Assembly: GCF_015752315.1 (NCBI RefSeq)
Contig: NZ_JADOVJ010000001.1
Location: 4,580,501-4,644,500, forward strand
Length of the DNA stretch: 64,000 bases
From: Nocardioides luteus
GTDB lineage: Bacteria; Actinomycetota; Actinomycetes; Propionibacteriales; Nocardioidaceae
Direction of reading: 5' to 3'
The notes below the pieces were generated by a model. That model ran no database searches. It saw only the letters and a program-made list of their open reading frames with translations, and was not told the origin of the DNA. Positions 1 to 64,000 of the stretch are shown piece after piece. A program made the position numbers and the translations under genes. The first letter of the stretch is position 1. Each line of letters opens with the position of its first letter.

Positions 1-36
1 AGCGGCGAGGAGACGTACGCCGGTGGGAACGGTCAT
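1..36 (-). CDS. 5' end of a truncated gene
   Basis: An ATG on the minus strand at 34-36 is preceded by GAGGA at good Shine-Dalgarno distance and opens a frame (MTVPTGVRLLAA) that is still open at the window edge. Only twelve codons are visible, so the product cannot be named. A strong hairpin at 65-99 separates it from the upstream metallophosphoesterase gene on the same strand, so it is probably its own transcription unit. It could be chance, but the start context is good. Confidence 0.35.
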   Translation of the reverse strand, partial: MTVPTGVRLLAA

Positions 37-64
37 GAGGATCCTCGATCCGAAAGTGGGGGAA

Positions 65-99
65 GGAGGCCCGCCCGGCACTCCGCCGGGCGGGCCTCC
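65..99 (-). terminator. Intrinsic terminator of the metallophosphoesterase gene
   Basis: A perfect 15-bp inverted repeat (arms 65-79 and 85-99, 5-nt loop) begins just after the stop codon at 107-109. The stem is almost all G/C. Only a short TT follows it on the minus strand, as is common for actinobacterial terminators. Confidence 0.8.
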
Positions 100-106
100 C
101 GGCGGG

Positions 107-2503
107 TCAGACGATCGGCTCGGTGTCGAGTCGAACGTGGTCGATGGCCCAGTACCAGTCGTTCATGGCGTTGAAGAGCCGGAAGTTGACCTTCATCGAG
201 GTCGCGCCGGCCGGCACGTCGACCGGCAGGTTCACGGTCTTGTTGCCCTGGCTCAGGTCGGGGGTGTTGGCCGGCGTCCAGTGGACCAGCTGCACCTTCT
301 GGCCGGTGTCGAACTCGACGGTGACCTCGGCCTCCTGCGGCTCCTCCTCGCGGTAGTGGTTGTCCCAGGCGAGGTAGACGCGCGAGGTCCCGGCCGGGAT
401 CGGCGCGCTGGGGGTGGAGAGCGTCGAGTCGAAGCGGCCGCGGCTCTCCGGGTCGTTGACGTCGTCCCACTCGTCGGGGTCGGCGACGGCCACGACGTTG
501 CGACCCAGCGTGAAGCCGCTGCGGTCCTGGTCGTCACCGTTCTGCCAGAACGCCTTGGTCATCAGCGACCAGCCGTTCATCTCCTTGGTGCCGGTGGGCA
601 TGTCGGGGGCGTTGGTGATCGTCCATCCCGCCGGCGTGGTCTTGGTCCACCCGAGGACGCTCGCGTTCGCCGGCATGTTGTGCTCGACGCCGTACTGGAG
701 CTGGCCGGCCACCGACTCGAAGTCCTGGTAGACGAGGTAGTCGGCCGGGTCGACCGGGGGCGGCGGCGGAGCGGTCTTGAAGGTCGTCGAGATCGACCCA
801 CCCGCCTTGCCCCAGGTGTTGTAGGGCGTCACGCGCACCTCGTACCGGGTGTCGCCCTTCAGGTTCCGGATGGCATGACCGCGGGAGGCCGGCAGCGGAA
901 GGATGTAGAAGCCCGACCACTGCTTGAAGTCGGCGACGGTCGCCCCGGTCGCCTTGTCGACGACCTGGTAGCGGTAGAGGTGGACGATGTCCTGGACATC
1001 GTTGGCCGCCGGCTTCGCCTGCGGGAACGACACCTGCGCGCTGTCCTCCTTGATGTCGGAGACCGTCACCGCCGATCCCGCGGGCCACTTCGGGCCGGCG
1101 GTCCTGGCCGCACGGCGGTCGGTGTAGGGGAAGTTGCGCTGCGGGTTCTTGATCGCTTCCTCGACGTCCCACGTCCAGGTCTGGTCGATCCACCGACCGG
1201 CCTGCAGGTCGTAGTTCTTGACCTTGACGACGCTGCCGGCGACCTCGACGACCGCGGTCTGCGCGTTGTCGCCCGCGTCGTTCGGCGTCGTGTCGTTGTC
1301 GACGCCGCTCTCCATCTCGAAGTACGCCAGCGGCGGGGCGTTCACGGTCGTGAAGCCGCCGTCCTGCCAGATCGAGGTGGAGATGTTGTTGGGCGTGTGG
1401 ATGTGCCCGCCCCAGACGACGGCCTGGGGGAAGCTGTCGAAGACCGACTTGAAGGTGTCGCCGCAGCCCTCGGAGAGGCCGGCACCGTACCACTCGTTCG
1501 AGACGTAGTGCGTGCACTTGAGGGGGTGGTGCACGAGCACGAACACCGGGCGGTCCGGGTGCTCGGCGGTGTCGGCGGCCAGGCGGGTGTGGAGCCAGTC
1601 GCGGGCGTAGGCGTAGTTGCCGGTGCTGCGCTCGGTCGGCCGGCCGGTCTCCTCGTCGAGCTCGCCGGCACCCGGCGAGACGGTGATGAAGTGGTAGCCG
1701 TTGATCAGGTAGTCGGCGTTGGGCCGCTGGCCACCCGTCGACTGGGTGAAGAGGTCGTAGCCCGTCATGCCCGAGCCGATGTCGTGGTTGCCCAGCGCGG
1801 CGACGAGGGAGATGTCGTCCTTGCCGTCACCGTTCTCGTCCAGGCGGCGGTCGAGCACCTCCTTCAGGCCGGCGTACTCGCCCGCGGTGGCGTTGTTCGT
1901 CAGGTCGCCGACGAACAGCGTCGCGTCGAGGTCCTGGGCGTGGTAGAGGTCGAAGGCCTTGTCCAGGTCGCGCCACTCGTTGTGGATGTCGCCGATCGAG
2001 CCGAAGGTCACCTGCGGCTGGTGGGTGTCGGCGGTGCGTCGCGCCGCCTCGGCACGGGCCTTCTCGACCTCGGCGTCGTTGCCGGCGACGACCTCGAAGT
2101 CCTCGAAGTCGACGGTGCCGTTCTCACCGACGGCCGAGTAGCTGATCCGGTAGTCGCCGGGGGTCTGCGGGGTGAACTCGTAGACCGGGTCGCTCGCGGA
2201 GCCCGTCGGAGAGATCTCCGCCGTGACGCCGTCGGGCGAGGTCACCGAGACGACGTAGTCGCCGGTCCGGAAGGAGCTGCTCTCCTCGGCCGGGACGGGC
2301 TCCGGGATGCGGAAGGTCTCACCGACCGCGGCCTTGGGCCTGGGGGCGTCCTGCAGCCGCACCTGCTCGTCGAGCAGCGCGAAGGCCGGGCCGTCGGCCT
2401 CGGCGCGCTCCTGGGCGACGACAGTGCCGCCACCCGCGATCGCGACAGTCACGAGGGCGCCTGCGGCAAGCCGCGCGCCCCACGATCGTCTGATGGGAAT
2501 CAT
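107..2503 (-). CDS. Secreted metallophosphoesterase with FN3 and C-terminal domains
   Basis: The 798-residue product is a predicted secreted calcineurin-like phosphoesterase, probably releasing phosphate from organic esters outside the cell. The N-terminus (MIPIRRSWGARLAAGALVTV...) is a typical signal peptide. The metal-binding blocks appear in order: GDIHN near residue 171, GDLTN near 199, GNHD near 238, LVHHP in the mid-300s and GGHIHTP after it. An N-terminal Ig-like segment precedes the catalytic domain; a fibronectin-III-like segment and a roughly 170-residue beta-rich C-terminal domain follow. The frame is open 47 codons further upstream, but the ATG at 2503 has GAGGAG at correct spacing and starts the signal peptide, so it was chosen. 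It lies downstream of the sulfatase on the same strand, 180 bp away, with a palindrome between them. The exact substrate is unknown. Confidence 0.85.
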   Translation of the reverse strand: MIPIRRSWGARLAAGALVTVAIAGGGTVVAQERAEADGPAFALLDEQVRLQDAPRPKAAVGETFRIPEPVPAEESSSFRTGDYVVSVTSPDGVTAEISPTGSASDPVYEFTPQTPGDYRISYSAVGENGTVDFEDFEVVAGNDAEVEKARAEAARRTADTHQPQVTFGSIGDIHNEWRDLDKAFDLYHAQDLDATLFVGDLTNNATAGEYAGLKEVLDRRLDENGDGKDDISLVAALGNHDIGSGMTGYDLFTQSTGGQRPNADYLINGYHFITVSPGAGELDEETGRPTERSTGNYAYARDWLHTRLAADTAEHPDRPVFVLVHHPLKCTHYVSNEWYGAGLSEGCGDTFKSVFDSFPQAVVWGGHIHTPNNISTSIWQDGGFTTVNAPPLAYFEMESGVDNDTTPNDAGDNAQTAVVEVAGSVVKVKNYDLQAGRWIDQTWTWDVEEAIKNPQRNFPYTDRRAARTAGPKWPAGSAVTVSDIKEDSAQVSFPQAKPAANDVQDIVHLYRYQVVDKATGATVADFKQWSGFYILPLPASRGHAIRNLKGDTRYEVRVTPYNTWGKAGGSISTTFKTAPPPPPVDPADYLVYQDFESVAGQLQYGVEHNMPANASVLGWTKTTPAGWTITNAPDMPTGTKEMNGWSLMTKAFWQNGDDQDRSGFTLGRNVVAVADPDEWDDVNDPESRGRFDSTLSTPSAPIPAGTSRVYLAWDNHYREEEPQEAEVTVEFDTGQKVQLVHWTPANTPDLSQGNKTVNLPVDVPAGATSMKVNFRLFNAMNDWYWAIDHVRLDTEPIV

Positions 2504-2542
2504 CGGTCTCCTCGTCTCGGTCACGGTGCTCGGGCACCGGGA

Positions 2543-2558
2543 ACTTGTCTGGACAAGT
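2543..2558. promoter_or_regulatory. DasR/HutC-like palindrome
   Basis: ACTTGTCTGGACAAGT is an inverted repeat with 7-bp arms and a 2-nt centre, lying 40 bp upstream of the metallophosphoesterase start. It matches the DasR responsive-element consensus (ACTGGTCTAGACCAGT) at 13 of 16 positions and has the general shape of GntR/HutC operators. No such regulator gene is in the window, so the binder is inferred. Confidence 0.5.
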
Positions 2559-2683
2559 CCATCCGAACGAGGTGGCGCGTGATTGTCCGTCTGCAGCCCG
2601 AAACCACGGCAGACAGATGAAATATCCGTGACGCGATGCGGCAATCCGGCGTGGTTGCCACATCGGGATCAGCCGGGAAGCGT

Positions 2684-4246
2684 CTAGAGGCCCTCGAGGT
2701 CGAGCGGCCGGTCGGCGGCGTACATCCCCTTGGGGCAGTCGTCGCCGGCGCAGTCGCGATACTTCTCGGTCAGGTCGGCCAGCTGCGAGACCGTCTCGGC
2801 ATGGCCGGGGTCGTCGGCGAGGTTCTTCATCTCGTAGGGGTCGGTGGTGCGGTCGTAGAGCTCGACCCCACCGGTGGTCAGCTCGACGTACGTCCACCGC
2901 CCGACACGTACGCCGGACCAGAGCCGGGAGGTGCCGTCGGAGGTCGGCCACGCCTCGATCGGGACCACGCGCGTCTGGTCGGGCGCCCGCAGCCAGGGCA
3001 GGATGTCGACGCCGTCGGGCTCGTGCGGGTCGTCGGCGCCGGCGGCCGCGAGCAGCGTGGTGGCGATGTCGGGGTTGGTGAGCGTGGTCGCGACCTTGCG
3101 CCCCTTCGGCACGCCGGGTCCGCTCATCAGGACCGGGATGCGCAGCGACTCCTCGTAGTACCAGAGCTTGCCGTTGAAGTTGTGGTAGCCGTTCGAGAAC
3201 CCGTTGTCGGAGGTGAAGACGACCAGCGTGCGCGCCAGCTCGCCGCTCTTCTTCAGCCCGCCGAGCAGGGAGGCGATGTTGCGGTCCAGGCTGCGCGCCG
3301 ACTCGATCCGCCGCTGGTAGGAGAGCTCGTAGGCGTCCTTCTCGACCTGCGAGGGGTTCTTCCGTGACGGCGACCCCTTGGGGAACTGCTTGCGTCCCTC
3401 CGGGAAGAGGTTCGGCTGCTGCGGGATCGGCTTGTCGGCGTACGCGTCCCGGTCCTGCTGGTCCGGCACCGGTACGCCGATCGCGCCCTTGGTGCCGGGG
3501 AAGCGCTGCTTGGGGTCGCCCTTCTCCGTCGGGCCGCCGATGTGCGGCGCGACGTAGTTGACCCACTGGAACCACGGCTTCGCCTCGGCCCCGGACTTCT
3601 TCCTCGCGTCCTGCAGGGCCGCCTGCGCCTGCTGGGTGATGACGGTGGTCGAGTAGCCCTTCGGCTTCACCAGGCGCCCGTTCACGTTGAACTTCGCGCC
3701 CAGGTAGTTGTAGGTCGACGGGTCGACGGTCGCGCGCCACTCGTCCCACCCGGGAGGGATGTCACGGTCGGTGCCGTCCTCGCCGTACTCGTTCAGGTAC
3801 TTCCCGGTGAACACCGTGGTGTAGCCCGCGTCCTGCAGCGAGGTGGCGACGGTCTCGGAGTCGTCGAAGGAGGGGTAGCCGCCCTCGGGACCGTGGATGG
3901 TGTGCGCGCCGTGGTTGTGGGCGTACTGCCCCGAGAGCAGCGAGGCCCGGGCCGGCACGCAGATCGGCGTCGGCGCGACCGCGTCGGTGAAGGTCACCCC
4001 GCTCTCACCGACGAGCTTGCGCACGCTCGGCAGGTAGTCCATGTCGACGGTGGCGAGGTCGTCGACGGTCACCATCAGCAGGTTGGGCTTCTCCACCGGC
4101 ATCTCGAAGCCCGGTGTCGGCGTCGAGGGCTGGCCCCCGTCACCGGACGGCTGCTGGGTCGGCGCGTGGCCACAGCCCGACATCCCCACGACTCCGGCCA
4201 CCGCGAGTGCCGCCGACAACGCCCGGACGCGCCTGGATACCGCCAC
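2684..4246 (-). CDS. Lipoprotein sulfatase (type I, formylglycine)
   Basis: A 520-residue extracytoplasmic sulfatase that should hydrolyse sulfate esters, possibly of sulfated amino sugars. A lipobox (MSGC, Cys25) follows a hydrophobic signal, so the protein is probably a membrane-anchored lipoprotein. The metal-binding VDD is at 61-63. The formylglycine signature CVPAR begins at Cys96 and is followed by the usual ASLLSG; Cys96 would be oxidised to formylglycine by a separate enzyme. The segment GKYLNEYG resembles N-acetylglucosamine-6-sulfatases, but that specificity is only an inference. The GTG start at 4246 has GAGGA 7 nt upstream. The gene diverges from the glycosyltransferase at 4393. 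Confidence 0.88.
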   Translation of the reverse strand: MAVSRRVRALSAALAVAGVVGMSGCGHAPTQQPSGDGGQPSTPTPGFEMPVEKPNLLMVTVDDLATVDMDYLPSVRKLVGESGVTFTDAVAPTPICVPARASLLSGQYAHNHGAHTIHGPEGGYPSFDDSETVATSLQDAGYTTVFTGKYLNEYGEDGTDRDIPPGWDEWRATVDPSTYNYLGAKFNVNGRLVKPKGYSTTVITQQAQAALQDARKKSGAEAKPWFQWVNYVAPHIGGPTEKGDPKQRFPGTKGAIGVPVPDQQDRDAYADKPIPQQPNLFPEGRKQFPKGSPSRKNPSQVEKDAYELSYQRRIESARSLDRNIASLLGGLKKSGELARTLVVFTSDNGFSNGYHNFNGKLWYYEESLRIPVLMSGPGVPKGRKVATTLTNPDIATTLLAAAGADDPHEPDGVDILPWLRAPDQTRVVPIEAWPTSDGTSRLWSGVRVGRWTYVELTTGGVELYDRTTDPYEMKNLADDPGHAETVSQLADLTEKYRDCAGDDCPKGMYAADRPLDLEGL

Positions 4247-4392
4247 TGATTGTCCTCATCACACTGGTCATCTACTGGTCGCCATGACTGGGCCCGCCCG
4301 GTCGCGCGGACAGCCTGCCACTATGCCGATGGTTCATCCCAGATCAACGCACGTGTCGCGCACTCGCCATCCCCGGGCAGGACGCTGGTCCC

Positions 4393-5496
4393 ATGAAGAT
4401 GGCGCTGGTCACCGAGAGCTTCTTTCCTACCATCGATGGTGTCACAACCACGGTGAAGGCCATCGCCGACCGCATGATCGAGTCGGGCCACGAGGTGCGC
4501 TTCATCGCGCCGGGCCCCGGCCTCCCGGTCTACCGCAACAGCCGTGTCGTCCGGGTCTCGCCGATCGCCAAGACCGGCAGGCAGGTACGCACCGCGCTGG
4601 AGTCCTTCGAGCCGGACGTCGTGATCAGCTTCGACCCGGGGCGTCTGGGCCGCAAGGCGCTGGCCTCGCCGACGGCCGCCGACGCGACCACGCTGGTCGT
4701 CCAGCAGTCCCCGCTCTCCCCCAAGGCGGCGCTCACCTGGGACACGTCGATCGCTGCGTACGCGGATGAGATCTTCGTCACAAGCGAGTGGCTCCGTCGC
4801 GTGCTCTCGGCGATCGACGTCCGCGCCGAGGTGTGGGAGCCGGGGGTCGACACGGCCGCCTTCTCCCCCAGCCTGCGCGACGACTGGCTCCACCGCCGCT
4901 GGTCCAAGGCGAAGTCCCGTCCCACCCCTCTGGTCGTGGTCGGCTATGCCGGGAACCTGGCCAAGAGCCATGGCGTACGCCGCCTCGCCGAGCTCACCGC
5001 CGTGCCCGGCATCCGCCTCGTCATCATCGGCGACGGACCCCAGCGCGGCTGGCTCAAGCAGCGGGTCCCGCAGGCGAAGCTGACCGGGCCGCTGGGCACC
5101 GGCGACCTGGCCATCGCACTGGCCTCTCTCGACGTGCTGGTGCACCCCGGCGAGGAGGAGGGATGCGGCCACATCCTGCGTGAGGCCGCGGCCAGCGCCC
5201 TCCCGGTGGTCGCCCCGCGTGCCGGCGCCGCGGCCGAGATCGTCCAGCACCTGGAGACCGGTGTGCTCTACAACCCGGCGCGCAGCCGCGAGCTCGCCGA
5301 CGCGGTCGCCTCGGTGGTCTCCGACCCCCGTCGACGCCTGCTCGGCGACCGCGGTCGCGAGCTGGCTGCGACCCGGCCGTGGACCGATGCCGTCGACGAA
5401 CTCTTGACCCGTCTGGTCACACTGAACGACGCCCGGACCTCACAATCTCACGCCGCTGCCTCCGAGAATGCGGGACCTGCTGTTAGGCTTGCCTAA
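4393..5496 (+). CDS. GT4 family glycosyltransferase
   Basis: A 367-residue GT-B fold glycosyltransferase resembling the actinobacterial PimB/MgtA group, which transfers mannose or another sugar from an activated donor to a lipid or glycolipid acceptor at the inner membrane face. The N-terminal domain starts MKMALVTESFFPTIDGVT, typical of GT4 enzymes, and the donor half contains GDGP near residue 216 and the E-x7-E motif in EEGCGHILREAA. There is no signal peptide. Its TAA stop (5494-5496) forms the end of an iron-box-like palindrome that faces the downstream sdh operon. The donor and acceptor cannot be read from sequence alone. Confidence 0.82.
   Translation: MKMALVTESFFPTIDGVTTTVKAIADRMIESGHEVRFIAPGPGLPVYRNSRVVRVSPIAKTGRQVRTALESFEPDVVISFDPGRLGRKALASPTAADATTLVVQQSPLSPKAALTWDTSIAAYADEIFVTSEWLRRVLSAIDVRAEVWEPGVDTAAFSPSLRDDWLHRRWSKAKSRPTPLVVVGYAGNLAKSHGVRRLAELTAVPGIRLVIIGDGPQRGWLKQRVPQAKLTGPLGTGDLAIALASLDVLVHPGEEEGCGHILREAAASALPVVAPRAGAAAEIVQHLETGVLYNPARSRELADAVASVVSDPRRRLLGDRGRELAATRPWTDAVDELLTRLVTLNDARTSQSHAAASENAGPAVRLA
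5483..5496 (+). promoter_or_regulatory. Putative IdeR/DtxR (iron) box upstream of sdhCAB
   Basis: TTAGGC-TT-GCCTAA is a perfect palindrome with a 2-nt centre, followed by CT, close to the core of the actinobacterial iron box (TTAGGTTAGGCTAACCTAA). It overlaps the last codons of the glycosyltransferase and ends 99 bp before the sdhC start. TTAGGC could also act as a -35, with GATACT at 5508-5513 as the -10 (19-bp spacer). Confidence 0.5.
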
Positions 5497-5595
5497 CTCG
5501 CGATAACGATACTCATCGGTAACCTCGCCCGCCCAGGTAGAGACGACAATGTCACATACTCCCTGCGTACAAGTTCGGGTCTGAGGGGTAGTAGC

Positions 5596-6324
5596 GTGCG
5601 TGCCGTGGCAACCACGACTCTGATCAAAGGCGCGCGGTCGACGCGCTCGACGATCGCCCTGAAGCTCCTTATGGCGGCCAGCGGCATCGTCTTCATCCTG
5701 TTTGTGCTCGTGCACATGTACGGCAACCTCAAGGCGTTCAGCGGCGAGCTTGCCTTCAACGAGTACGCCGAGCACCTGCGTACGTTCGGGGAGCCGATGC
5801 TGCCGTACGGCGGCCTCCTCTGGATCATCCGGGTGGTGCTCCTGGCCTCGCTGGTGGCGCACGTCGGCTCGGCGATCGCACTCGCGAAGCGTGCGCACGC
5901 GCAGCGGCCGGTGAAGTACGCGGTGAAGAAGAACAAGGCTTCGTCGCTCTCCTCGCGCACCATGCGCTGGGGCGGCATGGCGCTGTTCCTCTTCCTCGTC
6001 TGGCACCTGCTCCAGTTCACCATCGTGAAGATCAACGTGGGTGCGGGCGGACAGGCTCCTGACGTCACCGAGAACCCCTACCGGCTGCTGATCAACGCCT
6101 TCCAGCCGGAGCAGTGGTGGATGGTGATCATCTACCTGCTCGCGATGCTCGCGCTCGCGTTCCACCTGCACCACGGCACCTTCAGCGCCATCCAGACGCT
6201 CGGGTTCACCAACACCGCTGAGTCGCGTGCCAGGGCCCGCGTCGCCGGCTGGGTCGTCGCGATCGTGGTCGCCGGCGGCTTCTCGCTGGTCCCCCTGTTC
6301 ACCGTCTTCGGCGTCATCTCGTAA
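5596..6324 (+). CDS. sdhC: Succinate dehydrogenase cytochrome b subunit
   Basis: A 242-residue membrane anchor of succinate:menaquinone oxidoreductase. Five hydrophobic helices can be read, which is the layout of a type-B complex in which one large subunit replaces SdhC and SdhD. Histidines at suitable places (HMYGN, HVGSA, WHLLQF, HLHHGTF) could ligate two haems. The GTG start at 5596 is followed by a basic cytosolic stretch. It is the first gene of sdhCAB, and no fourth subunit gene is present. The putative iron box upstream fits an enzyme rich in haem and Fe-S clusters. Confidence 0.92.
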   Translation: MRAVATTTLIKGARSTRSTIALKLLMAASGIVFILFVLVHMYGNLKAFSGELAFNEYAEHLRTFGEPMLPYGGLLWIIRVVLLASLVAHVGSAIALAKRAHAQRPVKYAVKKNKASSLSSRTMRWGGMALFLFLVWHLLQFTIVKINVGAGGQAPDVTENPYRLLINAFQPEQWWMVIIYLLAMLALAFHLHHGTFSAIQTLGFTNTAESRARARVAGWVVAIVVAGGFSLVPLFTVFGVIS

Positions 6325-6337
6325 GGACATCTGACAC

Positions 6338-8392
6338 ATGGCTGCTGGAACCCACTACCTGCCGGGCCTCACTCCGACCAACGAGGCACCGGTCCAGAAA
6401 TCCGACGACGCCGCGGGCTACTACGTGCTCGGCGACAAGCTCGTCGACCCGAAGGCTCCGACCGGTCCGATCGAGGAGCGCTGGACGACCCGCAAGTTCG
6501 AGAACCGCCTGGTCAACCCGGCCAACCGCCGCAAGCTGTCGATCATCATCGTCGGCACCGGCCTGGCCGGCGGCGCCGCCGCCGCCACGCTCGGCGAGGC
6601 CGGCTACAACGTGAAGTCGTTCTGCTACCAGGACTCCCCGCGTCGCGCCCACTCGATCGCCGCCCAGGGCGGCATCAACGCCGCCAAGAACTACAAGGGC
6701 GACGGCGACTCGGCCTACCGGCTCTTCTACGACACGGTCAAGGGCGGCGACTACCGCGCCCGCGAGTCCAACGTCTACCGCCTCGCCGAGGAGTCGGTGA
6801 ACATCATCGACCAGTGCGTGGCGCAGGGCGTTCCGTTCGCCCGCGAGTACGGCGGTCTGCTCGACAACCGCTCCTTCGGTGGCGTGCAGGTGTCGCGTAC
6901 GTTCTACGCCCGCGGCCAGACGGGGCAGCAGCTCCTCATCGGCGCCTACCAGGCCATGGAGCGCCAGGTCGCGGCCGGCACGGTGGAGCAGTTCACGCGT
7001 CACGAGATGCTCGAGCTGATCGTCGCCGACGGCAAGGCCCGCGGCATCATCGCCCGTGACATGGTCACCGGCGAGATCGAGACCCACCTGGCCGACGTGG
7101 TCGTGCTCGCCACCGGCGGCTACGGCAACGTCTTCTACCTCTCGACCAACGCGATGGGGTCCAACGTCACCGCCACGTGGCGTGCGCACCGCAAGGGCGC
7201 CTACATGGCCAACCCCTGCTACACGCAGATCCACCCGACCTGCATCCCGGTGACCGGCGCCCACCAGTCGAAGCTGACCCTGATGTCGGAGTCGCTGCGT
7301 AACGACGGCCGCATCTGGGTGCCCAAGAACGCCGAGGACTGCGCCAAGGACCCGCGCGACATCCCCGAGGAGGACCGCGACTACTTCCTGGAGCGGATCT
7401 ACCCGTCCTTCGGAAACCTGGTCCCCCGCGACATCGCCTCGCGTGCGGCGAAGTACATGTGCGACGAGGGCCGCGGTGTCGGCCCGGAGGTCGAGGAGAC
7501 CCAGCCCGACGGCTCGGTGAAGAAGTTCCGCCGCGGCGTCTACCTCGACCTGGGTGCCGCGATCGAACGCCTCGGCAAGGCCGCCATCGAGGAGAAGTAC
7601 GACAACCTCCTCGACATGTACGAGCGGATCACGGGTGAGAACCCCTACGAGCTGCCGATGCGCATCTACCCCGCCGTCCACTACGTCATGGGCGGTCTGT
7701 GGGTCGACTACGAGCTCTCGACCAACATCGAGGGTCTGTACTGCACCGGTGAGGCCAACTTCTCCGACCACGGCGCGAACCGCCTCGGTGCCTCGGCGCT
7801 GATGCAGGGTCTGGCCGACGGCTACTTCGTGCTCCCGAACACGATCCGCGAGTACCTCGCCGACGGGCCGTTCGAGCCCATCTCCGAGGACCACCCGGCG
7901 GTCGTCGAGGCGAAGCAGTCGGTCCAGGAGCGGATCGACAAGTTCATGTCGATCAACGGCACCCGCTCGGTCGAGTCGATCCACAAGGAGCTCGGCCTGA
8001 TCATGTGGGAGTACTGCGGCATGGAGCGGACCGAGGAGGGCCTCAAGAAGGCCATCGGCCTGATCCGTGAGCTCAAGAAGGAGTTCTGGACCAACGTCAA
8101 GGTCCTCGGCTCGGCCGACTCCCTCAACCAGGACCTCGAGAAGGCCGGCCGTGTCGCCGACTTCATCGAGCTCGGTGAGCTGATGTGCATCGACGCGCTC
8201 AACCGGCGCGAGTCCTGCGGCGGCCACTTCCGCGCCGAGTCGCAGACCGAGGACGGCGAGGCGCTGCGTCACGACGACGAGTTCGCCTACGTCGCGGCCT
8301 GGGAGTTCGGTGGCGAGGACGGCGCCCCGATCCTCCACAAGGAGGACCTGATCTACACCGCCATCGAGATGAAGCAGAGGTCGTACAAGTGA
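6338..8392 (+). CDS. sdhA: Succinate dehydrogenase flavoprotein subunit
   Basis: A 684-residue catalytic subunit that oxidises succinate to fumarate in the TCA cycle at the cytosolic face of the membrane. The dinucleotide-binding motif is VGTGLAGG near residues 72-79. HSIAAQGG contains His105, the expected site of covalent FAD attachment. Substrate-domain motifs such as HPTCIP and [13 protein letters not shown] are present. The length is usual for type-B flavoproteins. AAGGA in the intergenic gap precedes the ATG, 13 nt after sdhC, and the end overlaps sdhB by 4 bp (GTGA), so the three genes form one operon. Confidence 0.95.
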
Positions 8393-9129
8393 AGCTCACC
8401 CTCAAGATCTGGCGGCAGGCCAACGCGTCCGAGAAGGGTGCGCTCAAGACGTACGAGCTGGACGGCGTCTCGCAGGACATGTCCTTCCTCGAGATGCTCG
8501 ACCTGCTCAACGAGCAGCTCCTGCACAACGACGAGGAGCCGGTCGCGTTCGACTCGGACTGTCGCGAGGGCATCTGCGGCATGTGTTCGCTGATGATCAA
8601 CGGCCAGGCGCACGGCCCGGAGGTCACCACGACCTGCCAGCTGCACATGCGCTCGTTCAACGACGGTGACACCATCACCATCGAGCCGTGGCGCGCCGCG
8701 TCGTTCCCGATCGTCAAGGACCTGATCGTCGACCGCTCCGCGTTCGACCGGATCATCCAGAACGGCGGCTACATCTCGGCCAACACCGGCTCGGCCCCCG
8801 AGGCCAACTCGGTGCCGGCTCCGCGCGACAAGGCCATGCGGGCGTTCAACACGGCCACCTGCATCGGCTGCGGCGCCTGCGTCGCCGCCTGCCCCAACGG
8901 CTCGGCGTCGCTGTTCCTCGGCGCCAAGATCACCCACCTCGGTGAGCTGCCGCAGGGTCAGCCGGAGCGCTACTCCCGCGTGCAGTCCATGGTCGGCCAG
9001 CACGACGCCGAGGGCTTCGGTGGCTGCACCAACATCGGTGAGTGCGCCGCCGCCTGCCCCAAGGAGATCCCGCTCGACGTGATCTCCCAGCTCAACAAGG
9101 ACCTGCGCAAGTCGCTGATCCTCGGCTGA
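8389..9129 (+). CDS. sdhB: Succinate dehydrogenase iron-sulfur subunit
   Basis: A 246-residue Fe-S subunit carrying electrons from the flavoprotein to the quinone site. Cys58, 63, 66 and 83 (CREGICGMC...C) should bind [2Fe-2S]. The clusters [12 protein letters not shown] (158-168) and [12 protein letters not shown] (213-223) supply the remaining ligands for [4Fe-4S] and [3Fe-4S]. The frame is open upstream inside sdhA, but the GTG at 8389, overlapping the sdhA stop, yields the normal N-terminus ([10 protein letters not shown]). A strong terminator follows at 9150. Confidence 0.94.
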
Positions 9130-9149
9130 CCATCTGGTCGCCAGACGCC

Positions 9150-9183
9150 AGAAGGGCCGCTCTCCTCGGAGAGCGGCCCTTCT
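9150..9183. terminator. Bidirectional terminator between sdhB and ohr
   Basis: A perfect 16-bp inverted repeat (9150-9165 and 9168-9183) lies between the convergent sdhB and ohr stop codons. The outer AGAA/TTCT pairs give a T-rich 3' side on the plus strand and likewise on the minus strand, so it can end both transcripts. Confidence 0.85.
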
Positions 9184-9195
9184 GCTGTGCCGAGG

Positions 9196-9612
9196 TCAGG
9201 CGACGGTGAGCTTGACCTCGATGTTGCCGCGGGTGGCGTTGGAGTAGGGGCAGACCTGGTGGGCCTGCTCGGCGAGCTGCTGGGCGGTCGCGGCGTCGGC
9301 ACCGGGGATAGTGACCTCGAGCTGCACGGCGAGGCCGAAGCCGCCCTCACCGTTGCTGCCGATGCTGACGTCGGCGACGACCTCGGAGTCGGTCATGTCG
9401 ACCTTGGCCTTGCCGGCGACCAGCTTGAGCGCCGAGTGGAAGCAGGCTGCGTAGCCGGCGGCGAAGAGCTGCTCGGGGTTGGTGGCACCGCCCTCGCCAC
9501 CCATCTCCTTGGGGACGCGGACATCGGCGTCGATGAGACCGTCGGTGGACTGGACGTGGCCGTTGCGGGCGTCCCCGGTGCTGACTGCGGTGGCTGTGTA
9601 GAGAGGTGTCAT
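9196..9612 (-). CDS. ohr: Organic hydroperoxide resistance protein (Ohr/OsmC family)
   Basis: A 138-residue thiol peroxidase that reduces organic and fatty-acid hydroperoxides in the cytosol, usually with lipoylated proteins as reductant. The peroxidatic Cys57 lies in AACFHSAL and the resolving Cys121 in VCPYSNATRGN; both are the diagnostic family motifs. The ATG at 9612 gives the usual N-terminus (MTPLYTATA). A GTG seven codons upstream is also open but lies inside the operator. The gene is divergent from ohrR, and the operator palindrome abuts this start codon. Confidence 0.93.
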   Translation of the reverse strand: MTPLYTATAVSTGDARNGHVQSTDGLIDADVRVPKEMGGEGGATNPEQLFAAGYAACFHSALKLVAGKAKVDMTDSEVVADVSIGSNGEGGFGLAVQLEVTIPGADAATAQQLAEQAHQVCPYSNATRGNIEVKLTVA

Positions 9613-9633
9613 GTGCACAACTATATTGTGCAC
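9613..9633. promoter_or_regulatory. OhrR operator
   Basis: GTGCACAA (9613-9620) and TTGTGCAC (9626-9633) form a perfect 8-bp inverted repeat around a 5-nt A/T-rich centre (ctata) in the divergent ohr/ohrR gap. Its position directly before the ohr start and 27 bp before ohrR fits joint repression of both genes by a MarR-type dimer. Confidence 0.75.
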
Positions 9634-9660
9634 AACTTAATAGCGCAAGGGAGTAGACTG

Positions 9661-10122
9661 GTGAATGTGTCCGGACGTACCTATCCGCAGCTCGCGCTCG
9701 ACCTACAGCTCTGCTTCCCGCTGTACGCAGCGACCCGAGCCGTCACGAAGCGCTACGTGACACTGCTCAAGGGGACCGGCCTGACCTATCCGCAGTATCT
9801 GGTGATGCTGGTGCTGTGGGAGGCCGAGGAGCCGCTCTCGGTGAGCTCCCTCGGGCAGCGGCTGCGGCTCGACTCCGGCACCCTGACGCCGCTGCTCAAG
9901 CGGCTCGAGACCGCGGGGCTGGTGAGCCGCGACCGCGACCCCGGCGACGAGCGCCGGGTGCTGGTCAGCCTCACCGAGGAGGGCCGCGCCCTGGAGGAGC
10001 AGGTCTCCGGTGTGCCGCATCAGCTCGGCGCGTCGATGGGGATCACCCGTGACGAGGCGCTCGCGCTGCGCGACCAGCTCACCGAGCTGGTCGACCACCT
10101 CGACACGGCCGAGTCGTCCTGA
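9661..10122 (+). CDS. ohrR: MarR-family peroxide sensor OhrR
   Basis: A 153-residue winged-helix repressor of ohr. The N-terminal sensor Cys18 sits in [10 protein letters not shown], the hallmark of OhrR proteins; its oxidation by organic hydroperoxide releases DNA. The wHTH follows ([22 protein letters not shown], with [14 protein letters not shown] as the wing). The GTG at 9661 has AAGGGAG 7 nt upstream and is preferred over the GTG at 9667. It is divergent from ohr and separated by a palindromic operator, so it is probably autoregulated. Confidence 0.92.
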
Positions 10123-10127
10123 GCGTC

Positions 10128-10352
10128 CTATCCCCTGGTCAGCAGCCGCTGCACGCCGAGCTTGATCAGCAGACCGCCGAGAAGGACGTCGACGACCACG
10201 AGCACCGCGTGGGCGATGTAGTAGGGCTTGGGCCGGCTCTGCTCCGGGTCCTTGGCCGTCTTGACGAGGTTGCGGCCGAAGTTGGTCCAGATCGCGATCG
10301 TCCAGATCCCGATGACCAGGATGAGCGCGCCGTCAGTCTTCTCGAGCTTCAT
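10128..10352 (-). CDS. Small membrane protein (SCO4848 type)
   Basis: A 74-residue protein with two predicted membrane helices (ALILVIGIWTIAIWTNF and HAVLVVVDVLLGGLLIKLG) joined by a basic loop. It resembles the conserved actinobacterial small membrane protein family named after SCO4848 of Streptomyces, which also lies next to a YihY gene. It starts 12 nt after the YihY stop, so the two are probably co-transcribed. The function is unknown. Confidence 0.75.
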   Translation of the reverse strand: MKLEKTDGALILVIGIWTIAIWTNFGRNLVKTAKDPEQSRPKPYYIAHAVLVVVDVLLGGLLIKLGVQRLLTRG

Positions 10353-10364
10353 GGTCCGACTCTC

Positions 10365-11288
10365 TCATCCGCTGGTGGCGTCTGAACCGGCAGCCCGGTC
10401 GGGATCGTCCGAGTCGGCCGGAGTCGCCCCGACGTGCGCATACGAGGCGGCGTACAGGATCACCATCGAGGTGTAGTGGATCCAGACGACCAGGATGAGG
10501 GCGATGCCGAAGGCCTGGAACGCGGGCTGTCCCTGGGTGGCGTTCAGCAGCAGGGTCGAGGCCTGCTTGAGGACCTCGAAGCCGATCGCGCCGAGCACGG
10601 CGCCCGCCCACAGGGGTCGCTTCGGGGTGTCCTTCTGGGGCGCCAGGTGGAACATCGCGAAGAAGAGCACGGTGTTGGCCGCCAGGCCGAGCACCAGGGA
10701 GAGGAGCACGATCAGCCAGCCGAAGCCCTCGTCTAGGCCGATCCAGTCCAGGACGTTGACCGAGAACGTACGGATGAGGCCGGTGAACGCTACGGCCACC
10801 AGCATGATCAGGCCGAGCAGGATCAGTGCGGCCAGGTCGCGGACCTTGGCCATCAGGAAGCCCGGCTGCTCCTCCTCGGGCACCAGGAAGACGGCTTCGA
10901 GGGCCTTGCGCAGCCCGTCGATGAAGCCCAGGCCGGCGTAGAGCAGACCGAACGCACCGACGATCCCGACCGCTCCGGCGGCTCGCTCGATGTCGGCGAT
11001 CTTCAGCTGACCGGGGCTGTCCCCGACCAGGCCGGGCAGGACCTGGTCGATCGCCTCGACGAGGTCGCTCTCGGCACCGCCGTAGACCTTGGCGATCTGG
11101 CCGACCGCGAAGAACGCCAGCGCGAGGATCGGGAAGGTCGACAGGAAGCCGAAGTAGGTGATCGCGCCGGCCTGCTGGGACGCCCCCACCTCGCCATAGT
11201 GCTCCTGCGTACGCACCACCCGGTCCAGTGCCGGGAAGCGAGCACGCAACTCGGCGATCTTCGCCTTGATCTTCTCTTTGTCGAGCAT
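10365..11288 (-). CDS. YihY/BrkB family membrane protein
   Basis: A 307-residue integral membrane protein with about six hydrophobic helices. Family features include the amphipathic N-terminus, AGAITYFGFLSTFPILALAFF, and the late motif IALILVVWIHYTSMVILYAAS. Members were once thought to be RNase BN; that assignment is not supported and the role remains unclear (envelope transport or assembly). The short C-terminal tail is acidic. It lies upstream of the small SCO4848-like gene on the same strand. Confidence 0.85.
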   Translation of the reverse strand: MLDKEKIKAKIAELRARFPALDRVVRTQEHYGEVGASQQAGAITYFGFLSTFPILALAFFAVGQIAKVYGGAESDLVEAIDQVLPGLVGDSPGQLKIADIERAAGAVGIVGAFGLLYAGLGFIDGLRKALEAVFLVPEEEQPGFLMAKVRDLAALILLGLIMLVAVAFTGLIRTFSVNVLDWIGLDEGFGWLIVLLSLVLGLAANTVLFFAMFHLAPQKDTPKRPLWAGAVLGAIGFEVLKQASTLLLNATQGQPAFQAFGIALILVVWIHYTSMVILYAASYAHVGATPADSDDPDRAAGSDATSG

Positions 11289-11331
11289 CCCGAGGTCCCC
11301 ATCCGTCGTTCGTAGGCGGACCCGAGCCCGC

Positions 11332-11856
11332 CTAACCGGTCAGTGCTGCTCTCAGTGCGAACTCCCGGGTCGGGCGCCAACCGTCCGTGTCGTCGTGGAC
11401 ATAGAGGTGGAACTCCTCGACCGACCACTCGCACTCGAAGTCGGCCAGCTCACCGAAAGCCTTGTCGAGGCTAGCGTCGGGAAGGTCGTGGGCGATCGTG
11501 ACATGCGGGTGATAGGGAAACGTGAGCTTCTGGTCGAGCGGACCCTGCCGAACCGTGTTGGCGAGCTGCTCACATCCCGAGATGCCCTGGACCACAGCCA
11601 CGAACACCACGGGTGAGACCGGCCGGAAGGTGCCGGTGCCGCGTAGGTGCACGCCGAACGGAGCCACCCTCGAGGCAGCCTGCTCGAGATGGCTCTCGAC
11701 GTCCGGCAGCAGATCGTCGTGGATCTCGGTCGGTGGCACAAGTGTGATGTGCGTCGGGATCATGGTCGCCGTCGCGTCCCCGAGAGACGTCCGGTAGTCC
11801 TGGAGCTGACTTGCCCACGGCTCCGGGATAGCGATGGCAACACCGATGGTGCGCAT
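11332..11856 (-). CDS. 2H phosphodiesterase / 2'-5' RNA ligase family protein
   Basis: A 174-residue cytosolic protein with the two catalytic H-x-T motifs of the LigT/2H superfamily: HITL near residue 36 and HVTI near 117. Family enzymes act on 2',3'-cyclic phosphates or 2'-5' linkages in RNA. It lies 12 nt downstream of trpS on the same strand, suggesting co-transcription, which would fit RNA/tRNA metabolism. The physiological substrate is not known. Confidence 0.85.
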   Translation of the reverse strand: MRTIGVAIAIPEPWASQLQDYRTSLGDATATMIPTHITLVPPTEIHDDLLPDVESHLEQAASRVAPFGVHLRGTGTFRPVSPVVFVAVVQGISGCEQLANTVRQGPLDQKLTFPYHPHVTIAHDLPDASLDKAFGELADFECEWSVEEFHLYVHDDTDGWRPTREFALRAALTG

Positions 11857-11868
11857 GCGCCGACCTTA

Positions 11869-13308
<1,440 letters not shown>

Positions 13309-15594
13309 GTGAACGACACGTCCGCTGCCAATGCGCGCATGCTGCTCGCGACCGATCTGGACGGAACCTTCCTAGCCGGCGACCCCGAGGCGAAGGTCAA
13401 GCTCTACCAGACGCTGAGCCGCCGCGAGGACGTACTCCTGTCCTTCGTCACCGGTCGTGGGCTGGAGTCGGTGATGCCGCTGCTCGCCGACCCGACCATC
13501 CCGACGCCCGACTTCATCATCTGCGACGTCGGCGCCACGATCGTGACCGGCCACGACCTGCTCGCCGTCGAACCGATCCAGCAGGAGATCGCGGCCAAGT
13601 GGCCCGGCGAGCTCGCCGTCCTGGAGAAGATCGGCGACCGCCCCGGCTTGGTGCGTCAGAACGTTCCCCAGGATCGCCGGGTCTCCTACTTCTGCGACCC
13701 CGAGGCCGTCACCGACGACCTCGCCCCGCTGGTCGCGGAGATCGGCTGCGACCTGCTCTACTCCCTCAGCCACTACCTCGACGTGCTGCCCGGCGGGATC
13801 AACAAGGGCCACACGGTCACCAAGCTCGTCGAGCACCTCGGCATCCCCAAGGACCGCGTGCTGGTCGCCGGCGACACCCTCAACGACCTGGCGATGTACG
13901 ACATCGGGTTCAACGGCGTCTGCGTCGGCGAGGCCGAGGACAAGCTCCTCGACGCGACCCGCGACCAGGAGCGTACGTTCCACGCCACCTCCCCCGGCAC
14001 CGGCGGGATCCTGCAGGCGATCAGGCACTTCAACCTGCTCGACGACGAGCACATCTACGACCCGGAGAACGACGCCGACGACCCCGGGAAGTCCGACCTC
14101 GTCATGGTCTACCACCGGCTCCCCTACGACGAGGTGATCGAGGAGGGAGAGGTCAAGCGTCGCCGCCCGAAGTCACCCAACGGCATCATCCCGACGCTGC
14201 TCTCCTTCTTCACCGAGCGCACCGGATCCTGGGTCGCCTGGTCGATCGACGACCCCAAACGCGGGAAGTTCGCCACCCACACGGTGGTCGACCCCAAGCT
14301 CTATCCCGGCCTGGTGGCCTCCCGGCTGCCGCTGTCGAAGAGGGACGTCGACGTCTTCTACAAACGCTTCTCCAAGGAGGCGTTCTGGCCGTTGCTGCAC
14401 ACCTTCTGGGAACGCGCGAAGTTCAAGGAGGAGGACTGGAAGGTCTACTGCCGGGTCAACAAGGCCTTCGCCGAGCAGGCGGCGGCCGAGGCGGCGTACG
14501 GCGGAATCGTCTGGATCCACGACTACAACCTGTGGATGGTGCCGGCCTACCTGCGTGAGCTGCGGCCGGACGTGAAGATCGCGTTCCTGCACCACACCCA
14601 CTTCCCCGGCGCGGACGTGTTCAACGTGGTGCCGTGGCGCCGCGAGATCATCGGCTCGCTGCTGCAGTGCGACTACATCTCGTTCCACATCCCGCGCCAG
14701 GTCGAGAACTTCGTCGACGTGGCCCGCGGCGTGGCGCCGGTCGAGGTCGTCGAGACCGAGGACTCGGCGCCGCGGTTCCGCACCTACGGCTTCGCCCTCG
14801 GCCTGGACACCATGCCCTCGGTGATCGACGTCGGCGGGCGGCGCGTGCACCTGGGCGCCAACCCGGTCAGCGTCGACACCAAGCGGATCGAGCAGACCCT
14901 GGCCTCCTCGGCGGTGCAGGCCTCGATCGCACGGGTGAAGGACGAGTTCGAGGGTCAGCGGATCGCCCTCGCGGTCTCGCGACTCGACTACACCAAGGGA
15001 GTGCTGCAGCAGCTCGAGGCCTTCGAGCGGGCGCTGCTCGAGGACCCGTCGCTGCTGGGCGAGCTGTCGCTGGTGCTGGTGTGCGTGCCCGCGGCCGGCG
15101 AGATGACCGTCTACAAGACCCTCCAGAACCAGATCGAGCAGGCGGTCGGGCGGATCAACGGCCGGTTCTCGCGGATGGGCTGGATGCCGGTCCACTTCTA
15201 CTTCCGCCCGATCCCCTTCGAGGAGCTGCTGGCCTACTACGCCAACGCCGACGTCATGTGGATCACCCCGCTGCGCGACGGCCTCAACCTGGTCGCGAAG
15301 GAGTACGCCGCGGTCCACGGTCTCCGCGGCACGAGCGGCACGCTGGTGCTCTCCGAGTTCGCCGGGGCGGCCGCCGAGCTGCGCGGCGCGGTGCTGACCA
15401 ACCCCCACGACGTCTCCGATATGGTTCGGGTCTTCCTCCAGGCCGTCGACATGGACGAGGCCGAGGCCAAGGACCGGATGCGCGGGCTGTGGGACACCAT
15501 TCGCCACCACGACTCCAAGGCCTGGGCCGACGGGTTCCTGGCCGCGGTCGAGGCCGCGACCTCCAACACCCCGGGCGACGAGGTCGAGCTCTAG
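13309..15594 (+). CDS. ggpPS: Bifunctional glucosylglycerol-phosphate synthase/phosphatase
   Basis: A 761-residue fusion predicted to make the osmolyte glucosylglycerol: the C-terminal GT20 domain joins ADP-glucose and glycerol-3-phosphate, and the N-terminal HAD domain removes the phosphate. The HAD nucleophile motif ATDLDGT has Asp16 and Asp18, with the later acid motif GDTLNDLAM near 188. The GT20 domain begins near 268 with YHRLPYDEV and PKSPNGI, which I associate with GgpS rather than OtsA, and includes HHTHFPGADVF, SRLDYTKG (about 557) and LRDGLNLVAKEY (about 654). The GTG at 13309 has GAGGAG 4 nt upstream; the open frame further upstream lacks such a site. Domain order matches the fused enzymes of Azotobacter and Pseudomonas. 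The alternative is a trehalose-6-phosphate synthase/phosphatase. Its stop overlaps that of the convergent MFS gene. Confidence 0.82.
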   Translation: MNDTSAANARMLLATDLDGTFLAGDPEAKVKLYQTLSRREDVLLSFVTGRGLESVMPLLADPTIPTPDFIICDVGATIVTGHDLLAVEPIQQEIAAKWPGELAVLEKIGDRPGLVRQNVPQDRRVSYFCDPEAVTDDLAPLVAEIGCDLLYSLSHYLDVLPGGINKGHTVTKLVEHLGIPKDRVLVAGDTLNDLAMYDIGFNGVCVGEAEDKLLDATRDQERTFHATSPGTGGILQAIRHFNLLDDEHIYDPENDADDPGKSDLVMVYHRLPYDEVIEEGEVKRRRPKSPNGIIPTLLSFFTERTGSWVAWSIDDPKRGKFATHTVVDPKLYPGLVASRLPLSKRDVDVFYKRFSKEAFWPLLHTFWERAKFKEEDWKVYCRVNKAFAEQAAAEAAYGGIVWIHDYNLWMVPAYLRELRPDVKIAFLHHTHFPGADVFNVVPWRREIIGSLLQCDYISFHIPRQVENFVDVARGVAPVEVVETEDSAPRFRTYGFALGLDTMPSVIDVGGRRVHLGANPVSVDTKRIEQTLASSAVQASIARVKDEFEGQRIALAVSRLDYTKGVLQQLEAFERALLEDPSLLGELSLVLVCVPAAGEMTVYKTLQNQIEQAVGRINGRFSRMGWMPVHFYFRPIPFEELLAYYANADVMWITPLRDGLNLVAKEYAAVHGLRGTSGTLVLSEFAGAAAELRGAVLTNPHDVSDMVRVFLQAVDMDEAEAKDRMRGLWDTIRHHDSKAWADGFLAAVEAATSNTPGDEVEL

Positions 15595-16799
15595 GACTGG
15601 GCCCGCCGCCGGTGGATGCTGGTGCTCCACACCAGCACCAGCAGCCCGGCGGCGGCCAGGCCGGCGCCGACCAACGGCGCCTCACGGACGCTCCAGACGT
15701 CGAGGGCCACACCGCCGGCGAAGGCGCCGAGTGCGTTGGCGATGTTGAGGCTCGCGTGGTTCATCGCGGCACCCAGCGTCACCGCGTCGTCGGCGACGTC
15801 CATCAGACGTACCTGCAGGTTGATCACCAGCACCGACGCCACCGCGGTGGTCAGGAAGGCGACCGGCGCGAGCCACCAACCGGCCGGGGCCACCAGCCAG
15901 AAGAGCGCCAGCACCGCCACCATCCCGAGGCTGCTGGCGAGCAGTGAGCCCATCACCGACCAGCGCGCCAGCTCTCCCGCGATCCAGGTGCCGACGACCA
16001 TCCCGGTGCCGAACGCGAAGACGAACCACGGCACCGCGCCCGCCGCCAGTCCGGCCGTGTCGGTCACGATCGGGGCGATGTAGGAGTAGGCGGCGAACAT
16101 GCCGCCGAAGCCGATCGCACCGGCGAGCATGGTCAGCCAGACCTGCTTGTTGGTGAAGAACCGGCCGGCCTCGCTGCGGCCGGTCGCGTTGGGGTCGCCC
16201 GGGAAGTGGGGCACCGAGAGTTGCACCAGGACCACGGTCAGCAGGGCGAGGCCTGCTGCGGCTGCGTACGGGGCTCGCCAGCCGGCGGTCTGGCCGAGCC
16301 ACGTGGCGAACGGGACGCCGACCACGTTGGCGACCGAGAGCCCGAGCATCACCAGGGCGACCGCACGGCCGCGGTGCTTCGGGGCGGCCATCGAGGTCGC
16401 GACGATGCTCGCGACACCGAAGTAGGCGCCGTGCGGCAGCCCGTCGAGGAACCTCGCGACCAGGAGCATCTGGTAGTCGACGGCAGCCGCGCTCAGCACG
16501 TTGAACAGCGCGTACGCCGCCATCAGCGACAGCAGCAGCCCCTTGCGCGGAAGGTGGGCGACGAAGAACGAGAGGATCGGTACGCCGACCACGACTCCGA
16601 CCGCGTAGGCGCTGATCAGGTGGCCGGCCGTGGAGGTGCGGACACCCACGCCCTCGGCGATCTCGGGCAGCACGCCCATGGTGACGAACTCGGTCGTACC
16701 GATCGCGAAACCACCCGTCGCGAGGGCGATCATCGCGATCGCGAACCGGACGGGGGTGACCTGCCTCAGGGCGGTCTCGGTGCTGGCGGTGTCGGTCAC
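15591..16799 (-). CDS. MFS transporter (DHA1/AraJ type)
   Basis: A 402-residue, 12-helix major facilitator, most like the AraJ/YdhP group of drug or sugar exporters. The N-terminal GGFAIGTTEFVTMGVLPEIA and the helix-5 region NVVGVPFATWLGQ are typical. GTG start at 16799 with GGAAGG upstream. Its stop codon shares the tetranucleotide CTAG (15591-15594) with the stop of the convergent fused GT20 gene. Two direct copies of TTCCGCGA upstream may be an operator. The substrate is unknown. Confidence 0.85.
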   Translation of the reverse strand: MTDTASTETALRQVTPVRFAIAMIALATGGFAIGTTEFVTMGVLPEIAEGVGVRTSTAGHLISAYAVGVVVGVPILSFFVAHLPRKGLLLSLMAAYALFNVLSAAAVDYQMLLVARFLDGLPHGAYFGVASIVATSMAAPKHRGRAVALVMLGLSVANVVGVPFATWLGQTAGWRAPYAAAAGLALLTVVLVQLSVPHFPGDPNATGRSEAGRFFTNKQVWLTMLAGAIGFGGMFAAYSYIAPIVTDTAGLAAGAVPWFVFAFGTGMVVGTWIAGELARWSVMGSLLASSLGMVAVLALFWLVAPAGWWLAPVAFLTTAVASVLVINLQVRLMDVADDAVTLGAAMNHASLNIANALGAFAGGVALDVWSVREAPLVGAGLAAAGLLVLVWSTSIHRRRAQS

Positions 16800-16811
16800 T
16801 ACGGCTTAACC

Positions 16812-16838
16812 TTCCGCGATTTGGGGGCTATTCCGCGA
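16812..16838. promoter_or_regulatory. Direct repeat upstream of the MFS gene
   Basis: TTCCGCGA occurs at 16812-16819 and again at 16831-16838, 19 bp apart (about two helical turns), 13-40 bp upstream of the MFS start. The spacing suggests a regulator binding one DNA face; the protein is unknown. Confidence 0.35.
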
Positions 16839-16873
16839 ATCGGTGTGACTCGGGTCCCGCTTCTCCACGCTTC

Positions 16874-16891
16874 TGTCAATATTGGTTGACA
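16874..16891. promoter_or_regulatory. Operator copy 1 (TGTCAA-N6-TTGACA)
   Basis: A perfect inverted repeat with 6-bp arms and a 6-nt spacer. Its right arm TTGACA doubles as a consensus -35 hexamer. An identical-arm copy follows with a centre-to-centre distance of 27 bp. Confidence 0.7.
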
Positions 16892-16914
16892 TCGCTGCGC
16901 TGTCAACCTACATT
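16886..16914 (+). promoter_or_regulatory. Sigma-70 promoter of the HTH/Clp-N pair (leaderless)
   Basis: TTGACA (16886-16891), a 17-bp spacer and TACATT (16909-16914) form a near-consensus promoter. The expected start of transcription falls at about 16921, the A of the ATG, so the mRNA is predicted to be leaderless. Both elements are embedded in the twin operators. Confidence 0.7.
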
Positions 16915-16918
16915 GACA
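16901..16918. promoter_or_regulatory. Operator copy 2 (TGTCAA-N6-TTGACA)
   Basis: A second perfect TGTCAA/TTGACA inverted repeat with a 6-nt spacer, covering the -10 and ending 2 bp before the ATG at 16921. Confidence 0.7.
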
Positions 16919-16920
16919 TC

Positions 16921-17133
16921 ATGACGGATGCCAAGGATCTCGCCGAGTCGGCCGCAAGCGCCGACCCGCGCACCGGACTGCGAGCCGCGCTCGCGCTACG
17001 TCGCCTCGCCGACTCGCTGGAGCGGCTGCAGGTGGCGAACGCCCGTCGGCAGGGATGGGCCTGGCAGGAGATCGCCGACGCGCTGGAGGTCAGCCGGCAG
17101 GCGGTCCACAAGAAGTATGCGAAGGAGCTGTGA
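16921..17133 (+). CDS. Small helix-turn-helix protein
   Basis: A 70-residue protein ending in a clear HTH (GWAWQEIADALEVSRQAVHKKY), resembling sigma region 4-like small regulators. The N-terminal half is a helical segment that could dimerise. The ATG at 16921 directly follows the twin operators; an in-frame ATG at 16882 lies inside the promoter and is rejected. The stop overlaps the next gene's ATG (TGATG), so translation is coupled. It probably binds the twin operators and controls its own operon; similar HTH/Clp-N pairs are common in actinobacteria. Confidence 0.82.
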   Translation: MTDAKDLAESAASADPRTGLRAALALRRLADSLERLQVANARRQGWAWQEIADALEVSRQAVHKKYAKEL

Positions 17134-17669
17134 TGTTCGAGAGGTTCACCAAACAGGCCCAGCTGGTCGTGGTCGAGGCACAGGGCGTCGCCCGAGAGCT
17201 GAACCACACCCAGATCGACACCAACCACCTGTTGCTGGCGATGCTGGGCGACCCTGAGAATCCCGCCGCCCGGGCGCTCCTCGAGGCAGGTATCGACCGC
17301 GAGCGGTTGCGCTCGGAGGTCGCGAAGGCCCACGACCGCCTCGGGCCCGACGACGCCGAGGCGCTCGCGGCTCTCGGGATCGATCTCGATGCCGTCCGGG
17401 AGAAGGTCGAGGAGGCCTTCGGCCCCGGAGCCCTGGACAAGGGCGGACCGCGGCGCCGCGGCGGGCACATCCCCTTCTCCAAGGAGGCCAAGAAGACCCT
17501 CGAGCTCTCGCTCCGCGAGGCGATCCGGCTCAAGGACCGCTCGATCGGCACCGAGCACATCCTGCTCGGCATTCTGCGGGCGGAGGGGGAAGGACATGCT
17601 GCACTACGGGCCCTCGGCGTGGATGTTGCTGCGCTGCGCAGCACGCTCGAGCACGGCGAGGCCGCCTGA
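17133..17669 (+). CDS. Clp N-terminal domain protein
   Basis: A 178-residue stand-alone protein made of two Clp N (R-domain) repeats: MFERFTKQAQLVVVEAQ...LNHTQIDTNHLLLAML near the start and FSKEAKKTLELSLREA...RSIGTEHILLGILR from about residue 110. It has no ATPase module. In ClpC such repeats bind adaptors and substrates, so this could be a substrate receptor, decoy or antibiotic/phosphoarginine sensor, but no activity can be read directly. It overlaps the HTH gene by one base and shares its predicted leaderless promoter. Confidence 0.85.
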   Translation: MFERFTKQAQLVVVEAQGVARELNHTQIDTNHLLLAMLGDPENPAARALLEAGIDRERLRSEVAKAHDRLGPDDAEALAALGIDLDAVREKVEEAFGPGALDKGGPRRRGGHIPFSKEAKKTLELSLREAIRLKDRSIGTEHILLGILRAEGEGHAALRALGVDVAALRSTLEHGEAA

Positions 17670-17703
17670 CGCCGAAGTGTCAGACGGCCTGCCGAGGCGG
17701 CGA

Positions 17704-20700
17704 TCAGCCGGCGAGGTGGGACCAGGCCGGGGCCAGCTCGGCCCACGGACCCACGGCCGCGACCTCGCCGTCGACCATGACGACCACACGGTCGGCCTGG
17801 GCGAGAGCGGCTCGCTTGGAGGTGGCTCCGATGACCGTCGTGTGCCGGTCGCGGAGCGCCCGCCAGAGCTCGATCTCGGTGGCCGCGTCGAGCGCGCTGG
17901 AGACGTCGTCGGCCAGGAGCAGCTCGGTGTCGGCGGCCAGCGCCCGCGCCAGGGCGAGACGCTGGACCTGACCCCCGGAGAGGCGTACGCCACGGTGACC
18001 GACGATCGCGTCCGCACCGCCCGCCTCCTTGACGTCGAGCTCGAGCCGCGCGTCGGCGACCGGGCTGTCGAAGGGTCGGTCGTGACCCAGACGGATGTTG
18101 TCGGAGAAGGTGCCGGAGAGCACCCGCGGCACCTGGGCGACGTAGGCGACCTGACCGGGCCGCAGGAAGGCCTGCGGGTCCTCGACCAGCTCGTCGTTCC
18201 ACCGGATCGTGCCGGTGTGCTCGATCAGGCCGGCCAACGACGCCAGCAGGGACGACTTGCCCGAGCCGACCTGCCCGACGAGCAGGACCAGCTCGCCGCG
18301 CTCGATGGTGAGCGAGACGTCCGAGACGCCGATCGTGCCGTCGTCGTGGACCGCCGACAGGGCCGAGAGCTCCAATGAGTGGAGCGGCACCTGATCGACC
18401 GGACCCGGATCCGGCGCGTCGCCGGAGACCAGGTCGACACCCGGCGGCAGGTCCATCAGGTCCCGGCCACCGGCGAACCGGCTGGTCTCCTTCTGCCACG
18501 CGCGGGTGCCCGGAGCCTCGGTGACGACCATGCCGGCCACGCGGCCGAACCAGTCGAAGCCCGAGACCGCGTTGGCCACCAGCAGCGCGGTGGCCAGACC
18601 CCAGCCGCCGCCGAAGTAGATGCCCCACGCAGCCACGACACCGCACTGCACCATCAGCGCGGGCACCCCGTCGAGGAACGCCTGCACCCGGTGCTCCTTC
18701 ACCGCCGCCTCCACGCGACCCGAGTCCACGTGCTGCAGGTGGGCGTGGACCTGCGGGGTGGCCGCGGCCAGCTTCACGGTGCGTACGGACTCCAGCGCGG
18801 AGACCACGGCGCGCCCGAACCGGGCACGAGCGGCGGAGGAGGCCGCGGCCGAACGACCGGCGATCGGCCGACCGACCGCGGAGGCCAGCGCCGAGGCGAC
18901 CATGACGACCAGGAGCACGGCGCCCGCGAGCGCGGTGCCGGCGAGCAGGGCCGTGATCGTCGCGATCACCAGACCGTTGACGAAGTCGACCCAGCGGTCG
19001 GCGTAGCGGGCGTAGCGGTCCGCGTCCATCGACCGCGCCACGACCTCACCCGGCGGCGTACGCGTCAGGCGGTGCTGGCGGGTCTGGCCGTAGAGCACGG
19101 CCATCCGGGCCCGCAGCATGACCTCGATCCACCAGCGCGGGTAGCGGTAGAAGGCGTCGGCGAGCATCAGCGGGGCGGCCAGCAGGCTGACCACCAGCAG
19201 CACCGACAGCACGGTCGGGCTGCCGCCGTCCTGCAGCGACTCGACGATCCGACCCCACAGGAGCCCGGTGAAGGCACCCTGCGCACCGGTCATCGAGGCG
19301 AACAGGAAGAGCAGCGCACCCGCGACTCCCCACTCGGGGCGCAGGAACAGGACGTGCAGCATCCCGCGGGCGAGCGACGGCCCGGTGCCGACCTCCGGGA
19401 GCTCCGGTGGAGCACCCGAGCGCCGCTTGCCGCCGACCCCGGAACTGCCCTCGGCGACGTGGTCGAGGGTGGAGTGGTCGACGGGCTTGGCCTCCGGCGA
19501 GGGCGAGTCGTGGTGATCGGTGCGGCTGGCCTCGAGCAGGTCACGGAACGGCCCCGGCGCGGTCGCCAGCGAGGCCCGCAGACCGTGCTGGATCACCCGG
19601 CCGTGGTCGAGCACGGCCACGTGCGGAGCCCGCTCGATCGTGGACAGCCGGTGGGCGATCAGGATGCCCGTGCGCCCGGTGAGCAGCCGATCGGCGGCAG
19701 CGACCACCCGGCGCTCGGTGAGCGGGTCCATCCGCGCGGTCGCCTCGTCGAGCACGACCACGCGTACGTCGCGCACCAGCAGCCGGGCGAAGGCGACCAG
19801 CTGCTCCTCCCCCGCCGACAGCGAGGTGCCGCCGGGACCGAGCAGGGTGTCGAGGCCCTCGGGCAGACCCGCGACCCACTCCGAGAGCCCGAGCCGGGCC
19901 ACCGCCCGCTCGATGTCCTCGCGCGGACGCGAGTCGTCGAAGAGCGCGATGTTCTCCGCGAGCGTGCCGGCCAGGATCTCCGTACGCTGCGTCACCACGC
20001 CCACGGAGGCGCGCAGCTGCTGCAGGTCGAGGTCGCGCACGTCCACGCCACCCAGGAACACCGAGCCGCGCGGCGGCTCGACGGCCCGGGAGAGCAGCGA
20101 GGCGAGCGTCGACTTGCCCGAGCCGGTGCGGCCGACCAGCGCGATGGTGTCGCCGGCGGGCACGGTGAGCGAGATGCCCTGGAGGGCGAAGGTGCCCTCG
20201 GCGTAGGAGAAGCTCAGGTCGCGCAGCTCGACCTCGAGCGCTCCTCCGCCGGGTACCGGCTCGCCGCCCTCGGGCTCCGGCTCGGCGGCCATCATCTGGC
20301 GCAGCCGGATGACCGCGCCCAGGCCGGCCTGGATGTCGGGCAGGTGGTTGGCGAGCATCGCGATCTGACCGACGAACGTGCTCGTGACCAGGAACAGCGT
20401 GACCAGCGCGCTGATCCCGAGCCGATCCGTCGCGGCGAGCGCCACCCCGGCCAGGCCGATACCGGCCAGCAGGGAGTGGAGCAGCACGCCGGCGCGGCGC
20501 CCGACCTTCGCCTCGACCGTGACCACGGTCCGGAACTTCTCGTGGACCGTCGCCGAGAGTCGCGCCACCCGGGCGACCACGTGGTCCTGGCCCAGGCTCG
20601 TACGCAGGTCGTCACGCCCCGCGATGCCCTCCTCGAGCACGGCGGCGTGGTCGGTCCAGGAGGCCTCCTCGATGACCTTGAGCCGGGAGATCTGGCCCAG

Positions 20701-21270
20701 CAGGCCGCGGATGACGAACCAGGTCACCGCGGCGAGGAGCGGGAACAGGATCGCTGACGGCCACCAGGTGAAGCTGGCCACGATCCACATCGGCAGCGCC
20801 GCGAAGACCGAGCGGAAGAGCATCCACAGCTGCCAGCGCAGCAGGTTGCCGACCTCGTGGGAGTCGTCGTCGACCCGGTCGAGGATCTCCCCGACGGCCT
20901 GCTCGCTCAGCTCGGAGAGCGGCTGTCGCATGGCGGCCTGGAGCACGTCCTCGCGCAGCTTGCCCTCGACCCGGTCGGAGACGCCGACCCAGGCGATCTT
21001 CGCCGTCGAGTCGACCAGCGAGGCACCGATCACGCACAGCGCCAGCCACCCGACCAGGCTGGCGGTCGGGTTCTCGGCCAGCCGGCCGGCCACGACAGTG
21101 CCGATCGACTGGGCCACCATGGCAACCGCCAGAGCGAGCAGCGCAGCGACCGTCACCGGCCCCTTCAGGCGTCGCCAGTCGACCTGCCGGCTCGGGTCGG
21201 CAGGTTCGGCGGAGACTCCCAGAGCCTTGCCTGAGGTGGGCGCGGGCGGAGTCGAGAGGGTCGCAGTCAT
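17704..21270 (-). CDS. Fused tandem ABC exporter (TMD-NBD-TMD-NBD)
   Basis: A 1188-residue polypeptide holding two complete ABC exporter halves, which in bacteria are usually separate. NBD1 has GRTGSGKST (about 378), signature LSAGE (about 484), Walker B VVVLDEAT (about 507) and H-loop IAHRLS (about 540). NBD2 has GQVGSGKSS (about 1003), signature LSGGQ (about 1098), Walker B LLLADDVS with Asp in place of the catalytic Glu (about 1120), and no switch His (GATSKRA, about 1148). So the ATP site built by NBD1 Walker motifs plus the NBD2 signature is canonical, and the opposite one is degenerate. The ATG at 21270 is chosen over the TTG one codon earlier. The 5' leader carries a hairpin at 21313. 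The substrate is unknown. Confidence 0.9.
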   Translation of the reverse strand: MTATLSTPPAPTSGKALGVSAEPADPSRQVDWRRLKGPVTVAALLALAVAMVAQSIGTVVAGRLAENPTASLVGWLALCVIGASLVDSTAKIAWVGVSDRVEGKLREDVLQAAMRQPLSELSEQAVGEILDRVDDDSHEVGNLLRWQLWMLFRSVFAALPMWIVASFTWWPSAILFPLLAAVTWFVIRGLLGQISRLKVIEEASWTDHAAVLEEGIAGRDDLRTSLGQDHVVARVARLSATVHEKFRTVVTVEAKVGRRAGVLLHSLLAGIGLAGVALAATDRLGISALVTLFLVTSTFVGQIAMLANHLPDIQAGLGAVIRLRQMMAAEPEPEGGEPVPGGGALEVELRDLSFSYAEGTFALQGISLTVPAGDTIALVGRTGSGKSTLASLLSRAVEPPRGSVFLGGVDVRDLDLQQLRASVGVVTQRTEILAGTLAENIALFDDSRPREDIERAVARLGLSEWVAGLPEGLDTLLGPGGTSLSAGEEQLVAFARLLVRDVRVVVLDEATARMDPLTERRVVAAADRLLTGRTGILIAHRLSTIERAPHVAVLDHGRVIQHGLRASLATAPGPFRDLLEASRTDHHDSPSPEAKPVDHSTLDHVAEGSSGVGGKRRSGAPPELPEVGTGPSLARGMLHVLFLRPEWGVAGALLFLFASMTGAQGAFTGLLWGRIVESLQDGGSPTVLSVLLVVSLLAAPLMLADAFYRYPRWWIEVMLRARMAVLYGQTRQHRLTRTPPGEVVARSMDADRYARYADRWVDFVNGLVIATITALLAGTALAGAVLLVVMVASALASAVGRPIAGRSAAASSAARARFGRAVVSALESVRTVKLAAATPQVHAHLQHVDSGRVEAAVKEHRVQAFLDGVPALMVQCGVVAAWGIYFGGGWGLATALLVANAVSGFDWFGRVAGMVVTEAPGTRAWQKETSRFAGGRDLMDLPPGVDLVSGDAPDPGPVDQVPLHSLELSALSAVHDDGTIGVSDVSLTIERGELVLLVGQVGSGKSSLLASLAGLIEHTGTIRWNDELVEDPQAFLRPGQVAYVAQVPRVLSGTFSDNIRLGHDRPFDSPVADARLELDVKEAGGADAIVGHRGVRLSGGQVQRLALARALAADTELLLADDVSSALDAATEIELWRALRDRHTTVIGATSKRAALAQADRVVVMVDGEVAAVGPWAELAPAWSHLAG

Positions 21271-21312
21271 CAATAGATCACGGTAGGCGCGAGCACCGAC
21301 ACTTACCTAAAG

Positions 21313-21339
21313 GTTTTCCGCCTCTCGTCGGCGGAAAAC
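21313..21339 (-). promoter_or_regulatory. Hairpin in the leader of the fused ABC gene
   Basis: GTTTTCCGCC (21313-21322) and GGCGGAAAAC (21330-21339) form a perfect 10-bp stem with a 7-nt loop, about 43 nt upstream of the ABC start. On the minus strand it is followed by CTTTAGGTAAG, which could act as a weak attenuator; TTAGGTAAG is also an iron-box half-site. Role uncertain. Confidence 0.4.
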
Positions 21340-21422
21340 GCCATGCTGACCTGGACTTATAGGAATCAGAAGAAAGATCTGGAGAGCAAGGTCACCTCTG
21401 TCGGGAAGGTGTCCCGACAACG

Positions 21423-21461
21423 CACGACGGCCCGGCACGGAGTCCGTGCCGGGCCGTCGTG
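21423..21461. terminator. Terminator downstream of icd
   Basis: A 16-bp perfect stem (21423-21438 and 21446-21461) with a 7-nt loop lies 9 nt beyond the icd stop codon on the minus strand. The stem is almost wholly G/C. Confidence 0.8.
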
Positions 21462-21469
21462 GATTGGAT

Positions 21470-23662
<2,193 letters not shown>

Positions 23663-23738
23663 GGGTGTGGCTACTCCTGACAAGTTGCGATCTGCGGTGC
23701 TGCGGACTTAGGTCGGGGACCCGGACATGAGAAAGTGC

Positions 23739-23750
23739 CTTGACGTCAAG
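23739..23750. promoter_or_regulatory. CTTGACGTCAAG palindrome
   Basis: A perfect 12-bp palindrome, centred on TGACGTCA, about 80 bp upstream of icd and 180 bp upstream of the aquaporin gene on the other strand. It contains TTGACG on both strands, so it could be a divergent -35 or an operator. No matching -10 was assigned. Confidence 0.35.
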
Positions 23751-23929
23751 ATACCTGATGCTCGATGCGACACCGCCCCGCCCTACCTAAGCACCACGAA
23801 GTGCCGTCACAAAAGAGTTACTGTGTGTCAACACCTCCTTGTTGTTCAGGTGACTGCTGGTGCCTGAGTGCTTCTCGGGTGTCGATGGGTCTGACCGACG
23901 TCAACAGACATTGAAGGGTTTAAGGGGAC

Positions 23930-25042
23930 ATGACTGAGGAATCACTGTCGGCCGCTGAGCCGACCTTCATCCAGAAGATGGCAGCCGAGGTCATCGGCAC
24001 CTTCATCCTCGTGTTCATCGGCTGCGGTTCTGTCATCGCGGTCGTGGCCGGCGCCGGCCACGCCGAGCAGCCGACCTGGGGTCTCGAGGTCGTCGCAGTC
24101 GGACTGGCCTTCGGTATCGCCGTGGTGATGGGGGCCTACACCTTCGGCCGCATCTCCGGCGGCCACTTCAACCCGGCGGTCACCCTCGGCGTTGCGACGG
24201 CCGGCCGGATCAGCTGGAAGGACGCCGGCGCCTACATCGGTGCCCAGTTCGTCGGTGCGGTCATCGGCGCGATCGCGCTGTTCCTGATTGCGCTCTCCAC
24301 GGGCTACAACTCCTGGAACGACGGTGGCCTCGGCGCCAACGGCTTCGGCGACGGAGCCGGCACCGGCATCGTCGGCGCGATCCTGGTCGAGCTGATCCTC
24401 ACTTTCATCTTCGTCTTCGTCATTCTCGGCGTCACCGACGTCCGGGCCGGCACCAACGCCGCCGCCGCGCCGCTCGCCATCGGTCTGGCGCTGGCCGCGA
24501 TCCACTTCGTCGGCATCCCGCTGACCGGCACCTCGGTCAACCCCGCCCGCTCGTTCGGCCCGGCCCTCTTCTCAGGCACCGACGCACTCGCCAACCTGCC
24601 GGTCTTCCTGATCGTCCCGGCCCTCGGCGGCGCGCTCGCCGGTCTCGTCTACCCGCTGCTCTTCGACAAGGACGGCTCCGAGATCGCGGGTGCCGGCCTC
24701 GCCTTCGGTGGCGACAACCTGCGCCCGGCCGTCCCGTCCTGGGACTCCCAGGCTGCCGCCCCGGCTGCGCCCGCGGCTGCGGCTCCGGCGGCTCCCGCAC
24801 CGGCCGCTGCTCCGGCTCCGGCTGCACCCGCCGCTCCCGCGGCACCCGCCGCGCCGGCCACTCCAGCCGCACCTCCGGCTCCGGAGAACAGCGACCGCAC
24901 CATCGTCTCCGGCGGTGCCGGTGGCGGCCAGCAGGCCTGGCAGCAGCCGACCCAGACCGCCGAGGGCGAGCTGCCGGTCTACGAGCAGGACGGCTGGCGC
25001 TGGGACTACGCGAAGCAGGAGTGGGTCCCGATCGAGCAGTGA
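23930..25042 (+). CDS. Aquaporin with long Ala/Pro-rich C-terminal tail
   Basis: A 370-residue MIP-family channel. The channel core (residues 1 to about 255) has six helices and both NPA boxes, HFNPAVT (about 80) and SVNPARSFGPALF (about 203). The Arg after the second NPA and the compact size suggest an AqpZ-like water channel rather than a glycerol facilitator. The remaining 110 residues are unusual: an Ala/Pro-rich stretch, a Gly/Gln linker, then a Trp/acid-rich end (GWRWDYAKQEWVPI). AAGGGG precedes the ATG. A strong terminator follows. Confidence 0.9.
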   Translation: MTEESLSAAEPTFIQKMAAEVIGTFILVFIGCGSVIAVVAGAGHAEQPTWGLEVVAVGLAFGIAVVMGAYTFGRISGGHFNPAVTLGVATAGRISWKDAGAYIGAQFVGAVIGAIALFLIALSTGYNSWNDGGLGANGFGDGAGTGIVGAILVELILTFIFVFVILGVTDVRAGTNAAAAPLAIGLALAAIHFVGIPLTGTSVNPARSFGPALFSGTDALANLPVFLIVPALGGALAGLVYPLLFDKDGSEIAGAGLAFGGDNLRPAVPSWDSQAAAPAAPAAAAPAAPAPAAAPAPAAPAAPAAPAAPATPAAPPAPENSDRTIVSGGAGGGQQAWQQPTQTAEGELPVYEQDGWRWDYAKQEWVPIEQ

Positions 25043-25051
25043 CCCGCACAT

Positions 25052-25089
25052 AGCAAGAAGGCCGTCCCGCTCGGGACGGCCTTCTTGCT
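25052..25089. terminator. Bidirectional terminator after the aquaporin gene
   Basis: A perfect 17-bp inverted repeat (25052-25068 and 25073-25089, 4-nt loop) lies between the convergent aquaporin and DUF3017 genes. The outer AGCAAGAAG/CTTCTTGCT pairs give T-rich ends on both strands. Confidence 0.88.
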
Positions 25090-25100
25090 GTTCCTGGGTC

Positions 25101-25457
25101 CTACTCGCCCGGGACGGTCACGGCGAGGATCCACAACGCGCCCGCGGTCAGCGCCAGCAGCACCACGTCGAACCAGCGGTTGCGCACCGCCAGCATCCCG
25201 GCGTCCTTGCTGCGCAGCACCGCACGCCCCAGCGACGCGGCGCCCAGCCCGGCGGCGAGGACGATGATCCCCACCCGCCAGTGGCCGAAGCCGACCAGCC
25301 CGAGACCGACGATCGCCGCCGTCAGCACGCCGAGGTAGACGAAGCCGCCGATGGTCGAGGGGAAGCTGCGTACGTCCTTGGGGTCCGTCTTCTCAGGCGC
25401 CACCGTCACCGGTGCGGGAGCCGCCGGTGTGGGGCTGAGCGGGGGATGGACGGACAC
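25101..25457 (-). CDS. DUF3017 membrane protein
   Basis: A 118-residue protein with a Pro-rich cytosolic N-terminus and three membrane helices (FVYLGVLTAAIVGLGLVGF, WRVGIIVLAAGLGAASLG, WFDVVLLALTAGALWILAV). It matches the DUF3017 family, which lies next to folD in many actinobacteria. It starts at a GTG 3 nt after the folD stop, so the two are translationally coupled. The function is unknown. Confidence 0.8.
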   Translation of the reverse strand: MSVHPPLSPTPAAPAPVTVAPEKTDPKDVRSFPSTIGGFVYLGVLTAAIVGLGLVGFGHWRVGIIVLAAGLGAASLGRAVLRSKDAGMLAVRNRWFDVVLLALTAGALWILAVTVPGE

Positions 25458-25460
25458 GTG

Positions 25461-26312
25461 TCAGAGCCTTTCGAGAGCCTTCTCGGCGCTGAGGACGATA
25501 TTGGAGAGCAACATGGCGCGTGTCATCGGACCCACCCCACCCGGGTTCGGAGACACCCAGCCAGCCACGTCCCACACGTCCTCGGCCAGGTCTCCTGCGA
25601 TCTTACCGTCGACCCGGGAGACACCGACGTCCAGCAGCGCCGCGCCCGGCTTGACCATGTCCTTGGTGATGATGCCCGGCACGCCCGCGGCGGCCACCAC
25701 GATGTCGGCGTTGCGGGTGTGGGCGGCCAGGTCGCGGGTGCCGGTGTGGCACAGCGTGACCGTGGCGTTCTCGGAACGCCGGGTCAGCAGCAGGCCCAGC
25801 GGACGCCCGACGGTCAGCCCGCGGCCGACCACGACCACCTCGGCGCCGTTGATCTCGACGCCGTGACGACGCAGCAGCTCGATGCAGCCCACCGGGGTGC
25901 ACGGCAGCGGGCCGTCCTCGCCCAGGACCAGCTTGCCGAGGTTGTGCGGGTGCAGCCCGTCGACGTCCTTCTCCGGGGCCACCCGGGACAGGAGCGCGAA
26001 CTCGTCGAGGCCGGTCGGCTGCTGGATGAGGAAGCCGGTGACAGCCGGGTCCGCGTTGAGCTCGTCGATGACCTTCTCGACCTCCGCCTGGGTCGCGGTG
26101 GCGGGCAGGTCGACGCGGGTCGAGGCGACACCGATCTCGGCGGCGTCCTTGTGCTTGGCGTTGACGTACCAGTGCGAGCCGGGGTCGTCGCCGACCAGAA
26201 CGGTGCCGATCCCAGGGGTGATCCCCTGGGCCTTCAGCTTCTCGACGCGCTCGGCGAGCTCGGCCTTGATCGCCTTCAGCGTCGCGGTGCCGTCCAGCTT
26301 CTGTGCTGTCAC
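25461..26312 (-). CDS. folD: Bifunctional methylenetetrahydrofolate dehydrogenase/cyclohydrolase
   Basis: A 283-residue cytosolic enzyme interconverting 5,10-methylene-THF and 10-formyl-THF, the one-carbon donor for purine synthesis. The catalytic Tyr/Lys segment is [13 protein letters not shown] (residues 49-61), followed by [18 protein letters not shown] and the nucleotide-binding [14 protein letters not shown]. The closing [15 protein letters not shown] is diagnostic. GTG start. It lies downstream of purH, whose products also use 10-formyl-THF, but a large hairpin separates them. Confidence 0.95.
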
Positions 26313-26366
26313 TTCTTCATCCTGTCACTCTGGGCTGTGGTTTCGGCGTAGTGGGCGGGCTGTGTC

Positions 26367-26454
26367 TGTTCGTCGAGGTATGCAGGGAAACCGTCACTTC
26401 CCACGCGGAGTTCCGCGCGGGAAGTGACGGATCGGCTGCATACCTCGACGAACA
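26367..26454. repeat. 88-nt nested hairpin between purH and folD
   Basis: Outer arms of 19 bp (26367-26385 and 26436-26454) are perfect complements. Inside, after a 5-nt internal bulge on each side, CCGTCACTTCCC (26391-26402) pairs with GGGAAGTGACGG (26419-26430), and CGCGGA pairs with TCCGCG at the tip. Such a long near-perfect structure is more than a simple terminator needs. It may end purH transcription, be a structured RNA, or be a small palindromic repeat element. Confidence 0.7.
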
Positions 26455-26464
26455 TACGGCGCGC

Positions 26465-28045
26465 TCAGTGCGCGAAGTGGCGCGTGCCGGTGAAGTACAT
26501 CGTCACCCCGGCCGCCTCGCACGCCTTGATGGTGAGCTCGTCGCGGATGGAGCCACCGGGCTGGACGATCGCCTTGACGCCGGCGTCGATCAGGATCTGC
26601 GGGCCGTCCTCGAAGGGGAAGAAGGCGTCGGAGGCGGCGACGGCGCCGCGGGCACGCTCGGTGCCCTCGGCGAGGGTGTTGGCCCGCTCGACGGCGAGGC
26701 GGCAGGAGTCGACGCGGTTGACCTGGCCCATGCCGATGCCGACGGCGGCACCGTCGCGGGCCAGCAGGATCGCGTTGGACTTGGCGGCGCGTACGGCCTT
26801 CCAGGCGAACGCCAGGTCGGCCAGGGTCGCCTCGTCGGCGGCCTCACCGGTGGCCAGGGTCCAGTTGGCGGGGTCGTCGCCCTCGGCCTGGAAGGTGTCG
26901 GTGTGCTGCATCAGCAGACCACCGCTGATCGGCCGGGTCTCGACGCCGGTGGTCGCGAGCGGCTCGGCCACGAGGATGCGGATGTTCTTCTTGCCCTGCA
27001 GGATCTCGACGGCGCCGTCCTCGTAACCGGGAGCGACGATCACCTCGGTGAAGACCTCGGCGACCTGCTCGGCCATCTGCTTCGAGACCGGTACGTTGGT
27101 GGCGATCACGCCGCCGAACGCGGAGACCGGGTCGCACTCGTGGGCGCGGCGGTGGGCCTCGGCGACATCCGCGCCGACCGCGACGCCGCACGGGTTGGCG
27201 TGCTTGATGATCGCGACGGTCGGCTGGTCACCCTGGTCGTAGGCCGCGCGGCGGGCGGCGTCGGTGTCGACGTAGTTGTTGTAGGACATCTCCTTGCCGT
27301 GCAGCTGCTCGGCGGCAGCCAGGCCACCCGGACCGAAGCCCGAGCGGTAGAGCGCGGCCGGCTGGTGCGGGTTCTCGCCGTAGCGCAGCACCGCCTGGCG
27401 GTCCCAGGTCGCGCCCGCCCATGCCGGGAATCCCGAGCCGTCGGAGGTGTCGGTGAGCACGTTGCCCATCCAGGAGGCGACGTGGACGTCGTACGTCGCG
27501 GTGTGCACGAACGCGGCCGCGGCCAGCGCCTTGCGCTGGTCGTAGGTGAACCCACCGGCGGCGAGGGCGGCGAGGGTGTCGGCGTACTGCTCCGGGGAGG
27601 TCACGATCGCGACGGACGGGTGGTTCTTGGCGGCGGCACGGACCATCGAGGGGCCGCCGATGTCGATCTGCTCGACGACCTCGTCCGGGCCGGCGCCAGA
27701 GGCGACGGTCTGCACGAACGGGTAGAGGTTGGAGACGACCAGGTCGAACGGCTCGACCTCGAGCTCCTTGAGCTGCTCGACGTGGGACTCGAGACGGCGG
27801 TCGGCGAGGATGCCGGCGTGCACGCGCGGGTGCAGCGTCTTCACGCGGCCGTCGAGGCACTCGGGGAAGCCGGTCAGGTCCTCGACCTTGGTCACCGGCA
27901 GGCCGAGCTTCTCGATCAGCGCGGCCGAGCCGCCGGTCGAGACGAGCTCCACGCCGGCGTCGTGAAGCCCGCGGACCAGGTCCTCGAGACCGGCCTTGTC
28001 GTAGACGGACACCAGGGCCCGCTTGATGGCGATCTTGTCCTGCAC
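26465..28045 (-). CDS. purH: AICAR transformylase/IMP cyclohydrolase
   Basis: A 526-residue bifunctional enzyme for the last two steps of IMP synthesis: formylation of AICAR by 10-formyl-THF, then ring closure. The N-terminal MGS-like cyclohydrolase domain has [19 protein letters not shown] and [15 protein letters not shown]. The C-terminal transformylase domain has [24 protein letters not shown] and [10 protein letters not shown]. The GTG at 28045 has GAGGAG 5 nt upstream and is chosen over a GTG two codons earlier that overlaps this site. The Shine-Dalgarno lies in an 8-bp inverted repeat (28053-28079), which could modulate initiation. It is in the order perM-like, purN, purH, as in mycobacteria. 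Confidence 0.95.
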
Positions 28046-28163
28046 AGCCACTCCTCATCGGTCGATGAATTCGATGAGGGGCACCCAGGCGGTCGATGCC
28101 GTCTCTTTACACTCCCCGGTGGTCCCCCACCTGCGCCAGTCGTGTGCTCGTCACTCTAACCGT

Positions 28164-28775
28164 TCAGGCGCGCCCGAATCGAACCCGCCGGCCGTCCACG
28201 GTGTAGCCCTCGCGGGCGATCCTCCCGACGGACTCGACGAGCATCGAGCGCTCGACGACCTTGATCCGCTCGTGCAGCGTCTCCTCGGTGTCGTCGTCCT
28301 CCACCGGCACCGTCACCTGGGCCATGATCATCCCGGTGTCGACCCCGGCGTCGACGATGAACAGCGTCGCCCCGGTCACCTTCACGCCGTAGTCCAGCGC
28401 GTCCCGCGCACCGTGCATCCCTGGGAAGGACGGCAGCAGCGCCGGGTGCGTGTTCAGCGTCTTCCCCCCGAACCGGTCGAGGAAGGCAGCGCCGACGAGC
28501 TTCATGAACCCTGCGGAGACAACGAGATCAGGCTCGTACGCAGCCACCGACTCGGCCAAGGCCGCGTCCCACTCCTCGCGCGACCCGAAGTCCTTGACCC
28601 GGTGCACGAACGTCGGGATCCCGGCGTCGGTCGCCCGGGTCAGCCCCTGGATCCCGTCGCGGTCGGCCCCGACCGCGACCACCTCGGCTCCGTACTCCGG
28701 GGACGCACAGGCGTCCAACAGAGCTTGGAGGTTGGTGCCCGAGCCGGAAACGAGGACGACGAGACGCAGCGACAT
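28164..28775 (-). CDS. purN: Phosphoribosylglycinamide formyltransferase
   Basis: A 203-residue enzyme transferring the formyl group of 10-formyl-THF to GAR in purine synthesis. Motifs are VLVSGSGTNLQALLD at the N-terminus, the catalytic Asn/His in LNTHPALLPSFPGMHG, and the Asp in HxVDAGVDTG form (IVDAGVDTGMIMAQ). Length is normal. It lies 10 nt after the DUF6350 gene and 112 bp before purH, so the three may form one unit. Confidence 0.95.
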   Translation of the reverse strand: MSLRLVVLVSGSGTNLQALLDACASPEYGAEVVAVGADRDGIQGLTRATDAGIPTFVHRVKDFGSREEWDAALAESVAAYEPDLVVSAGFMKLVGAAFLDRFGGKTLNTHPALLPSFPGMHGARDALDYGVKVTGATLFIVDAGVDTGMIMAQVTVPVEDDDTEETLHERIKVVERSMLVESVGRIAREGYTVDGRRVRFGRA

Positions 28776-28785
28776 GCTGCGAACT

Positions 28786-30045
28786 CTAGGCGGATGGGGC
28801 GGCGGGGAGGGAACGCCGGTGCCACCAGGTCATGGTGAGCCCGGCGAGGAGACCGGCGAGGCCGAAGAAGGCGATGGCGTTGACGAGCACCTGGCCGGCG
28901 TACGGCCCGACGTCGGCCATCCGGCCGGGGCCGACGGCGCCGCCGGCGATGCCGGAGAGGATCGCGACAAGGAGGCCGGCGACGACTCCGGCGCTGACGC
29001 CGCGGAGCGCGCCCTCCGACCAGCGCAGGGTCGGCCGGACGCGGCTGACCCGGCAGACGGCCCAGAAGGCGGTGAGCGGGCCGAGCGCCATCACGGCGGC
29101 GACCCAGGCGGGCGGGGCGCCGTTGTCGGGCAACGCGGCGAGCATCGGGAACATCGGCAGCGGCCCGAGGGTCACCGCCGTCGGGGTGACGGTGGTGCCG
29201 ACGCCGACCGAGAAGCCCGGGCCCAGGGCATAGGCGCTGGAGAAGAGGACGGCGTTGGGCAGCACGAGGACGGCGAGCAGCGAGTAGAGGATGATGCCGC
29301 CGAGGTCGAGGTGGAGCTGGGAGACGACGTTGACCGAGGTGGTGAAGTCGGTGAAGAGGGCCGCGAAGAACACCAGGGTGGTGACCGCGAACCACCACAA
29401 CAGGATCGAGCGGACCATCACCAGCACGTCCACGGCGGCACGTGGCAGCAGCGTGATCCACAGCGCCGCACGGCCGGAGCCGACCGCGATCGCGGGCAGC
29501 GCCACGACCACGCAGAGTCCGACCGACCAGGCGAAGACACCGGCGATGCTCGGCGCGGTGGCCGGGGTGCCGGCGACGGCCGCGGTCCCCACGGCCACCG
29601 CCGTGTAGCCGAGCGTGAAGAGCCCGGCCACGACCGGGACGGTCAGGTCACGCTCCCCGTCGGCGAGGGCGTTGGCGTCCGGCCCGTGCAGCGAGACCGC
29701 GTCCCCGACCCGGACGGCGACCTGCCACATGACCCACGCCAGGACGAGGGTGAGGCCGAGCGGGACGACGGTGACCGCCACGCCGGAGACGAGGACGCCG
29801 GACCCGTGGCCGAGCAGCCAGCCGAGCGCGGCGACACGCAGGGCGTCCGAGGGCTCGCCGTGGGCTCCCATGTCGCTGATGAACCAGCCGAGGATGCCGA
29901 CCGCCAGGCACACGACCAGCGTGGACGCGGCCGTGCCGACGCCGCCGAGCAGGGCGACCGCGACCAGCGGGCGGCGGTGGCGGAGATCGTGGAGATCGTC
30001 CGCGACTCGCCCGTCGGGGGTGCGAGGAGGCAGCAGCGAAGACAT
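28786..30045 (-). CDS. DUF6350 (PerM-like) polytopic membrane protein
   Basis: A 419-residue integral membrane protein with about ten hydrophobic helices. Its position directly upstream of purN and purH is that of M. tuberculosis PerM (Rv0955), which affects cell division and FtsB stability; the sequence style fits that family (DUF6350). The ATG at 30045 has GAGGA 9 nt upstream; a GTG two codons before is possible. It is divergent from the fused sigma-like gene at 30196. Confidence 0.78.
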   Translation of the reverse strand: MSSLLPPRTPDGRVADDLHDLRHRRPLVAVALLGGVGTAASTLVVCLAVGILGWFISDMGAHGEPSDALRVAALGWLLGHGSGVLVSGVAVTVVPLGLTLVLAWVMWQVAVRVGDAVSLHGPDANALADGERDLTVPVVAGLFTLGYTAVAVGTAAVAGTPATAPSIAGVFAWSVGLCVVVALPAIAVGSGRAALWITLLPRAAVDVLVMVRSILLWWFAVTTLVFFAALFTDFTTSVNVVSQLHLDLGGIILYSLLAVLVLPNAVLFSSAYALGPGFSVGVGTTVTPTAVTLGPLPMFPMLAALPDNGAPPAWVAAVMALGPLTAFWAVCRVSRVRPTLRWSEGALRGVSAGVVAGLLVAILSGIAGGAVGPGRMADVGPYAGQVLVNAIAFFGLAGLLAGLTMTWWHRRSLPAAPSA

Positions 30046-30129
30046 CGCCACTCATCCTCGCAACCCTCGTCGGCTCGATCTCGGCGACGCGCCGCCACGG
30101 CCCGTGCCCGGCTTGGTCACAGCGGTTGA

Positions 30130-30153
30130 TACCCGCCTGTGCATCTGCGGGTA
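30130..30153. promoter_or_regulatory. TACCCGC-N10-GCGGGTA inverted repeat
   Basis: A perfect 7-bp inverted repeat with a 10-nt spacer in the gap between DUF6350 and the fused sigma-like gene. Downstream, TTGCCG (30154-30159) and TACAGT (30179-30184, 19-bp spacer) could form a promoter whose start would lie very close to the ATG at 30196. Confidence 0.4.
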
Positions 30154-30195
30154 TTGCCGTTCATTCGACCGAATCACCTACAGTTGACCGCTGAC

Positions 30196-32034
30196 ATGGG
30201 CATGACCGCGGCAGACCACGAGACCTTCGAGGCGTTCTATCAGGACGTCCGCGGACGCCTCCTTCTCCAAACCTGGTCGCTGACCGGGGACCTGGAGGCT
30301 GCCAAGGCCGCCGTGCGCGGCGCGCTGGTCATCACCTGGCACCACTGGCGCAAGGTGAAGCCGATGGACGACTTCGAGCGCGAGGACTGGGTGCGCCCGA
30401 TCGCCTGGTCCAAGGCGATCCGCAACCACTCGGTGCCGCTGCTCCACCGCGACCAGACGATCGCTCCCGAGGCCCGCAGCACCCTCTCCGCGCTGCGCAG
30501 CCTGCCGCTCCACGACCGCAAGGTCTTCCTGCTCGGCCACCTCACCAGCGTCGACCTGGCCCAGCTGGCCCGCGAGGTCGGCACCCCGATCAGCCGCACC
30601 GAGACCGACCTGCAGGGCGCCAACGCCGCCATCTGCGCCGAGCTCGGGATCGCGCCCGAGCAGCTGCAGTCCATCTTCGACCCGCTCGTCGACGTGCTCA
30701 CCGAGCAGCCCTGGCCGAAGACCTCGACGATCACCACCGCCGGGGCCGTACGCCGCCGGGTGCACACCACGATCGGCGCGGTCGCGGCCATCGCCGCCCT
30801 GGTCGGCACCGGCTTCTTCGTCACCCAGGACGCCGAGAGCGAGCCCCGGCTCAACACGCTCTCGATGCAGTCGGCGGCCGAGGAGTTCGAGGTCGAGCCG
30901 AGCCAGATCCCCGGCAAGAAGCTGACCGCCAAGGACCTGATGACCGAGGACGAGGTGGCGAAGATCTACGGCGGCAGCTGGGCCGTCGACATCTCCTCCG
31001 ACAACCTCGAGGGCACCGGCCTCACCATCCCCTGCCAGGCCGACACCTCGGCCGACAAGCGGCCGGTGGCGAGTCTGGCGCGCACCTTCACCGCGCAGGC
31101 GAAGGCGACCACCGCCGGCACCACGATCGAGTCGTCCGTCGACGCGAAGGCGGCGGCTGCTGCGTACAAGAAGATGCAGGGGTGGTACGCAGCATGTGCC
31201 GAGCCCCGCTACCAGCTGATGTTCACCGAGACGGTCCAGGGCATCGGCGACGAGGCGACCCTCTTCACCTATCGCGACTGGGAGAACAGCCGGGCTGTGA
31301 CTTACGGCGTCGCGCGCACCGGCCGGCACACCGCCGCGGTGACCGTGAAGACCGAGGGCAAGTCCAGCACCACCGCGGCCAAGACCTCGACCATGCTCGG
31401 CACCGCGGTCCACAACCTCTGCTCGATGCCCGGCGCGGGTGCGTGCGTGGAGACCAAGCGGCCGCGCGCGACGGTGGTCCCGATCCCGACCGGCAAGGCG
31501 CCGGGGCTGATCAACGAGACCGACCTGCCCCCGGTCAGCACCATCGGTGACCCCTGGGAGGGCACCGAGGCGAAGGCGGCCAAGACCAACCCGGCCCAGA
31601 CCCGCTGCGACAACACCGAGTTCAACGCCAAGGGCATGTCCGGCGCCCAGACCCGCTCCTTCGTGATCCCCGAGACGAAGAAGAAGCTCGCCCCGATCTT
31701 CGGGCTCACCGAGACCGTCGGCAAGTTCGGCTCCGCCAAGGAGGCGCAGGCGTTCAACGTCGCGATCAAGGGCCGGCTGGACAAGTGCAGCGACAAGCAG
31801 CTCGGCAGCCACGTCACCCAGCTCGCGACCGAGTCCATCAAGGACGGCGCGATCACGGTGTGGTACATCCGGGTCGAGCTCGAGAACACCTCGATCTACT
31901 ACCGGATGGCCGCGATCCGGCGCGGTGCGAACGTCGCCCAGATGAGCTTCGTGCCCGACGGTGACGCCGACATCAGCAACTCCGAGTTCGTCGCGCTCGC
32001 CAAGCGCGCTGCGTACCGCCTCGACTACCTCTGA
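30196..32034 (+). CDS. Sigma-like domain/TM/two-lobed ectodomain fusion
   Basis: A 612-residue protein with no simple name. Residues about 8-75 align by eye with ECF sigma region 2 (FEAFYQDVRGRL, GDLEAAKAAVRGAL, EDWVRPIAWSKAIRN). Residues about 95-155 align with region 4 (LSALRSLPLHDRKVFLLGHL, LAQLAREVGTPISRTETDLQ), but the recognition-helix end is acidic/neutral rather than KARLARGR as in the neighbours. One membrane helix follows (TIGAVAAIAALVGTGFFV, about 190-212). The extracellular part has two lobes, each with Cys residues 50-80 apart (for example IPCQADT/YAACAEP and TRCDNTE/LDKCSDK), reminiscent of PknH-type sensor domains. ATGs at 30196 and 30202 lack a clear Shine-Dalgarno. It may be a membrane-tethered decoy or sensor for the two sigma factors downstream; this is inference. 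Confidence 0.72.
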   Translation: MGMTAADHETFEAFYQDVRGRLLLQTWSLTGDLEAAKAAVRGALVITWHHWRKVKPMDDFEREDWVRPIAWSKAIRNHSVPLLHRDQTIAPEARSTLSALRSLPLHDRKVFLLGHLTSVDLAQLAREVGTPISRTETDLQGANAAICAELGIAPEQLQSIFDPLVDVLTEQPWPKTSTITTAGAVRRRVHTTIGAVAAIAALVGTGFFVTQDAESEPRLNTLSMQSAAEEFEVEPSQIPGKKLTAKDLMTEDEVAKIYGGSWAVDISSDNLEGTGLTIPCQADTSADKRPVASLARTFTAQAKATTAGTTIESSVDAKAAAAAYKKMQGWYAACAEPRYQLMFTETVQGIGDEATLFTYRDWENSRAVTYGVARTGRHTAAVTVKTEGKSSTTAAKTSTMLGTAVHNLCSMPGAGACVETKRPRATVVPIPTGKAPGLINETDLPPVSTIGDPWEGTEAKAAKTNPAQTRCDNTEFNAKGMSGAQTRSFVIPETKKKLAPIFGLTETVGKFGSAKEAQAFNVAIKGRLDKCSDKQLGSHVTQLATESIKDGAITVWYIRVELENTSIYYRMAAIRRGANVAQMSFVPDGDADISNSEFVALAKRAAYRLDYL

Positions 32035-32147
32035 GCAGTTCTCGGTATTTCTCGTCCGGATGCAACCGGACCTGCCTCTCGTGCATCTGACTGATCGAGG
32101 CTGGCGCAGGGCCAGATCGGCGAGGCCCAGTCTGGGGGAGGCAAGCG

Positions 32148-32651
32148 ATGGACGAGGACGAGTTCGACGCGTTCTACAACGCGTCCTACCGCCGCGTGTG
32201 CGCGCAGGTGTACGCCATGATCGGCGACTCCGACGAGGCCGCCGAGTGCGTCCAGGAGGCCTTCGCCCGCGCCTGGGCGCACCGGCGCAAGCTGTCCACG
32301 GTCGACTACCCTGAAGCCTGGGTCCGCACCACCGCCTACCGCCTCGCCGTGGGCCGCTGGCGCCGCAAGAAGTACGCCGGCCGGGTCACCGACAGAGCCG
32401 TCGGCATCCGGATGGAGATGCCGGCCGTGGACGAGACCCATGTCGCGCTCGTCGCCGCGCTCAAGAAGCTCCCCGAGGCCCAGCGCCAAGCCATCGTCCT
32501 GCACCACATCGCCGACCTGCCGGTCCATCAGGTGGCCGCCGAGGTCGGCGCCCCCACCGGCACCATCAAAGCCCGCCTGGCCCGAGGACGAGCCACGCTG
32601 GCCGAGCTACTCGCCGACGAAACACCCGGCGCCGTCTGGAAGGAGGCCTGA
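32148..32651 (+). CDS. SigE-family ECF sigma factor, copy 1
   Basis: A 167-residue ECF sigma factor. Region 2 is EFDAFYNASYRRVCAQVYA...ECVQEAFARAWAHRRK...EAWVRTTAYRLAVGRWRRKK; region 4 is LKKLPEAQRQAIVLHHIADL...HQVAAEVGAPTGTIKARLARGR. It fits the actinobacterial SigE-family (TIGR02983-like). The ATG has GGAGG 7 nt upstream. It ends 1 nt before the ATG of the membrane partner gene. A nearly identical copy lies at 34292. ECF factors usually transcribe their own operon, but no matching promoter pair was recognised upstream of both copies. Confidence 0.88.
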   Translation: MDEDEFDAFYNASYRRVCAQVYAMIGDSDEAAECVQEAFARAWAHRRKLSTVDYPEAWVRTTAYRLAVGRWRRKKYAGRVTDRAVGIRMEMPAVDETHVALVAALKKLPEAQRQAIVLHHIADLPVHQVAAEVGAPTGTIKARLARGRATLAELLADETPGAVWKEA

Positions 32652-32652
32652 G

Positions 32653-34179
32653 ATGAGTGATCCGATCTCGCGTCTGGACCAGTTCCGCGCCGACACCCCT
32701 GGAGCACCGATGAAGTCCGCAGCCGAGGTACGCCAACGGGGTGATCAGATCCGACGCCGCCAGCGCGCCATCGTCACCGCCGGTGCGGTAGCCCTGGCCG
32801 CGGTCGTCGCCGGGCCGATCATCTTCCTCTCCGCCGGGTTCGGCGAGCGGGCCACCGAGCCGGACCCTGCCCCGGCGCCGAGCCAGACACCGAGCACGGC
32901 GCCGAGCCCGTCGTCCTCGGCGCCGGCCGCGGACCTCACCCGTGCCCACCTCCCGACCGCGGACGACCTGGTCGCCGACGAGCCCGCTCCGCGGTGGGTC
33001 GAGGACCAGACGTACGACGACGAGGGCAAGAGCGACTACAACGAGTGCCTGCCCGAGTCGCTCCGGGACATGGGGGCGACCGCTGCGGTGCGCCGCGACT
33101 TCCTCCCCCGGTCCGGCGAGGAGCTCTCGGACTCCGCCGGGACGCTGAAGGCCGTCGTCGCCGAGTTCTCGTCGGCCAAGGAGGCCGAAGCGGCCCGCGC
33201 CGAGGTCACGAAGGCCGCAGCGAGCTGCTCCGCCCTCGACGCCGAGACCGCCGGCTCGTTGCCGGTCGAGGGCGGCGTCGCCTCGGCCGGGGAGATCAGT
33301 GTGGTGACGTACCAGCCCGACGACCCCGACATGAACGCGGTCTGGGAGGTCGCGACGGCCGTCGTGACCGTCGAGGACCGGGTGCTGGTGATGACCCGGA
33401 AGCGTGGCGTGCAGAGCTACGTCCCGCCGACCGACCTGCGGACCTCCGCCGTCAACGCCACCTACCGGATGGTCGGTGCCCGGCCACCCGCCGCATCGAC
33501 GTCGTCGCCGGCGTCCGACCCGGCGTCGAACCCGCCGTCCTCGCCCCCGCCCGCCGACATCCTCGGCGACGCGCAGCTCGTCTCGGCTTCGGCGCTGCCG
33601 GCCCTGCCGCTGGAGGGCGAGTCCTCGGCGACATGGCAGCAGGTCGCCGCCCAGCCGACCCCGACCCTCTACTGCCAGGGCGCGTGGCTCTCCTCGTTGA
33701 AGGCCGCCGAGTCGGTCAGCCGGGAGTTCCGGCTCGAGAACCCGGGCGAGATCGGCAAGGTCAACGTGACGGTGCTGGAGTTCGCCACGAAGGCGGCCGC
33801 CGACGCGGCGTACGAGACCGTCCACGGCTGGCTCGACGGCTGCCCGGCGACGATGGCCGACGCGAAGCTCTTCACGGCCGGGCCGGTCGAGTCCATCGAG
33901 ATCGATTCCACCCCCGCGATCGACCGCGCCGCACAGACCCTCGCCGAGTACGCCGGTGACTGCGGTGACGGGAACTGCGACGCCACCTGGTACGACCACC
34001 AGACCGTCGCTCAGATCGGGACCCGGCTGGTGCTGGTCACCCACGCCGAGGCCGGTGGTCCGTGCCCGCCGACCCGGGCCTGCCCGCCGGAGGAGGCCTC
34101 GGACTACACCGAGTGGGACAACCGGGTCGCCCAGACCGTCGAGGCCACCGTGGGCCAGGCCGTCGTGGACCTGCGCTGA
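32653..34179 (+). CDS. Bitopic membrane partner of sigma copy 1
   Basis: A 508-residue protein of unknown function: about 37 cytosolic residues (SDPISRLDQFRAD...SAAEVRQRGDQIRRR), one membrane helix (AIVTAGAVALAAVVAGPIIFL), a Pro/Ser linker, and two extracellular lobes. Lobe 1 (about 95-275) has NECLPESL and AASCSALD; lobe 2 (about 305-508) starts near GDAQLVSASALPALP and has YCQGAWL, GCPATM and further Cys pairs. Both lobes share the pattern of a Cys near the start, a VVAEF/VTVLEF strand and a helix ending in a Cys, so they look like repeats. The cytosolic tail is far better conserved between copies than the lobes, suggesting contact with the sigma factor. No zinc anti-sigma motif (H-x3-C-x2-C) is present. 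AGGAGG lies inside the sigma gene's last codons. Confidence 0.75.
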   Translation: MSDPISRLDQFRADTPGAPMKSAAEVRQRGDQIRRRQRAIVTAGAVALAAVVAGPIIFLSAGFGERATEPDPAPAPSQTPSTAPSPSSSAPAADLTRAHLPTADDLVADEPAPRWVEDQTYDDEGKSDYNECLPESLRDMGATAAVRRDFLPRSGEELSDSAGTLKAVVAEFSSAKEAEAARAEVTKAAASCSALDAETAGSLPVEGGVASAGEISVVTYQPDDPDMNAVWEVATAVVTVEDRVLVMTRKRGVQSYVPPTDLRTSAVNATYRMVGARPPAASTSSPASDPASNPPSSPPPADILGDAQLVSASALPALPLEGESSATWQQVAAQPTPTLYCQGAWLSSLKAAESVSREFRLENPGEIGKVNVTVLEFATKAAADAAYETVHGWLDGCPATMADAKLFTAGPVESIEIDSTPAIDRAAQTLAEYAGDCGDGNCDATWYDHQTVAQIGTRLVLVTHAEAGGPCPPTRACPPEEASDYTEWDNRVAQTVEATVGQAVVDLR

Positions 34180-34232
34180 TCAGGGGACCCAGGTGCTATT
34201 GAACTTTACGGTCACGCCCGTCACCGCCGACA

Positions 34233-34254
34233 CTGACGCTCTGGCAGGCGTCAG
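34233..34254. promoter_or_regulatory. CTGACGC-N8-GCGTCAG repeat upstream of sigma copy 2
   Basis: A 7-bp perfect inverted repeat with an 8-nt spacer. GCGTCAGG then recurs directly at 34260-34267. It lies 38-59 bp upstream of the second sigma gene and is absent before copy 1, so the two cassettes may be controlled differently. Confidence 0.4.
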
Positions 34255-34291
34255 GGGACGCGTCAGGCAGAGCCAGCCGGGGAGGCGAACG

Positions 34292-34801
34292 ATGGACGAG
34301 GACGAGTTCGACGCGCTCTACAACGCGTCCTACCGCCGGCTGTGTGCTCAGCTGTACGCCATGATCGGTGACTTCGACGAGGCGGCCGAGTGCGTGCAGG
34401 AGGCGTTCGCGCGCGCCTGGGCGCACCGGCGCAAGATGTCCTCGGTCGACTACCCGGAGGCCTGGGTCCGCACCACCGCCTACCGCCTCGCGGTCGGCCG
34501 CTGGCGCCGCCGGAAGTACGCAGGCCGCGCCGCCGACAGGGCCGTCGGTGCTCGCACCGAGATGCCGGCCGTCGACGAGGCCCACGTGGCTCTCGTCGCG
34601 GCCCTGAAGAAGCTCCCCGAGGCGCAGCGCCAGGCCATCGTCCTGCACCACATCGCCGACCTGCCGGTCCACCAGGTGGCCGCCGAGGTCGGCGCCCCGA
34701 CCGGCACCGTCAAGGCCCGCCTGGCCCGAGGACGAGCCGCCCTCGCGGAGCTGCTCGCCGAGGACAATCCCGGCGCCGGCGCCGTCTGGAAGGAGGCCTG
34801 A
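34292..34801 (+). CDS. SigE-family ECF sigma factor, copy 2
   Basis: A 169-residue ECF sigma factor, nearly the same as copy 1 (for example EFDALYNASYRRLCAQLYA against EFDAFYNASYRRVCAQVYA, and region 4 HQVAAEVGAPTGTVKARLARGR with a single Ile/Val change). The ATG at 34292 has GGAGG at 7 nt. Since recognition regions 2.4 and 4.2 are almost unchanged, both copies probably read the same promoters. It is followed after 1 nt by its membrane partner. Confidence 0.88.
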   Translation: MDEDEFDALYNASYRRLCAQLYAMIGDFDEAAECVQEAFARAWAHRRKMSSVDYPEAWVRTTAYRLAVGRWRRRKYAGRAADRAVGARTEMPAVDEAHVALVAALKKLPEAQRQAIVLHHIADLPVHQVAAEVGAPTGTVKARLARGRAALAELLAEDNPGAGAVWKEA

Positions 34802-34802
34802 G

Positions 34803-36317
34803 ATGAGTGACCCGATCTCACGCCTGGACCAGTTCCGCGCCGACTCCCCCGGAGCTCCGATGAGCTCCGCTGCCGAGGCCCGGAGGCGGGGCGACCAGAT
34901 CCGCCGGCGCACCCGTGCCGTCGTCACCGCCGGCACAGCTGCCGTCGCCGCGATCGTCGCCGGACCGATCATCTTCCTCTCCACCGGGATCGGCGATCAG
35001 GGCGTCGACCCGGCACGGAGCGACAGCATCAGTGCGGCCGAGTCCAGCGCGGCGGACTCCGTGTCGCCGTCCGATCTCACCCGCGCCAACCTGCCGACCG
35101 AGGACGACCTGGTCGCCGACGACCCCTATCCGGCGTGGGTCCAGGAGCAGACCTACGACGGCGAGGGCACGGACCCCTACAACGACTGCCTGACCGAGTC
35201 GCTGGGTGACTCCGGTGCGACGACGACGTTCCGCCGCGACTTCGTCGCGAAGCCAGGCGCGGAGATGGCGGACGCGGCGGGCACGCTGAACGCCGTCGTC
35301 GGCGAGTTCGGCTCGGCCGACGAGGCCGAGAAGGTGAGCATCGACCTCTCCGACGCCGCGATCTCGTGCTCCGGCGTGGACGGCGCCGAGCTGGCCGGCA
35401 CGCTGCCGGTCGAGGGCGACGTCATCTCCAGCGGCAGCATCGACGTGGTGACGTACTCCTCCGACGAGCCGGACATGAACGCGGTCTGGGAGGTCGCGAC
35501 GGCCGTCGTGTCCGCCGAGGACCGAGTGCTGGTGATGACCCGGAAGCGCGGTGTCCAGGACTACGTCTCGCCGACCACCCTGCAAACCTCCGCGGCCAAG
35601 GCCGCCAACCGGCTGGTCGGCGTCACGCCCCCGGCCGAGCCGTCCACCGATCCGGCCGCCGACCCGACGGCCACCGGCTCCCCGACCGAGGAGCGCTTCG
35701 GCGACGCCAACCTGGTCGCGGCCGGCGAACTGCCGGCGCTCGACCGCTTCGAGAGCGCCCTCGGCTGGAACCGCTACACGCCCACCCCCGACGTACCGAC
35801 CCTGGCCTGTCAGAAGGAGTGGCTCTCCACCCTCGGCGCGACGGCGAAGGTGGCGGCCGACTACCGCTGGGACACCGACCGCGCCATGGTCGGCCAGGTG
35901 CATGTGGCCGTGCTCGAGTTCTCGGACGTGAACGCGGCGGGTGCTGCGTACAACGAGGTCATGGAGTGGATGGAGGTCTGCCCGGCCAACAAGCTCGGGG
36001 TCGACCCCGAGGTCACCGCGCTGCCCAGGGACGTCAGCGCCGACCTCGATGCCGGGCCGAAGCGCGCGGCGCGGTCGCAGGCGACGTATCCGGGGTCGGA
36101 CGGCAACGACAGCATCTGGTTCGAGACGGAGCTGGTCGCCGAGTACGAGACCCGGCTGGTGCTGGTCGGCTACGCCGAGTCCGCTGGTCCGTGCCCGCCG
36201 AGCACCGGCGACAAGGAGGACCCGTGCTACCAGCCCGACCAGCCTGACTCCTGGCCCGGCCGGATCCTGGCGATCGAGAAGGCGGCGGTGACTGCCGGCA
36301 TCGGCGATCTGCGCTGA
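34803..36317 (+). CDS. Bitopic membrane partner of sigma copy 2
   Basis: A 504-residue paralogue of the protein at 32653: conserved cytosolic start (SDPISRLDQFRAD...GDQIRRR), one helix (VTAGTAAVAAIVAGPIIFL), a Ser/Ala linker and two lobes (lobe 1 with NDCLTESL and ISCSGVD; lobe 2 with LACQKEW, VCPANK and PCPPS). Segments such as PDMNAVWEVATAVV and RVLVMTRKRGVQ in lobe 1 are shared exactly or almost so; lobe 2 is much more diverged. It could sense a different envelope signal while acting on the same kind of sigma factor. Function not established. Confidence 0.75.
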   Translation: MSDPISRLDQFRADSPGAPMSSAAEARRRGDQIRRRTRAVVTAGTAAVAAIVAGPIIFLSTGIGDQGVDPARSDSISAAESSAADSVSPSDLTRANLPTEDDLVADDPYPAWVQEQTYDGEGTDPYNDCLTESLGDSGATTTFRRDFVAKPGAEMADAAGTLNAVVGEFGSADEAEKVSIDLSDAAISCSGVDGAELAGTLPVEGDVISSGSIDVVTYSSDEPDMNAVWEVATAVVSAEDRVLVMTRKRGVQDYVSPTTLQTSAAKAANRLVGVTPPAEPSTDPAADPTATGSPTEERFGDANLVAAGELPALDRFESALGWNRYTPTPDVPTLACQKEWLSTLGATAKVAADYRWDTDRAMVGQVHVAVLEFSDVNAAGAAYNEVMEWMEVCPANKLGVDPEVTALPRDVSADLDAGPKRAARSQATYPGSDGNDSIWFETELVAEYETRLVLVGYAESAGPCPPSTGDKEDPCYQPDQPDSWPGRILAIEKAAVTAGIGDLR

Positions 36318-36471
36318 CGGCGCTCCTCTTGAATACGATATGGTCGATCGTCTTTCATGACTTAGCGCCGAGACTCCTGTCACAACGCGCGCACGCAGGG
36401 AAGACACGTACTGGCCATGGCGTTCGGGACCCACGGAGCCCGACCCGCATCAACCCTGGAGTAGCCCTCTC

Positions 36472-37845
36472 GTGTCCACCGCCCCCACCACCAGAAGGCG
36501 GCTGCCGCTTCCGTCCTTCTCGGTCCAGATCATTCTCGGCCTCGCTCTCGGCGTCGCCCTCGGTGCCATCGCGCGAGCGATCGGGCCCGGTGCCGGCGAC
36601 GAGGCCAACTGGCTGACGACGACCCTCGCCACGATCGGCAACTCGTTCGTCGCACTGCTCAAGGCCGTCGTCGTACCGCTGATCTTCACGGCCATCATCG
36701 CCTCGATCGCCAACCTCCGCACGGTCAGCAACGCGGCCCGGCTCGCCGGCCAGACGCTGCTCTGGTTCGCCGTCACGGCGGCGATCTCGGTCGCCATCGG
36801 GATCGGCCTGGGGCTGCTCTTCCGGCCGGGCAGCAACACCGCGGTCAGCACCGCCGACGCCGCCGAGGCCGGTGCCTCCGCGTCATGGCTCGACTTCCTG
36901 CAGGGCCTGATCCCCGGTAACTTCCTCGGCCTCCAGGCCTCGACCAGCGTCGAGCAGGTCGGCGGGAGCCCGCTCGCGGAGACCGCGCTGAGCTTCAACG
37001 TGCTCCAGGTGCTCGTGGTGGCGCTCGCCATCGGCATCGCGGCGCTCAAGACCGGCGAGAAGGCCGAGCCGTTCCTCGCCTTCAACCGCTCCTTCCTGGC
37101 CATCGTGCAGAAGGTGCTGTGGTGGATCATCAGGCTGGCGCCGATCGGCACCCTCGGCCTGATCGGCAACGCGGTCGCCTCCTACGGCTGGGACTCGCTG
37201 AGCTCCTTGGCGTGGTTCGCGGTGGCCGTCTACGTCGGCCTGGCCCTGGTCCTCTTCGTGGTCTATCCGGTGCTGCTGCGTGTCCACGGCCTCAACCCGA
37301 TCGCCTACTTCCGCGGCGCCTGGCCGGCCATCCAGCTCGCCTTCGTCTCGCGCTCCTCGGTCGGCACGATGCCGGTGACCGAGCAGGTCACGGTCAAGAA
37401 CCTCGGTGTCCCGCAGGAGTACGCCTCCTTCGCCGTCCCGCTGGGCTCGACCACCAAGATGGACGGCTGCGCGTCGATCTACCCGGCGATCTCGGCGATC
37501 TTCGTCGCCCAGATCTTCGGCATCGACCTGAGCATCACCGACTACCTGCTGATCGCCTTCGTCTCGGTGGTCGGCTCGGCCGCGACCGCCGGACTGACCG
37601 GCGCCGTCGTGATGCTGACGCTCACCCTCTCCACCCTCGGCCTGCCGCTGGCCGGTGTCGGCCTGCTGCTCGCGATCGACCCGATCCTCGACATGGGCCG
37701 CACCGCCGTCAACGTCGCCGGCCAGGCGCTCGTGCCGACGATCGTCGCCAAGCGGGAGGGCATCCTCGACATCGACCGCTACCGCTCCGCCTCCGCGGAA
37801 GGACTGCTGGCCGACGAGGAGCCCGCGGACGCAGTCGCCGCCTGA
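36472..37845 (+). CDS. Dicarboxylate/amino acid:cation symporter
   Basis: A 457-residue member of the SLC1/DAACS family, importing dicarboxylates or amino acids with Na+ or H+. The HP1 motif is SRSSVGTMP, the TM7 motif GSTTKMDGCA replaces the more usual NMDGT, and TM8 carries DPILDMGRTAVNVAGQ. The Lys in place of Asn in the TM7 cation-binding motif makes classical Na+ coupling doubtful. GTG start with GGAG somewhat far upstream (10-11 nt). A strong terminator follows. C4-dicarboxylate import would feed the succinate dehydrogenase and succinyl-CoA synthetase encoded in this window. Confidence 0.85.
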   Translation: MSTAPTTRRRLPLPSFSVQIILGLALGVALGAIARAIGPGAGDEANWLTTTLATIGNSFVALLKAVVVPLIFTAIIASIANLRTVSNAARLAGQTLLWFAVTAAISVAIGIGLGLLFRPGSNTAVSTADAAEAGASASWLDFLQGLIPGNFLGLQASTSVEQVGGSPLAETALSFNVLQVLVVALAIGIAALKTGEKAEPFLAFNRSFLAIVQKVLWWIIRLAPIGTLGLIGNAVASYGWDSLSSLAWFAVAVYVGLALVLFVVYPVLLRVHGLNPIAYFRGAWPAIQLAFVSRSSVGTMPVTEQVTVKNLGVPQEYASFAVPLGSTTKMDGCASIYPAISAIFVAQIFGIDLSITDYLLIAFVSVVGSAATAGLTGAVVMLTLTLSTLGLPLAGVGLLLAIDPILDMGRTAVNVAGQALVPTIVAKREGILDIDRYRSASAEGLLADEEPADAVAA

Positions 37846-37860
37846 TCATTCGTGGGCTCC

Positions 37861-37893
37861 AGCGCCCCGGCAGCCTGTGGCTGCCGGGGCGCT
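37861..37893. terminator. Bidirectional terminator after the symporter
   Basis: A perfect 15-bp inverted repeat (37861-37875 and 37879-37893) with a 3-nt loop between the convergent symporter and FMN reductase genes. Confidence 0.85.
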
Positions 37894-37899
37894 GTCGTC

Positions 37900-38496
37900 T
37901 CAGCCGGGGTAGGAGGCGGCGGACCGGGCGGTCCGCAGGGCCTCGGCCCACCAGGCGAGCTGGGCGAGCATCGCCTTGGCGTAGACGGCCGAGTCCGGAT
38001 CGTCGGGTCGGCCGTTCTCGTCGAGCCGCTCCCAGTAGCGGGGGAAGGCGAGGCGGGCCTGGAGGGGATGGGCGTGCAGCTCGGTGAGCACGTTCTCCAG
38101 GTGCAGGGCGGCGTGGCGGCCGCCGCTGTCGCCGCCATAGGAGACCAGCGCGACCGGCTTGGCCTGCCACTGGGTGAAGTGCCAGTCCAGCGCCGACTTC
38201 AGCGAGGCCGGGTAGCTGTGGTTGTACTCGGGCGTGACGATGACGAAGCCGTCGGCGGCCTCGAGGGCGGCGGTCAGGTCGCCCTGACCCTCCGGCCGTG
38301 GATAGTCGGCGCCGGCCATCTTCGGCGACTCGGCGGGCAGGGACAACGGGATCTCATGGTCGGCCAGGTCGATCAGCTCGACGTCGAGGCCGCCGTACGC
38401 CTCGGCCTGCTCGGCCATCCAGGAGCCGAAGATCGGGCCGCCGCGACCTTCCCGGACGCTGGCGAGAATGACTGCGATACGTAGTGGTTCGTTCAT
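37900..38496 (-). CDS. NAD(P)H-dependent FMN reductase family protein
   Basis: A 198-residue flavodoxin-fold oxidoreductase. N-terminal RIAVILASVREGRGG is the FMN phosphate-binding region and TPEYNHSYPASLKSALDW is the family signature around the flavin. Likely roles are quinone, azo or FMN reduction. The ATG at 38496 was chosen because the fold starts there; the frame is open far upstream without support. It is divergent from the HTH gene at 38599, a common regulator/target arrangement. Confidence 0.88.
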   Translation of the reverse strand: MNEPLRIAVILASVREGRGGPIFGSWMAEQAEAYGGLDVELIDLADHEIPLSLPAESPKMAGADYPRPEGQGDLTAALEAADGFVIVTPEYNHSYPASLKSALDWHFTQWQAKPVALVSYGGDSGGRHAALHLENVLTELHAHPLQARLAFPRYWERLDENGRPDDPDSAVYAKAMLAQLAWWAEALRTARSAASYPG

Positions 38497-38598
38497 GTCA
38501 TCCAGGCTCACGCGGATCAGCGGGTGGCGGGAGACCGAGCCGAGGCTGGCCCCGCCAGGGCCACCCTGACCACCCGGACGCGCCGTAGGCTTGGCGCC

Positions 38599-39435
38599 AT
38601 GCCTGCCAACCCGGGAGCCCTCGGCTCGTTCATCAGGGACCGCCGGGACCAGACCACGCCGGAGAGCGTCGGCCTCCCGGTCGGCGTACGCCGCCGCGCG
38701 CCCGGCCTGCGGCGCTCCGAGCTGGCCACGCTGGCCGGGATCAGCGTCGAATACCTGGTCCGGATCGAGCAGGGCCGCGACCGCCACCCCTCGCCCCAGG
38801 TCCTGCGGGCGATCGGTGACGCGCTCCGCCTCGACGCCACCGCCCACGAGCACCTGCGTGCGCTGGCGATGGCTTCCAGCGGACAGTGCCTCGGGCCGTA
38901 CTCCACGGGTCGCGACGTACGCTCCGGCGCCCGCGCCGTCGTGGAGCAGTTCGAGCCGGGACTGGCGGTGCTCACCAACCGGCTCGGCGACCTGCTCGCC
39001 CACACCTCCGGGTTCGACGCGCTCGCCCGGCCGCTCGGCCTGCTGGACCAGGCCGAGCCCAACCTGACGAGGTACGTCTTCCTCGACCCGCGCGCTCGCG
39101 AGGCGTTCCCCGACTGGGACCGGGTCGCCGACGACCGGGTCACCAACCTCTACCGCGGACCGACCGCCGGCGCCTCACGCCGGCTCATCGAGGCCATCTC
39201 GGAGCACGCGGGGCCCGAGTTCACCGGCCGGCTGAACCGCCACGAGCAGCCGCACGGCGGGGTGTGGCGCTGGCGCCACCCGGAGGCCGGCGAGCTGCGG
39301 CTCGAGGTCGAGGAGCTCGAGCTCCCGGCCGCCGACAACCAGCAGATCCTGGTGATGATGCCCGCCGACGACGCCACCGCCGAGTCCCTCGACGCGATGC
39401 GGCGCCGCCGGTCGGGCGCCCTGCGAGCGGTCTGA
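38599..39435 (+). CDS. XRE-type HTH regulator with MmyB-like ligand domain
   Basis: A 278-residue transcription factor. The N-terminal part (GSFIRDRRDQTTPE...RRRAPGLRRSELATLAGISVEYLVRIEQGR) is the usual MmyB-family HTH, and the C-terminal 170 residues form the PAS-like MmyB domain that in relatives binds fatty acids. ATG at 38599. It diverges from the FMN reductase gene with a 102-bp gap, so it probably controls that gene. Confidence 0.88.
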   Translation: MPANPGALGSFIRDRRDQTTPESVGLPVGVRRRAPGLRRSELATLAGISVEYLVRIEQGRDRHPSPQVLRAIGDALRLDATAHEHLRALAMASSGQCLGPYSTGRDVRSGARAVVEQFEPGLAVLTNRLGDLLAHTSGFDALARPLGLLDQAEPNLTRYVFLDPRAREAFPDWDRVADDRVTNLYRGPTAGASRRLIEAISEHAGPEFTGRLNRHEQPHGGVWRWRHPEAGELRLEVEELELPAADNQQILVMMPADDATAESLDAMRRRRSGALRAV

Positions 39436-39456
39436 CGTAGGTCAGCCTCGGTCGCT

Positions 39457-40110
39457 CTACTCGGCCTCGTCGTCGGCCGACAAGCTGTGCCAGACCTCGT
39501 AGGCGACGGATGCCGCACCCTCCGCGTCGCCGGATGCGAGCAGATCGATCAGGGTGTCATGACGCTCGACCGAGGCCCGGCCGTCGGCATCGAAGCGGTG
39601 TCGCTCGGCGCGGCGTACCAGCGGGTCGAACTGCTCGAGGACCGTCTCGATGGCGCGGTTGCCGAGGACGGCCACGGGGACACGGTGAAGCTCCTCGTCG
39701 GCGTCGAGAGCCGCGCTGACGTCGCCGGCATCCACCGCCTCCGCGAACCGGCGGTTGGCCTCGCGCATGCGATCGAGATCCCGCTCCCCCAGCTTGCCGG
39801 CAACCTCGCGCGCGGCCAGCTGGTGCATCGCGGCCACCACGTCGCGCGCGTCCCGTACGGCCTGCGACTCGATCGTGCTCACGGTCGTCGACCGTCCGGG
39901 CAGCGCCACCACGAGCCCGCTTCCCCCGAGGCGCAGCAGCGCCTCGCGGACGGGGGTGCGGCTGACGCCGAGCCACGCCGCCAGCTCGCCGTCCTTCAGC
40001 TGCTCGCCGGGGCCGAACGTGCCATCGACGATCGCATCTCTGAGCCGTCGGTAGACGTCGTCCCGAAGGAGGGTGCGGTCGACGGCGGGCGTACCTGAGG
40101 GGATCGGCAT
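39457..40110 (-). CDS. GntR-family regulator (FadR/FCD type)
   Basis: A 217-residue repressor: N-terminal winged helix (RDDVYRRLRDAIVDGTFGPGEQLKDGELAAWLGVSRTPVREALLRL) and an all-helical FCD effector domain that often binds a metal and a small carboxylate (EANRRFAEAVDAGD, DEELHRV, ERHDTLIDLL). The ATG at 40110 lies inside a TGCAA-type palindrome, which implies autoregulation. It is divergent from the alpha/beta hydrolase gene, likely its target. Confidence 0.88.
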   Translation of the reverse strand: MPIPSGTPAVDRTLLRDDVYRRLRDAIVDGTFGPGEQLKDGELAAWLGVSRTPVREALLRLGGSGLVVALPGRSTTVSTIESQAVRDARDVVAAMHQLAAREVAGKLGERDLDRMREANRRFAEAVDAGDVSAALDADEELHRVPVAVLGNRAIETVLEQFDPLVRRAERHRFDADGRASVERHDTLIDLLASGDAEGAASVAYEVWHSLSADDEAE

Positions 40111-40123
40111 GCAACATATTGCA
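40110..40123. promoter_or_regulatory. GntR operator 1
   Basis: TGCAACATATTGCA, an inverted repeat with one mismatched pair, overlaps the GntR start codon. It closely resembles operator 2. Confidence 0.7.
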
Positions 40124-40172
40124 CACGGCTTCCCGGGCCAGCGCAAGCTCGACCTTGTCTCCGACTGTTGCA

Positions 40173-40186
40173 TGCAATATATTGCA
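40173..40186. promoter_or_regulatory. GntR operator 2
   Basis: TGCAATATATTGCA is a perfect 14-bp palindrome 72 bp upstream of the hydrolase start. Its centre is 63 bp from operator 1 (six helical turns), so bound dimers would face the same side of the DNA. Confidence 0.75.
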
Positions 40187-40257
40187 CATTGGTGGCGGAC
40201 GCCGCCATCGACAACCGCTCGCGGGACCGCCTCGCGGCACACGAAAGGAACGGCAGC

Positions 40258-40968
40258 ATGAGCACCACCGGTCAGCAGATCAAGAACATCGTGCTGGTTC
40301 ACGGGGCCTTCGCCGACGGCGCCGGATGGCGCCGCGTCTACGATGACCTCACCGCCCGCGGATACCGCGTCAGCATCGTGCAGAACCCGCTGACGTCGCT
40401 CGCCGACGACGTCGCGGCAACGACGCGGGTCCTCGATCGCCAGGACGGTCCGACCGTCCTGGTCGGTCACTCGTGGGGCGGAACGGTCATCACGGAGGCG
40501 GGAAACCACCCGAACGTCGCCGGCCTCGTCTACGTCTCGGCGCTCGCACCGGCTTCGGGCGAGACCACCGCGCAGCAGTACGAGGGCTTCGCCCCCACCC
40601 CCGATTTCGTCATCGAGGTCGGCGAGGACGGCTACGGGTTCCTCAACTCCGAGAAGTTCAAGGCCGGTTTCGCGGCGGACGCGAGCGATGAGGACGCCGC
40701 GTTCCTCCGCGACTCGCAGGTGCCGATCAACATGTCGGTGTTCGACGAGCCCGTGACGCACGCCGCGTGGGGCGACAAGCCGAGCTGGGCCGTCATCGCC
40801 ACCGAGGACAAGTCGTTCGATCAGGCGATGCTCCAGCACATGGCCACCCGCGCGGGCGCCAAGATCACCAACGTGTCCGCGAGCCATGCGTTGTACATCA
40901 CCCAGTCGGGCGTTGTCGCCGACACGATCGCCGACGCCGCCGAGCACGCGCTGATCCCGGCCGGCTGA
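40258..40968 (+). CDS. Alpha/beta hydrolase
   Basis: A 236-residue cytosolic hydrolase or esterase. The oxyanion region is LVHGAFADGAGW, the nucleophile elbow is GHSWGG (Ser about residue 69), and the likely catalytic His is in SASHALYITQ near the end. It resembles small esterases of the hydroxynitrile lyase/salicylate esterase type common in soil bacteria. The ATG at 40258 has AAAGGAA 8 nt upstream. It is controlled, by position, by the divergent GntR protein. The substrate is unknown. Confidence 0.87.
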   Translation: MSTTGQQIKNIVLVHGAFADGAGWRRVYDDLTARGYRVSIVQNPLTSLADDVAATTRVLDRQDGPTVLVGHSWGGTVITEAGNHPNVAGLVYVSALAPASGETTAQQYEGFAPTPDFVIEVGEDGYGFLNSEKFKAGFAADASDEDAAFLRDSQVPINMSVFDEPVTHAAWGDKPSWAVIATEDKSFDQAMLQHMATRAGAKITNVSASHALYITQSGVVADTIADAAEHALIPAG

Positions 40969-41013
40969 GCCACCCGGGCGCTGAGCTCATCCGGCTGAAG
41001 AAACGGGGAGCGG

Positions 41014-41034
41014 CCTGGGCTGCCGCAGCCCGGG
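41014..41034 (+). terminator. Hairpin between hydrolase and TRIC genes
   Basis: Arms 41014-41023 and 41025-41034 pair with one mismatch (core GGGCTGC/GCAGCCC). No T-tract follows, so it may only attenuate read-through into the TRIC gene. Confidence 0.45.
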
Positions 41035-41059
41035 CACCGCCCCTCGAAGGAGACACACG

Positions 41060-41731
41060 ATGACGATCACCACGCTTCAGGCGCCGCTGTGGATCGAGCT
41101 GCTCGCGGCCGGCCTCGGCGGGCTGCAGGGCGCTCTCTTCGCCGCGGGCGAGCGCCACCGCCGCATCGACGTCCTGGGAGTCGTCGTCATCGGCCTCTCC
41201 GTCTCGCTCGGCGGCAGCCTGCTGCGCGACATCTTGCTCGATCAGCCGCCCGTGGTGATCTGGAGCAACTCGTACCTGCTCGTGGCCGGCGCCTCCGCGG
41301 TCGTCGGGATGCTGGTCCAGCCTCTGCTGGCGCGTGCCGACTGGACGCTCACCGCCCTCGATGCGGTCGTGATGGGTCTGTTCGGCGCGATCGGCGCTTC
41401 CAAGGCGCTCTCGCTCGGGGCGGGTGAGGCCGGTGCTCTGGTGGTCGGGGTCGTGGGCGCCATCGGCGGCGGGATGCTGCGCGACGTCATCCTGAGCCTG
41501 CCCTTCTCGTTCCTGCAGGTGGGGACCTTGTACGCGGTCGCCGCCGCCACCGGCGCCGGCATCCTCATCGTGCTCGTCGGTGTCGGCACTCCGGTGGCGG
41601 TGGCGGGCCCGGTCTGCGTCATCGTGACGGCGACTGTCCGGCTGGTCGCGGTGCGCTTCGAATGGCGTTTCCCCGAGCAGCGGCCGCTGCGCCTCCGGCG
41701 ACGCCTCGGGCGCGACGGTGAAGCCGCGTGA
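41060..41731 (+). CDS. TRIC-type cation channel family protein
   Basis: A 223-residue membrane protein of about seven helices in two inverted repeats, each with the family motif: GGSLLRDILL near residue 54 and GGGMLRDVIL near 137. Prokaryotic TRIC proteins form trimeric K+-permeable channels. GAAGGAG precedes the ATG. Its stop (TGA, 41729-41731) directly abuts the stop of the convergent LysM gene. Confidence 0.9.
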   Translation: MTITTLQAPLWIELLAAGLGGLQGALFAAGERHRRIDVLGVVVIGLSVSLGGSLLRDILLDQPPVVIWSNSYLLVAGASAVVGMLVQPLLARADWTLTALDAVVMGLFGAIGASKALSLGAGEAGALVVGVVGAIGGGMLRDVILSLPFSFLQVGTLYAVAAATGAGILIVLVGVGTPVAVAGPVCVIVTATVRLVAVRFEWRFPEQRPLRLRRRLGRDGEAA

Positions 41732-42535
41732 TCAGCTCGACGGGATGTAGAGCTTGAAGCCGGGAGGCAGCTTGTCGGGCGCCCGGTGGCCGTTGTAGAT
41801 CCGCAGCTCCTCCTCGGTGACACGGAACTTCTTGGCGACGCTCGCCCAGGTGTCCCCGGCAACCGTCGTGTAGACCGTCTCGCCGGTGCCGGGCTGGGGC
41901 TTCGGCTTGGGCTTGGGCTTGTCCGCCTTGGCCGGGATCTCGATCGTCGAGCCGGCGAGCAGCTTGGTGGGGTCCGTGTAGCCGTTGTGCGCCATCAGCT
42001 CGTCGGCGGTGACGCCGAACTTCTTGGCGATGCTGAAGAACGTGTCCCCGGCGACGACCTTGTACTTCTTCAGCTTCGGCTTCGCCGCCGGGATCTTGAT
42101 CTCGCTCCCGGCCAGCAGCTTGGTGGGATCCTCGTAGCCGTTGTGGGCCATCAGCTCGGCCACGTCGACGCCGAACTTCTTGGCGATACCGGAGAAGGTG
42201 TCACCCGGCGCCACGGTGTAGGTCTTCTCGGCCGGCTTCGCGGGCGGGCTGACCACGAGCTCGGCCCCCGCCCGAATCTTGGCCGGATCGGCGATCTTGT
42301 TCCACGTCGCGAGGTCGGCGACCTTGACGCCGTACTTCTCGGCGATGCCGGAGAGGGTCTCCCCCGGCTGGACGGTGTGCGTCTTCCGCTCCGCCTTTGC
42401 CTGATCCACGCTCCGGTGCGCGCCGGGGGCCGATGCCGCCACCGCCGGGGCCGACCCGGCGATGGACGACCCGACCGAGGCTGAAACAGCGATGACGACC
42501 GCACCCGAGATCAAACGCGTCATTCTCTTGGCCAT
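41732..42535 (-). CDS. Secreted protein with four LysM repeats
   Basis: A 267-residue exported protein with a signal peptide ending near APAVAASA and four LysM modules, each opening with V-x-GDT/GET and a later N-G/N-K (HTVQPGETLSGIAEKYGV, YTVAPGDTFSGIAKKFGV, YKVVAGDTFFSIAKKFGV, YTTVAGDTWASVAKKFRV). No catalytic domain follows, so it probably binds peptidoglycan as a wall-associated protein. Modules 2 and 3 are nearly identical, pointing to a recent internal duplication. ATG at 42535 without a clear Shine-Dalgarno. Confidence 0.88.
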   Translation of the reverse strand: MAKRMTRLISGAVVIAVSASVGSSIAGSAPAVAASAPGAHRSVDQAKAERKTHTVQPGETLSGIAEKYGVKVADLATWNKIADPAKIRAGAELVVSPPAKPAEKTYTVAPGDTFSGIAKKFGVDVAELMAHNGYEDPTKLLAGSEIKIPAAKPKLKKYKVVAGDTFFSIAKKFGVTADELMAHNGYTDPTKLLAGSTIEIPAKADKPKPKPKPQPGTGETVYTTVAGDTWASVAKKFRVTEEELRIYNGHRAPDKLPPGFKLYIPSS

Positions 42536-42598
42536 AGCCGTCACAGTAAACCGTTCGGACGCTCACGCGTGCCCATTCGAACCAATCCCCGAAAACAC

Positions 42599-42633
42599 GA
42601 CCGCCCCGCGACCATTGCGGTCGCGGGGCGGTC
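42599..42633 (-). terminator. Terminator of sucCD
   Basis: A perfect 15-bp inverted repeat (42599-42613 and 42619-42633, 5-nt loop) followed on the minus strand by GTGTTTTC, a good T-tract. It lies 15 bp after the sucD stop. Confidence 0.88.
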
Positions 42634-42648
42634 AGGGTCTGACGTACG

Positions 42649-43545
42649 TCAGAGGGACTGCAGGATCTCGCGAGCGAGAGCAGCGGTCTCCGACGGGGTC
42701 TTGCCGACCTTCACGCCGGCGGCCTCGAGGGCCTCCTTCTTCGCCTGCGCGGTGCCGGCGGAGCCGGACACGATCGCACCGGCGTGACCCATGGTCTTAC
42801 CCTCCGGCGCGGTGAAGCCGGCGACGTAGCCGACGACAGGCTTGGAGATGTTCTCCTTGATGTAGGCCGCGGCACGCTCCTCGGCGTCGCCACCGATCTC
42901 ACCGATCATGACGATGAGCTTGGTCTCGTCGTCCTTCTCGAACGCCTCGAGGGCGTCGATGTGGGTGGTGCCGATGATCGGGTCACCACCGATGCCGATG
43001 GCGGTGGAGAAGCCGAAGTCCTTCAGCTCGTACATCATCTGGTAGGTCAGCGTGCCCGACTTGGAGACGAGACCGACCGGGCCCTTGCCGGTGATGGTGT
43101 GCGGCGTGATGCCGGCCAGCGACTCGCCCGGCGTGATGATGCCGGGGCAGTTCGGGCCGATCATCCGGGTGGCCTTGCCCTGCAGGTAGGACCACACCTC
43201 GGCGGTGTCCTGGACCGGGACGCCCTCGGTGATGACCACGATCAGCGGCATCTCGGCGTCGATGGCCTCGATCGCGGCGTCCTTGGTGAACGCCGGCGGC
43301 ACGAAGAGCACCGACACGTTGGCGCCGGTCTCCTTCATCGCCTCGGCGACCGTGCCGAACACCGGGAGCTCCACGTCGGCGCCCTGGGCGTCCTTGTGGG
43401 TGACCGTGGTGCCGGCCTTGCGGGCGTTGACGCCACCGACGATCTGGGCGCCCGAGTCGAGCATCAGGGCGGTGTGCTTCGCACCCATGCCGCCGGTGAT
43501 GCCCTGGACGATGACCTTGCTGTCCTTGTTGAGGTAGATGCTCAT
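42649..43545 (-). CDS. sucD: Succinyl-CoA synthetase alpha subunit
   Basis: A 298-residue subunit carrying the phospho-histidine and CoA-binding site of the TCA enzyme that makes succinate with ATP or GTP. Motifs are [39 protein letters not shown] and the catalytic His in GHAGAIVSG near the end. AGGAG precedes the ATG, 17 nt after sucC. The pair is co-transcribed and ends at the terminator at 42599. Confidence 0.96.
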
Positions 43546-43562
43546 GTTTCTCTCTCCTGACC

Positions 43563-44726
43563 TCAGGCGTTGGCCAGCTCGGCGGCCTTGTCGGCGCCGC
43601 CGTCCATGGTGTCGACGATGGTGACCAGCGGGTGGTTGGCCTCGCTGAGGATCTGGCGGCCCAGGTCCACGTTGTTGCCGTCCAGACGCACGACGAGCGG
43701 CTTGGTCGCCTCGTTGCCGAGGATGTCCAGCGCGCCCACGATGCCCTTGGCGACCTCGTCACAGGCGGTGATGCCACCGAAGACGTTCACGAACACGGAC
43801 TTGACCTGCTCGTCGTTCAGGATGACGTCGAGACCGTCGGCCATGACCTGCGCGTTCGCACCGCCACCGATGTCGAGGAAGTTGGCGGGCTTCACGCCGC
43901 CGTGCGCCTCACCGGCGTAGGCGACCACGTCGAGGGTCGACATGACCAGACCCGCGCCGTTGCCGATGATGCCGACCTGGCCGTCGAGCTTCACGTAGTT
44001 GAGGCCCTTGTCCTTGGCCTTCGCCTCGAGCGGGTCCTCCTCGTCACGGATGACGAACTGCTCGTGGTCCTCGTGACGCACCTCGGAGGCGTTGTCGTCC
44101 AGCGACACCTTGCCGTCCAGGGCCTCCAGCTTGTCGCCCTCCAGGCGAGCCAGCGGGTTGACCTCGACGAGGGTCGCGTCCTCCTCGGTGAACACCGTGT
44201 AGAGGCTCTGGATCATCGAGACGGCCTGCTCGAAGACGGGCTCCGGGAAGCCGCACTCGGTCGCGATCTCGCGCGCCTTGGCCTCGTCGACACCCTTGCC
44301 GGGGTCGATGCCGATCTGCTTCACGGCGTCGGGGTTGGTCTTGGCGACCTCCTCGATCTCCACACCACCCTCGACGGACGCGATGCAGAGGTACTGCCGG
44401 TTCGAACGGTCCAGCAGGAAGGAGAAGTAGTACTCCTCCACCGGCGGGGTCGCCGGGGTGATCAGCACCCGGTTGACCTTGAGGCCCTTGATCTCCATAC
44501 CGAGGATGTTCGAGGCGTGCTCGAACGCCTCGTCCGCGGTCTTGGCCAGCTTCACGCCGCCGGCCTTGCCGCGGCCACCGGCCTTGACCTGCGCCTTGAC
44601 GACGCAGAAGCCGATCTCCTCGGCGGCCTTCCTGGCTTCCTCAGCCGTCTCGACGACGACACCTTCGGTCACGGCGACGCCGTGCTTGGCGAAGAGCTTC
44701 TTCGCCTGGTACTCCATGAGATCCAC
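43563..44726 (-). CDS. sucC: Succinyl-CoA synthetase beta subunit
   Basis: A 387-residue subunit with an ATP-grasp domain that binds the nucleotide and sets specificity. The GTG at 44726 gives the usual [16 protein letters not shown] start and has AGGTGG upstream. The Gly-rich [14 protein letters not shown] and [13 protein letters not shown] [15 protein letters not shown] are characteristic. It forms an operon with sucD, next to the M23 peptidase and pcrA as in mycobacteria. Confidence 0.96.
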
Positions 44727-45238
44727 TGATCCACCTGGTCTGTGTGTTGCGGTACGAGGCGGCGTACCGCATGGATCAGCGGTCGACGTCCTCGTCTTCA
44801 GATGTGTCCGTCCTGCACCCTAGACCCCGTCACGGCCTGGTTACGAGCCCAGGGGCCACGACGTGACGTACGCCACTAGCGGGGCGAGAGGCCGGACACA
44901 CCGGACATATACCAACAAATCGACAACCTCGAGTAACAGTCCGTAGCCCTGCCCGCTGAGGCCCGTTTGACCGCCTACGGCGCGACCCGCCGCTCGGGGA
45001 ATGACGGGTTTCAACACCGTATCGAGACGCAAACCCGGCCGTAGACACGCGTTTCGGGTGACACGAACAAGCCGCAATCCAGTTTCTAGTCTGACGGAAA
45101 TACGCAGATCAGCGCCCGGTTCCGTGTTCGCCCAAGGTGAAATCAGCGAAACGGGCGTGCCACATTTCTTGACCGCGCCCTCCGGTCCGTTACAGTCATG
45201 GCTCGCCGTCTGACCCCGAACAGCGGAGATATGAACTG
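44727..45238. other. 512-bp divergent intergenic region
   Basis: No coding frame is supported. It separates sucC (minus) from the M23 peptidase gene (plus) and holds the promoter at 45169. Its middle part (44890-45120) is AT-richer than the surroundings. I looked for a c-di-AMP (ydaO-like) riboswitch, because such elements precede some actinobacterial wall hydrolase genes, and saw none convincing. Confidence 0.5.
45169..45196 (+). promoter_or_regulatory. Promoter of the M23 peptidase gene
   Basis: TTGACC (45169-45174), a 16-bp spacer and TACAGT (45191-45196) form a good housekeeping promoter. Transcription would start near 45203, leaving a leader of about 36 nt with GGAG before the ATG at 45239. 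Confidence 0.6.
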
Positions 45239-47275
45239 ATGGGCAACCACCGAGCCGACGTCACCAGTGACAGTCCGCGTTCGGTCACCCCTTCCCCCGG
45301 AGCAACCACGAGCAGCAGCTACGTCGGGAAGCGGCGCGCAGCGCCGGCGACCGACAGCCCTGCTTCCAGGCCCGCTCCGCGAGCGACCGGATCGACCTCC
45401 TACGTCGGGAAGCGGCGTGCCGCGCCGTCCCCCGCCGTCGGGACCGCGACACCGACCCCCGCCCCTGAGACTGTTGAAGAGCCGGTCGCCAAGGCCCGGC
45501 CCAACCGCGTGGTCCTCGAGCAGACCGGCAAGATGCCGGTCGTCGGGTCTCCCCGCGACACCGAGGCCACCGACGGCCGCATCTCGACGGGTGAGCTGCG
45601 TGCCCTCGTCGAGGGCGACGGGGGCCCCTCCTTCCCGGCGACGTTCCCGACGACGCCGCCCGCCCCGCAGGCGCCCCGGCCGATCGTGCCGGTGCAGCGC
45701 CGGGCGGCCCAGATCGACCCGGTCCTGGCCGACCTGCTCTCCTCGATGGGCATCGACCCGGACAAGGTGACTCCCGAGGTGCTCGAGGACCTCGGCGTCG
45801 GGGGCATGACGACCTCCGAGCTCACCAAGTTCCTGACGCAGCCGACCAAGCCGGCGCCGATGAGGGCCGCGCTGAGCACGCCGGTCTCGACCAAGACCCC
45901 GCCTCGCGGCATCCCGGCAGCTCCGGCGCCGTCCCGCCCCGAGCCGGTGGCACCGGTCGCTCCCGTCGTTCCTGCCGCCCCGGCCGCGCCCGTCGCCCCG
46001 GAGCCGACCTTCCAGGCGCCCGAGCCGACGCACACCCCCAAGCCGCTGCGGATGGCCAACACGTTCGCGCCGCTGACCGGCAAGGTCCGCGCCGTGCGCC
46101 AGGCCCGCCAGATCCCGGCTCCCCCGATGGCCCCGGCGCCCGCTCCGGCCTACGAGCCCGAGGTCAGGGAGCCCCGCGGGTTCCAAGAGGCGTTCGACGC
46201 CCCGCCGACCTCCTTCAAGATCGACACCACCTCGTTCCCGGCCCCGCCGGTGTCGCTGCCGCAGCAGATCGACTTCGACTCGATGGCGATCGACCTTCCG
46301 GCCGAGACCTACACCGCCGACGCGCCCTACTACGAGGCTCCGCAGGCCGCCGAGCCGTTCTACCAGGACGACTACGCCGACGGCTACGGCCATGAGGCCC
46401 ACCAGGCCGAGGCCTACTTCCGCGCCGAGACCGGCAGCATCGACCTGCCGAGCATCAGCGAGATCGCGACCTACCGGCCCGAGCTCCACGACCTGCCGGC
46501 GGTCGAGACCACCGGCACGATGGTCGGCATCGGTGGCCCCACCCGGCCGCGCACCCGCCGGGCCGCTGCCGCGGCCGCCGGTGGCCGCCCGACGGTCCCG
46601 CTGACCGCTGGTGCCGCCGCTCTCGCCGCCGCCATCGGTGGCATCGCGCTGACCGGCGGACCGACGATGGTCGCCGCCGACGACGTACGCCTCGTCGGAG
46701 CCACCGCGCTCGGTGGCGACAGCGACATGGTCGTCGTCGGTGACCGCTCCGCGACCGTGACCCGTAACGACGAGCGCTCCGAGGCCGACACCGCGGCGAG
46801 CGACCGGGAGAAGGCGCTCCAGGGCGTCGACGTCCAGGCGGACAAGCAGGACAAGTTCCTCAAGTCCAACCTGTGGGAGCTCCCGATCCCGGCAGGCGTC
46901 TACCGCATCACCGGCACCTTCGGCTCTTCCGGCTCCAACTGGGCCAGCACCCACACCGGCCTGGACTTCGCGGCGCCCTACGGCACCCCGATCCACGCCA
47001 TCGCCCGCGGCACGGTCACCGAGACCGCGTGGGGCGGGGCCTACGGCAACCGGACGATCATCACCCTCGATGACGGCACCGAGATCTGGTACTGCCACCA
47101 GAGCGACTACGGCGTCTCCGTCGGCCAGACGGTCTCCCCCGGCGAGGTCATCGGCTACGTCGGCTCCACCGGAAACTCCACCGGCAACCACCTCCACGTC
47201 GAGGTCCGCCCCGGTGGTGGTGACGCCGTCGACCCGGACGCCGCGCTCAACGAGCACGGTGTCGACCCGAGCTGA
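45239..47275 (+). CDS. Membrane-anchored M23 peptidase with long cytosolic region
   Basis: A 678-residue protein predicted to cleave peptidoglycan peptides outside the membrane. The first 450 residues are Pro/Ala-rich and low-complexity, with two copies of SYVGKRRAAP (near residues 27 and 54). One membrane helix (about 453-475) follows, then an exported C-terminal M23 domain. The zinc ligands are His572 and Asp576 (HTGLDFAAPYG) and His653 in HLHVEV (His651 being the catalytic partner), with WYCHQSD between. The inside-long/outside-catalytic layout suggests that the tail ties hydrolysis to a cytosolic scaffold. The homologue of M. tuberculosis Rv0950c lies in the same place. Confidence 0.88.
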   Translation: MGNHRADVTSDSPRSVTPSPGATTSSSYVGKRRAAPATDSPASRPAPRATGSTSYVGKRRAAPSPAVGTATPTPAPETVEEPVAKARPNRVVLEQTGKMPVVGSPRDTEATDGRISTGELRALVEGDGGPSFPATFPTTPPAPQAPRPIVPVQRRAAQIDPVLADLLSSMGIDPDKVTPEVLEDLGVGGMTTSELTKFLTQPTKPAPMRAALSTPVSTKTPPRGIPAAPAPSRPEPVAPVAPVVPAAPAAPVAPEPTFQAPEPTHTPKPLRMANTFAPLTGKVRAVRQARQIPAPPMAPAPAPAYEPEVREPRGFQEAFDAPPTSFKIDTTSFPAPPVSLPQQIDFDSMAIDLPAETYTADAPYYEAPQAAEPFYQDDYADGYGHEAHQAEAYFRAETGSIDLPSISEIATYRPELHDLPAVETTGTMVGIGGPTRPRTRRAAAAAAGGRPTVPLTAGAAALAAAIGGIALTGGPTMVAADDVRLVGATALGGDSDMVVVGDRSATVTRNDERSEADTAASDREKALQGVDVQADKQDKFLKSNLWELPIPAGVYRITGTFGSSGSNWASTHTGLDFAAPYGTPIHAIARGTVTETAWGGAYGNRTIITLDDGTEIWYCHQSDYGVSVGQTVSPGEVIGYVGSTGNSTGNHLHVEVRPGGGDAVDPDAALNEHGVDPS

Positions 47276-47281
47276 CACAGA

Positions 47282-47352
47282 GCCGAGTCGGCGCAACTGC
47301 ACGCCTTGGAGCGAAGCGAAGCGAGCGAGGCGTGCCGTTGCGCCGACTCGGC
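47282..47352. terminator. Long bidirectional hairpin between M23 and pcrA
   Basis: GCCGAGTCGGCGCAAC (47282-47297) pairs perfectly with 47337-47352, and CACGCCT (47300-47306) with AGGCGTG (47328-47334) inside it. The 21-nt apical loop holds GCGAAGCGAAGCGAGCG, a short iteration of GCGAA/GCGAG. It lies between two convergent genes. Confidence 0.75.
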
Positions 47353-47413
47353 GTACCCCGAGGAGACAGCCGCCTATGCGACTGGCGCCACATGAGCCTT
47401 CAGCCGCCCCGAG

Positions 47414-49873
47414 TCACAGCTTCTCGACCGGCGCGTAGCGGAGAAGCAACCGCTTGACGCCCGTATCCCCGAAGTCGATGCTCGCGACCTGCTTGTCGCC
47501 CGATCCCTCGATGGTGACGACGGTGCCGAGACCGAAGGAGTCGTGGGTGACCCGGTCGCCCGGGTCGAGCGAGGGCACCGCGCGGGCAGGCTTGGACTTG
47601 GCGGCGGCATCCGCGCGCAGGGCGGCCGAGGAGAAGTTGCGACGCCCGGCGGCCGTGGGCTGGCCGAGCCGCTGACCACCGCCCCAGCTGTCGCCGGCGA
47701 AGTTGGGCCGGCCCCAGGAGGACATCTCCTTCTCCGTACGCCGCCAGTCGACCAGGTCGACCGGGAGCTCGTCGAGGAAGCGGCTGCCCGGGTTGTGCGA
47801 CGGCGCACCCCAAGCGGACCGGACGACGGCACGCGAGATGAAGAGCCGCTTCTCGGCGCGGGTGATGCCGACGTAGGCCAGCCGGCGCTCCTCCTCGAGC
47901 TCGGTGCCGTCACCCAGGGCCCGGGAGTGCGGGAAGACGCCGTCCTCCATGCCGGTGAGGAAGACCGCGGGGAACTCGAGGCCCTTGGCGGTGTGGAGGG
48001 TCATCAGCGTGACCACGCCGTCCTCGTCGTCGGGGATCTGGTCGGTGTCGGCGACCAGGGCCACCCGCTCCAGGAAGTCGGCGAGGCCGGGCTCGACGGT
48101 GCCTGCGTCGACGTCGGCCGGGTCGGCGCTCGGGGCGGCGACGGGGTCGTCGGAGAACTCGCGCGCCACGGCGACGAGCTCGGCGAGGTTCTCCACCCGG
48201 GTCTCGTCCTGCGGGTCGTCGGACTCCTCGAGGGAGACGAGATAGCCCGAGCGGTCGAGCACCGTCTCCAGGATGACGTCGGCACGCTCGCCGGCGTCGA
48301 CCATCTGCAGCAGCTCCTCGACCATCGCGACGAAGGCCTTGATGTTGGTCAGGCTGCGGGTGGCCATGCCGGGGGCGTCCTCGGCCTTCTGCAGCGCCTC
48401 CCAGAAGGTCAGGCCGTCGCGCTCGGCCAGCGCGTTGACGCAGGCCACGGCGCGGTCGCCGATGCCACGCTTGGGGGTGTTGAGGATCCGTCGCAGCGAG
48501 ACCTGGTCGTCGGGGTTGGCCAGCGTGCGCAGGTAGGCCAGGGCGTCGCGTACCTCCTTGCGCTCGTAGAAGCGCACGCCGCCGACGACCTTGTAGGGCT
48601 GGCCGGTGCGGATGAACACCTCCTCGAACACGCGCGACTGGGCGTTGGTGCGGTAGAAGACGGCGATGTCGGCGGCCTTGAGCCCGCCGTCGACGAGCTT
48701 GTCGATCTCGTCGGAGACGAACCGCGCCTCGTCGCGCTCGTCGTCGGCGACGTAGCCGACGATGCGCTCGCCGTTGCCGGCGTCGCTCCACAGGGCCTTC
48801 TCCTTGCGGCCCTTGTTGTGCTTGATGACCGCGTTGGCGGCGGTGAGGATCGTCTGCGTGGAGCGGTAGTTCTGCTCCAGCAGGATCGTGGTCGCGTCGG
48901 GGAAGTCCTGCTCGAAGTCGAGGATGTTGCGGATGTTGGCGCCGCGGAAGGCGTAGATCGACTGGTCGGCGTCACCGACCACCATCAGCTCGGCCGGTTC
49001 GCTACGAGGCGCCTCGTCGGCGTAGGAGTCGGTCAGCGCGGTGTCATCCATGCGATCCGCACACAGCTCGTGGACCAGGGCGTACTGGGCGTGGTTGGTG
49101 TCCTGGTATTCATCGACCAGCACGTGGCGGAACCGGCGCCGGTAGACCTCGCGCACCTCGGGATAGGCCCGGAACAGCTCGACGGTCGACATGATCAGGT
49201 CGTCGAAGTCGAGGGCGTTCGCCTGCCGCAGGCGCTTCTGGTACTCCTTGTAGGCCGCGACGTAGGTCTGCTCGAGGTGGTTGCGAGCGTCCTTCTCGGC
49301 CGCTTCGACGTCGCGCAGCTCGTTCTTCTGGTCGCTGACCCAGTTGAGCACCTGGCCGGGCTGGTAGTGACGCGGGTCCAGGTCGAGGTCGCTGAGCACC
49401 AGCTGCATCAGCCGCTTCTGGTCCTGCGCGTCGTAGATCGAGAAGTTGGACTTGAGCCCGACCTTGTCGATCTCCTTGCGGAGGATCCGCACGCAGGCGC
49501 TGTGGAACGTGGAGACCCACATGATCCGGGCACGCTTGCCGACCAGGGCCTCGACGCGCTGTTTCATCTCGGCGGCGGCCTTGTTGGTGAAGGTGATCGC
49601 CAGGATGCTGCCGGGATGGGCACCGCGCTGGGAGATCAGCCACGCGATCCGTCGGGTCAGCACCCGGGTCTTGCCCGACCCCGCACCCGCGACGACCAGC
49701 AGGGGCGCACCCTGGTGCTGCACCGCCGCCTTCTGGGGCTCGTTGAGCCCGTCCAGGAGCTCCTCGGCGCTCGGTCCACGCCGTTGCGTACGCGGCTCGT
49801 CGGCCGGCTGCGCCGAGGCGAAGGCCTCGAGGCCCGGGATGGTGGCAACAGGGGTCTGGTCAGGCGTACTCAT
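47414..49873 (-). CDS. pcrA: ATP-dependent DNA helicase PcrA/UvrD
   Basis: An 819-residue SF1A 3'-5' helicase for DNA repair and replication-transcription conflicts. Walker A is GAGSGKT (63-69), Walker B/motif II is DEYQD (about 250), with GDADQSIYAFRGA, LEQNYRS, LMTLHTAKGLEFP and YVGITRAEKRL in order. The C-terminal segment GDRVTHDSFGLGTVV...FGDTGVKRLLLRYAPVEKL is the Tudor-like domain that in PcrA binds RNA polymerase. No defect is visible. Confidence 0.95.
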   Translation of the reverse strand: MSTPDQTPVATIPGLEAFASAQPADEPRTQRRGPSAEELLDGLNEPQKAAVQHQGAPLLVVAGAGSGKTRVLTRRIAWLISQRGAHPGSILAITFTNKAAAEMKQRVEALVGKRARIMWVSTFHSACVRILRKEIDKVGLKSNFSIYDAQDQKRLMQLVLSDLDLDPRHYQPGQVLNWVSDQKNELRDVEAAEKDARNHLEQTYVAAYKEYQKRLRQANALDFDDLIMSTVELFRAYPEVREVYRRRFRHVLVDEYQDTNHAQYALVHELCADRMDDTALTDSYADEAPRSEPAELMVVGDADQSIYAFRGANIRNILDFEQDFPDATTILLEQNYRSTQTILTAANAVIKHNKGRKEKALWSDAGNGERIVGYVADDERDEARFVSDEIDKLVDGGLKAADIAVFYRTNAQSRVFEEVFIRTGQPYKVVGGVRFYERKEVRDALAYLRTLANPDDQVSLRRILNTPKRGIGDRAVACVNALAERDGLTFWEALQKAEDAPGMATRSLTNIKAFVAMVEELLQMVDAGERADVILETVLDRSGYLVSLEESDDPQDETRVENLAELVAVAREFSDDPVAAPSADPADVDAGTVEPGLADFLERVALVADTDQIPDDEDGVVTLMTLHTAKGLEFPAVFLTGMEDGVFPHSRALGDGTELEEERRLAYVGITRAEKRLFISRAVVRSAWGAPSHNPGSRFLDELPVDLVDWRRTEKEMSSWGRPNFAGDSWGGGQRLGQPTAAGRRNFSSAALRADAAAKSKPARAVPSLDPGDRVTHDSFGLGTVVTIEGSGDKQVASIDFGDTGVKRLLLRYAPVEKL

Positions 49874-49934
49874 GCTGCCTCCAGCCTAGGGCGTAGCACC
49901 GACAAGACGCGGGTCGGCGGGCCCTCGACAACGG

Positions 49935-50297
49935 TCAGGAAGCGACGTGCGCGGACGACCAGAAGACGGCCACGCAGACGTTGATGACCGTCAGGCCGAA
50001 GATCGTCCAGTAGAGGCCGTCGGAGATCTTCGGCTTGCGCAGCTGGGACATGACCAGGCCGAGGACGACCAGGCCGATCACGAGCTTCACGCCGACCTTC
50101 GCGTGGTCGACCGGACCGTCGCCCATCTCGAGGACGCCGACGAGCAGCAGCCCGGCCAGGAACGCGGTGCCGGAGCCGTCACGCATGAGGCCGTTGGCCA
50201 CCTTGTCAGGGGCCTTGATCTGCACCAGCAGGCCGCCGAAGAGCGCCGCGAAGCCGAGCAGGTGAATGACGAGCAGGATGTGCCGCACGATCTCCAT
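49935..50297 (-). CDS. Small polytopic membrane protein
   Basis: A 120-residue protein with four predicted helices (ILLVIHLLGFAALFGGLL, AFLAGLLLVGVLEM, VGVKLVIGLVVLGLVMS, LYWTIFGLTVINVCVAVFW). The ATG at 50297 is preferred to an upstream TTG. I do not recognise a functional family. It lies 62 bp upstream of pcrA on the same strand and is divergent from the SulP/carbonic anhydrase gene. Confidence 0.75.
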   Translation of the reverse strand: MEIVRHILLVIHLLGFAALFGGLLVQIKAPDKVANGLMRDGSGTAFLAGLLLVGVLEMGDGPVDHAKVGVKLVIGLVVLGLVMSQLRKPKISDGLYWTIFGLTVINVCVAVFWSSAHVAS

Positions 50298-50467
50298 GGG
50301 CAAAGACTAGAGCCCCCGCCTCGGAGCCCATCAGGCGGTACCGCATCGACGCGTTTTCGAACGATCACACGAATTTGATCACATTCGCCTTGGGGAATTC
50401 CGATGCGTCTGCCTACTCTCACCGTGACCGCCACCATCGCTCTCGGCTCCGCAAGGAGGATTCTGAC

Positions 50468-52738
50468 GTGTCATCACCTCGCCCGACCCTGCCCACCGGC
50501 GGGTCCAGACCGCTCGATCAGCTCCGCCAGTCCATTCGCTTCGACGTACCGGCCTCGCTGGTCGTCTTCCTCGTCGCCGTGCCGCTCTCGCTCGGCATCG
50601 CCGTCGCCTCCGGTGCACCTGTCGCCGCAGGCCTGATCGCCGCCGCGGCCGGCGGCATCGTCGCCGGCCTCTTCGGCGGCTCTCCCCTGCAGGTCAGCGG
50701 CCCCGCTGCCGGCATGACCGTCGTCGTGGCCGAGACGGTCGCCGAGTTCGGATGGGAGGCGACCTGCGCCATCACCGTGATGGCCGGGATGCTCCAGGTC
50801 GTGCTCGGCGCCACCCGGCTGGGACGCTACGCGCTGGCGATCTCGCCCACCGTCGTCAGCGCGATGCTCGCCGCGATCGGTATCTCGATCGTGCTCGGCC
50901 AGCTCAACGTCGCCCTCGGCGGCCGATCGCAGTCCAGCGCGTTCGAGAACGTCAAGCACATCATCGGCAACGCGCAGGAACCCAACGTCCACGCCGTCCT
51001 GGCCGGGCTCGGGGTGATCGCCATCCTGCTCGCCTGGCCACGGCTCCCGCAGCGGATCCGCGCGGTGCCCGGCCAACTGGTGGCCGTCGTCGCGCTCACC
51101 CTGCTCGCGGCCGCGTGGCTGCCTGGTGCCGAGCGGGTCGAGCTCGGCACCGACCTGCTCGACGAGATCGGCTCGGTCGCGCTGCCCGAAGGCACCCCGC
51201 TCGCCGTGGCCGGCGCGGTGCTGACCGTCGCTCTGGTCGCGAGCGTCGAGAGCCTGCTCTCCGCGGTCGCCGTCGACAAGCTGCACGGCGGCCAGCGCAG
51301 CAACCTCAACCGCGAGCTCATCGGTCAGGGACTGGCCAACACCGCCTCCGGTGCCCTGGGCGGCCTCCCGGTCACGGGCGTCATCGTGCGCAGCTCGACC
51401 AACGTCGCGGCGGGGGCGCGCACCCGTGTCTCCGCGATCCTGCACGGTGTCTGGGTGCTCCTCTTCGCCCTCGTCCTGGTCGGGCTGGTCGAGCAGATCC
51501 CGCTCGCCGCACTGGCCGGACTGCTGATCATGATGGGCACCGGCCTGGTCAGGCCCGCCGACATCTCCCAGGCGCATGCCCGCGGCGAGCTGTGGATCTA
51601 CGCGCTCACCATCACCGGGGTGCTCGCGCTCAACCTCATCGAGGGTGTCCTGATCGGCCTGGTCGCCACTCTGGTCCTGGTGCTGTGGCGGCTGGTCCAC
51701 GTGCGGATCGACGTACGCCCGTCCGGCCAGGCGGCCGACGGCCGCGAGAAGTGGCTGGTCGAGGTGCACGGCAGTCTCTCGTTCCTGGCCACGCCGACGC
51801 TGGTGAGCAGGCTCGACACGATCCCGGAGGGTCAGCTCGTCGAGCTCGACCTCCTGGTCGACTACCTCGACCCGGCCGGGCGCGATCAGCTCGACCACTG
51901 GCGGGCCCGCTACGAGGCCGCCGGCGGCACGGTGCTCGTGGAGCACTCCGGGCCGCACGGCGCCGAGGCGCCCCGTCAGGAGCGGGCGCTGAAGGCACCT
52001 CCGATCAGCCCGCGGGGGCTGCTTCCGTGGGGCGCCTGGCAGGACGTACGCACCGACCGCACCGACCCGCACCACCCGCTGGCCCTCGGCGTCCGGGAGT
52101 ACCACCGCCGGCACGCGGCACCGCTGCGGCCGGTCTACGAGGGGCTCGCCGACGGCCAGGAGCCGCAGGCGGTCTTCCTGACCTGCGTCGACTCGAGGGT
52201 CGTGCCCAACCTGATCACGTCCAGCGGCCCTGGCGACCTGCTGACGGTCCGCACCATGGGCAACCTCGTGCCCGAGCCGGGCAGCACGGACAGCTCGGTC
52301 GCGGCGCCGATGCTCTTCGGCGTCGACGACCTCGGCATCAACACCGTCGTCGTCTGCGGCCACTCGCGCTGCGGCGCGATCACCTCGGCGCTGGAGAGCA
52401 CCCGCGCCGGCGAGGTGCCCGCGGGGCCGGTCGGTGACTGGCTGCGCCACGCGGCGCCGGCGATCCAGGAGTGGCAGACCGGGCATCCGGTCGGTCTCGC
52501 CGCTGCCGCGGCCGGCCGGAGCGAGGTCGACCAGGTCTCCCAGGTCAACGTCGCGGTGATGATCGACCGGCTCGGGGAGCTGCTGGCAGGTCGGGACGTA
52601 CGTCTCGTGGGGCTGTTCCTGGACATCTCCGACGGCACGCTGCAGATCCTGCGCGGCGACGGGTTCACGACGCTGACCGACGCGGAGACCGACGAGCTCG
52701 CCCACCTGATGGAGGCGAGGCCGCCCGAGCCCGCGTGA
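50468..52738 (+). CDS. SulP-family transporter fused to beta-carbonic anhydrase
   Basis: A 756-residue fusion. Residues about 20-410 form an anion permease of the SulP group (FDVPASLVVFLVAVPLSLGIA, GPAAGMTVVVAE, VESLLSAVAVDKLHGG, LPVTGVIVRSSTNV). A STAS-like segment follows (about 435-500). The C-terminal 230 residues are a beta-carbonic anhydrase with zinc/catalytic residues Cys573, Asp575 and Arg577 (TCVDSR) and His632/Cys635 (GHSRCG). Transport of bicarbonate coupled to its hydration is the likely role, as proposed for M. tuberculosis Rv3273. The GTG at 50468 has AGGAGG 8 nt upstream. Confidence 0.92.
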   Translation: MSSPRPTLPTGGSRPLDQLRQSIRFDVPASLVVFLVAVPLSLGIAVASGAPVAAGLIAAAAGGIVAGLFGGSPLQVSGPAAGMTVVVAETVAEFGWEATCAITVMAGMLQVVLGATRLGRYALAISPTVVSAMLAAIGISIVLGQLNVALGGRSQSSAFENVKHIIGNAQEPNVHAVLAGLGVIAILLAWPRLPQRIRAVPGQLVAVVALTLLAAAWLPGAERVELGTDLLDEIGSVALPEGTPLAVAGAVLTVALVASVESLLSAVAVDKLHGGQRSNLNRELIGQGLANTASGALGGLPVTGVIVRSSTNVAAGARTRVSAILHGVWVLLFALVLVGLVEQIPLAALAGLLIMMGTGLVRPADISQAHARGELWIYALTITGVLALNLIEGVLIGLVATLVLVLWRLVHVRIDVRPSGQAADGREKWLVEVHGSLSFLATPTLVSRLDTIPEGQLVELDLLVDYLDPAGRDQLDHWRARYEAAGGTVLVEHSGPHGAEAPRQERALKAPPISPRGLLPWGAWQDVRTDRTDPHHPLALGVREYHRRHAAPLRPVYEGLADGQEPQAVFLTCVDSRVVPNLITSSGPGDLLTVRTMGNLVPEPGSTDSSVAAPMLFGVDDLGINTVVVCGHSRCGAITSALESTRAGEVPAGPVGDWLRHAAPAIQEWQTGHPVGLAAAAAGRSEVDQVSQVNVAVMIDRLGELLAGRDVRLVGLFLDISDGTLQILRGDGFTTLTDAETDELAHLMEARPPEPA

Positions 52739-52747
52739 CCGGGACCC

Positions 52748-53395
52748 CTAGAGCAGGCGGCGGTCGTTGGCCCAGCGAGTGAGCTCGTGACGGCTCGACA
52801 GCTGCAGCTTGCGCAGCACGTTGGACATGTGGGTCTCGACCGTCTTGATCGAGATGAACAGCTCTCCGGCGACCTCCTTGTAGGAGTAGCCGCGGGCGAT
52901 GAGGCGCATCACCTCGCGCTCTCGTTCGGTCAGACGGTCGAGGTCCTCGTCGATGTCGGCGATGGCGATGGTGCCGGCGAAGGCATCGAGCACGAAGCCG
53001 GCCAGGCGCGGCGAGAAGACCGCGTCTCCCCCGGACACCCGCTGGATCGCGGCGACCAGCTCGGCGCCGGTGATGGTCTTGGTGACGTAGCCGCGGGCAC
53101 CGCCGCGGATGGTGCCGATGACGTCCTCGGCCGCGTCGGAGACCGACAGCGCGAGATAGCGCGGCGAGCCGTCGACGGCCGGGGCCTTGCGCATCACCTC
53201 GACGCCGCCACCACCGGGGAGGTGCACGTCGAGCAGCACCACGTCGGGCTTGCCCTCCGCGATCGCCTTGACCGCGGTGTCGACGTCCTCGGCCTCCCCG
53301 ACGATCCGGATGACCGGCGACCGGCTCAGCTCGGCGCGTACGCCGGTGCGGAACATCGCGTGGTCGTCCACGATGACGACCTTGACCTCACTCAT
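52748..53395 (-). CDS. NarL/LuxR-family response regulator (LiaR-like)
   Basis: A 215-residue regulator. The receiver has the acidic pair DDH (10-12), the phosphorylatable Asp in VVLLDVHLPG (about 56), and Lys in YVTKTITG. The LuxR-type HTH is LTEREREVMRLIARGYSYKEVAGELFISIKTVETHMSNVLRKL. It overlaps the histidine kinase gene by 4 bp (ATGA), so they form a two-component pair. It probably controls the divergent PspC-domain genes. Confidence 0.93.
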   Translation of the reverse strand: MSEVKVVIVDDHAMFRTGVRAELSRSPVIRIVGEAEDVDTAVKAIAEGKPDVVLLDVHLPGGGGVEVMRKAPAVDGSPRYLALSVSDAAEDVIGTIRGGARGYVTKTITGAELVAAIQRVSGGDAVFSPRLAGFVLDAFAGTIAIADIDEDLDRLTEREREVMRLIARGYSYKEVAGELFISIKTVETHMSNVLRKLQLSSRHELTRWANDRRLL

Positions 53396-54702
53396 GCCCG
53401 TTCTCCTTCATACCCGGCCTCCTTCGTGCGAGGCTGCTTCAGCCGCACCTCGGTGCCTTCTCCCGGTGACGATCTCACCACAGCCGAGCCGCCGTGGCGC
53501 GACATCCGGTCGATGATGCTGTCGCGTACGCCGTGCCGGTCCGCGGAGATCTCGTCCACCACGAAGCCGGCGCCGCGGTCGCGGACGAAGACCTCGAAGG
53601 CCTCATCGGTCGCCTCCGCGTAGACGTCGACCCGTCCGGTGCCGGCGTGCTTGGCGGCGTTGGTGACGGCCTCGCGGGTGGCGGCGACGATGGGCCTCAC
53701 CGTCTCGTCGTAGGGCCCGTCGCCGACGACCACCACGTCGACGGTCACGCCGTGGGCGTCCTCGACCTCGGCGGTGGCCGCCTTCAGCGCCGCGGCGAAG
53801 GTCTCGTCGGCCTCGGCCGGGGTCGAGAAGAGCCACTCCCGCAGGTCACGCTCCTGGGCGCGGGCGAGCTTCTGCACCATCGCAGGGTCGCCGGAGTTGC
53901 GCTGGATCAGCGCGAGCGTCTGGAGGACGGAGTCGTGCAGGTGGGCGGCCATGTCGGCGCGCTCCTGGCTCCGGATCCGCTCCTCGCGCTCGCTGCCGAG
54001 GTCGCTGGCGAGCTGACGCACCCACGGCCCGGCGACGAGGAAGCCCGCGGCGAGCACGATCAGCCCGGCGATGATCAGCGCGGTGGCGTTGCCGAGGTCG
54101 AGCTGGCCACCGGCGAGGATCACCGCGAACAGCATCAGCCCGACGCCGACCCCGACCCGGACATAGGCCCGCCAGCCGCCCTTGCCGAAGACCATCCGCA
54201 CCAGGTCGAGACGCCCGGTGCCGTCGATCCAGCGCTCGCGCTGGGCGGCGTCGGCCTGGCGCCACAGCAGCGCGACACCGGCGACGCCGAGCATCGCCGG
54301 CCAGATCAGGGCGCCCGCGCCGAGCACCGTGTCGAAGAGCACGACGGCGCCGAACCCGAGCGCGAGCAGCGCGATCGCCGGCCCCTTGTCGACGCCTCCG
54401 GGGCGCGAGGACGGGCGGCGGCCGCCGCGGGTCGCGCTCTCGCCGCCCGGGGTGGACTGCTCGATGTGGGGTGCGGCGGGGATGAAGATCCACAGCGCGG
54501 CGTAGAGCACCACGCCGAAGCCGCTGAACACCGCCGTCACCACGAAGAACGCGCGCACGGCCAGCACCGGCAGGCCGAGGTGCTCGGCCAGGCCGGCGGC
54601 CACGCCACCGATCACCGACGCGTCGGTGTCTCGGTAGGCGCGGCGTACCGCGGGCTCCGGGGGCGGTGCCGGCAGCTCTGCCGTCGCATGGGTCGTCGTC
54701 AT
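53392..54702 (-). CDS. PspC-domain histidine kinase
   Basis: A 436-residue sensor kinase: N-terminal PspC domain (RDTDASVIGGVAAGLAEHLG, residues about 24-43, then one helix), additional helices forming a membrane region to about residue 230, a HisKA_3 dimer box with His in AHLHDSVLQTLA (about 254), and an HATPase with ATREAVTNAAKHAG and DRGAGF. This is the actinobacterial form of the LiaS/PspC envelope-stress kinase. ATG at 54702 was chosen; starts a few codons upstream are possible and none has a clear Shine-Dalgarno. Confidence 0.9.
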   Translation of the reverse strand: MTTTHATAELPAPPPEPAVRRAYRDTDASVIGGVAAGLAEHLGLPVLAVRAFFVVTAVFSGFGVVLYAALWIFIPAAPHIEQSTPGGESATRGGRRPSSRPGGVDKGPAIALLALGFGAVVLFDTVLGAGALIWPAMLGVAGVALLWRQADAAQRERWIDGTGRLDLVRMVFGKGGWRAYVRVGVGVGLMLFAVILAGGQLDLGNATALIIAGLIVLAAGFLVAGPWVRQLASDLGSEREERIRSQERADMAAHLHDSVLQTLALIQRNSGDPAMVQKLARAQERDLREWLFSTPAEADETFAAALKAATAEVEDAHGVTVDVVVVGDGPYDETVRPIVAATREAVTNAAKHAGTGRVDVYAEATDEAFEVFVRDRGAGFVVDEISADRHGVRDSIIDRMSRHGGSAVVRSSPGEGTEVRLKQPRTKEAGYEGERA

Positions 54703-54826
54703 GATGACAACCATCGTCACACCAACCGGGGGCGGGTGCCATGAGGATTCACCCTGATCCTGGCGCGTCGAGAACTCAGGGCCGTCCCTGATGGCCTGCG
54801 ACGGGCCGAGGGGTCAGAGTAGGGGT

Positions 54827-56128
54827 GTGACGATCCCGCCCGAGGCGCCGCTGCCTCCAACCCCGGAGCCGCCATCGCCTGTCTCCGAGGCGCGCACCCG
54901 CCCCAGCGGCGAGCAGCTGCGCAACCTCAGTGCCCTGCGGCGTACGACCCAGGCGTCCCCGGAGGGACGGCACATCGCCGGCGTCGCGGGTGGGATCGCA
55001 CGCCACTTCGACGTCGACCCGCTCCTGGTGCGGGTGATGCTGGTGGTGGCGGTCTTCTTCGGCGGTTCCGGCGGGATCGTGTACGTCGCGGCCTGGCTGC
55101 TTGTGCCCGAGGACGGCGCCGAGGACGGGCTCATCCCGGTCGGGCCCCCTGCCCGCAACCTGCTGCTCTGGATCGCCGGTGGCATCGCCACGATCTCGCT
55201 GCTCAGTGACGCGTTCGGCGACACCAGCGTCCCCTGGTTCTGGCTCGCCGTGCTCGCGGTGGTCGCGCTCTGGTACGCCAACCGCGGCAAGTGGGGCCGC
55301 CGCAAGCAGGGCGGGCCTCCGCCGGTCGTTCCCACCCCGACCGGCGACGTGCCCGCCCGCGCTCCCGCCGCGCCGACGCGCTATCTTCCGGCGCCCTGGG
55401 CGCCCGGCACCTACGACCCGCACGCGCCGATCCGGCCGGTCGGCCGCCGGCGCCCGCCGCTGCTGTTCGGCCGCGCCATCGCGGTCGCCGCTCTGGTCGT
55501 GGGCGTCCTCGGGCTCGTCGACGTGGCCGACTGGATGTCGGTCCCGACCAGTGCCTACCCGGCCGCGCTGCTGGCCGTCTTCGGCGGCTTCCTCGTGCTC
55601 GGCGCCTTCTGGGGCCGTGCCGGCGGCCTGATCTTCCTCGGACTGGTCTCCCTGGCTGCCCTTCCGCTCACGATGATCGACATGTCGAACCTCGAGACCG
55701 GCAGCAGCATCGAGATCCACCCCCGCAGCGTCGCGGCCCTGGAGAGCTCCTACGTGGTCGACGCGGGCGCGATCGTCGTCGACCTGAGCGCGATCGACCC
55801 GAAGACGCTCGACGGCCGCGACCTCGACATCACCAGCTCGTTCGGCGAGATCACCGTGATCGTCCCCGACGACGCCACCGTCGCCGCGGAGGCGACGCTC
55901 GGCGCGCTGGGCGAGGCCCAGGTCTTCGACGAGACCCGCAGCGACCTCGGCGGGTTCGCCCTGGCCCGCACCCACGTCGCCGGGGAGGAAGGCAGCGAGC
56001 CCGGCCTCGCCGACGACGCCGACCTGCACCTGACCGCGACGGCCGACCTCGGGGCGATCAACGTCTACGAGGAGAGCGACCCCAGAGCCGTACGCTTCGT
56101 CGGGACGGCCGGGAGGAGGACCCCATGA
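54827..56128 (+). CDS. PspC/LiaF-like membrane protein
   Basis: A 433-residue protein: Pro-rich N-terminus, PspC domain (GRHIAGVAGGIARHFDVDPLLVRVMLVVAVFFGG), about five helices, and a C-terminal beta-rich domain (SFGEITVIVPDDATVAAEATLGALGEAQVF) like the LiaF/YvqF 'toastrack' fold. Such proteins usually hold the partner kinase in check until the envelope is stressed. The GTG at 54827 is chosen, though the ATG at 54791 is also open. It diverges from the kinase gene and overlaps the next gene by 4 bp. Confidence 0.82.
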   Translation: MTIPPEAPLPPTPEPPSPVSEARTRPSGEQLRNLSALRRTTQASPEGRHIAGVAGGIARHFDVDPLLVRVMLVVAVFFGGSGGIVYVAAWLLVPEDGAEDGLIPVGPPARNLLLWIAGGIATISLLSDAFGDTSVPWFWLAVLAVVALWYANRGKWGRRKQGGPPPVVPTPTGDVPARAPAAPTRYLPAPWAPGTYDPHAPIRPVGRRRPPLLFGRAIAVAALVVGVLGLVDVADWMSVPTSAYPAALLAVFGGFLVLGAFWGRAGGLIFLGLVSLAALPLTMIDMSNLETGSSIEIHPRSVAALESSYVVDAGAIVVDLSAIDPKTLDGRDLDITSSFGEITVIVPDDATVAAEATLGALGEAQVFDETRSDLGGFALARTHVAGEEGSEPGLADDADLHLTATADLGAINVYEESDPRAVRFVGTAGRRTP

Positions 56129-56376
56129 GCCACGACTACGCCCCGCCTCGCTTCGAGGATCGCGCCGGTGAGGCGAAGCCCACCGGACGGCACCCGGTCA
56201 ACATCGGCCACCTCGTCATGGGCCTCGCCTTCCTCGTCTTCTTCGTGGTCTGGGCGCTGATCGTCAGCGGCACGGTGGTCATCAACAGCATCGAGGACCT
56301 CCGCTGGCTGCTCCCGATCCCGTGGATCGTCGGCGGCTCCGTCGGGCTGCTCGCCGCGCTGCTCAGGAAGAGCTGA
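56125..56376 (+). CDS. Small membrane protein of the PspC operon
   Basis: An 83-residue protein with two membrane helices (LVMGLAFLVFFVVWALIV and LLPIPWIVGGSVGLLAALL). A strong GGGAGGAGG precedes the ATG, which overlaps the stop of the LiaF-like gene (ATGA). It is co-transcribed with it and is probably part of the same envelope-stress module. The family is not recognised further. Confidence 0.8.
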   Translation: MSHDYAPPRFEDRAGEAKPTGRHPVNIGHLVMGLAFLVFFVVWALIVSGTVVINSIEDLRWLLPIPWIVGGSVGLLAALLRKS

Positions 56377-56420
56377 CGAGTCGGCAGTACGGTGACGCCT
56401 CGCCCGACCGGAGTGACGCC

Positions 56421-57041
56421 TCAGGAGACGCTGGAGATCTCCCCCGACCAACCTCCGATGAGCTCGGCCTCGTGCGGCGGCGGACCGGGAAGCCGGCGGC
56501 TGGCGGCCTCCGCGCGCAGACCGTCGCAGACGAGGGCCAGGTATCGGCGGCGCAGGGCGGCGCTGCGTACGTCATCGCCTACGTCGATGCGGCCGATCTG
56601 CTCGAGGATCACGGCGATGTCGGCGCGGGTGACGTCGGGGCGGAGGATGCCGCTGCCGCGGGCGCCGCGCAGGAGCCGGTTGGTGGTGTCCACGGCGAGC
56701 TTGTCCAGGTCATGCAGGTCCTGGTCGAGGTGGACCTCGCCGCGCAGGGCGAGGGTGAGCCGCGGGAGGCCGTCGTCGAGCACCTGGCTCAGGAAGCCGG
56801 TGAACGCGTGCCAGGGGTCGTCGGTGTCGCTCAGCGCCGCCTCCGCGAAGGCGATGTAGCGGCGGTAGCTGTCGGCGGCGACCGCGCGCAGCAGCGCCTG
56901 CTTGTTGGCATAGCGGCGGTAGAGACCGGCCACGCCCATCCCCGCCTCCTCGGCGACCGCGGCCATCGTCGCGCGGGGGTCCCGGAGCAGCACCTCGCGA
57001 GCAGCGATCAGGACCGCGCGGTCCGCGTTGAGGGGCGGCAT
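56421..57041 (-). CDS. TetR-family regulator
   Basis: A 206-residue regulator. The N-terminal HTH is unusually short at its start (MPPLNADRAVLIAAREVLLRDPRATMAAVAEEAGMGVAGLYRRYANKQALLRAV). The ligand domain is all-helical. GAGGGG lies directly before the ATG. It starts 29 nt after the glycerophosphodiesterase gene on the same strand, so it may be in that operon; its target is not evident. Confidence 0.87.
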   Translation of the reverse strand: MPPLNADRAVLIAAREVLLRDPRATMAAVAEEAGMGVAGLYRRYANKQALLRAVAADSYRRYIAFAEAALSDTDDPWHAFTGFLSQVLDDGLPRLTLALRGEVHLDQDLHDLDKLAVDTTNRLLRGARGSGILRPDVTRADIAVILEQIGRIDVGDDVRSAALRRRYLALVCDGLRAEAASRRLPGPPPHEAELIGGWSGEISSVS

Positions 57042-57070
57042 GCCCCTCACCCTACGGGGGCGCGCCAGCC

Positions 57071-57949
57071 TCAGGCGGTCTGCGACGCTGTGATGTCGGC
57101 CAAAGCCGCGATCGGCCGGTTGGGGTAGTCGGCGAACACCCCGTCGACCCCTGCCTCGAACAGGCGATTCGCCTGGTCGCGGCCTGCTTTCAGGGTCCAC
57201 ACGAAGACCTTCAGACCGTGCCGGTGGGCCTCGTCGGCCAGGCCGGTCGGCGGCTGGCCCTTCTTGCGGACCATCGACTTCTTCGGACCGATGGCCTGGG
57301 CGTACGTCGCGATCTCCGCGCAGTCGACGGCACCCCACTTCTTGTCGACCAGCTGCACCAGGGGCAGGTCCGTGCGGGTGCTCATCTCGCGCACCCACGC
57401 CTCGTCGAAGCTCTGCAGCCACAACCGCTGCGTCGGCAGACCCGGGAGGCTGTTCCAGGCCTCGACGCCGTGGTCGGCGAGGGTCTGCAGGAGGGTTTCG
57501 GTGACGGGCAGGCCGATGGAGGCGAAGTAGGTCGGGTGCTTGACCTCGACGTGCAGCCCGACCCGCCGGCCGCGGCGCTGCGACTCGTCGGCGACGAGCA
57601 GCAGCAGCGTGTCGAGGGTGATGATCGGCTGGCTCGTCGTCGGCGCGCCGAGGCTGAGCAGCTCGGCGAAGGTGAAGTCCTCGGTGAACCAGCCGGTCCA
57701 CTTCTTGCCGCTGATCACCTTGGTCGTACGCCGCTCCGCGAACTCCGGGCGAGAGGCCACGTCCGTGGTGCGGGTGAGCTCGTTCTCGTGCCGGAGCACC
57801 ATGACCCCGTCACGCGTCATCACCACGTCGGTCTCGAGTGCGTCCACGCCCTGGCGCAGCGCCAGGCGGTAGGACTCCAGGGAGTGCTCCGGCAGGTAGC
57901 CGGGGGCTCCGCGATGGCCGATCACAAGGGGGCGGGAGGCCGATGCCAT
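57071..57949 (-). CDS. Glycerophosphodiester phosphodiesterase
   Basis: A 292-residue GDPD enzyme releasing glycerol-3-phosphate from phospholipid head-group diesters. Active-site motifs are GHRGAPGYLPEHSLESY (His12, Arg13), ETDVVMTRDGVMVLRHE (Glu/Asp metal ligands about 39-41) and HVEVKHP. There is no signal peptide, so it is probably cytosolic. Glycerol-3-phosphate is also the acceptor used by the predicted glucosylglycerol synthase at 13309, a possible metabolic link. Confidence 0.9.
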   Translation of the reverse strand: MASASRPLVIGHRGAPGYLPEHSLESYRLALRQGVDALETDVVMTRDGVMVLRHENELTRTTDVASRPEFAERRTTKVISGKKWTGWFTEDFTFAELLSLGAPTTSQPIITLDTLLLLVADESQRRGRRVGLHVEVKHPTYFASIGLPVTETLLQTLADHGVEAWNSLPGLPTQRLWLQSFDEAWVREMSTRTDLPLVQLVDKKWGAVDCAEIATYAQAIGPKKSMVRKKGQPPTGLADEAHRHGLKVFVWTLKAGRDQANRLFEAGVDGVFADYPNRPIAALADITASQTA

Positions 57950-58049
57950 GGCGCCAAGCGTGCGTGCCGGCAGCGACGCCGCGGCGGGCGCAATGTGAAT
58001 GGGACGTTACGAGCGGCAGGCCATCCGATCGGCACCGCGGTTCGCACCC

Positions 58050-58787
58050 TCAGGGAGTGTCCTCGCCGGACCAGACGACGTTCTCACGGATCAGCCGGGC
58101 CGGCACGCCGGCCACGGCCGTACGCGGTTCGACCTTCTGGTTGCGGACCATGCTGCGCATCCCGACGACGGCGCCGTCACCGATCTCGACGTGACCGGTG
58201 ACGATCGCGTCGCGGCCGAGCCAGACGTGCTCGCCGAGGCGGATGTGGGCGCCGTACGGATTGATCCGCTGCCCCGTCTCGCCGTCCTCGAGCCGGTGCA
58301 TGTCGTCGGTGGCGACGTAGACGTTGGCGGCCCAGAGCTGGTCGCGGGCGGTGACGATCGAGCCACCGTTGCGGGCGTCGATCTGCGCGCGCGAGGTGGC
58401 GACGAGACCGCCGGAGAGGATCACCGCGGAATCGCCGCCGCAATAGATCTCGCCCCAGACCATGCTCGTGTCCGGGCCGATGAAGATCGTCGGCCGGTCG
58501 CCGCCGACCAGCAGCGCCTGCATCGAGGTGATGTCGGTCGCGACCACGATCAGCGCGTCCGAGAACGGGTAGAACCCGAGCAGGTCGATCAGCCGCTCGT
58601 CGAGCCGGAAGCCGTCGCGCAGGTAGAGCGCGTTGCCGCCCTCGTGCCACCACTCGGGCAGCGGCCCGGTGATCTCGCTCAGCTCGAGACCGACGAGCAC
58701 CTCCGGATCGAGCCCTGCGGCGACGAGCCGCTCCCGATGTACGTCGGTGAGCGGCTCACCCCTGGTCCACGACATGCCGGGAACCAT
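58050..58787 (-). CDS. Left-handed beta-helix (hexapeptide) transferase-like protein
   Basis: A 245-residue protein. Its C-terminal part has hexapeptide-type repeats (IRLGEHVWLGRDAIVTGHVEIGDGAVVGMRSMV, ending GVPARLIRE), as in acetyltransferases such as WecB/CysE-like enzymes. The N-terminal 100 residues are not typical. A catalytic His could not be picked out with confidence; substrate unknown. The ATG at 58787 is chosen with reserve, since GTG 58796 and ATG 58775 are also possible and no Shine-Dalgarno stands out. Confidence 0.7.
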   Translation of the reverse strand: MVPGMSWTRGEPLTDVHRERLVAAGLDPEVLVGLELSEITGPLPEWWHEGGNALYLRDGFRLDERLIDLLGFYPFSDALIVVATDITSMQALLVGGDRPTIFIGPDTSMVWGEIYCGGDSAVILSGGLVATSRAQIDARNGGSIVTARDQLWAANVYVATDDMHRLEDGETGQRINPYGAHIRLGEHVWLGRDAIVTGHVEIGDGAVVGMRSMVRNQKVEPRTAVAGVPARLIRENVVWSGEDTP

Positions 58788-58818
58788 AACCCGCACGGCT
58801 CGCGCGACAGGAAAACCG

Positions 58819-58848
58819 TTCGCAACCCCGTCCCGAGATGCTGATAAT
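58819..58848 (+). promoter_or_regulatory. Promoter of the ABC pair (probably leaderless)
   Basis: TTCGCA (58819-58824), an 18-bp spacer and GATAAT (58843-58848). Transcription would start near 58855, next to the GTG at 58856, and would exclude the ATG at 58838 from the mRNA. Confidence 0.5.
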
Positions 58849-58855
58849 CGGTCAG

Positions 58856-60592
58856 GTGCGCAGACTCCCTCTCGACGATCCCGGGGTCGCGGACCATCGG
58901 TCCCCCGGCCGGTTCCTGTGGTGGATGGCGAGGGGGCAGTGGGACACCCTGCTGGGCGGGATGTTCTTCGGGATCGTCTGGATGTGCGCCCAGGCGGTGA
59001 TGCCGCTGGTGATCGGCCGTGCGATCGACGAGGGTGTGGCGACCAAGGACATCCCCACGCTCAGCGCCTACGCGGCCGTGCTGCTCGGCGTCGGCCTGGT
59101 GCAGGCGGTCGCGGGGATCATGCGCCACCGGTTCGCGGTGACCAACTGGCTGACCGCGGCCTACCGGGTGGTGCAGCTGGTGACCCGACAGTCCGTACGC
59201 CTCGGCGCCTCCCTCCCCCGCAAGGTCTCGACCGGCGAGGTCGCCGCGATCGGCACCTCCGACCTGTCCCACATCGGTCAGGTCATGGACGTCTCCGCCC
59301 GGTTCTCCGGCGCGGTGGTCTCCTTCGTGGTCGTCGCCGTCGTCCTGCTGCAGACCTCGGTCACGCTCGGGCTCGTGGTGCTGATCGGCGTACCTTTCGT
59401 CGTGCTTCTCGTCGGCCCGCTGCTCTCGCCGCTGCAGAAGGTCTCGGCCGACCAGCGGCAGCTGATGGGCGAGCTGTCCAACACCGCGGCCGACATCGTG
59501 GGCGGGCTGCGGGTGCTGCGTGGGATCGGCGGGGAGGAGGTCTTCGGCGCGCGCTATCGCCGGCAGTCGCAGGACGTACGCCACGCCGGGGTCCGCGTCG
59601 CGCGGCTGCAGTCGGTGCTCGACGCGATGCAGATCCTGCTGCCCGGGCTGTTCGTGGTCGCCGTGGTGTGGCTCGGCGCGCGGATGGCGGTCGCGGGCGA
59701 GATCACGGCGGGGCAGCTGGTCGCGTTCTACGGCTACGCCGCGTTCCTGATGCTGCCGCTGAGGACCGTGGTGGAGTACGCCAACAAGTTCATCCGTGCC
59801 CGGGTCTCGGCCAAGCGGGTCATCACGGTCCTCGCGCTGGATCCGGACAACGTCTCCCTCGACTCTCCGCTGCCCATGCCTCCCGCGGGCTCCGAGCTCC
59901 GCGACGTCGTCTCGGGGCTGCGCATCGAGCCCGGACGACTGACGGCACTGGTCTCCGAGCAGCCCGATGACACCTCTCACCTCGCCGACCGGCTCGGCCG
60001 GATGGCACCGCCGGACGACCTGACGGACGGGTCGGTCACGCTCGGCGGAGTTCCGCTGTGCGATCTGCCGCTGGCGGACGTACGCAGCAGGATCGTCGTC
60101 TCCGACACCGGCACCCAGCTCTTCTCGGGCCCGTTGGGCGAGGTCCTCGACGCGACCGGCCGGGCCGGGAGGGCAGGCACCGAGGCAGCGGTGCACACGG
60201 CATCGGCCGAGGACATCCTGGAAGCCCTTCCCGAGGGCTACGAGGCCCAGGTGACCGAGCGTGGCCGCAGTCTCTCGGGCGGTCAGCGCCAACGGCTGAC
60301 GCTGGCCCGGGTGCTCACCCTCGATCCCGAGATCCTGATCCTCGTCGAGCCGACCTCGGCGGTCGACGCCCACACCGAGGCCAGGATCGCCTCGCGGCTG
60401 AGTGCACACCGCGCCGGGCGGACGACCGTGGTCACCACCACCAGCCCGCTGCTGCTCGACACCGCCGACGAAGTCGTCTTCCTCGAGGAGGGGAAGGTCG
60501 CCGCCATCGGGACGCACCACGACCTGCTGCAGAGCTGCCCCGGCTACCGGCGTGTGGTCGTGCGAGACGTAGAGGAAGAGGTCACGTCGTGA
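58856..60592 (+). CDS. ABC exporter half, catalytically degenerate NBD
   Basis: A 578-residue TMD-NBD protein. The six-helix TMD is normal. In the NBD the P-loop is lost (ALVSEQPDDTSHLAD where GPSGSGKST is expected), Walker B has Val for Asp (LILVEPTSAVD) and the switch His is absent (VVTTTSPL), yet the signature LSGGQRQRL is perfect. It can therefore complete an ATP site on its partner but not form one itself. Overlap with the next gene is 4 bp (GTGA). The ATG at 58838 is open, but the start at 58856 fits the promoter. Confidence 0.87.
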   Translation: MRRLPLDDPGVADHRSPGRFLWWMARGQWDTLLGGMFFGIVWMCAQAVMPLVIGRAIDEGVATKDIPTLSAYAAVLLGVGLVQAVAGIMRHRFAVTNWLTAAYRVVQLVTRQSVRLGASLPRKVSTGEVAAIGTSDLSHIGQVMDVSARFSGAVVSFVVVAVVLLQTSVTLGLVVLIGVPFVVLLVGPLLSPLQKVSADQRQLMGELSNTAADIVGGLRVLRGIGGEEVFGARYRRQSQDVRHAGVRVARLQSVLDAMQILLPGLFVVAVVWLGARMAVAGEITAGQLVAFYGYAAFLMLPLRTVVEYANKFIRARVSAKRVITVLALDPDNVSLDSPLPMPPAGSELRDVVSGLRIEPGRLTALVSEQPDDTSHLADRLGRMAPPDDLTDGSVTLGGVPLCDLPLADVRSRIVVSDTGTQLFSGPLGEVLDATGRAGRAGTEAAVHTASAEDILEALPEGYEAQVTERGRSLSGGQRQRLTLARVLTLDPEILILVEPTSAVDAHTEARIASRLSAHRAGRTTVVTTTSPLLLDTADEVVFLEEGKVAAIGTHHDLLQSCPGYRRVVVRDVEEEVTS

Positions 60593-62325
60593 CAACCGCG
60601 CTCCCGGTGGCGTCGAACAAGGACGTACGCGCCTATGTCGCCACCCTGGCCCGCCGCCACCCACGGATGCTCTGGGGTGCGCTGGGCCTGCACCTGCTCG
60701 CCGCGGGTGCCGCGCTGGCACCGCCACGACTGATCGGTGACCTGGTCGAGTCGGTCGAGAAGGGCACGACCGCCGGTCACGTGGACCTTCTGCTGGCACT
60801 TCTGGCCGGGTTCCTCGTGGTCCAGGTGCTGCTCACCCGGTATGCCCGGCTCCTGTCCCAGGTCCTGGGCGAGCAGGTGCTGGCCGAGCTGCGCGAGGAG
60901 TTCGTCGACAACACCCTGGCGCTCCCGCTGGGCACCGTCGAGGACGCCGGCTCCGGCGACCTGCTGACCCGCACCGGCCGCGACGTCGACCAGCTCAACT
61001 GGTCGATCCGCTACGCGCTGCCGGAGTGGACGATCGCCTGCCTGACCGCGGTCGCGACGCTCGTCGCCGCGCTCACCGTCGGCTGGTGGGTCGCGCTGCC
61101 CTGCCTGCTCGGCGTGCCGGCGCTCGTGATCGGCCTGCGCTGGTATCTCCGCCGCGCCAAGGACGGCTACCTGCGCGAGTCGGCGACCTACTCCCAGATC
61201 AACTCGACGCTCACCGAGACCGCCGAGGGGTCGCGCACGGTCGAGGCGCTCGGCCTCCAGCGCGCCAGGGTCGAGGCCGGTGACGCCGACATCGCGGAAT
61301 CGTTCCGCGCCGAGCGCTACACGCTGTTCCTGCGGACCGTCTTCTTCCCGGCGATGGAGATCTCCTACCTCGTACCCACGGTCGTCACGCTGCTGTTCGG
61401 CGGCTGGCTCTACACCCAGGGCGTCTGCTCGCTCGGCGACGTGACCGCGGCGACGCTGTACGTCCAGATGCTGATCGATCCTGTCGACCGCATCGTCTCG
61501 ATCCTCGACGAGCTGCAGATGGGCAACACGTCCCTGGCCCGACTTCTCGGTGTCGCGCACGTCCCCGACGACCGGGTGGCCACCGGCGCCGAGCCCACCG
61601 ACGAGAAGATCCGGGCCTCCGAGGTGAGGTTCTCCTACGCCGAGGGCCGCGATGTCCTCCACGGGATCTCGATGGACATCGGGGTCGGCGAGCGGGTGGC
61701 CATGGTCGGGCCCTCCGGCGCCGGCAAGTCGACGCTCGGGCGGCTGCTCGCGGGCATCCATCCGCCGCGTACGGGAGCCGTGACGGTGGGTGGTGTGCCG
61801 CTGGTCGACCTGCCGCTCGACGAGCTGCGCGGGCATGTCGCGCTGGTCACCCAGGAGCACCACGTCTTCGCGGGGACCGTGCGCGACAACCTGGTCCTGG
61901 CGCGCCCCGGAGCCTCGGACGCCGAGGTGCTCGACGCCCTGGCGGCGGTGGATGCCCGCGAGTGGGTCGTGGCACTCCCGGACGGCCTGGACACCGAGGT
62001 CGGCTCCGGGGGCCGCGCCCTGACCGCACCGCAGGCCCAGCAGGTCGCCCTGGCCCGGCTCGTCCTCGCCGATCCGCACACCCTGGTGCTGGACGAGGCG
62101 ACCTCGCTGATCGACCCCCGCGCCGCCCGGCACCTGGAGCGGTCGCTGGCCGCGGTGCTGGAGGGACGTACGGTCATCGCGATCGCCCATCGGCTCTTCT
62201 CCGCCCATGACGCCGATCGTGTCGCCGTGGTCGAGGACGGCCGGATCACCGAGTTCGGCCCTCACGACGAGCTCGTCGCCTCCCGCGGGTCCTATGCCCG
62301 GCTCTGGGACTCCTGGCGCACCTGA
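60589..62325 (+). CDS. ABC exporter half, active NBD
   Basis: A 578-residue TMD-NBD partner of the preceding protein. It has intact Walker A (GPSGAGKST), Q-loop (TQEHHVFAG), Walker B with catalytic Glu (LVLDEATSLID) and H-loop (AIAHRLF), but a degenerate signature (ALTAPQAQQ in place of LSGGQ). Together the two halves make one complete ATP site and one that lacks every key element. The cargo is unknown; such heterodimers export drugs, lipids or peptides. Confidence 0.9.
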   Translation: MTTALPVASNKDVRAYVATLARRHPRMLWGALGLHLLAAGAALAPPRLIGDLVESVEKGTTAGHVDLLLALLAGFLVVQVLLTRYARLLSQVLGEQVLAELREEFVDNTLALPLGTVEDAGSGDLLTRTGRDVDQLNWSIRYALPEWTIACLTAVATLVAALTVGWWVALPCLLGVPALVIGLRWYLRRAKDGYLRESATYSQINSTLTETAEGSRTVEALGLQRARVEAGDADIAESFRAERYTLFLRTVFFPAMEISYLVPTVVTLLFGGWLYTQGVCSLGDVTAATLYVQMLIDPVDRIVSILDELQMGNTSLARLLGVAHVPDDRVATGAEPTDEKIRASEVRFSYAEGRDVLHGISMDIGVGERVAMVGPSGAGKSTLGRLLAGIHPPRTGAVTVGGVPLVDLPLDELRGHVALVTQEHHVFAGTVRDNLVLARPGASDAEVLDALAAVDAREWVVALPDGLDTEVGSGGRALTAPQAQQVALARLVLADPHTLVLDEATSLIDPRAARHLERSLAAVLEGRTVIAIAHRLFSAHDADRVAVVEDGRITEFGPHDELVASRGSYARLWDSWRT

Positions 62326-62334
62326 CCTCGCGGC

Positions 62335-63117
62335 TCAGCTCGGGTACATCCCGCTGGTCACGTTGAGCCAGGTGCCGGTGATAGCCCCGGCGCCGTCGGA
62401 GGCGAGGAAGGTCGCGGTGTCGGCGACCTCCTTCAGCCGCGGGGACCGCTCGGTCATCCGCAGCCCGTCGAGGTTCGCCCGGATCCCCGCGAGCGCCTCC
62501 TCCGGGAGCCGCGTCCCGAGGACCCGCTCGAACTTCTCCGCGGTGAAGGTCTCGGTGATCCCGGCCGTCCAGATCCCCACGACGCGTACGCCGGAGGGCC
62601 CGACCTCGGCCGCCAGGTCACGGACCAGCGCGTCGAGCGCACCGTCGGCGGCACTGGTCCCACCCATCCCGGGGGCCGAGCCGCGCGCGGAGCCGGAGTC
62701 GAGCGCGATCACGACGCCTCGCTTCTGCCCCACCATCTGCCGGGCCGCCGCGCGGGCGGTGTGGAAGGAGCCGGTGATGCCGCGGAGGACCGGCTGGGTG
62801 TAGTCGGCGGCCGAGATCTCCAGCAGCGCCTGCCCCTGGATGTCGCCACGGTCGGCGACGTTGAACGAGATGTCGAGCGAGCCGGTCTCGGCGACGACCC
62901 GCTCGACGAAGGCGACCACGGCGTCCTCGTCGAGGATGTCGACCACGCCGTAGCCGGCGGCACCGACCTCCTCGGCCCTGGCCGCGAGCGTGGCCTCGGT
63001 ACGACCGGCCAGATAGACCGTGGCGCCCGCCTCGGCGAAGGCCTTCGCGGTGCTCGATCCGATGTCCCCCGCGCCGCCCCAGACGATGGCGGTGCGGTCC
63101 TGAAGCTGTGCGTTCAC
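62335..63117 (-). CDS. SDR-family protein lacking catalytic Tyr/Lys
   Basis: A 260-residue short-chain dehydrogenase fold. The cofactor loop is WGGAGDIGSSTAKAF, close to TGxxxGIG. The catalytic YxxxK should lie where GGTSAADGALDAL is found, so Tyr is replaced by Thr (or Ser) and Lys by Asp; the NNAG motif is also altered (FNVADRG). It may be a non-enzymatic, redox-sensing SDR or use other chemistry. The GTG at 63117 has AGGAG 6 nt upstream. It lies downstream of the sigma factor gene and may be in its operon. Confidence 0.83.
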   Translation of the reverse strand: MNAQLQDRTAIVWGGAGDIGSSTAKAFAEAGATVYLAGRTEATLAARAEEVGAAGYGVVDILDEDAVVAFVERVVAETGSLDISFNVADRGDIQGQALLEISAADYTQPVLRGITGSFHTARAAARQMVGQKRGVVIALDSGSARGSAPGMGGTSAADGALDALVRDLAAEVGPSGVRVVGIWTAGITETFTAEKFERVLGTRLPEEALAGIRANLDGLRMTERSPRLKEVADTATFLASDGAGAITGTWLNVTSGMYPS

Positions 63118-63226
63118 GATGTCTCCTGAGGTGTCCTCACGCACCCGGTGTGCGTGATCTGACCGTTAGGACGTACGCCACCTCGTCCACTCATCGGGTG
63201 CGCCCGAACTTTTTTCTGGTCCGTGC

Positions 63227-64000
63227 TCAGGTCAGCGCCTGCGGGAGCCCGAAGGCGGGGAAGAGATGCGGTTCGAACGTGGTGATCTGAGCGATCCTGC
63301 CGTCGACCACGCGGAGCACGTCGAGCGTCTGCGGGCGGTAGATCGTCGTCCCCGGGCGGCGTACGTAGCCCGCGACCGCCGGCATCCGGTTGGCGCTCGC
63401 CGGGACGAAGCGCCACTCCCCCAGGTAGGTCGGCGAGGACGGGTCCAGGTTGGGCAGCACGAAGTCGATCAGCGCCTGCCGGGTGGAGAACCAGAACGGG
63501 TTCGGCGGCATGGTCAGCACCGCGTCGCTGGTCAGCAGGTCGGTGATCCCCTCGCGCCAGTTGCTCTCCCCCGCGGCGATGTAGGCGTCGATGACCTTGC
63601 GCTCCTCCTCGGTCGGCCCCTCGGTGCGCCAGGCCGACCGGTCCTCGGGGAGGTGACGGCGCAGCGCGGGCTTGGCGCGCTGGAGCAGCGAGTTGACCGT
63701 GGCGACACTGACGTCGAGCGCGGCCGCGGTGTCGGCGGCCGACCAGCCGAGCACCTCCCGGAAGACGAAGACCGCCCGCTGCTGCGGGGTCAAGTGCTGG
63801 ATCGCGGTCAGGAAGACCAGCTCGATCGTCTCCCGTGCGACCGCCTCCTCCTCGGGGCGCTCCGGCTCCAGCAGGGAGTCGGGGAACGGCTGGAGCCACT
63901 CCAGCAGCTCCGGGGGCTCACCGGTGCCGTGGTCGAACCCCGGCAGCGCGGCGTACGTTCTCGGGCGTCGCTCGTTGCGGCGCAGGAAGTCGAGGCAGGT
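63227..64000 (-). CDS. Sigma-70 family factor with SnoaL-like C-terminal domain (partial)
   Basis: The 3' part (257 codons plus stop) of a sigma factor whose start lies beyond the right edge. Visible are the end of region 2 (TCLDFLRRNERRPRTYA), region 4 (AIQHLTPQQRAVFVFREVLGWSAADTAAALDVSVATVNSLLQRAKPALRRHL) and a SnoaL/NTF2-like C-terminal domain (EEERKVIDAYIAAGESNW to the end). This resembles the TIGR02960 group that includes mycobacterial SigG. In related ECF groups the SnoaL domain modulates activity in place of an anti-sigma factor. The SDR gene follows 109 bp downstream. Confidence 0.88.
   Translation of the reverse strand, partial: TCLDFLRRNERRPRTYAALPGFDHGTGEPPELLEWLQPFPDSLLEPERPEEEAVARETIELVFLTAIQHLTPQQRAVFVFREVLGWSAADTAAALDVSVATVNSLLQRAKPALRRHLPEDRSAWRTEGPTEEERKVIDAYIAAGESNWREGITDLLTSDAVLTMPPNPFWFSTRQALIDFVLPNLDPSSPTYLGEWRFVPASANRMPAVAGYVRRPGTTIYRPQTLDVLRVVDGRIAQITTFEPHLFPAFGLPQALT

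Follow-up and report, generated by a model that had tools for sequence, protein, structure and literature searches.

The window, a stretch of 64,000 nucleotides of Nocardioides luteus DNA, contains three adjacent loci, two of which probably encode working pairs of an ECF sigma factor and an anti-sigma factor (SIG1-MEM1 and SIG2-MEM2), and the third (FUS) an old fusion of this kind that has turned into a pseudo-sigma. Homology, synteny, fusion, residue loss, constraint and promoter motifs can be read from the sequences; an anti-sigma role of the MEM proteins, sensing followed by a release step, activity of SIG1 and SIG2, and a pseudo-sigma that would bind proteins rather than promoters are inferred. 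What is taken to be new is the existence of a pseudo-sigma, the fact that it is conserved, and the succession of states found at a single genomic address.

Architecture of the three loci

The genes of the three loci, and the ribosome-binding site that couples the first pair, are located as follows.

30196..32034, plus strand: FUS, fused putative pseudo-sigma, one membrane helix and two-lobed ectodomain, 612 aa
32148..32651, plus strand: SIG1, ECF sigma factor, 167 aa, with PF08281, PF04542 and TIGR02937 above cut-off
32640..32646, plus strand: AAGGAGG, ribosome-binding site of MEM1, within the 3' end of SIG1
32653..34179, plus strand: MEM1, putative membrane anti-sigma factor, 508 aa
34292..34801, plus strand: SIG2, ECF sigma factor, 169 aa
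34803..36317, plus strand: MEM2, membrane protein of 504 aa paired with SIG2, matching no Pfam family at E <= 10

The initial annotation had described the sigma and membrane genes of two loci as separate and 1 nt apart, and the first locus as one polypeptide. Both descriptions hold: in SIG1-MEM1 and SIG2-MEM2 a single nucleotide lies between the sigma stop and the ATG of the partner, the AAGGAGG for the partner being placed identically inside the last sigma codons, and FUS is a single open frame of 612 aa that is conserved across the genus. An identity of 88.8% between SIG1 and SIG2 and of 52% between MEM1 and MEM2 indicates a tandem duplication with divergence of the ectodomains. That FUS arose through a frameshift or faulty assembly was ruled out, since a full-length fused gene in one open frame is found in 78 of the 80 named loci, all retrieved with two sigma-half patterns. 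The two non-intact loci are L241 and L246. L241 belongs to the same genome as L107 (N. ungokensis), where the fused gene, purH and other neighbours are split into several frames, possibly by sequence errors.

Within and directly upstream of FUS the following parts can be distinguished.

30179..30184, plus strand: TACAGT, sigma-A-type -10 element (TANNNT) of FUS, near-leaderless transcript predicted
30208..30426, plus strand: sigma2-like part, residues 5-77, most relatives having Arg in place of the clamp Gln
30466..30645, plus strand: sigma4-like part, residues 91-150, lacking the basic residues that SIG1 has in its recognition helix
30667..30768, plus strand: pre-membrane segment, residues 158-191, related to the N-tail motif of the partners
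30769..30825, plus strand: membrane helix, residues 192-210, from hydrophobicity (helix 176-208 in the predicted structure)
30913..31440, plus strand: lobe 1, PknH-ectodomain-like fold
31483..32031, plus strand: lobe 2, alpha/beta lobe

In each membrane protein the windows of highest hydrophobicity fall in a single segment. In the structure model of FUS (mean pLDDT 89.8) the lobes extend over residues 240-415 and 430-612 approximately, and six cysteines (C280, C334, C409, C417, C471 and C531) are invariant in 67 fused sequences. The architecture proposed earlier, a sigma domain joined to one helix and a two-lobed, Cys-containing ectodomain, is thus present, with two lobes each in the models of FUS and MEM1, except that the sigma domain of FUS is degenerate and not merely ECF-like (see below). 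An internal duplication query of lobe 1 against lobe 2 gave 55% in hhalign. In a comparison with the profile of the PknH extracellular domain (PF14032), MEM1 reaches 22 bits, below the cut-off of 27, MEM2 and the window FUS show no match, and 10 of 67 fused relatives match at E <= 0.01.

A TANNNT element ending 4-18 nt before the start codon, as assigned by script, is present in 56 of 68 non-redundant upstream regions of fused genes, with 54 matches at 9-11 nt; mononucleotide shuffles of the same regions yield a mean of 2.7 and a maximum of 7. The promoter of the split sigma family described below occurs in 0 of these 68 upstream regions, which rules out the FUS gene as a target of the split sigmas.

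Split sigma factors, their promoter and their membrane partners

Both split sigmas belong to the ECF sigma-70 superfamily, their sigma2 and sigma4 regions scoring above the curated values (PF04542: 37.4 bits for SIG1 and 34.5 for SIG2, cut-off 24; PF08281: 46.6 and 49.2, cut-off 25.7; TIGR02937: 66.6 and 62.1, cut-off 42.9). With 137.7 and 140.2 against TIGR02983 (SigE-fam_strep), just below 141.55, they are its nearest relatives and not members. Promoter-contact residues are retained in split sigmas: of 24 sequences, all have K141, R146 and R148, and 22 have R143. Because these residues are kept and a TGCAACC-N16-CGTA promoter lies upstream of most of the genes, the split sigmas look functional, and SIG1 and SIG2 are presumably active. 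The promoter of pair 1 and the parts of MEM1 are located as follows.

32061..32087, plus strand: promoter of pair 1, TGCAACC (32061-32067), 16 nt, CATC (32084-32087)
32713..32766, plus strand: conserved pre-membrane motif of MEM1, KSAAEVRQRGDQIRRRQR, candidate anti-sigma determinant
32770..32826, plus strand: membrane helix of MEM1
32917..33480, plus strand: lobe 1 of MEM1, PknH-ectodomain-like
33550..34176, plus strand: lobe 2 of MEM1

A dyad search found AACC-N16-CGTA in 37 of 48 non-redundant regions upstream of sigma genes, compared with a maximum of 6 in shuffled sequences, and with a looser pattern the TGCAACC-N16-CGTA promoter is found within 200 nt upstream of 43 of 55 sigma genes. The 12 misses comprise 11 genes of the N. 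luteus group and L198, the start of which is apparently mis-set. Upstream of SIG1 in the window and in 6 of 6 close relatives (L169-L174), TGCAACC is followed at the 16-nt spacing by CATC instead of CGTA; this difference between the N. luteus group and other Nocardioides may reflect a shift in sigma2 specificity. No TGCAACC element was found upstream of SIG2 in the window. Four of four outgroup sigmas carry TGCAACC, without CGTA, 62-93 nt ahead of the gene, the background rate of the heptamer in the named loci being 0.005 per 130 nt.

A scan of 15 whole genomes, all chosen as carriers of a pair, yielded 21 sites of the strict pattern in 13 genomes and 0 for the reversed control. Twelve of these sites are situated at sigma genes, four ahead of a gene for one secreted protein of about 170 aa, and five elsewhere. 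The secreted protein (L270-L298) is encoded in 29 of 147 genomes and missing from the window's own genome; it shows no convincing Pfam family, the best match being PF17481 with 16.4 bits against a cut-off of 31.4. The split-sigma promoter precedes 21 of the 29 genes, or 22 if the site in G032 is counted. A close orthologue of the split sigma (E < 1e-50) is present in 27 of the 29 genomes with the secreted protein versus 56 of the 118 without it (p 4.6e-6, from hand counts and a statistic that ignores kinship). Three more genes, L258, L265 and L268 in G079 and G010, are located behind a strict sigma promoter.

The start of the partner falls between -44 and +1 nt of the sigma stop in 70 of 74 listed pairs, within a searched range of -45 to +79. 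Ahead of the membrane helix, the partners share a short and basic N-tail with the consensus PLPAAEVRRRGDRIRRR, derived from 69 tails out of 74 unique pairs after rows with a weak sigma score or a short partner had been left out. The corresponding segment of FUS is related to it: residues 150-192 align with the 69 tails in hhalign with 85% and E 6.2e-6, and with 94% and 8.8e-8 when the helix is included. Gene coupling and fusions suggest that MEM1 and MEM2 are putative membrane anti-sigma factors. A classical zinc or FecR-type anti-sigma motif had been reported as absent, in agreement with the Pfam scan at E <= 10, in which neither MEM1 nor MEM2 matches a zinc-finger, RskA or FecR anti-sigma domain. 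The structure model of MEM1 places the lobes at about 89-276 and 300-508, with a mean pLDDT of merely 69.8. Partner lengths in the pairs of L169-L248 fall into roughly three classes (253-323, 394-522 and 597-685 aa), a pattern that would fit partners with one, two or three ectodomain lobes.

Distribution and genomic address

The named relatives belong to Nocardioides, and the best matches of FUS include N. luteus, N. turkmenicus and N. albus, with 92-96% over the fused protein. All 147 genomes sampled from the genus match FUS over some part, and at least 119 of these (hand count) show a single alignment from residue 11 or earlier to residue 608 or later; the remaining listed matches in the genus are in two pieces or partial, and some are poor (best 8.4e-9 in G135). 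Among 38 genomes of the same family outside the genus that match FUS, apart from 45 without a match, 36 show one full alignment, L140 is full on direct reading and G340 is weak. With the ectodomain as the sole query, 39 of 394 genomes from across the class gave a match, and almost all of these belong to the same family. Conservation of the fused gene throughout the genus shows that the observation is more than chance.

The fused gene has a conserved address between sucCD and DUF6350-purN-purH. Within the family, sucD lies in the examined stretch in 50 of 53 regions, and DUF6350, purN and purH are found on the other side among the maps listed. The fusion and the gene order, for which the initial annotation had proposed a search, are conserved in other genomes. 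In 26 of the 53 regions a split sigma separates the fused gene from sucD; L092 and L135, where sucD is outside the stretch, bring the number with a split sigma to 28. In close relatives only, among the maps listed, MEM2 and sucD are separated by the gene at 36472-37845, which we take to be dicarboxylate-symporter-like.

The earlier reading of FUS as a Rosetta-stone fusion is strengthened by four outgroup loci, three from family f4 and the fourth from a different order, with a split sigma and a membrane gene at the same address; these were chosen from search matches, leaving out the f4 genome G160 with weaker matches. It is further strengthened by a second fusion in L135, from another genus of the family. 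Here an intact ECF sigma and a partner that bears the shared pre-membrane motif form one protein of 636 aa; this recent fusion (L135:4585-6495) is located one gene from the old fused gene and has the split-sigma promoter. Given an intact-sigma fusion besides the old one, fusion has arisen at least twice. At the same synteny, all 13 f2 loci and all 7 f3 loci examined have the ectodomain and the helix, while a sigma domain is not detectable in them; they were chosen by ectodomain match, and four f2 genomes in which just sigma-like sequence matched (G156, G173, G188 and G245) were left out.

A tree built from 54 sigma domains unites the fused, the local split and the outgroup sigmas (100/100) and sets them off from six other ECF sigmas. 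This rules out, with respect to the six sampled, that FUS captured an unrelated sigma by chance. The fused sigmas have one origin (98/88) and longer branches; the tree gives no order of branching among fused, local split and outgroup sigmas. The sucCD-purN address thus holds four states, namely a two-gene pair, a recent fusion with intact sigma, an old pseudo-sigma fusion and an ectodomain without sigma, and the path from a transcription factor to a non-transcribing signalling domain can therefore be traced stepwise.

The sigma half of FUS and its possible role

Unlike SIG1 and SIG2, the window FUS reaches the cut-off of neither PF04542 nor PF08281; its sigma4 region scores 12.6 bits with PF08281, below the cut-off of 25.7 for an ECF sigma4, and the match of FUS to TIGR02983 (1.6e-13) amounts to 50.9 bits against 141.55. 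At the four positions of the -35 recognition helix, Lys or Arg occurs in 0, 2, 2 and 2 of 61 fused sequences, and the clamp-contact Gln is replaced by Arg in 49 of 61. At the same time, residues 1-150 contain 15 columns invariant over 67 fused sequences, with a dN/dS of 0-0.28 among close relatives. Because the recognition-helix basics and mostly the clamp Gln are lost under purifying selection, FUS is judged to be a pseudo-sigma anchored in the membrane and not a transcription factor held there. The initial interpretation is partly supported, its view of the fusion being strengthened and that of the sigma half changed. The parts gripping DNA were apparently lost while the domain was kept, which suggests that it has taken on a different job.

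The ancestor of the locus would have been one two-gene unit of an ECF sigma and a single-pass membrane protein, which would hold the sigma via the short basic segment just inside the membrane and use its PknH-like ectodomain as a sensor. SIG1-MEM1 and SIG2-MEM2 may still operate in this way: an envelope signal would release the sigma, and the freed sigma would transcribe its own operon from TGCAACC-N16 promoters and, in relatives, also the small secreted protein. In the old copy, sigma and partner would have been joined as one chain, the sigma half later losing promoter- and clamp-contact residues; the pseudo-sigma domain would then have been kept by selection and expressed from the housekeeping-type promoter.

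It is quite unlikely that FUS is instead a working one-component sigma at the membrane, freed by proteolysis as in ECF52 or IutY and with another promoter specificity. Its overall architecture is as in ECF48, ECF52, ECF53 and IutY, as far as covered in PMC8999054; the sigma2 fold and the basic RRH at 76-78 are retained in most fused relatives, 49 of 67 match PF08281 at E <= 0.01 (best 2.8e-7), and L135 shows that an intact-sigma fusion exists. However, each of the four recognition-helix positions lacks Lys and Arg in 59-61 of 61 sequences, and the Arg at the clamp, the low region 4 score in the window and the missing family promoter likewise speak against it. A vanishing relic beside an ectodomain that alone matters, with the f2 and f3 loci as end state, is very unlikely: these 13 and 7 sigma-less loci at the same synteny, the longer branches of the fused clade and a dN/dS of up to 0.48 in the fused sigma4 would fit, but the low dN/dS over residues 1-150, the 15 invariant columns and the presence of the sigma-like domain through a whole family argue for constraint.

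A decoy resembling PhyR, in which the pseudo-sigma binds MEM-type N-tails in trans and so frees real sigmas, is a special form of the preferred explanation with overlapping probability, and by itself appears unlikely. Weak matches to NF006623 (PhyR) in 31 of 67 fused sequences may merely reflect the sigma fold, 25 of 53 fused-gene loci have no split pair in the examined stretch, and the tail motif within FUS itself might occupy the pseudo-sigma in cis. That the MEM proteins are merely co-expressed with the sigma and are no anti-sigma factors is very unlikely; known anti-sigma domains are absent in the Pfam scan and contact between sigma and MEM is putative, but the tight spacing in 70 of 74 listed pairs, the conserved motif beside the membrane and the fusion of sigma and partner in two separate cases point the other way. 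Returning to the preferred pseudo-sigma reading, a more far-reaching version can be put forward tentatively and with considerable doubt: FUS could be a core gene of the whole family, its sigma having been captured by the cognate membrane anti-sigma and become a signal-gated, membrane-tethered pseudo-sigma acting on proteins, a transmembrane counterpart of PhyR with control exerted, for instance, by competition for anti-sigma tails and not at promoters. The split pairs, for their part, make up a sigma system that lacks zinc and FecR anti-sigma domains and is open to experiment: its promoter is defined, a secreted target is predicted in relatives, and a short motif is a candidate anti-sigma determinant.

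In comparison with the PknH extracellular domain (PF14032) and the mycobacterial TiME, the present proteins have no kinase, two lobes and a score below the Pfam cut-off. Next to CnrH-CnrY and other short non-zinc anti-sigmas, the MEM motif PLPAAEVRRRGDRIRRR appears to be its own. PhyR of the alphaproteobacterial PhyR-NepR-EcfG system is a soluble response regulator, whereas FUS is membrane-bound with an ectodomain and has no receiver domain in the Pfam scan. ECF52 (SCO4117), ECF48 and ECF53 resemble FUS in combining an actinobacterial ECF sigma with a membrane helix and an extracytoplasmic part; as described in the sections consulted of PMC8999054 and PMC5826349, they differ in a zinc-finger domain, for which the Pfam scan found no match in FUS, and in a sigma taken as functional, whereas FUS has a PknH-like ectodomain and a degenerate sigma. 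According to the part of PMC8999054 consulted, IutY (ECF243, Pseudomonas putida) is likewise a sigma fused to a membrane anti-sigma, but acts in iron-starvation signalling through an active sigma released by proteolysis; FUS has no FecR match and its sigma is not intact. Fused ECF sigmas as such are thus already known from that source. A fused pseudo-sigma is not described in the portions searched of the literature, including PMC8999054, PMC8103513, PMC7406223 and PMC5826349; the main ECF re-classification may contain it.

Elsewhere in the window, PF08281 region-4 matches are located on the minus strand at 52805-52948 (1.3e-8) and 63671-63814 (2.0e-15), and genome-wide this profile has 74 matches at E <= 0.001.
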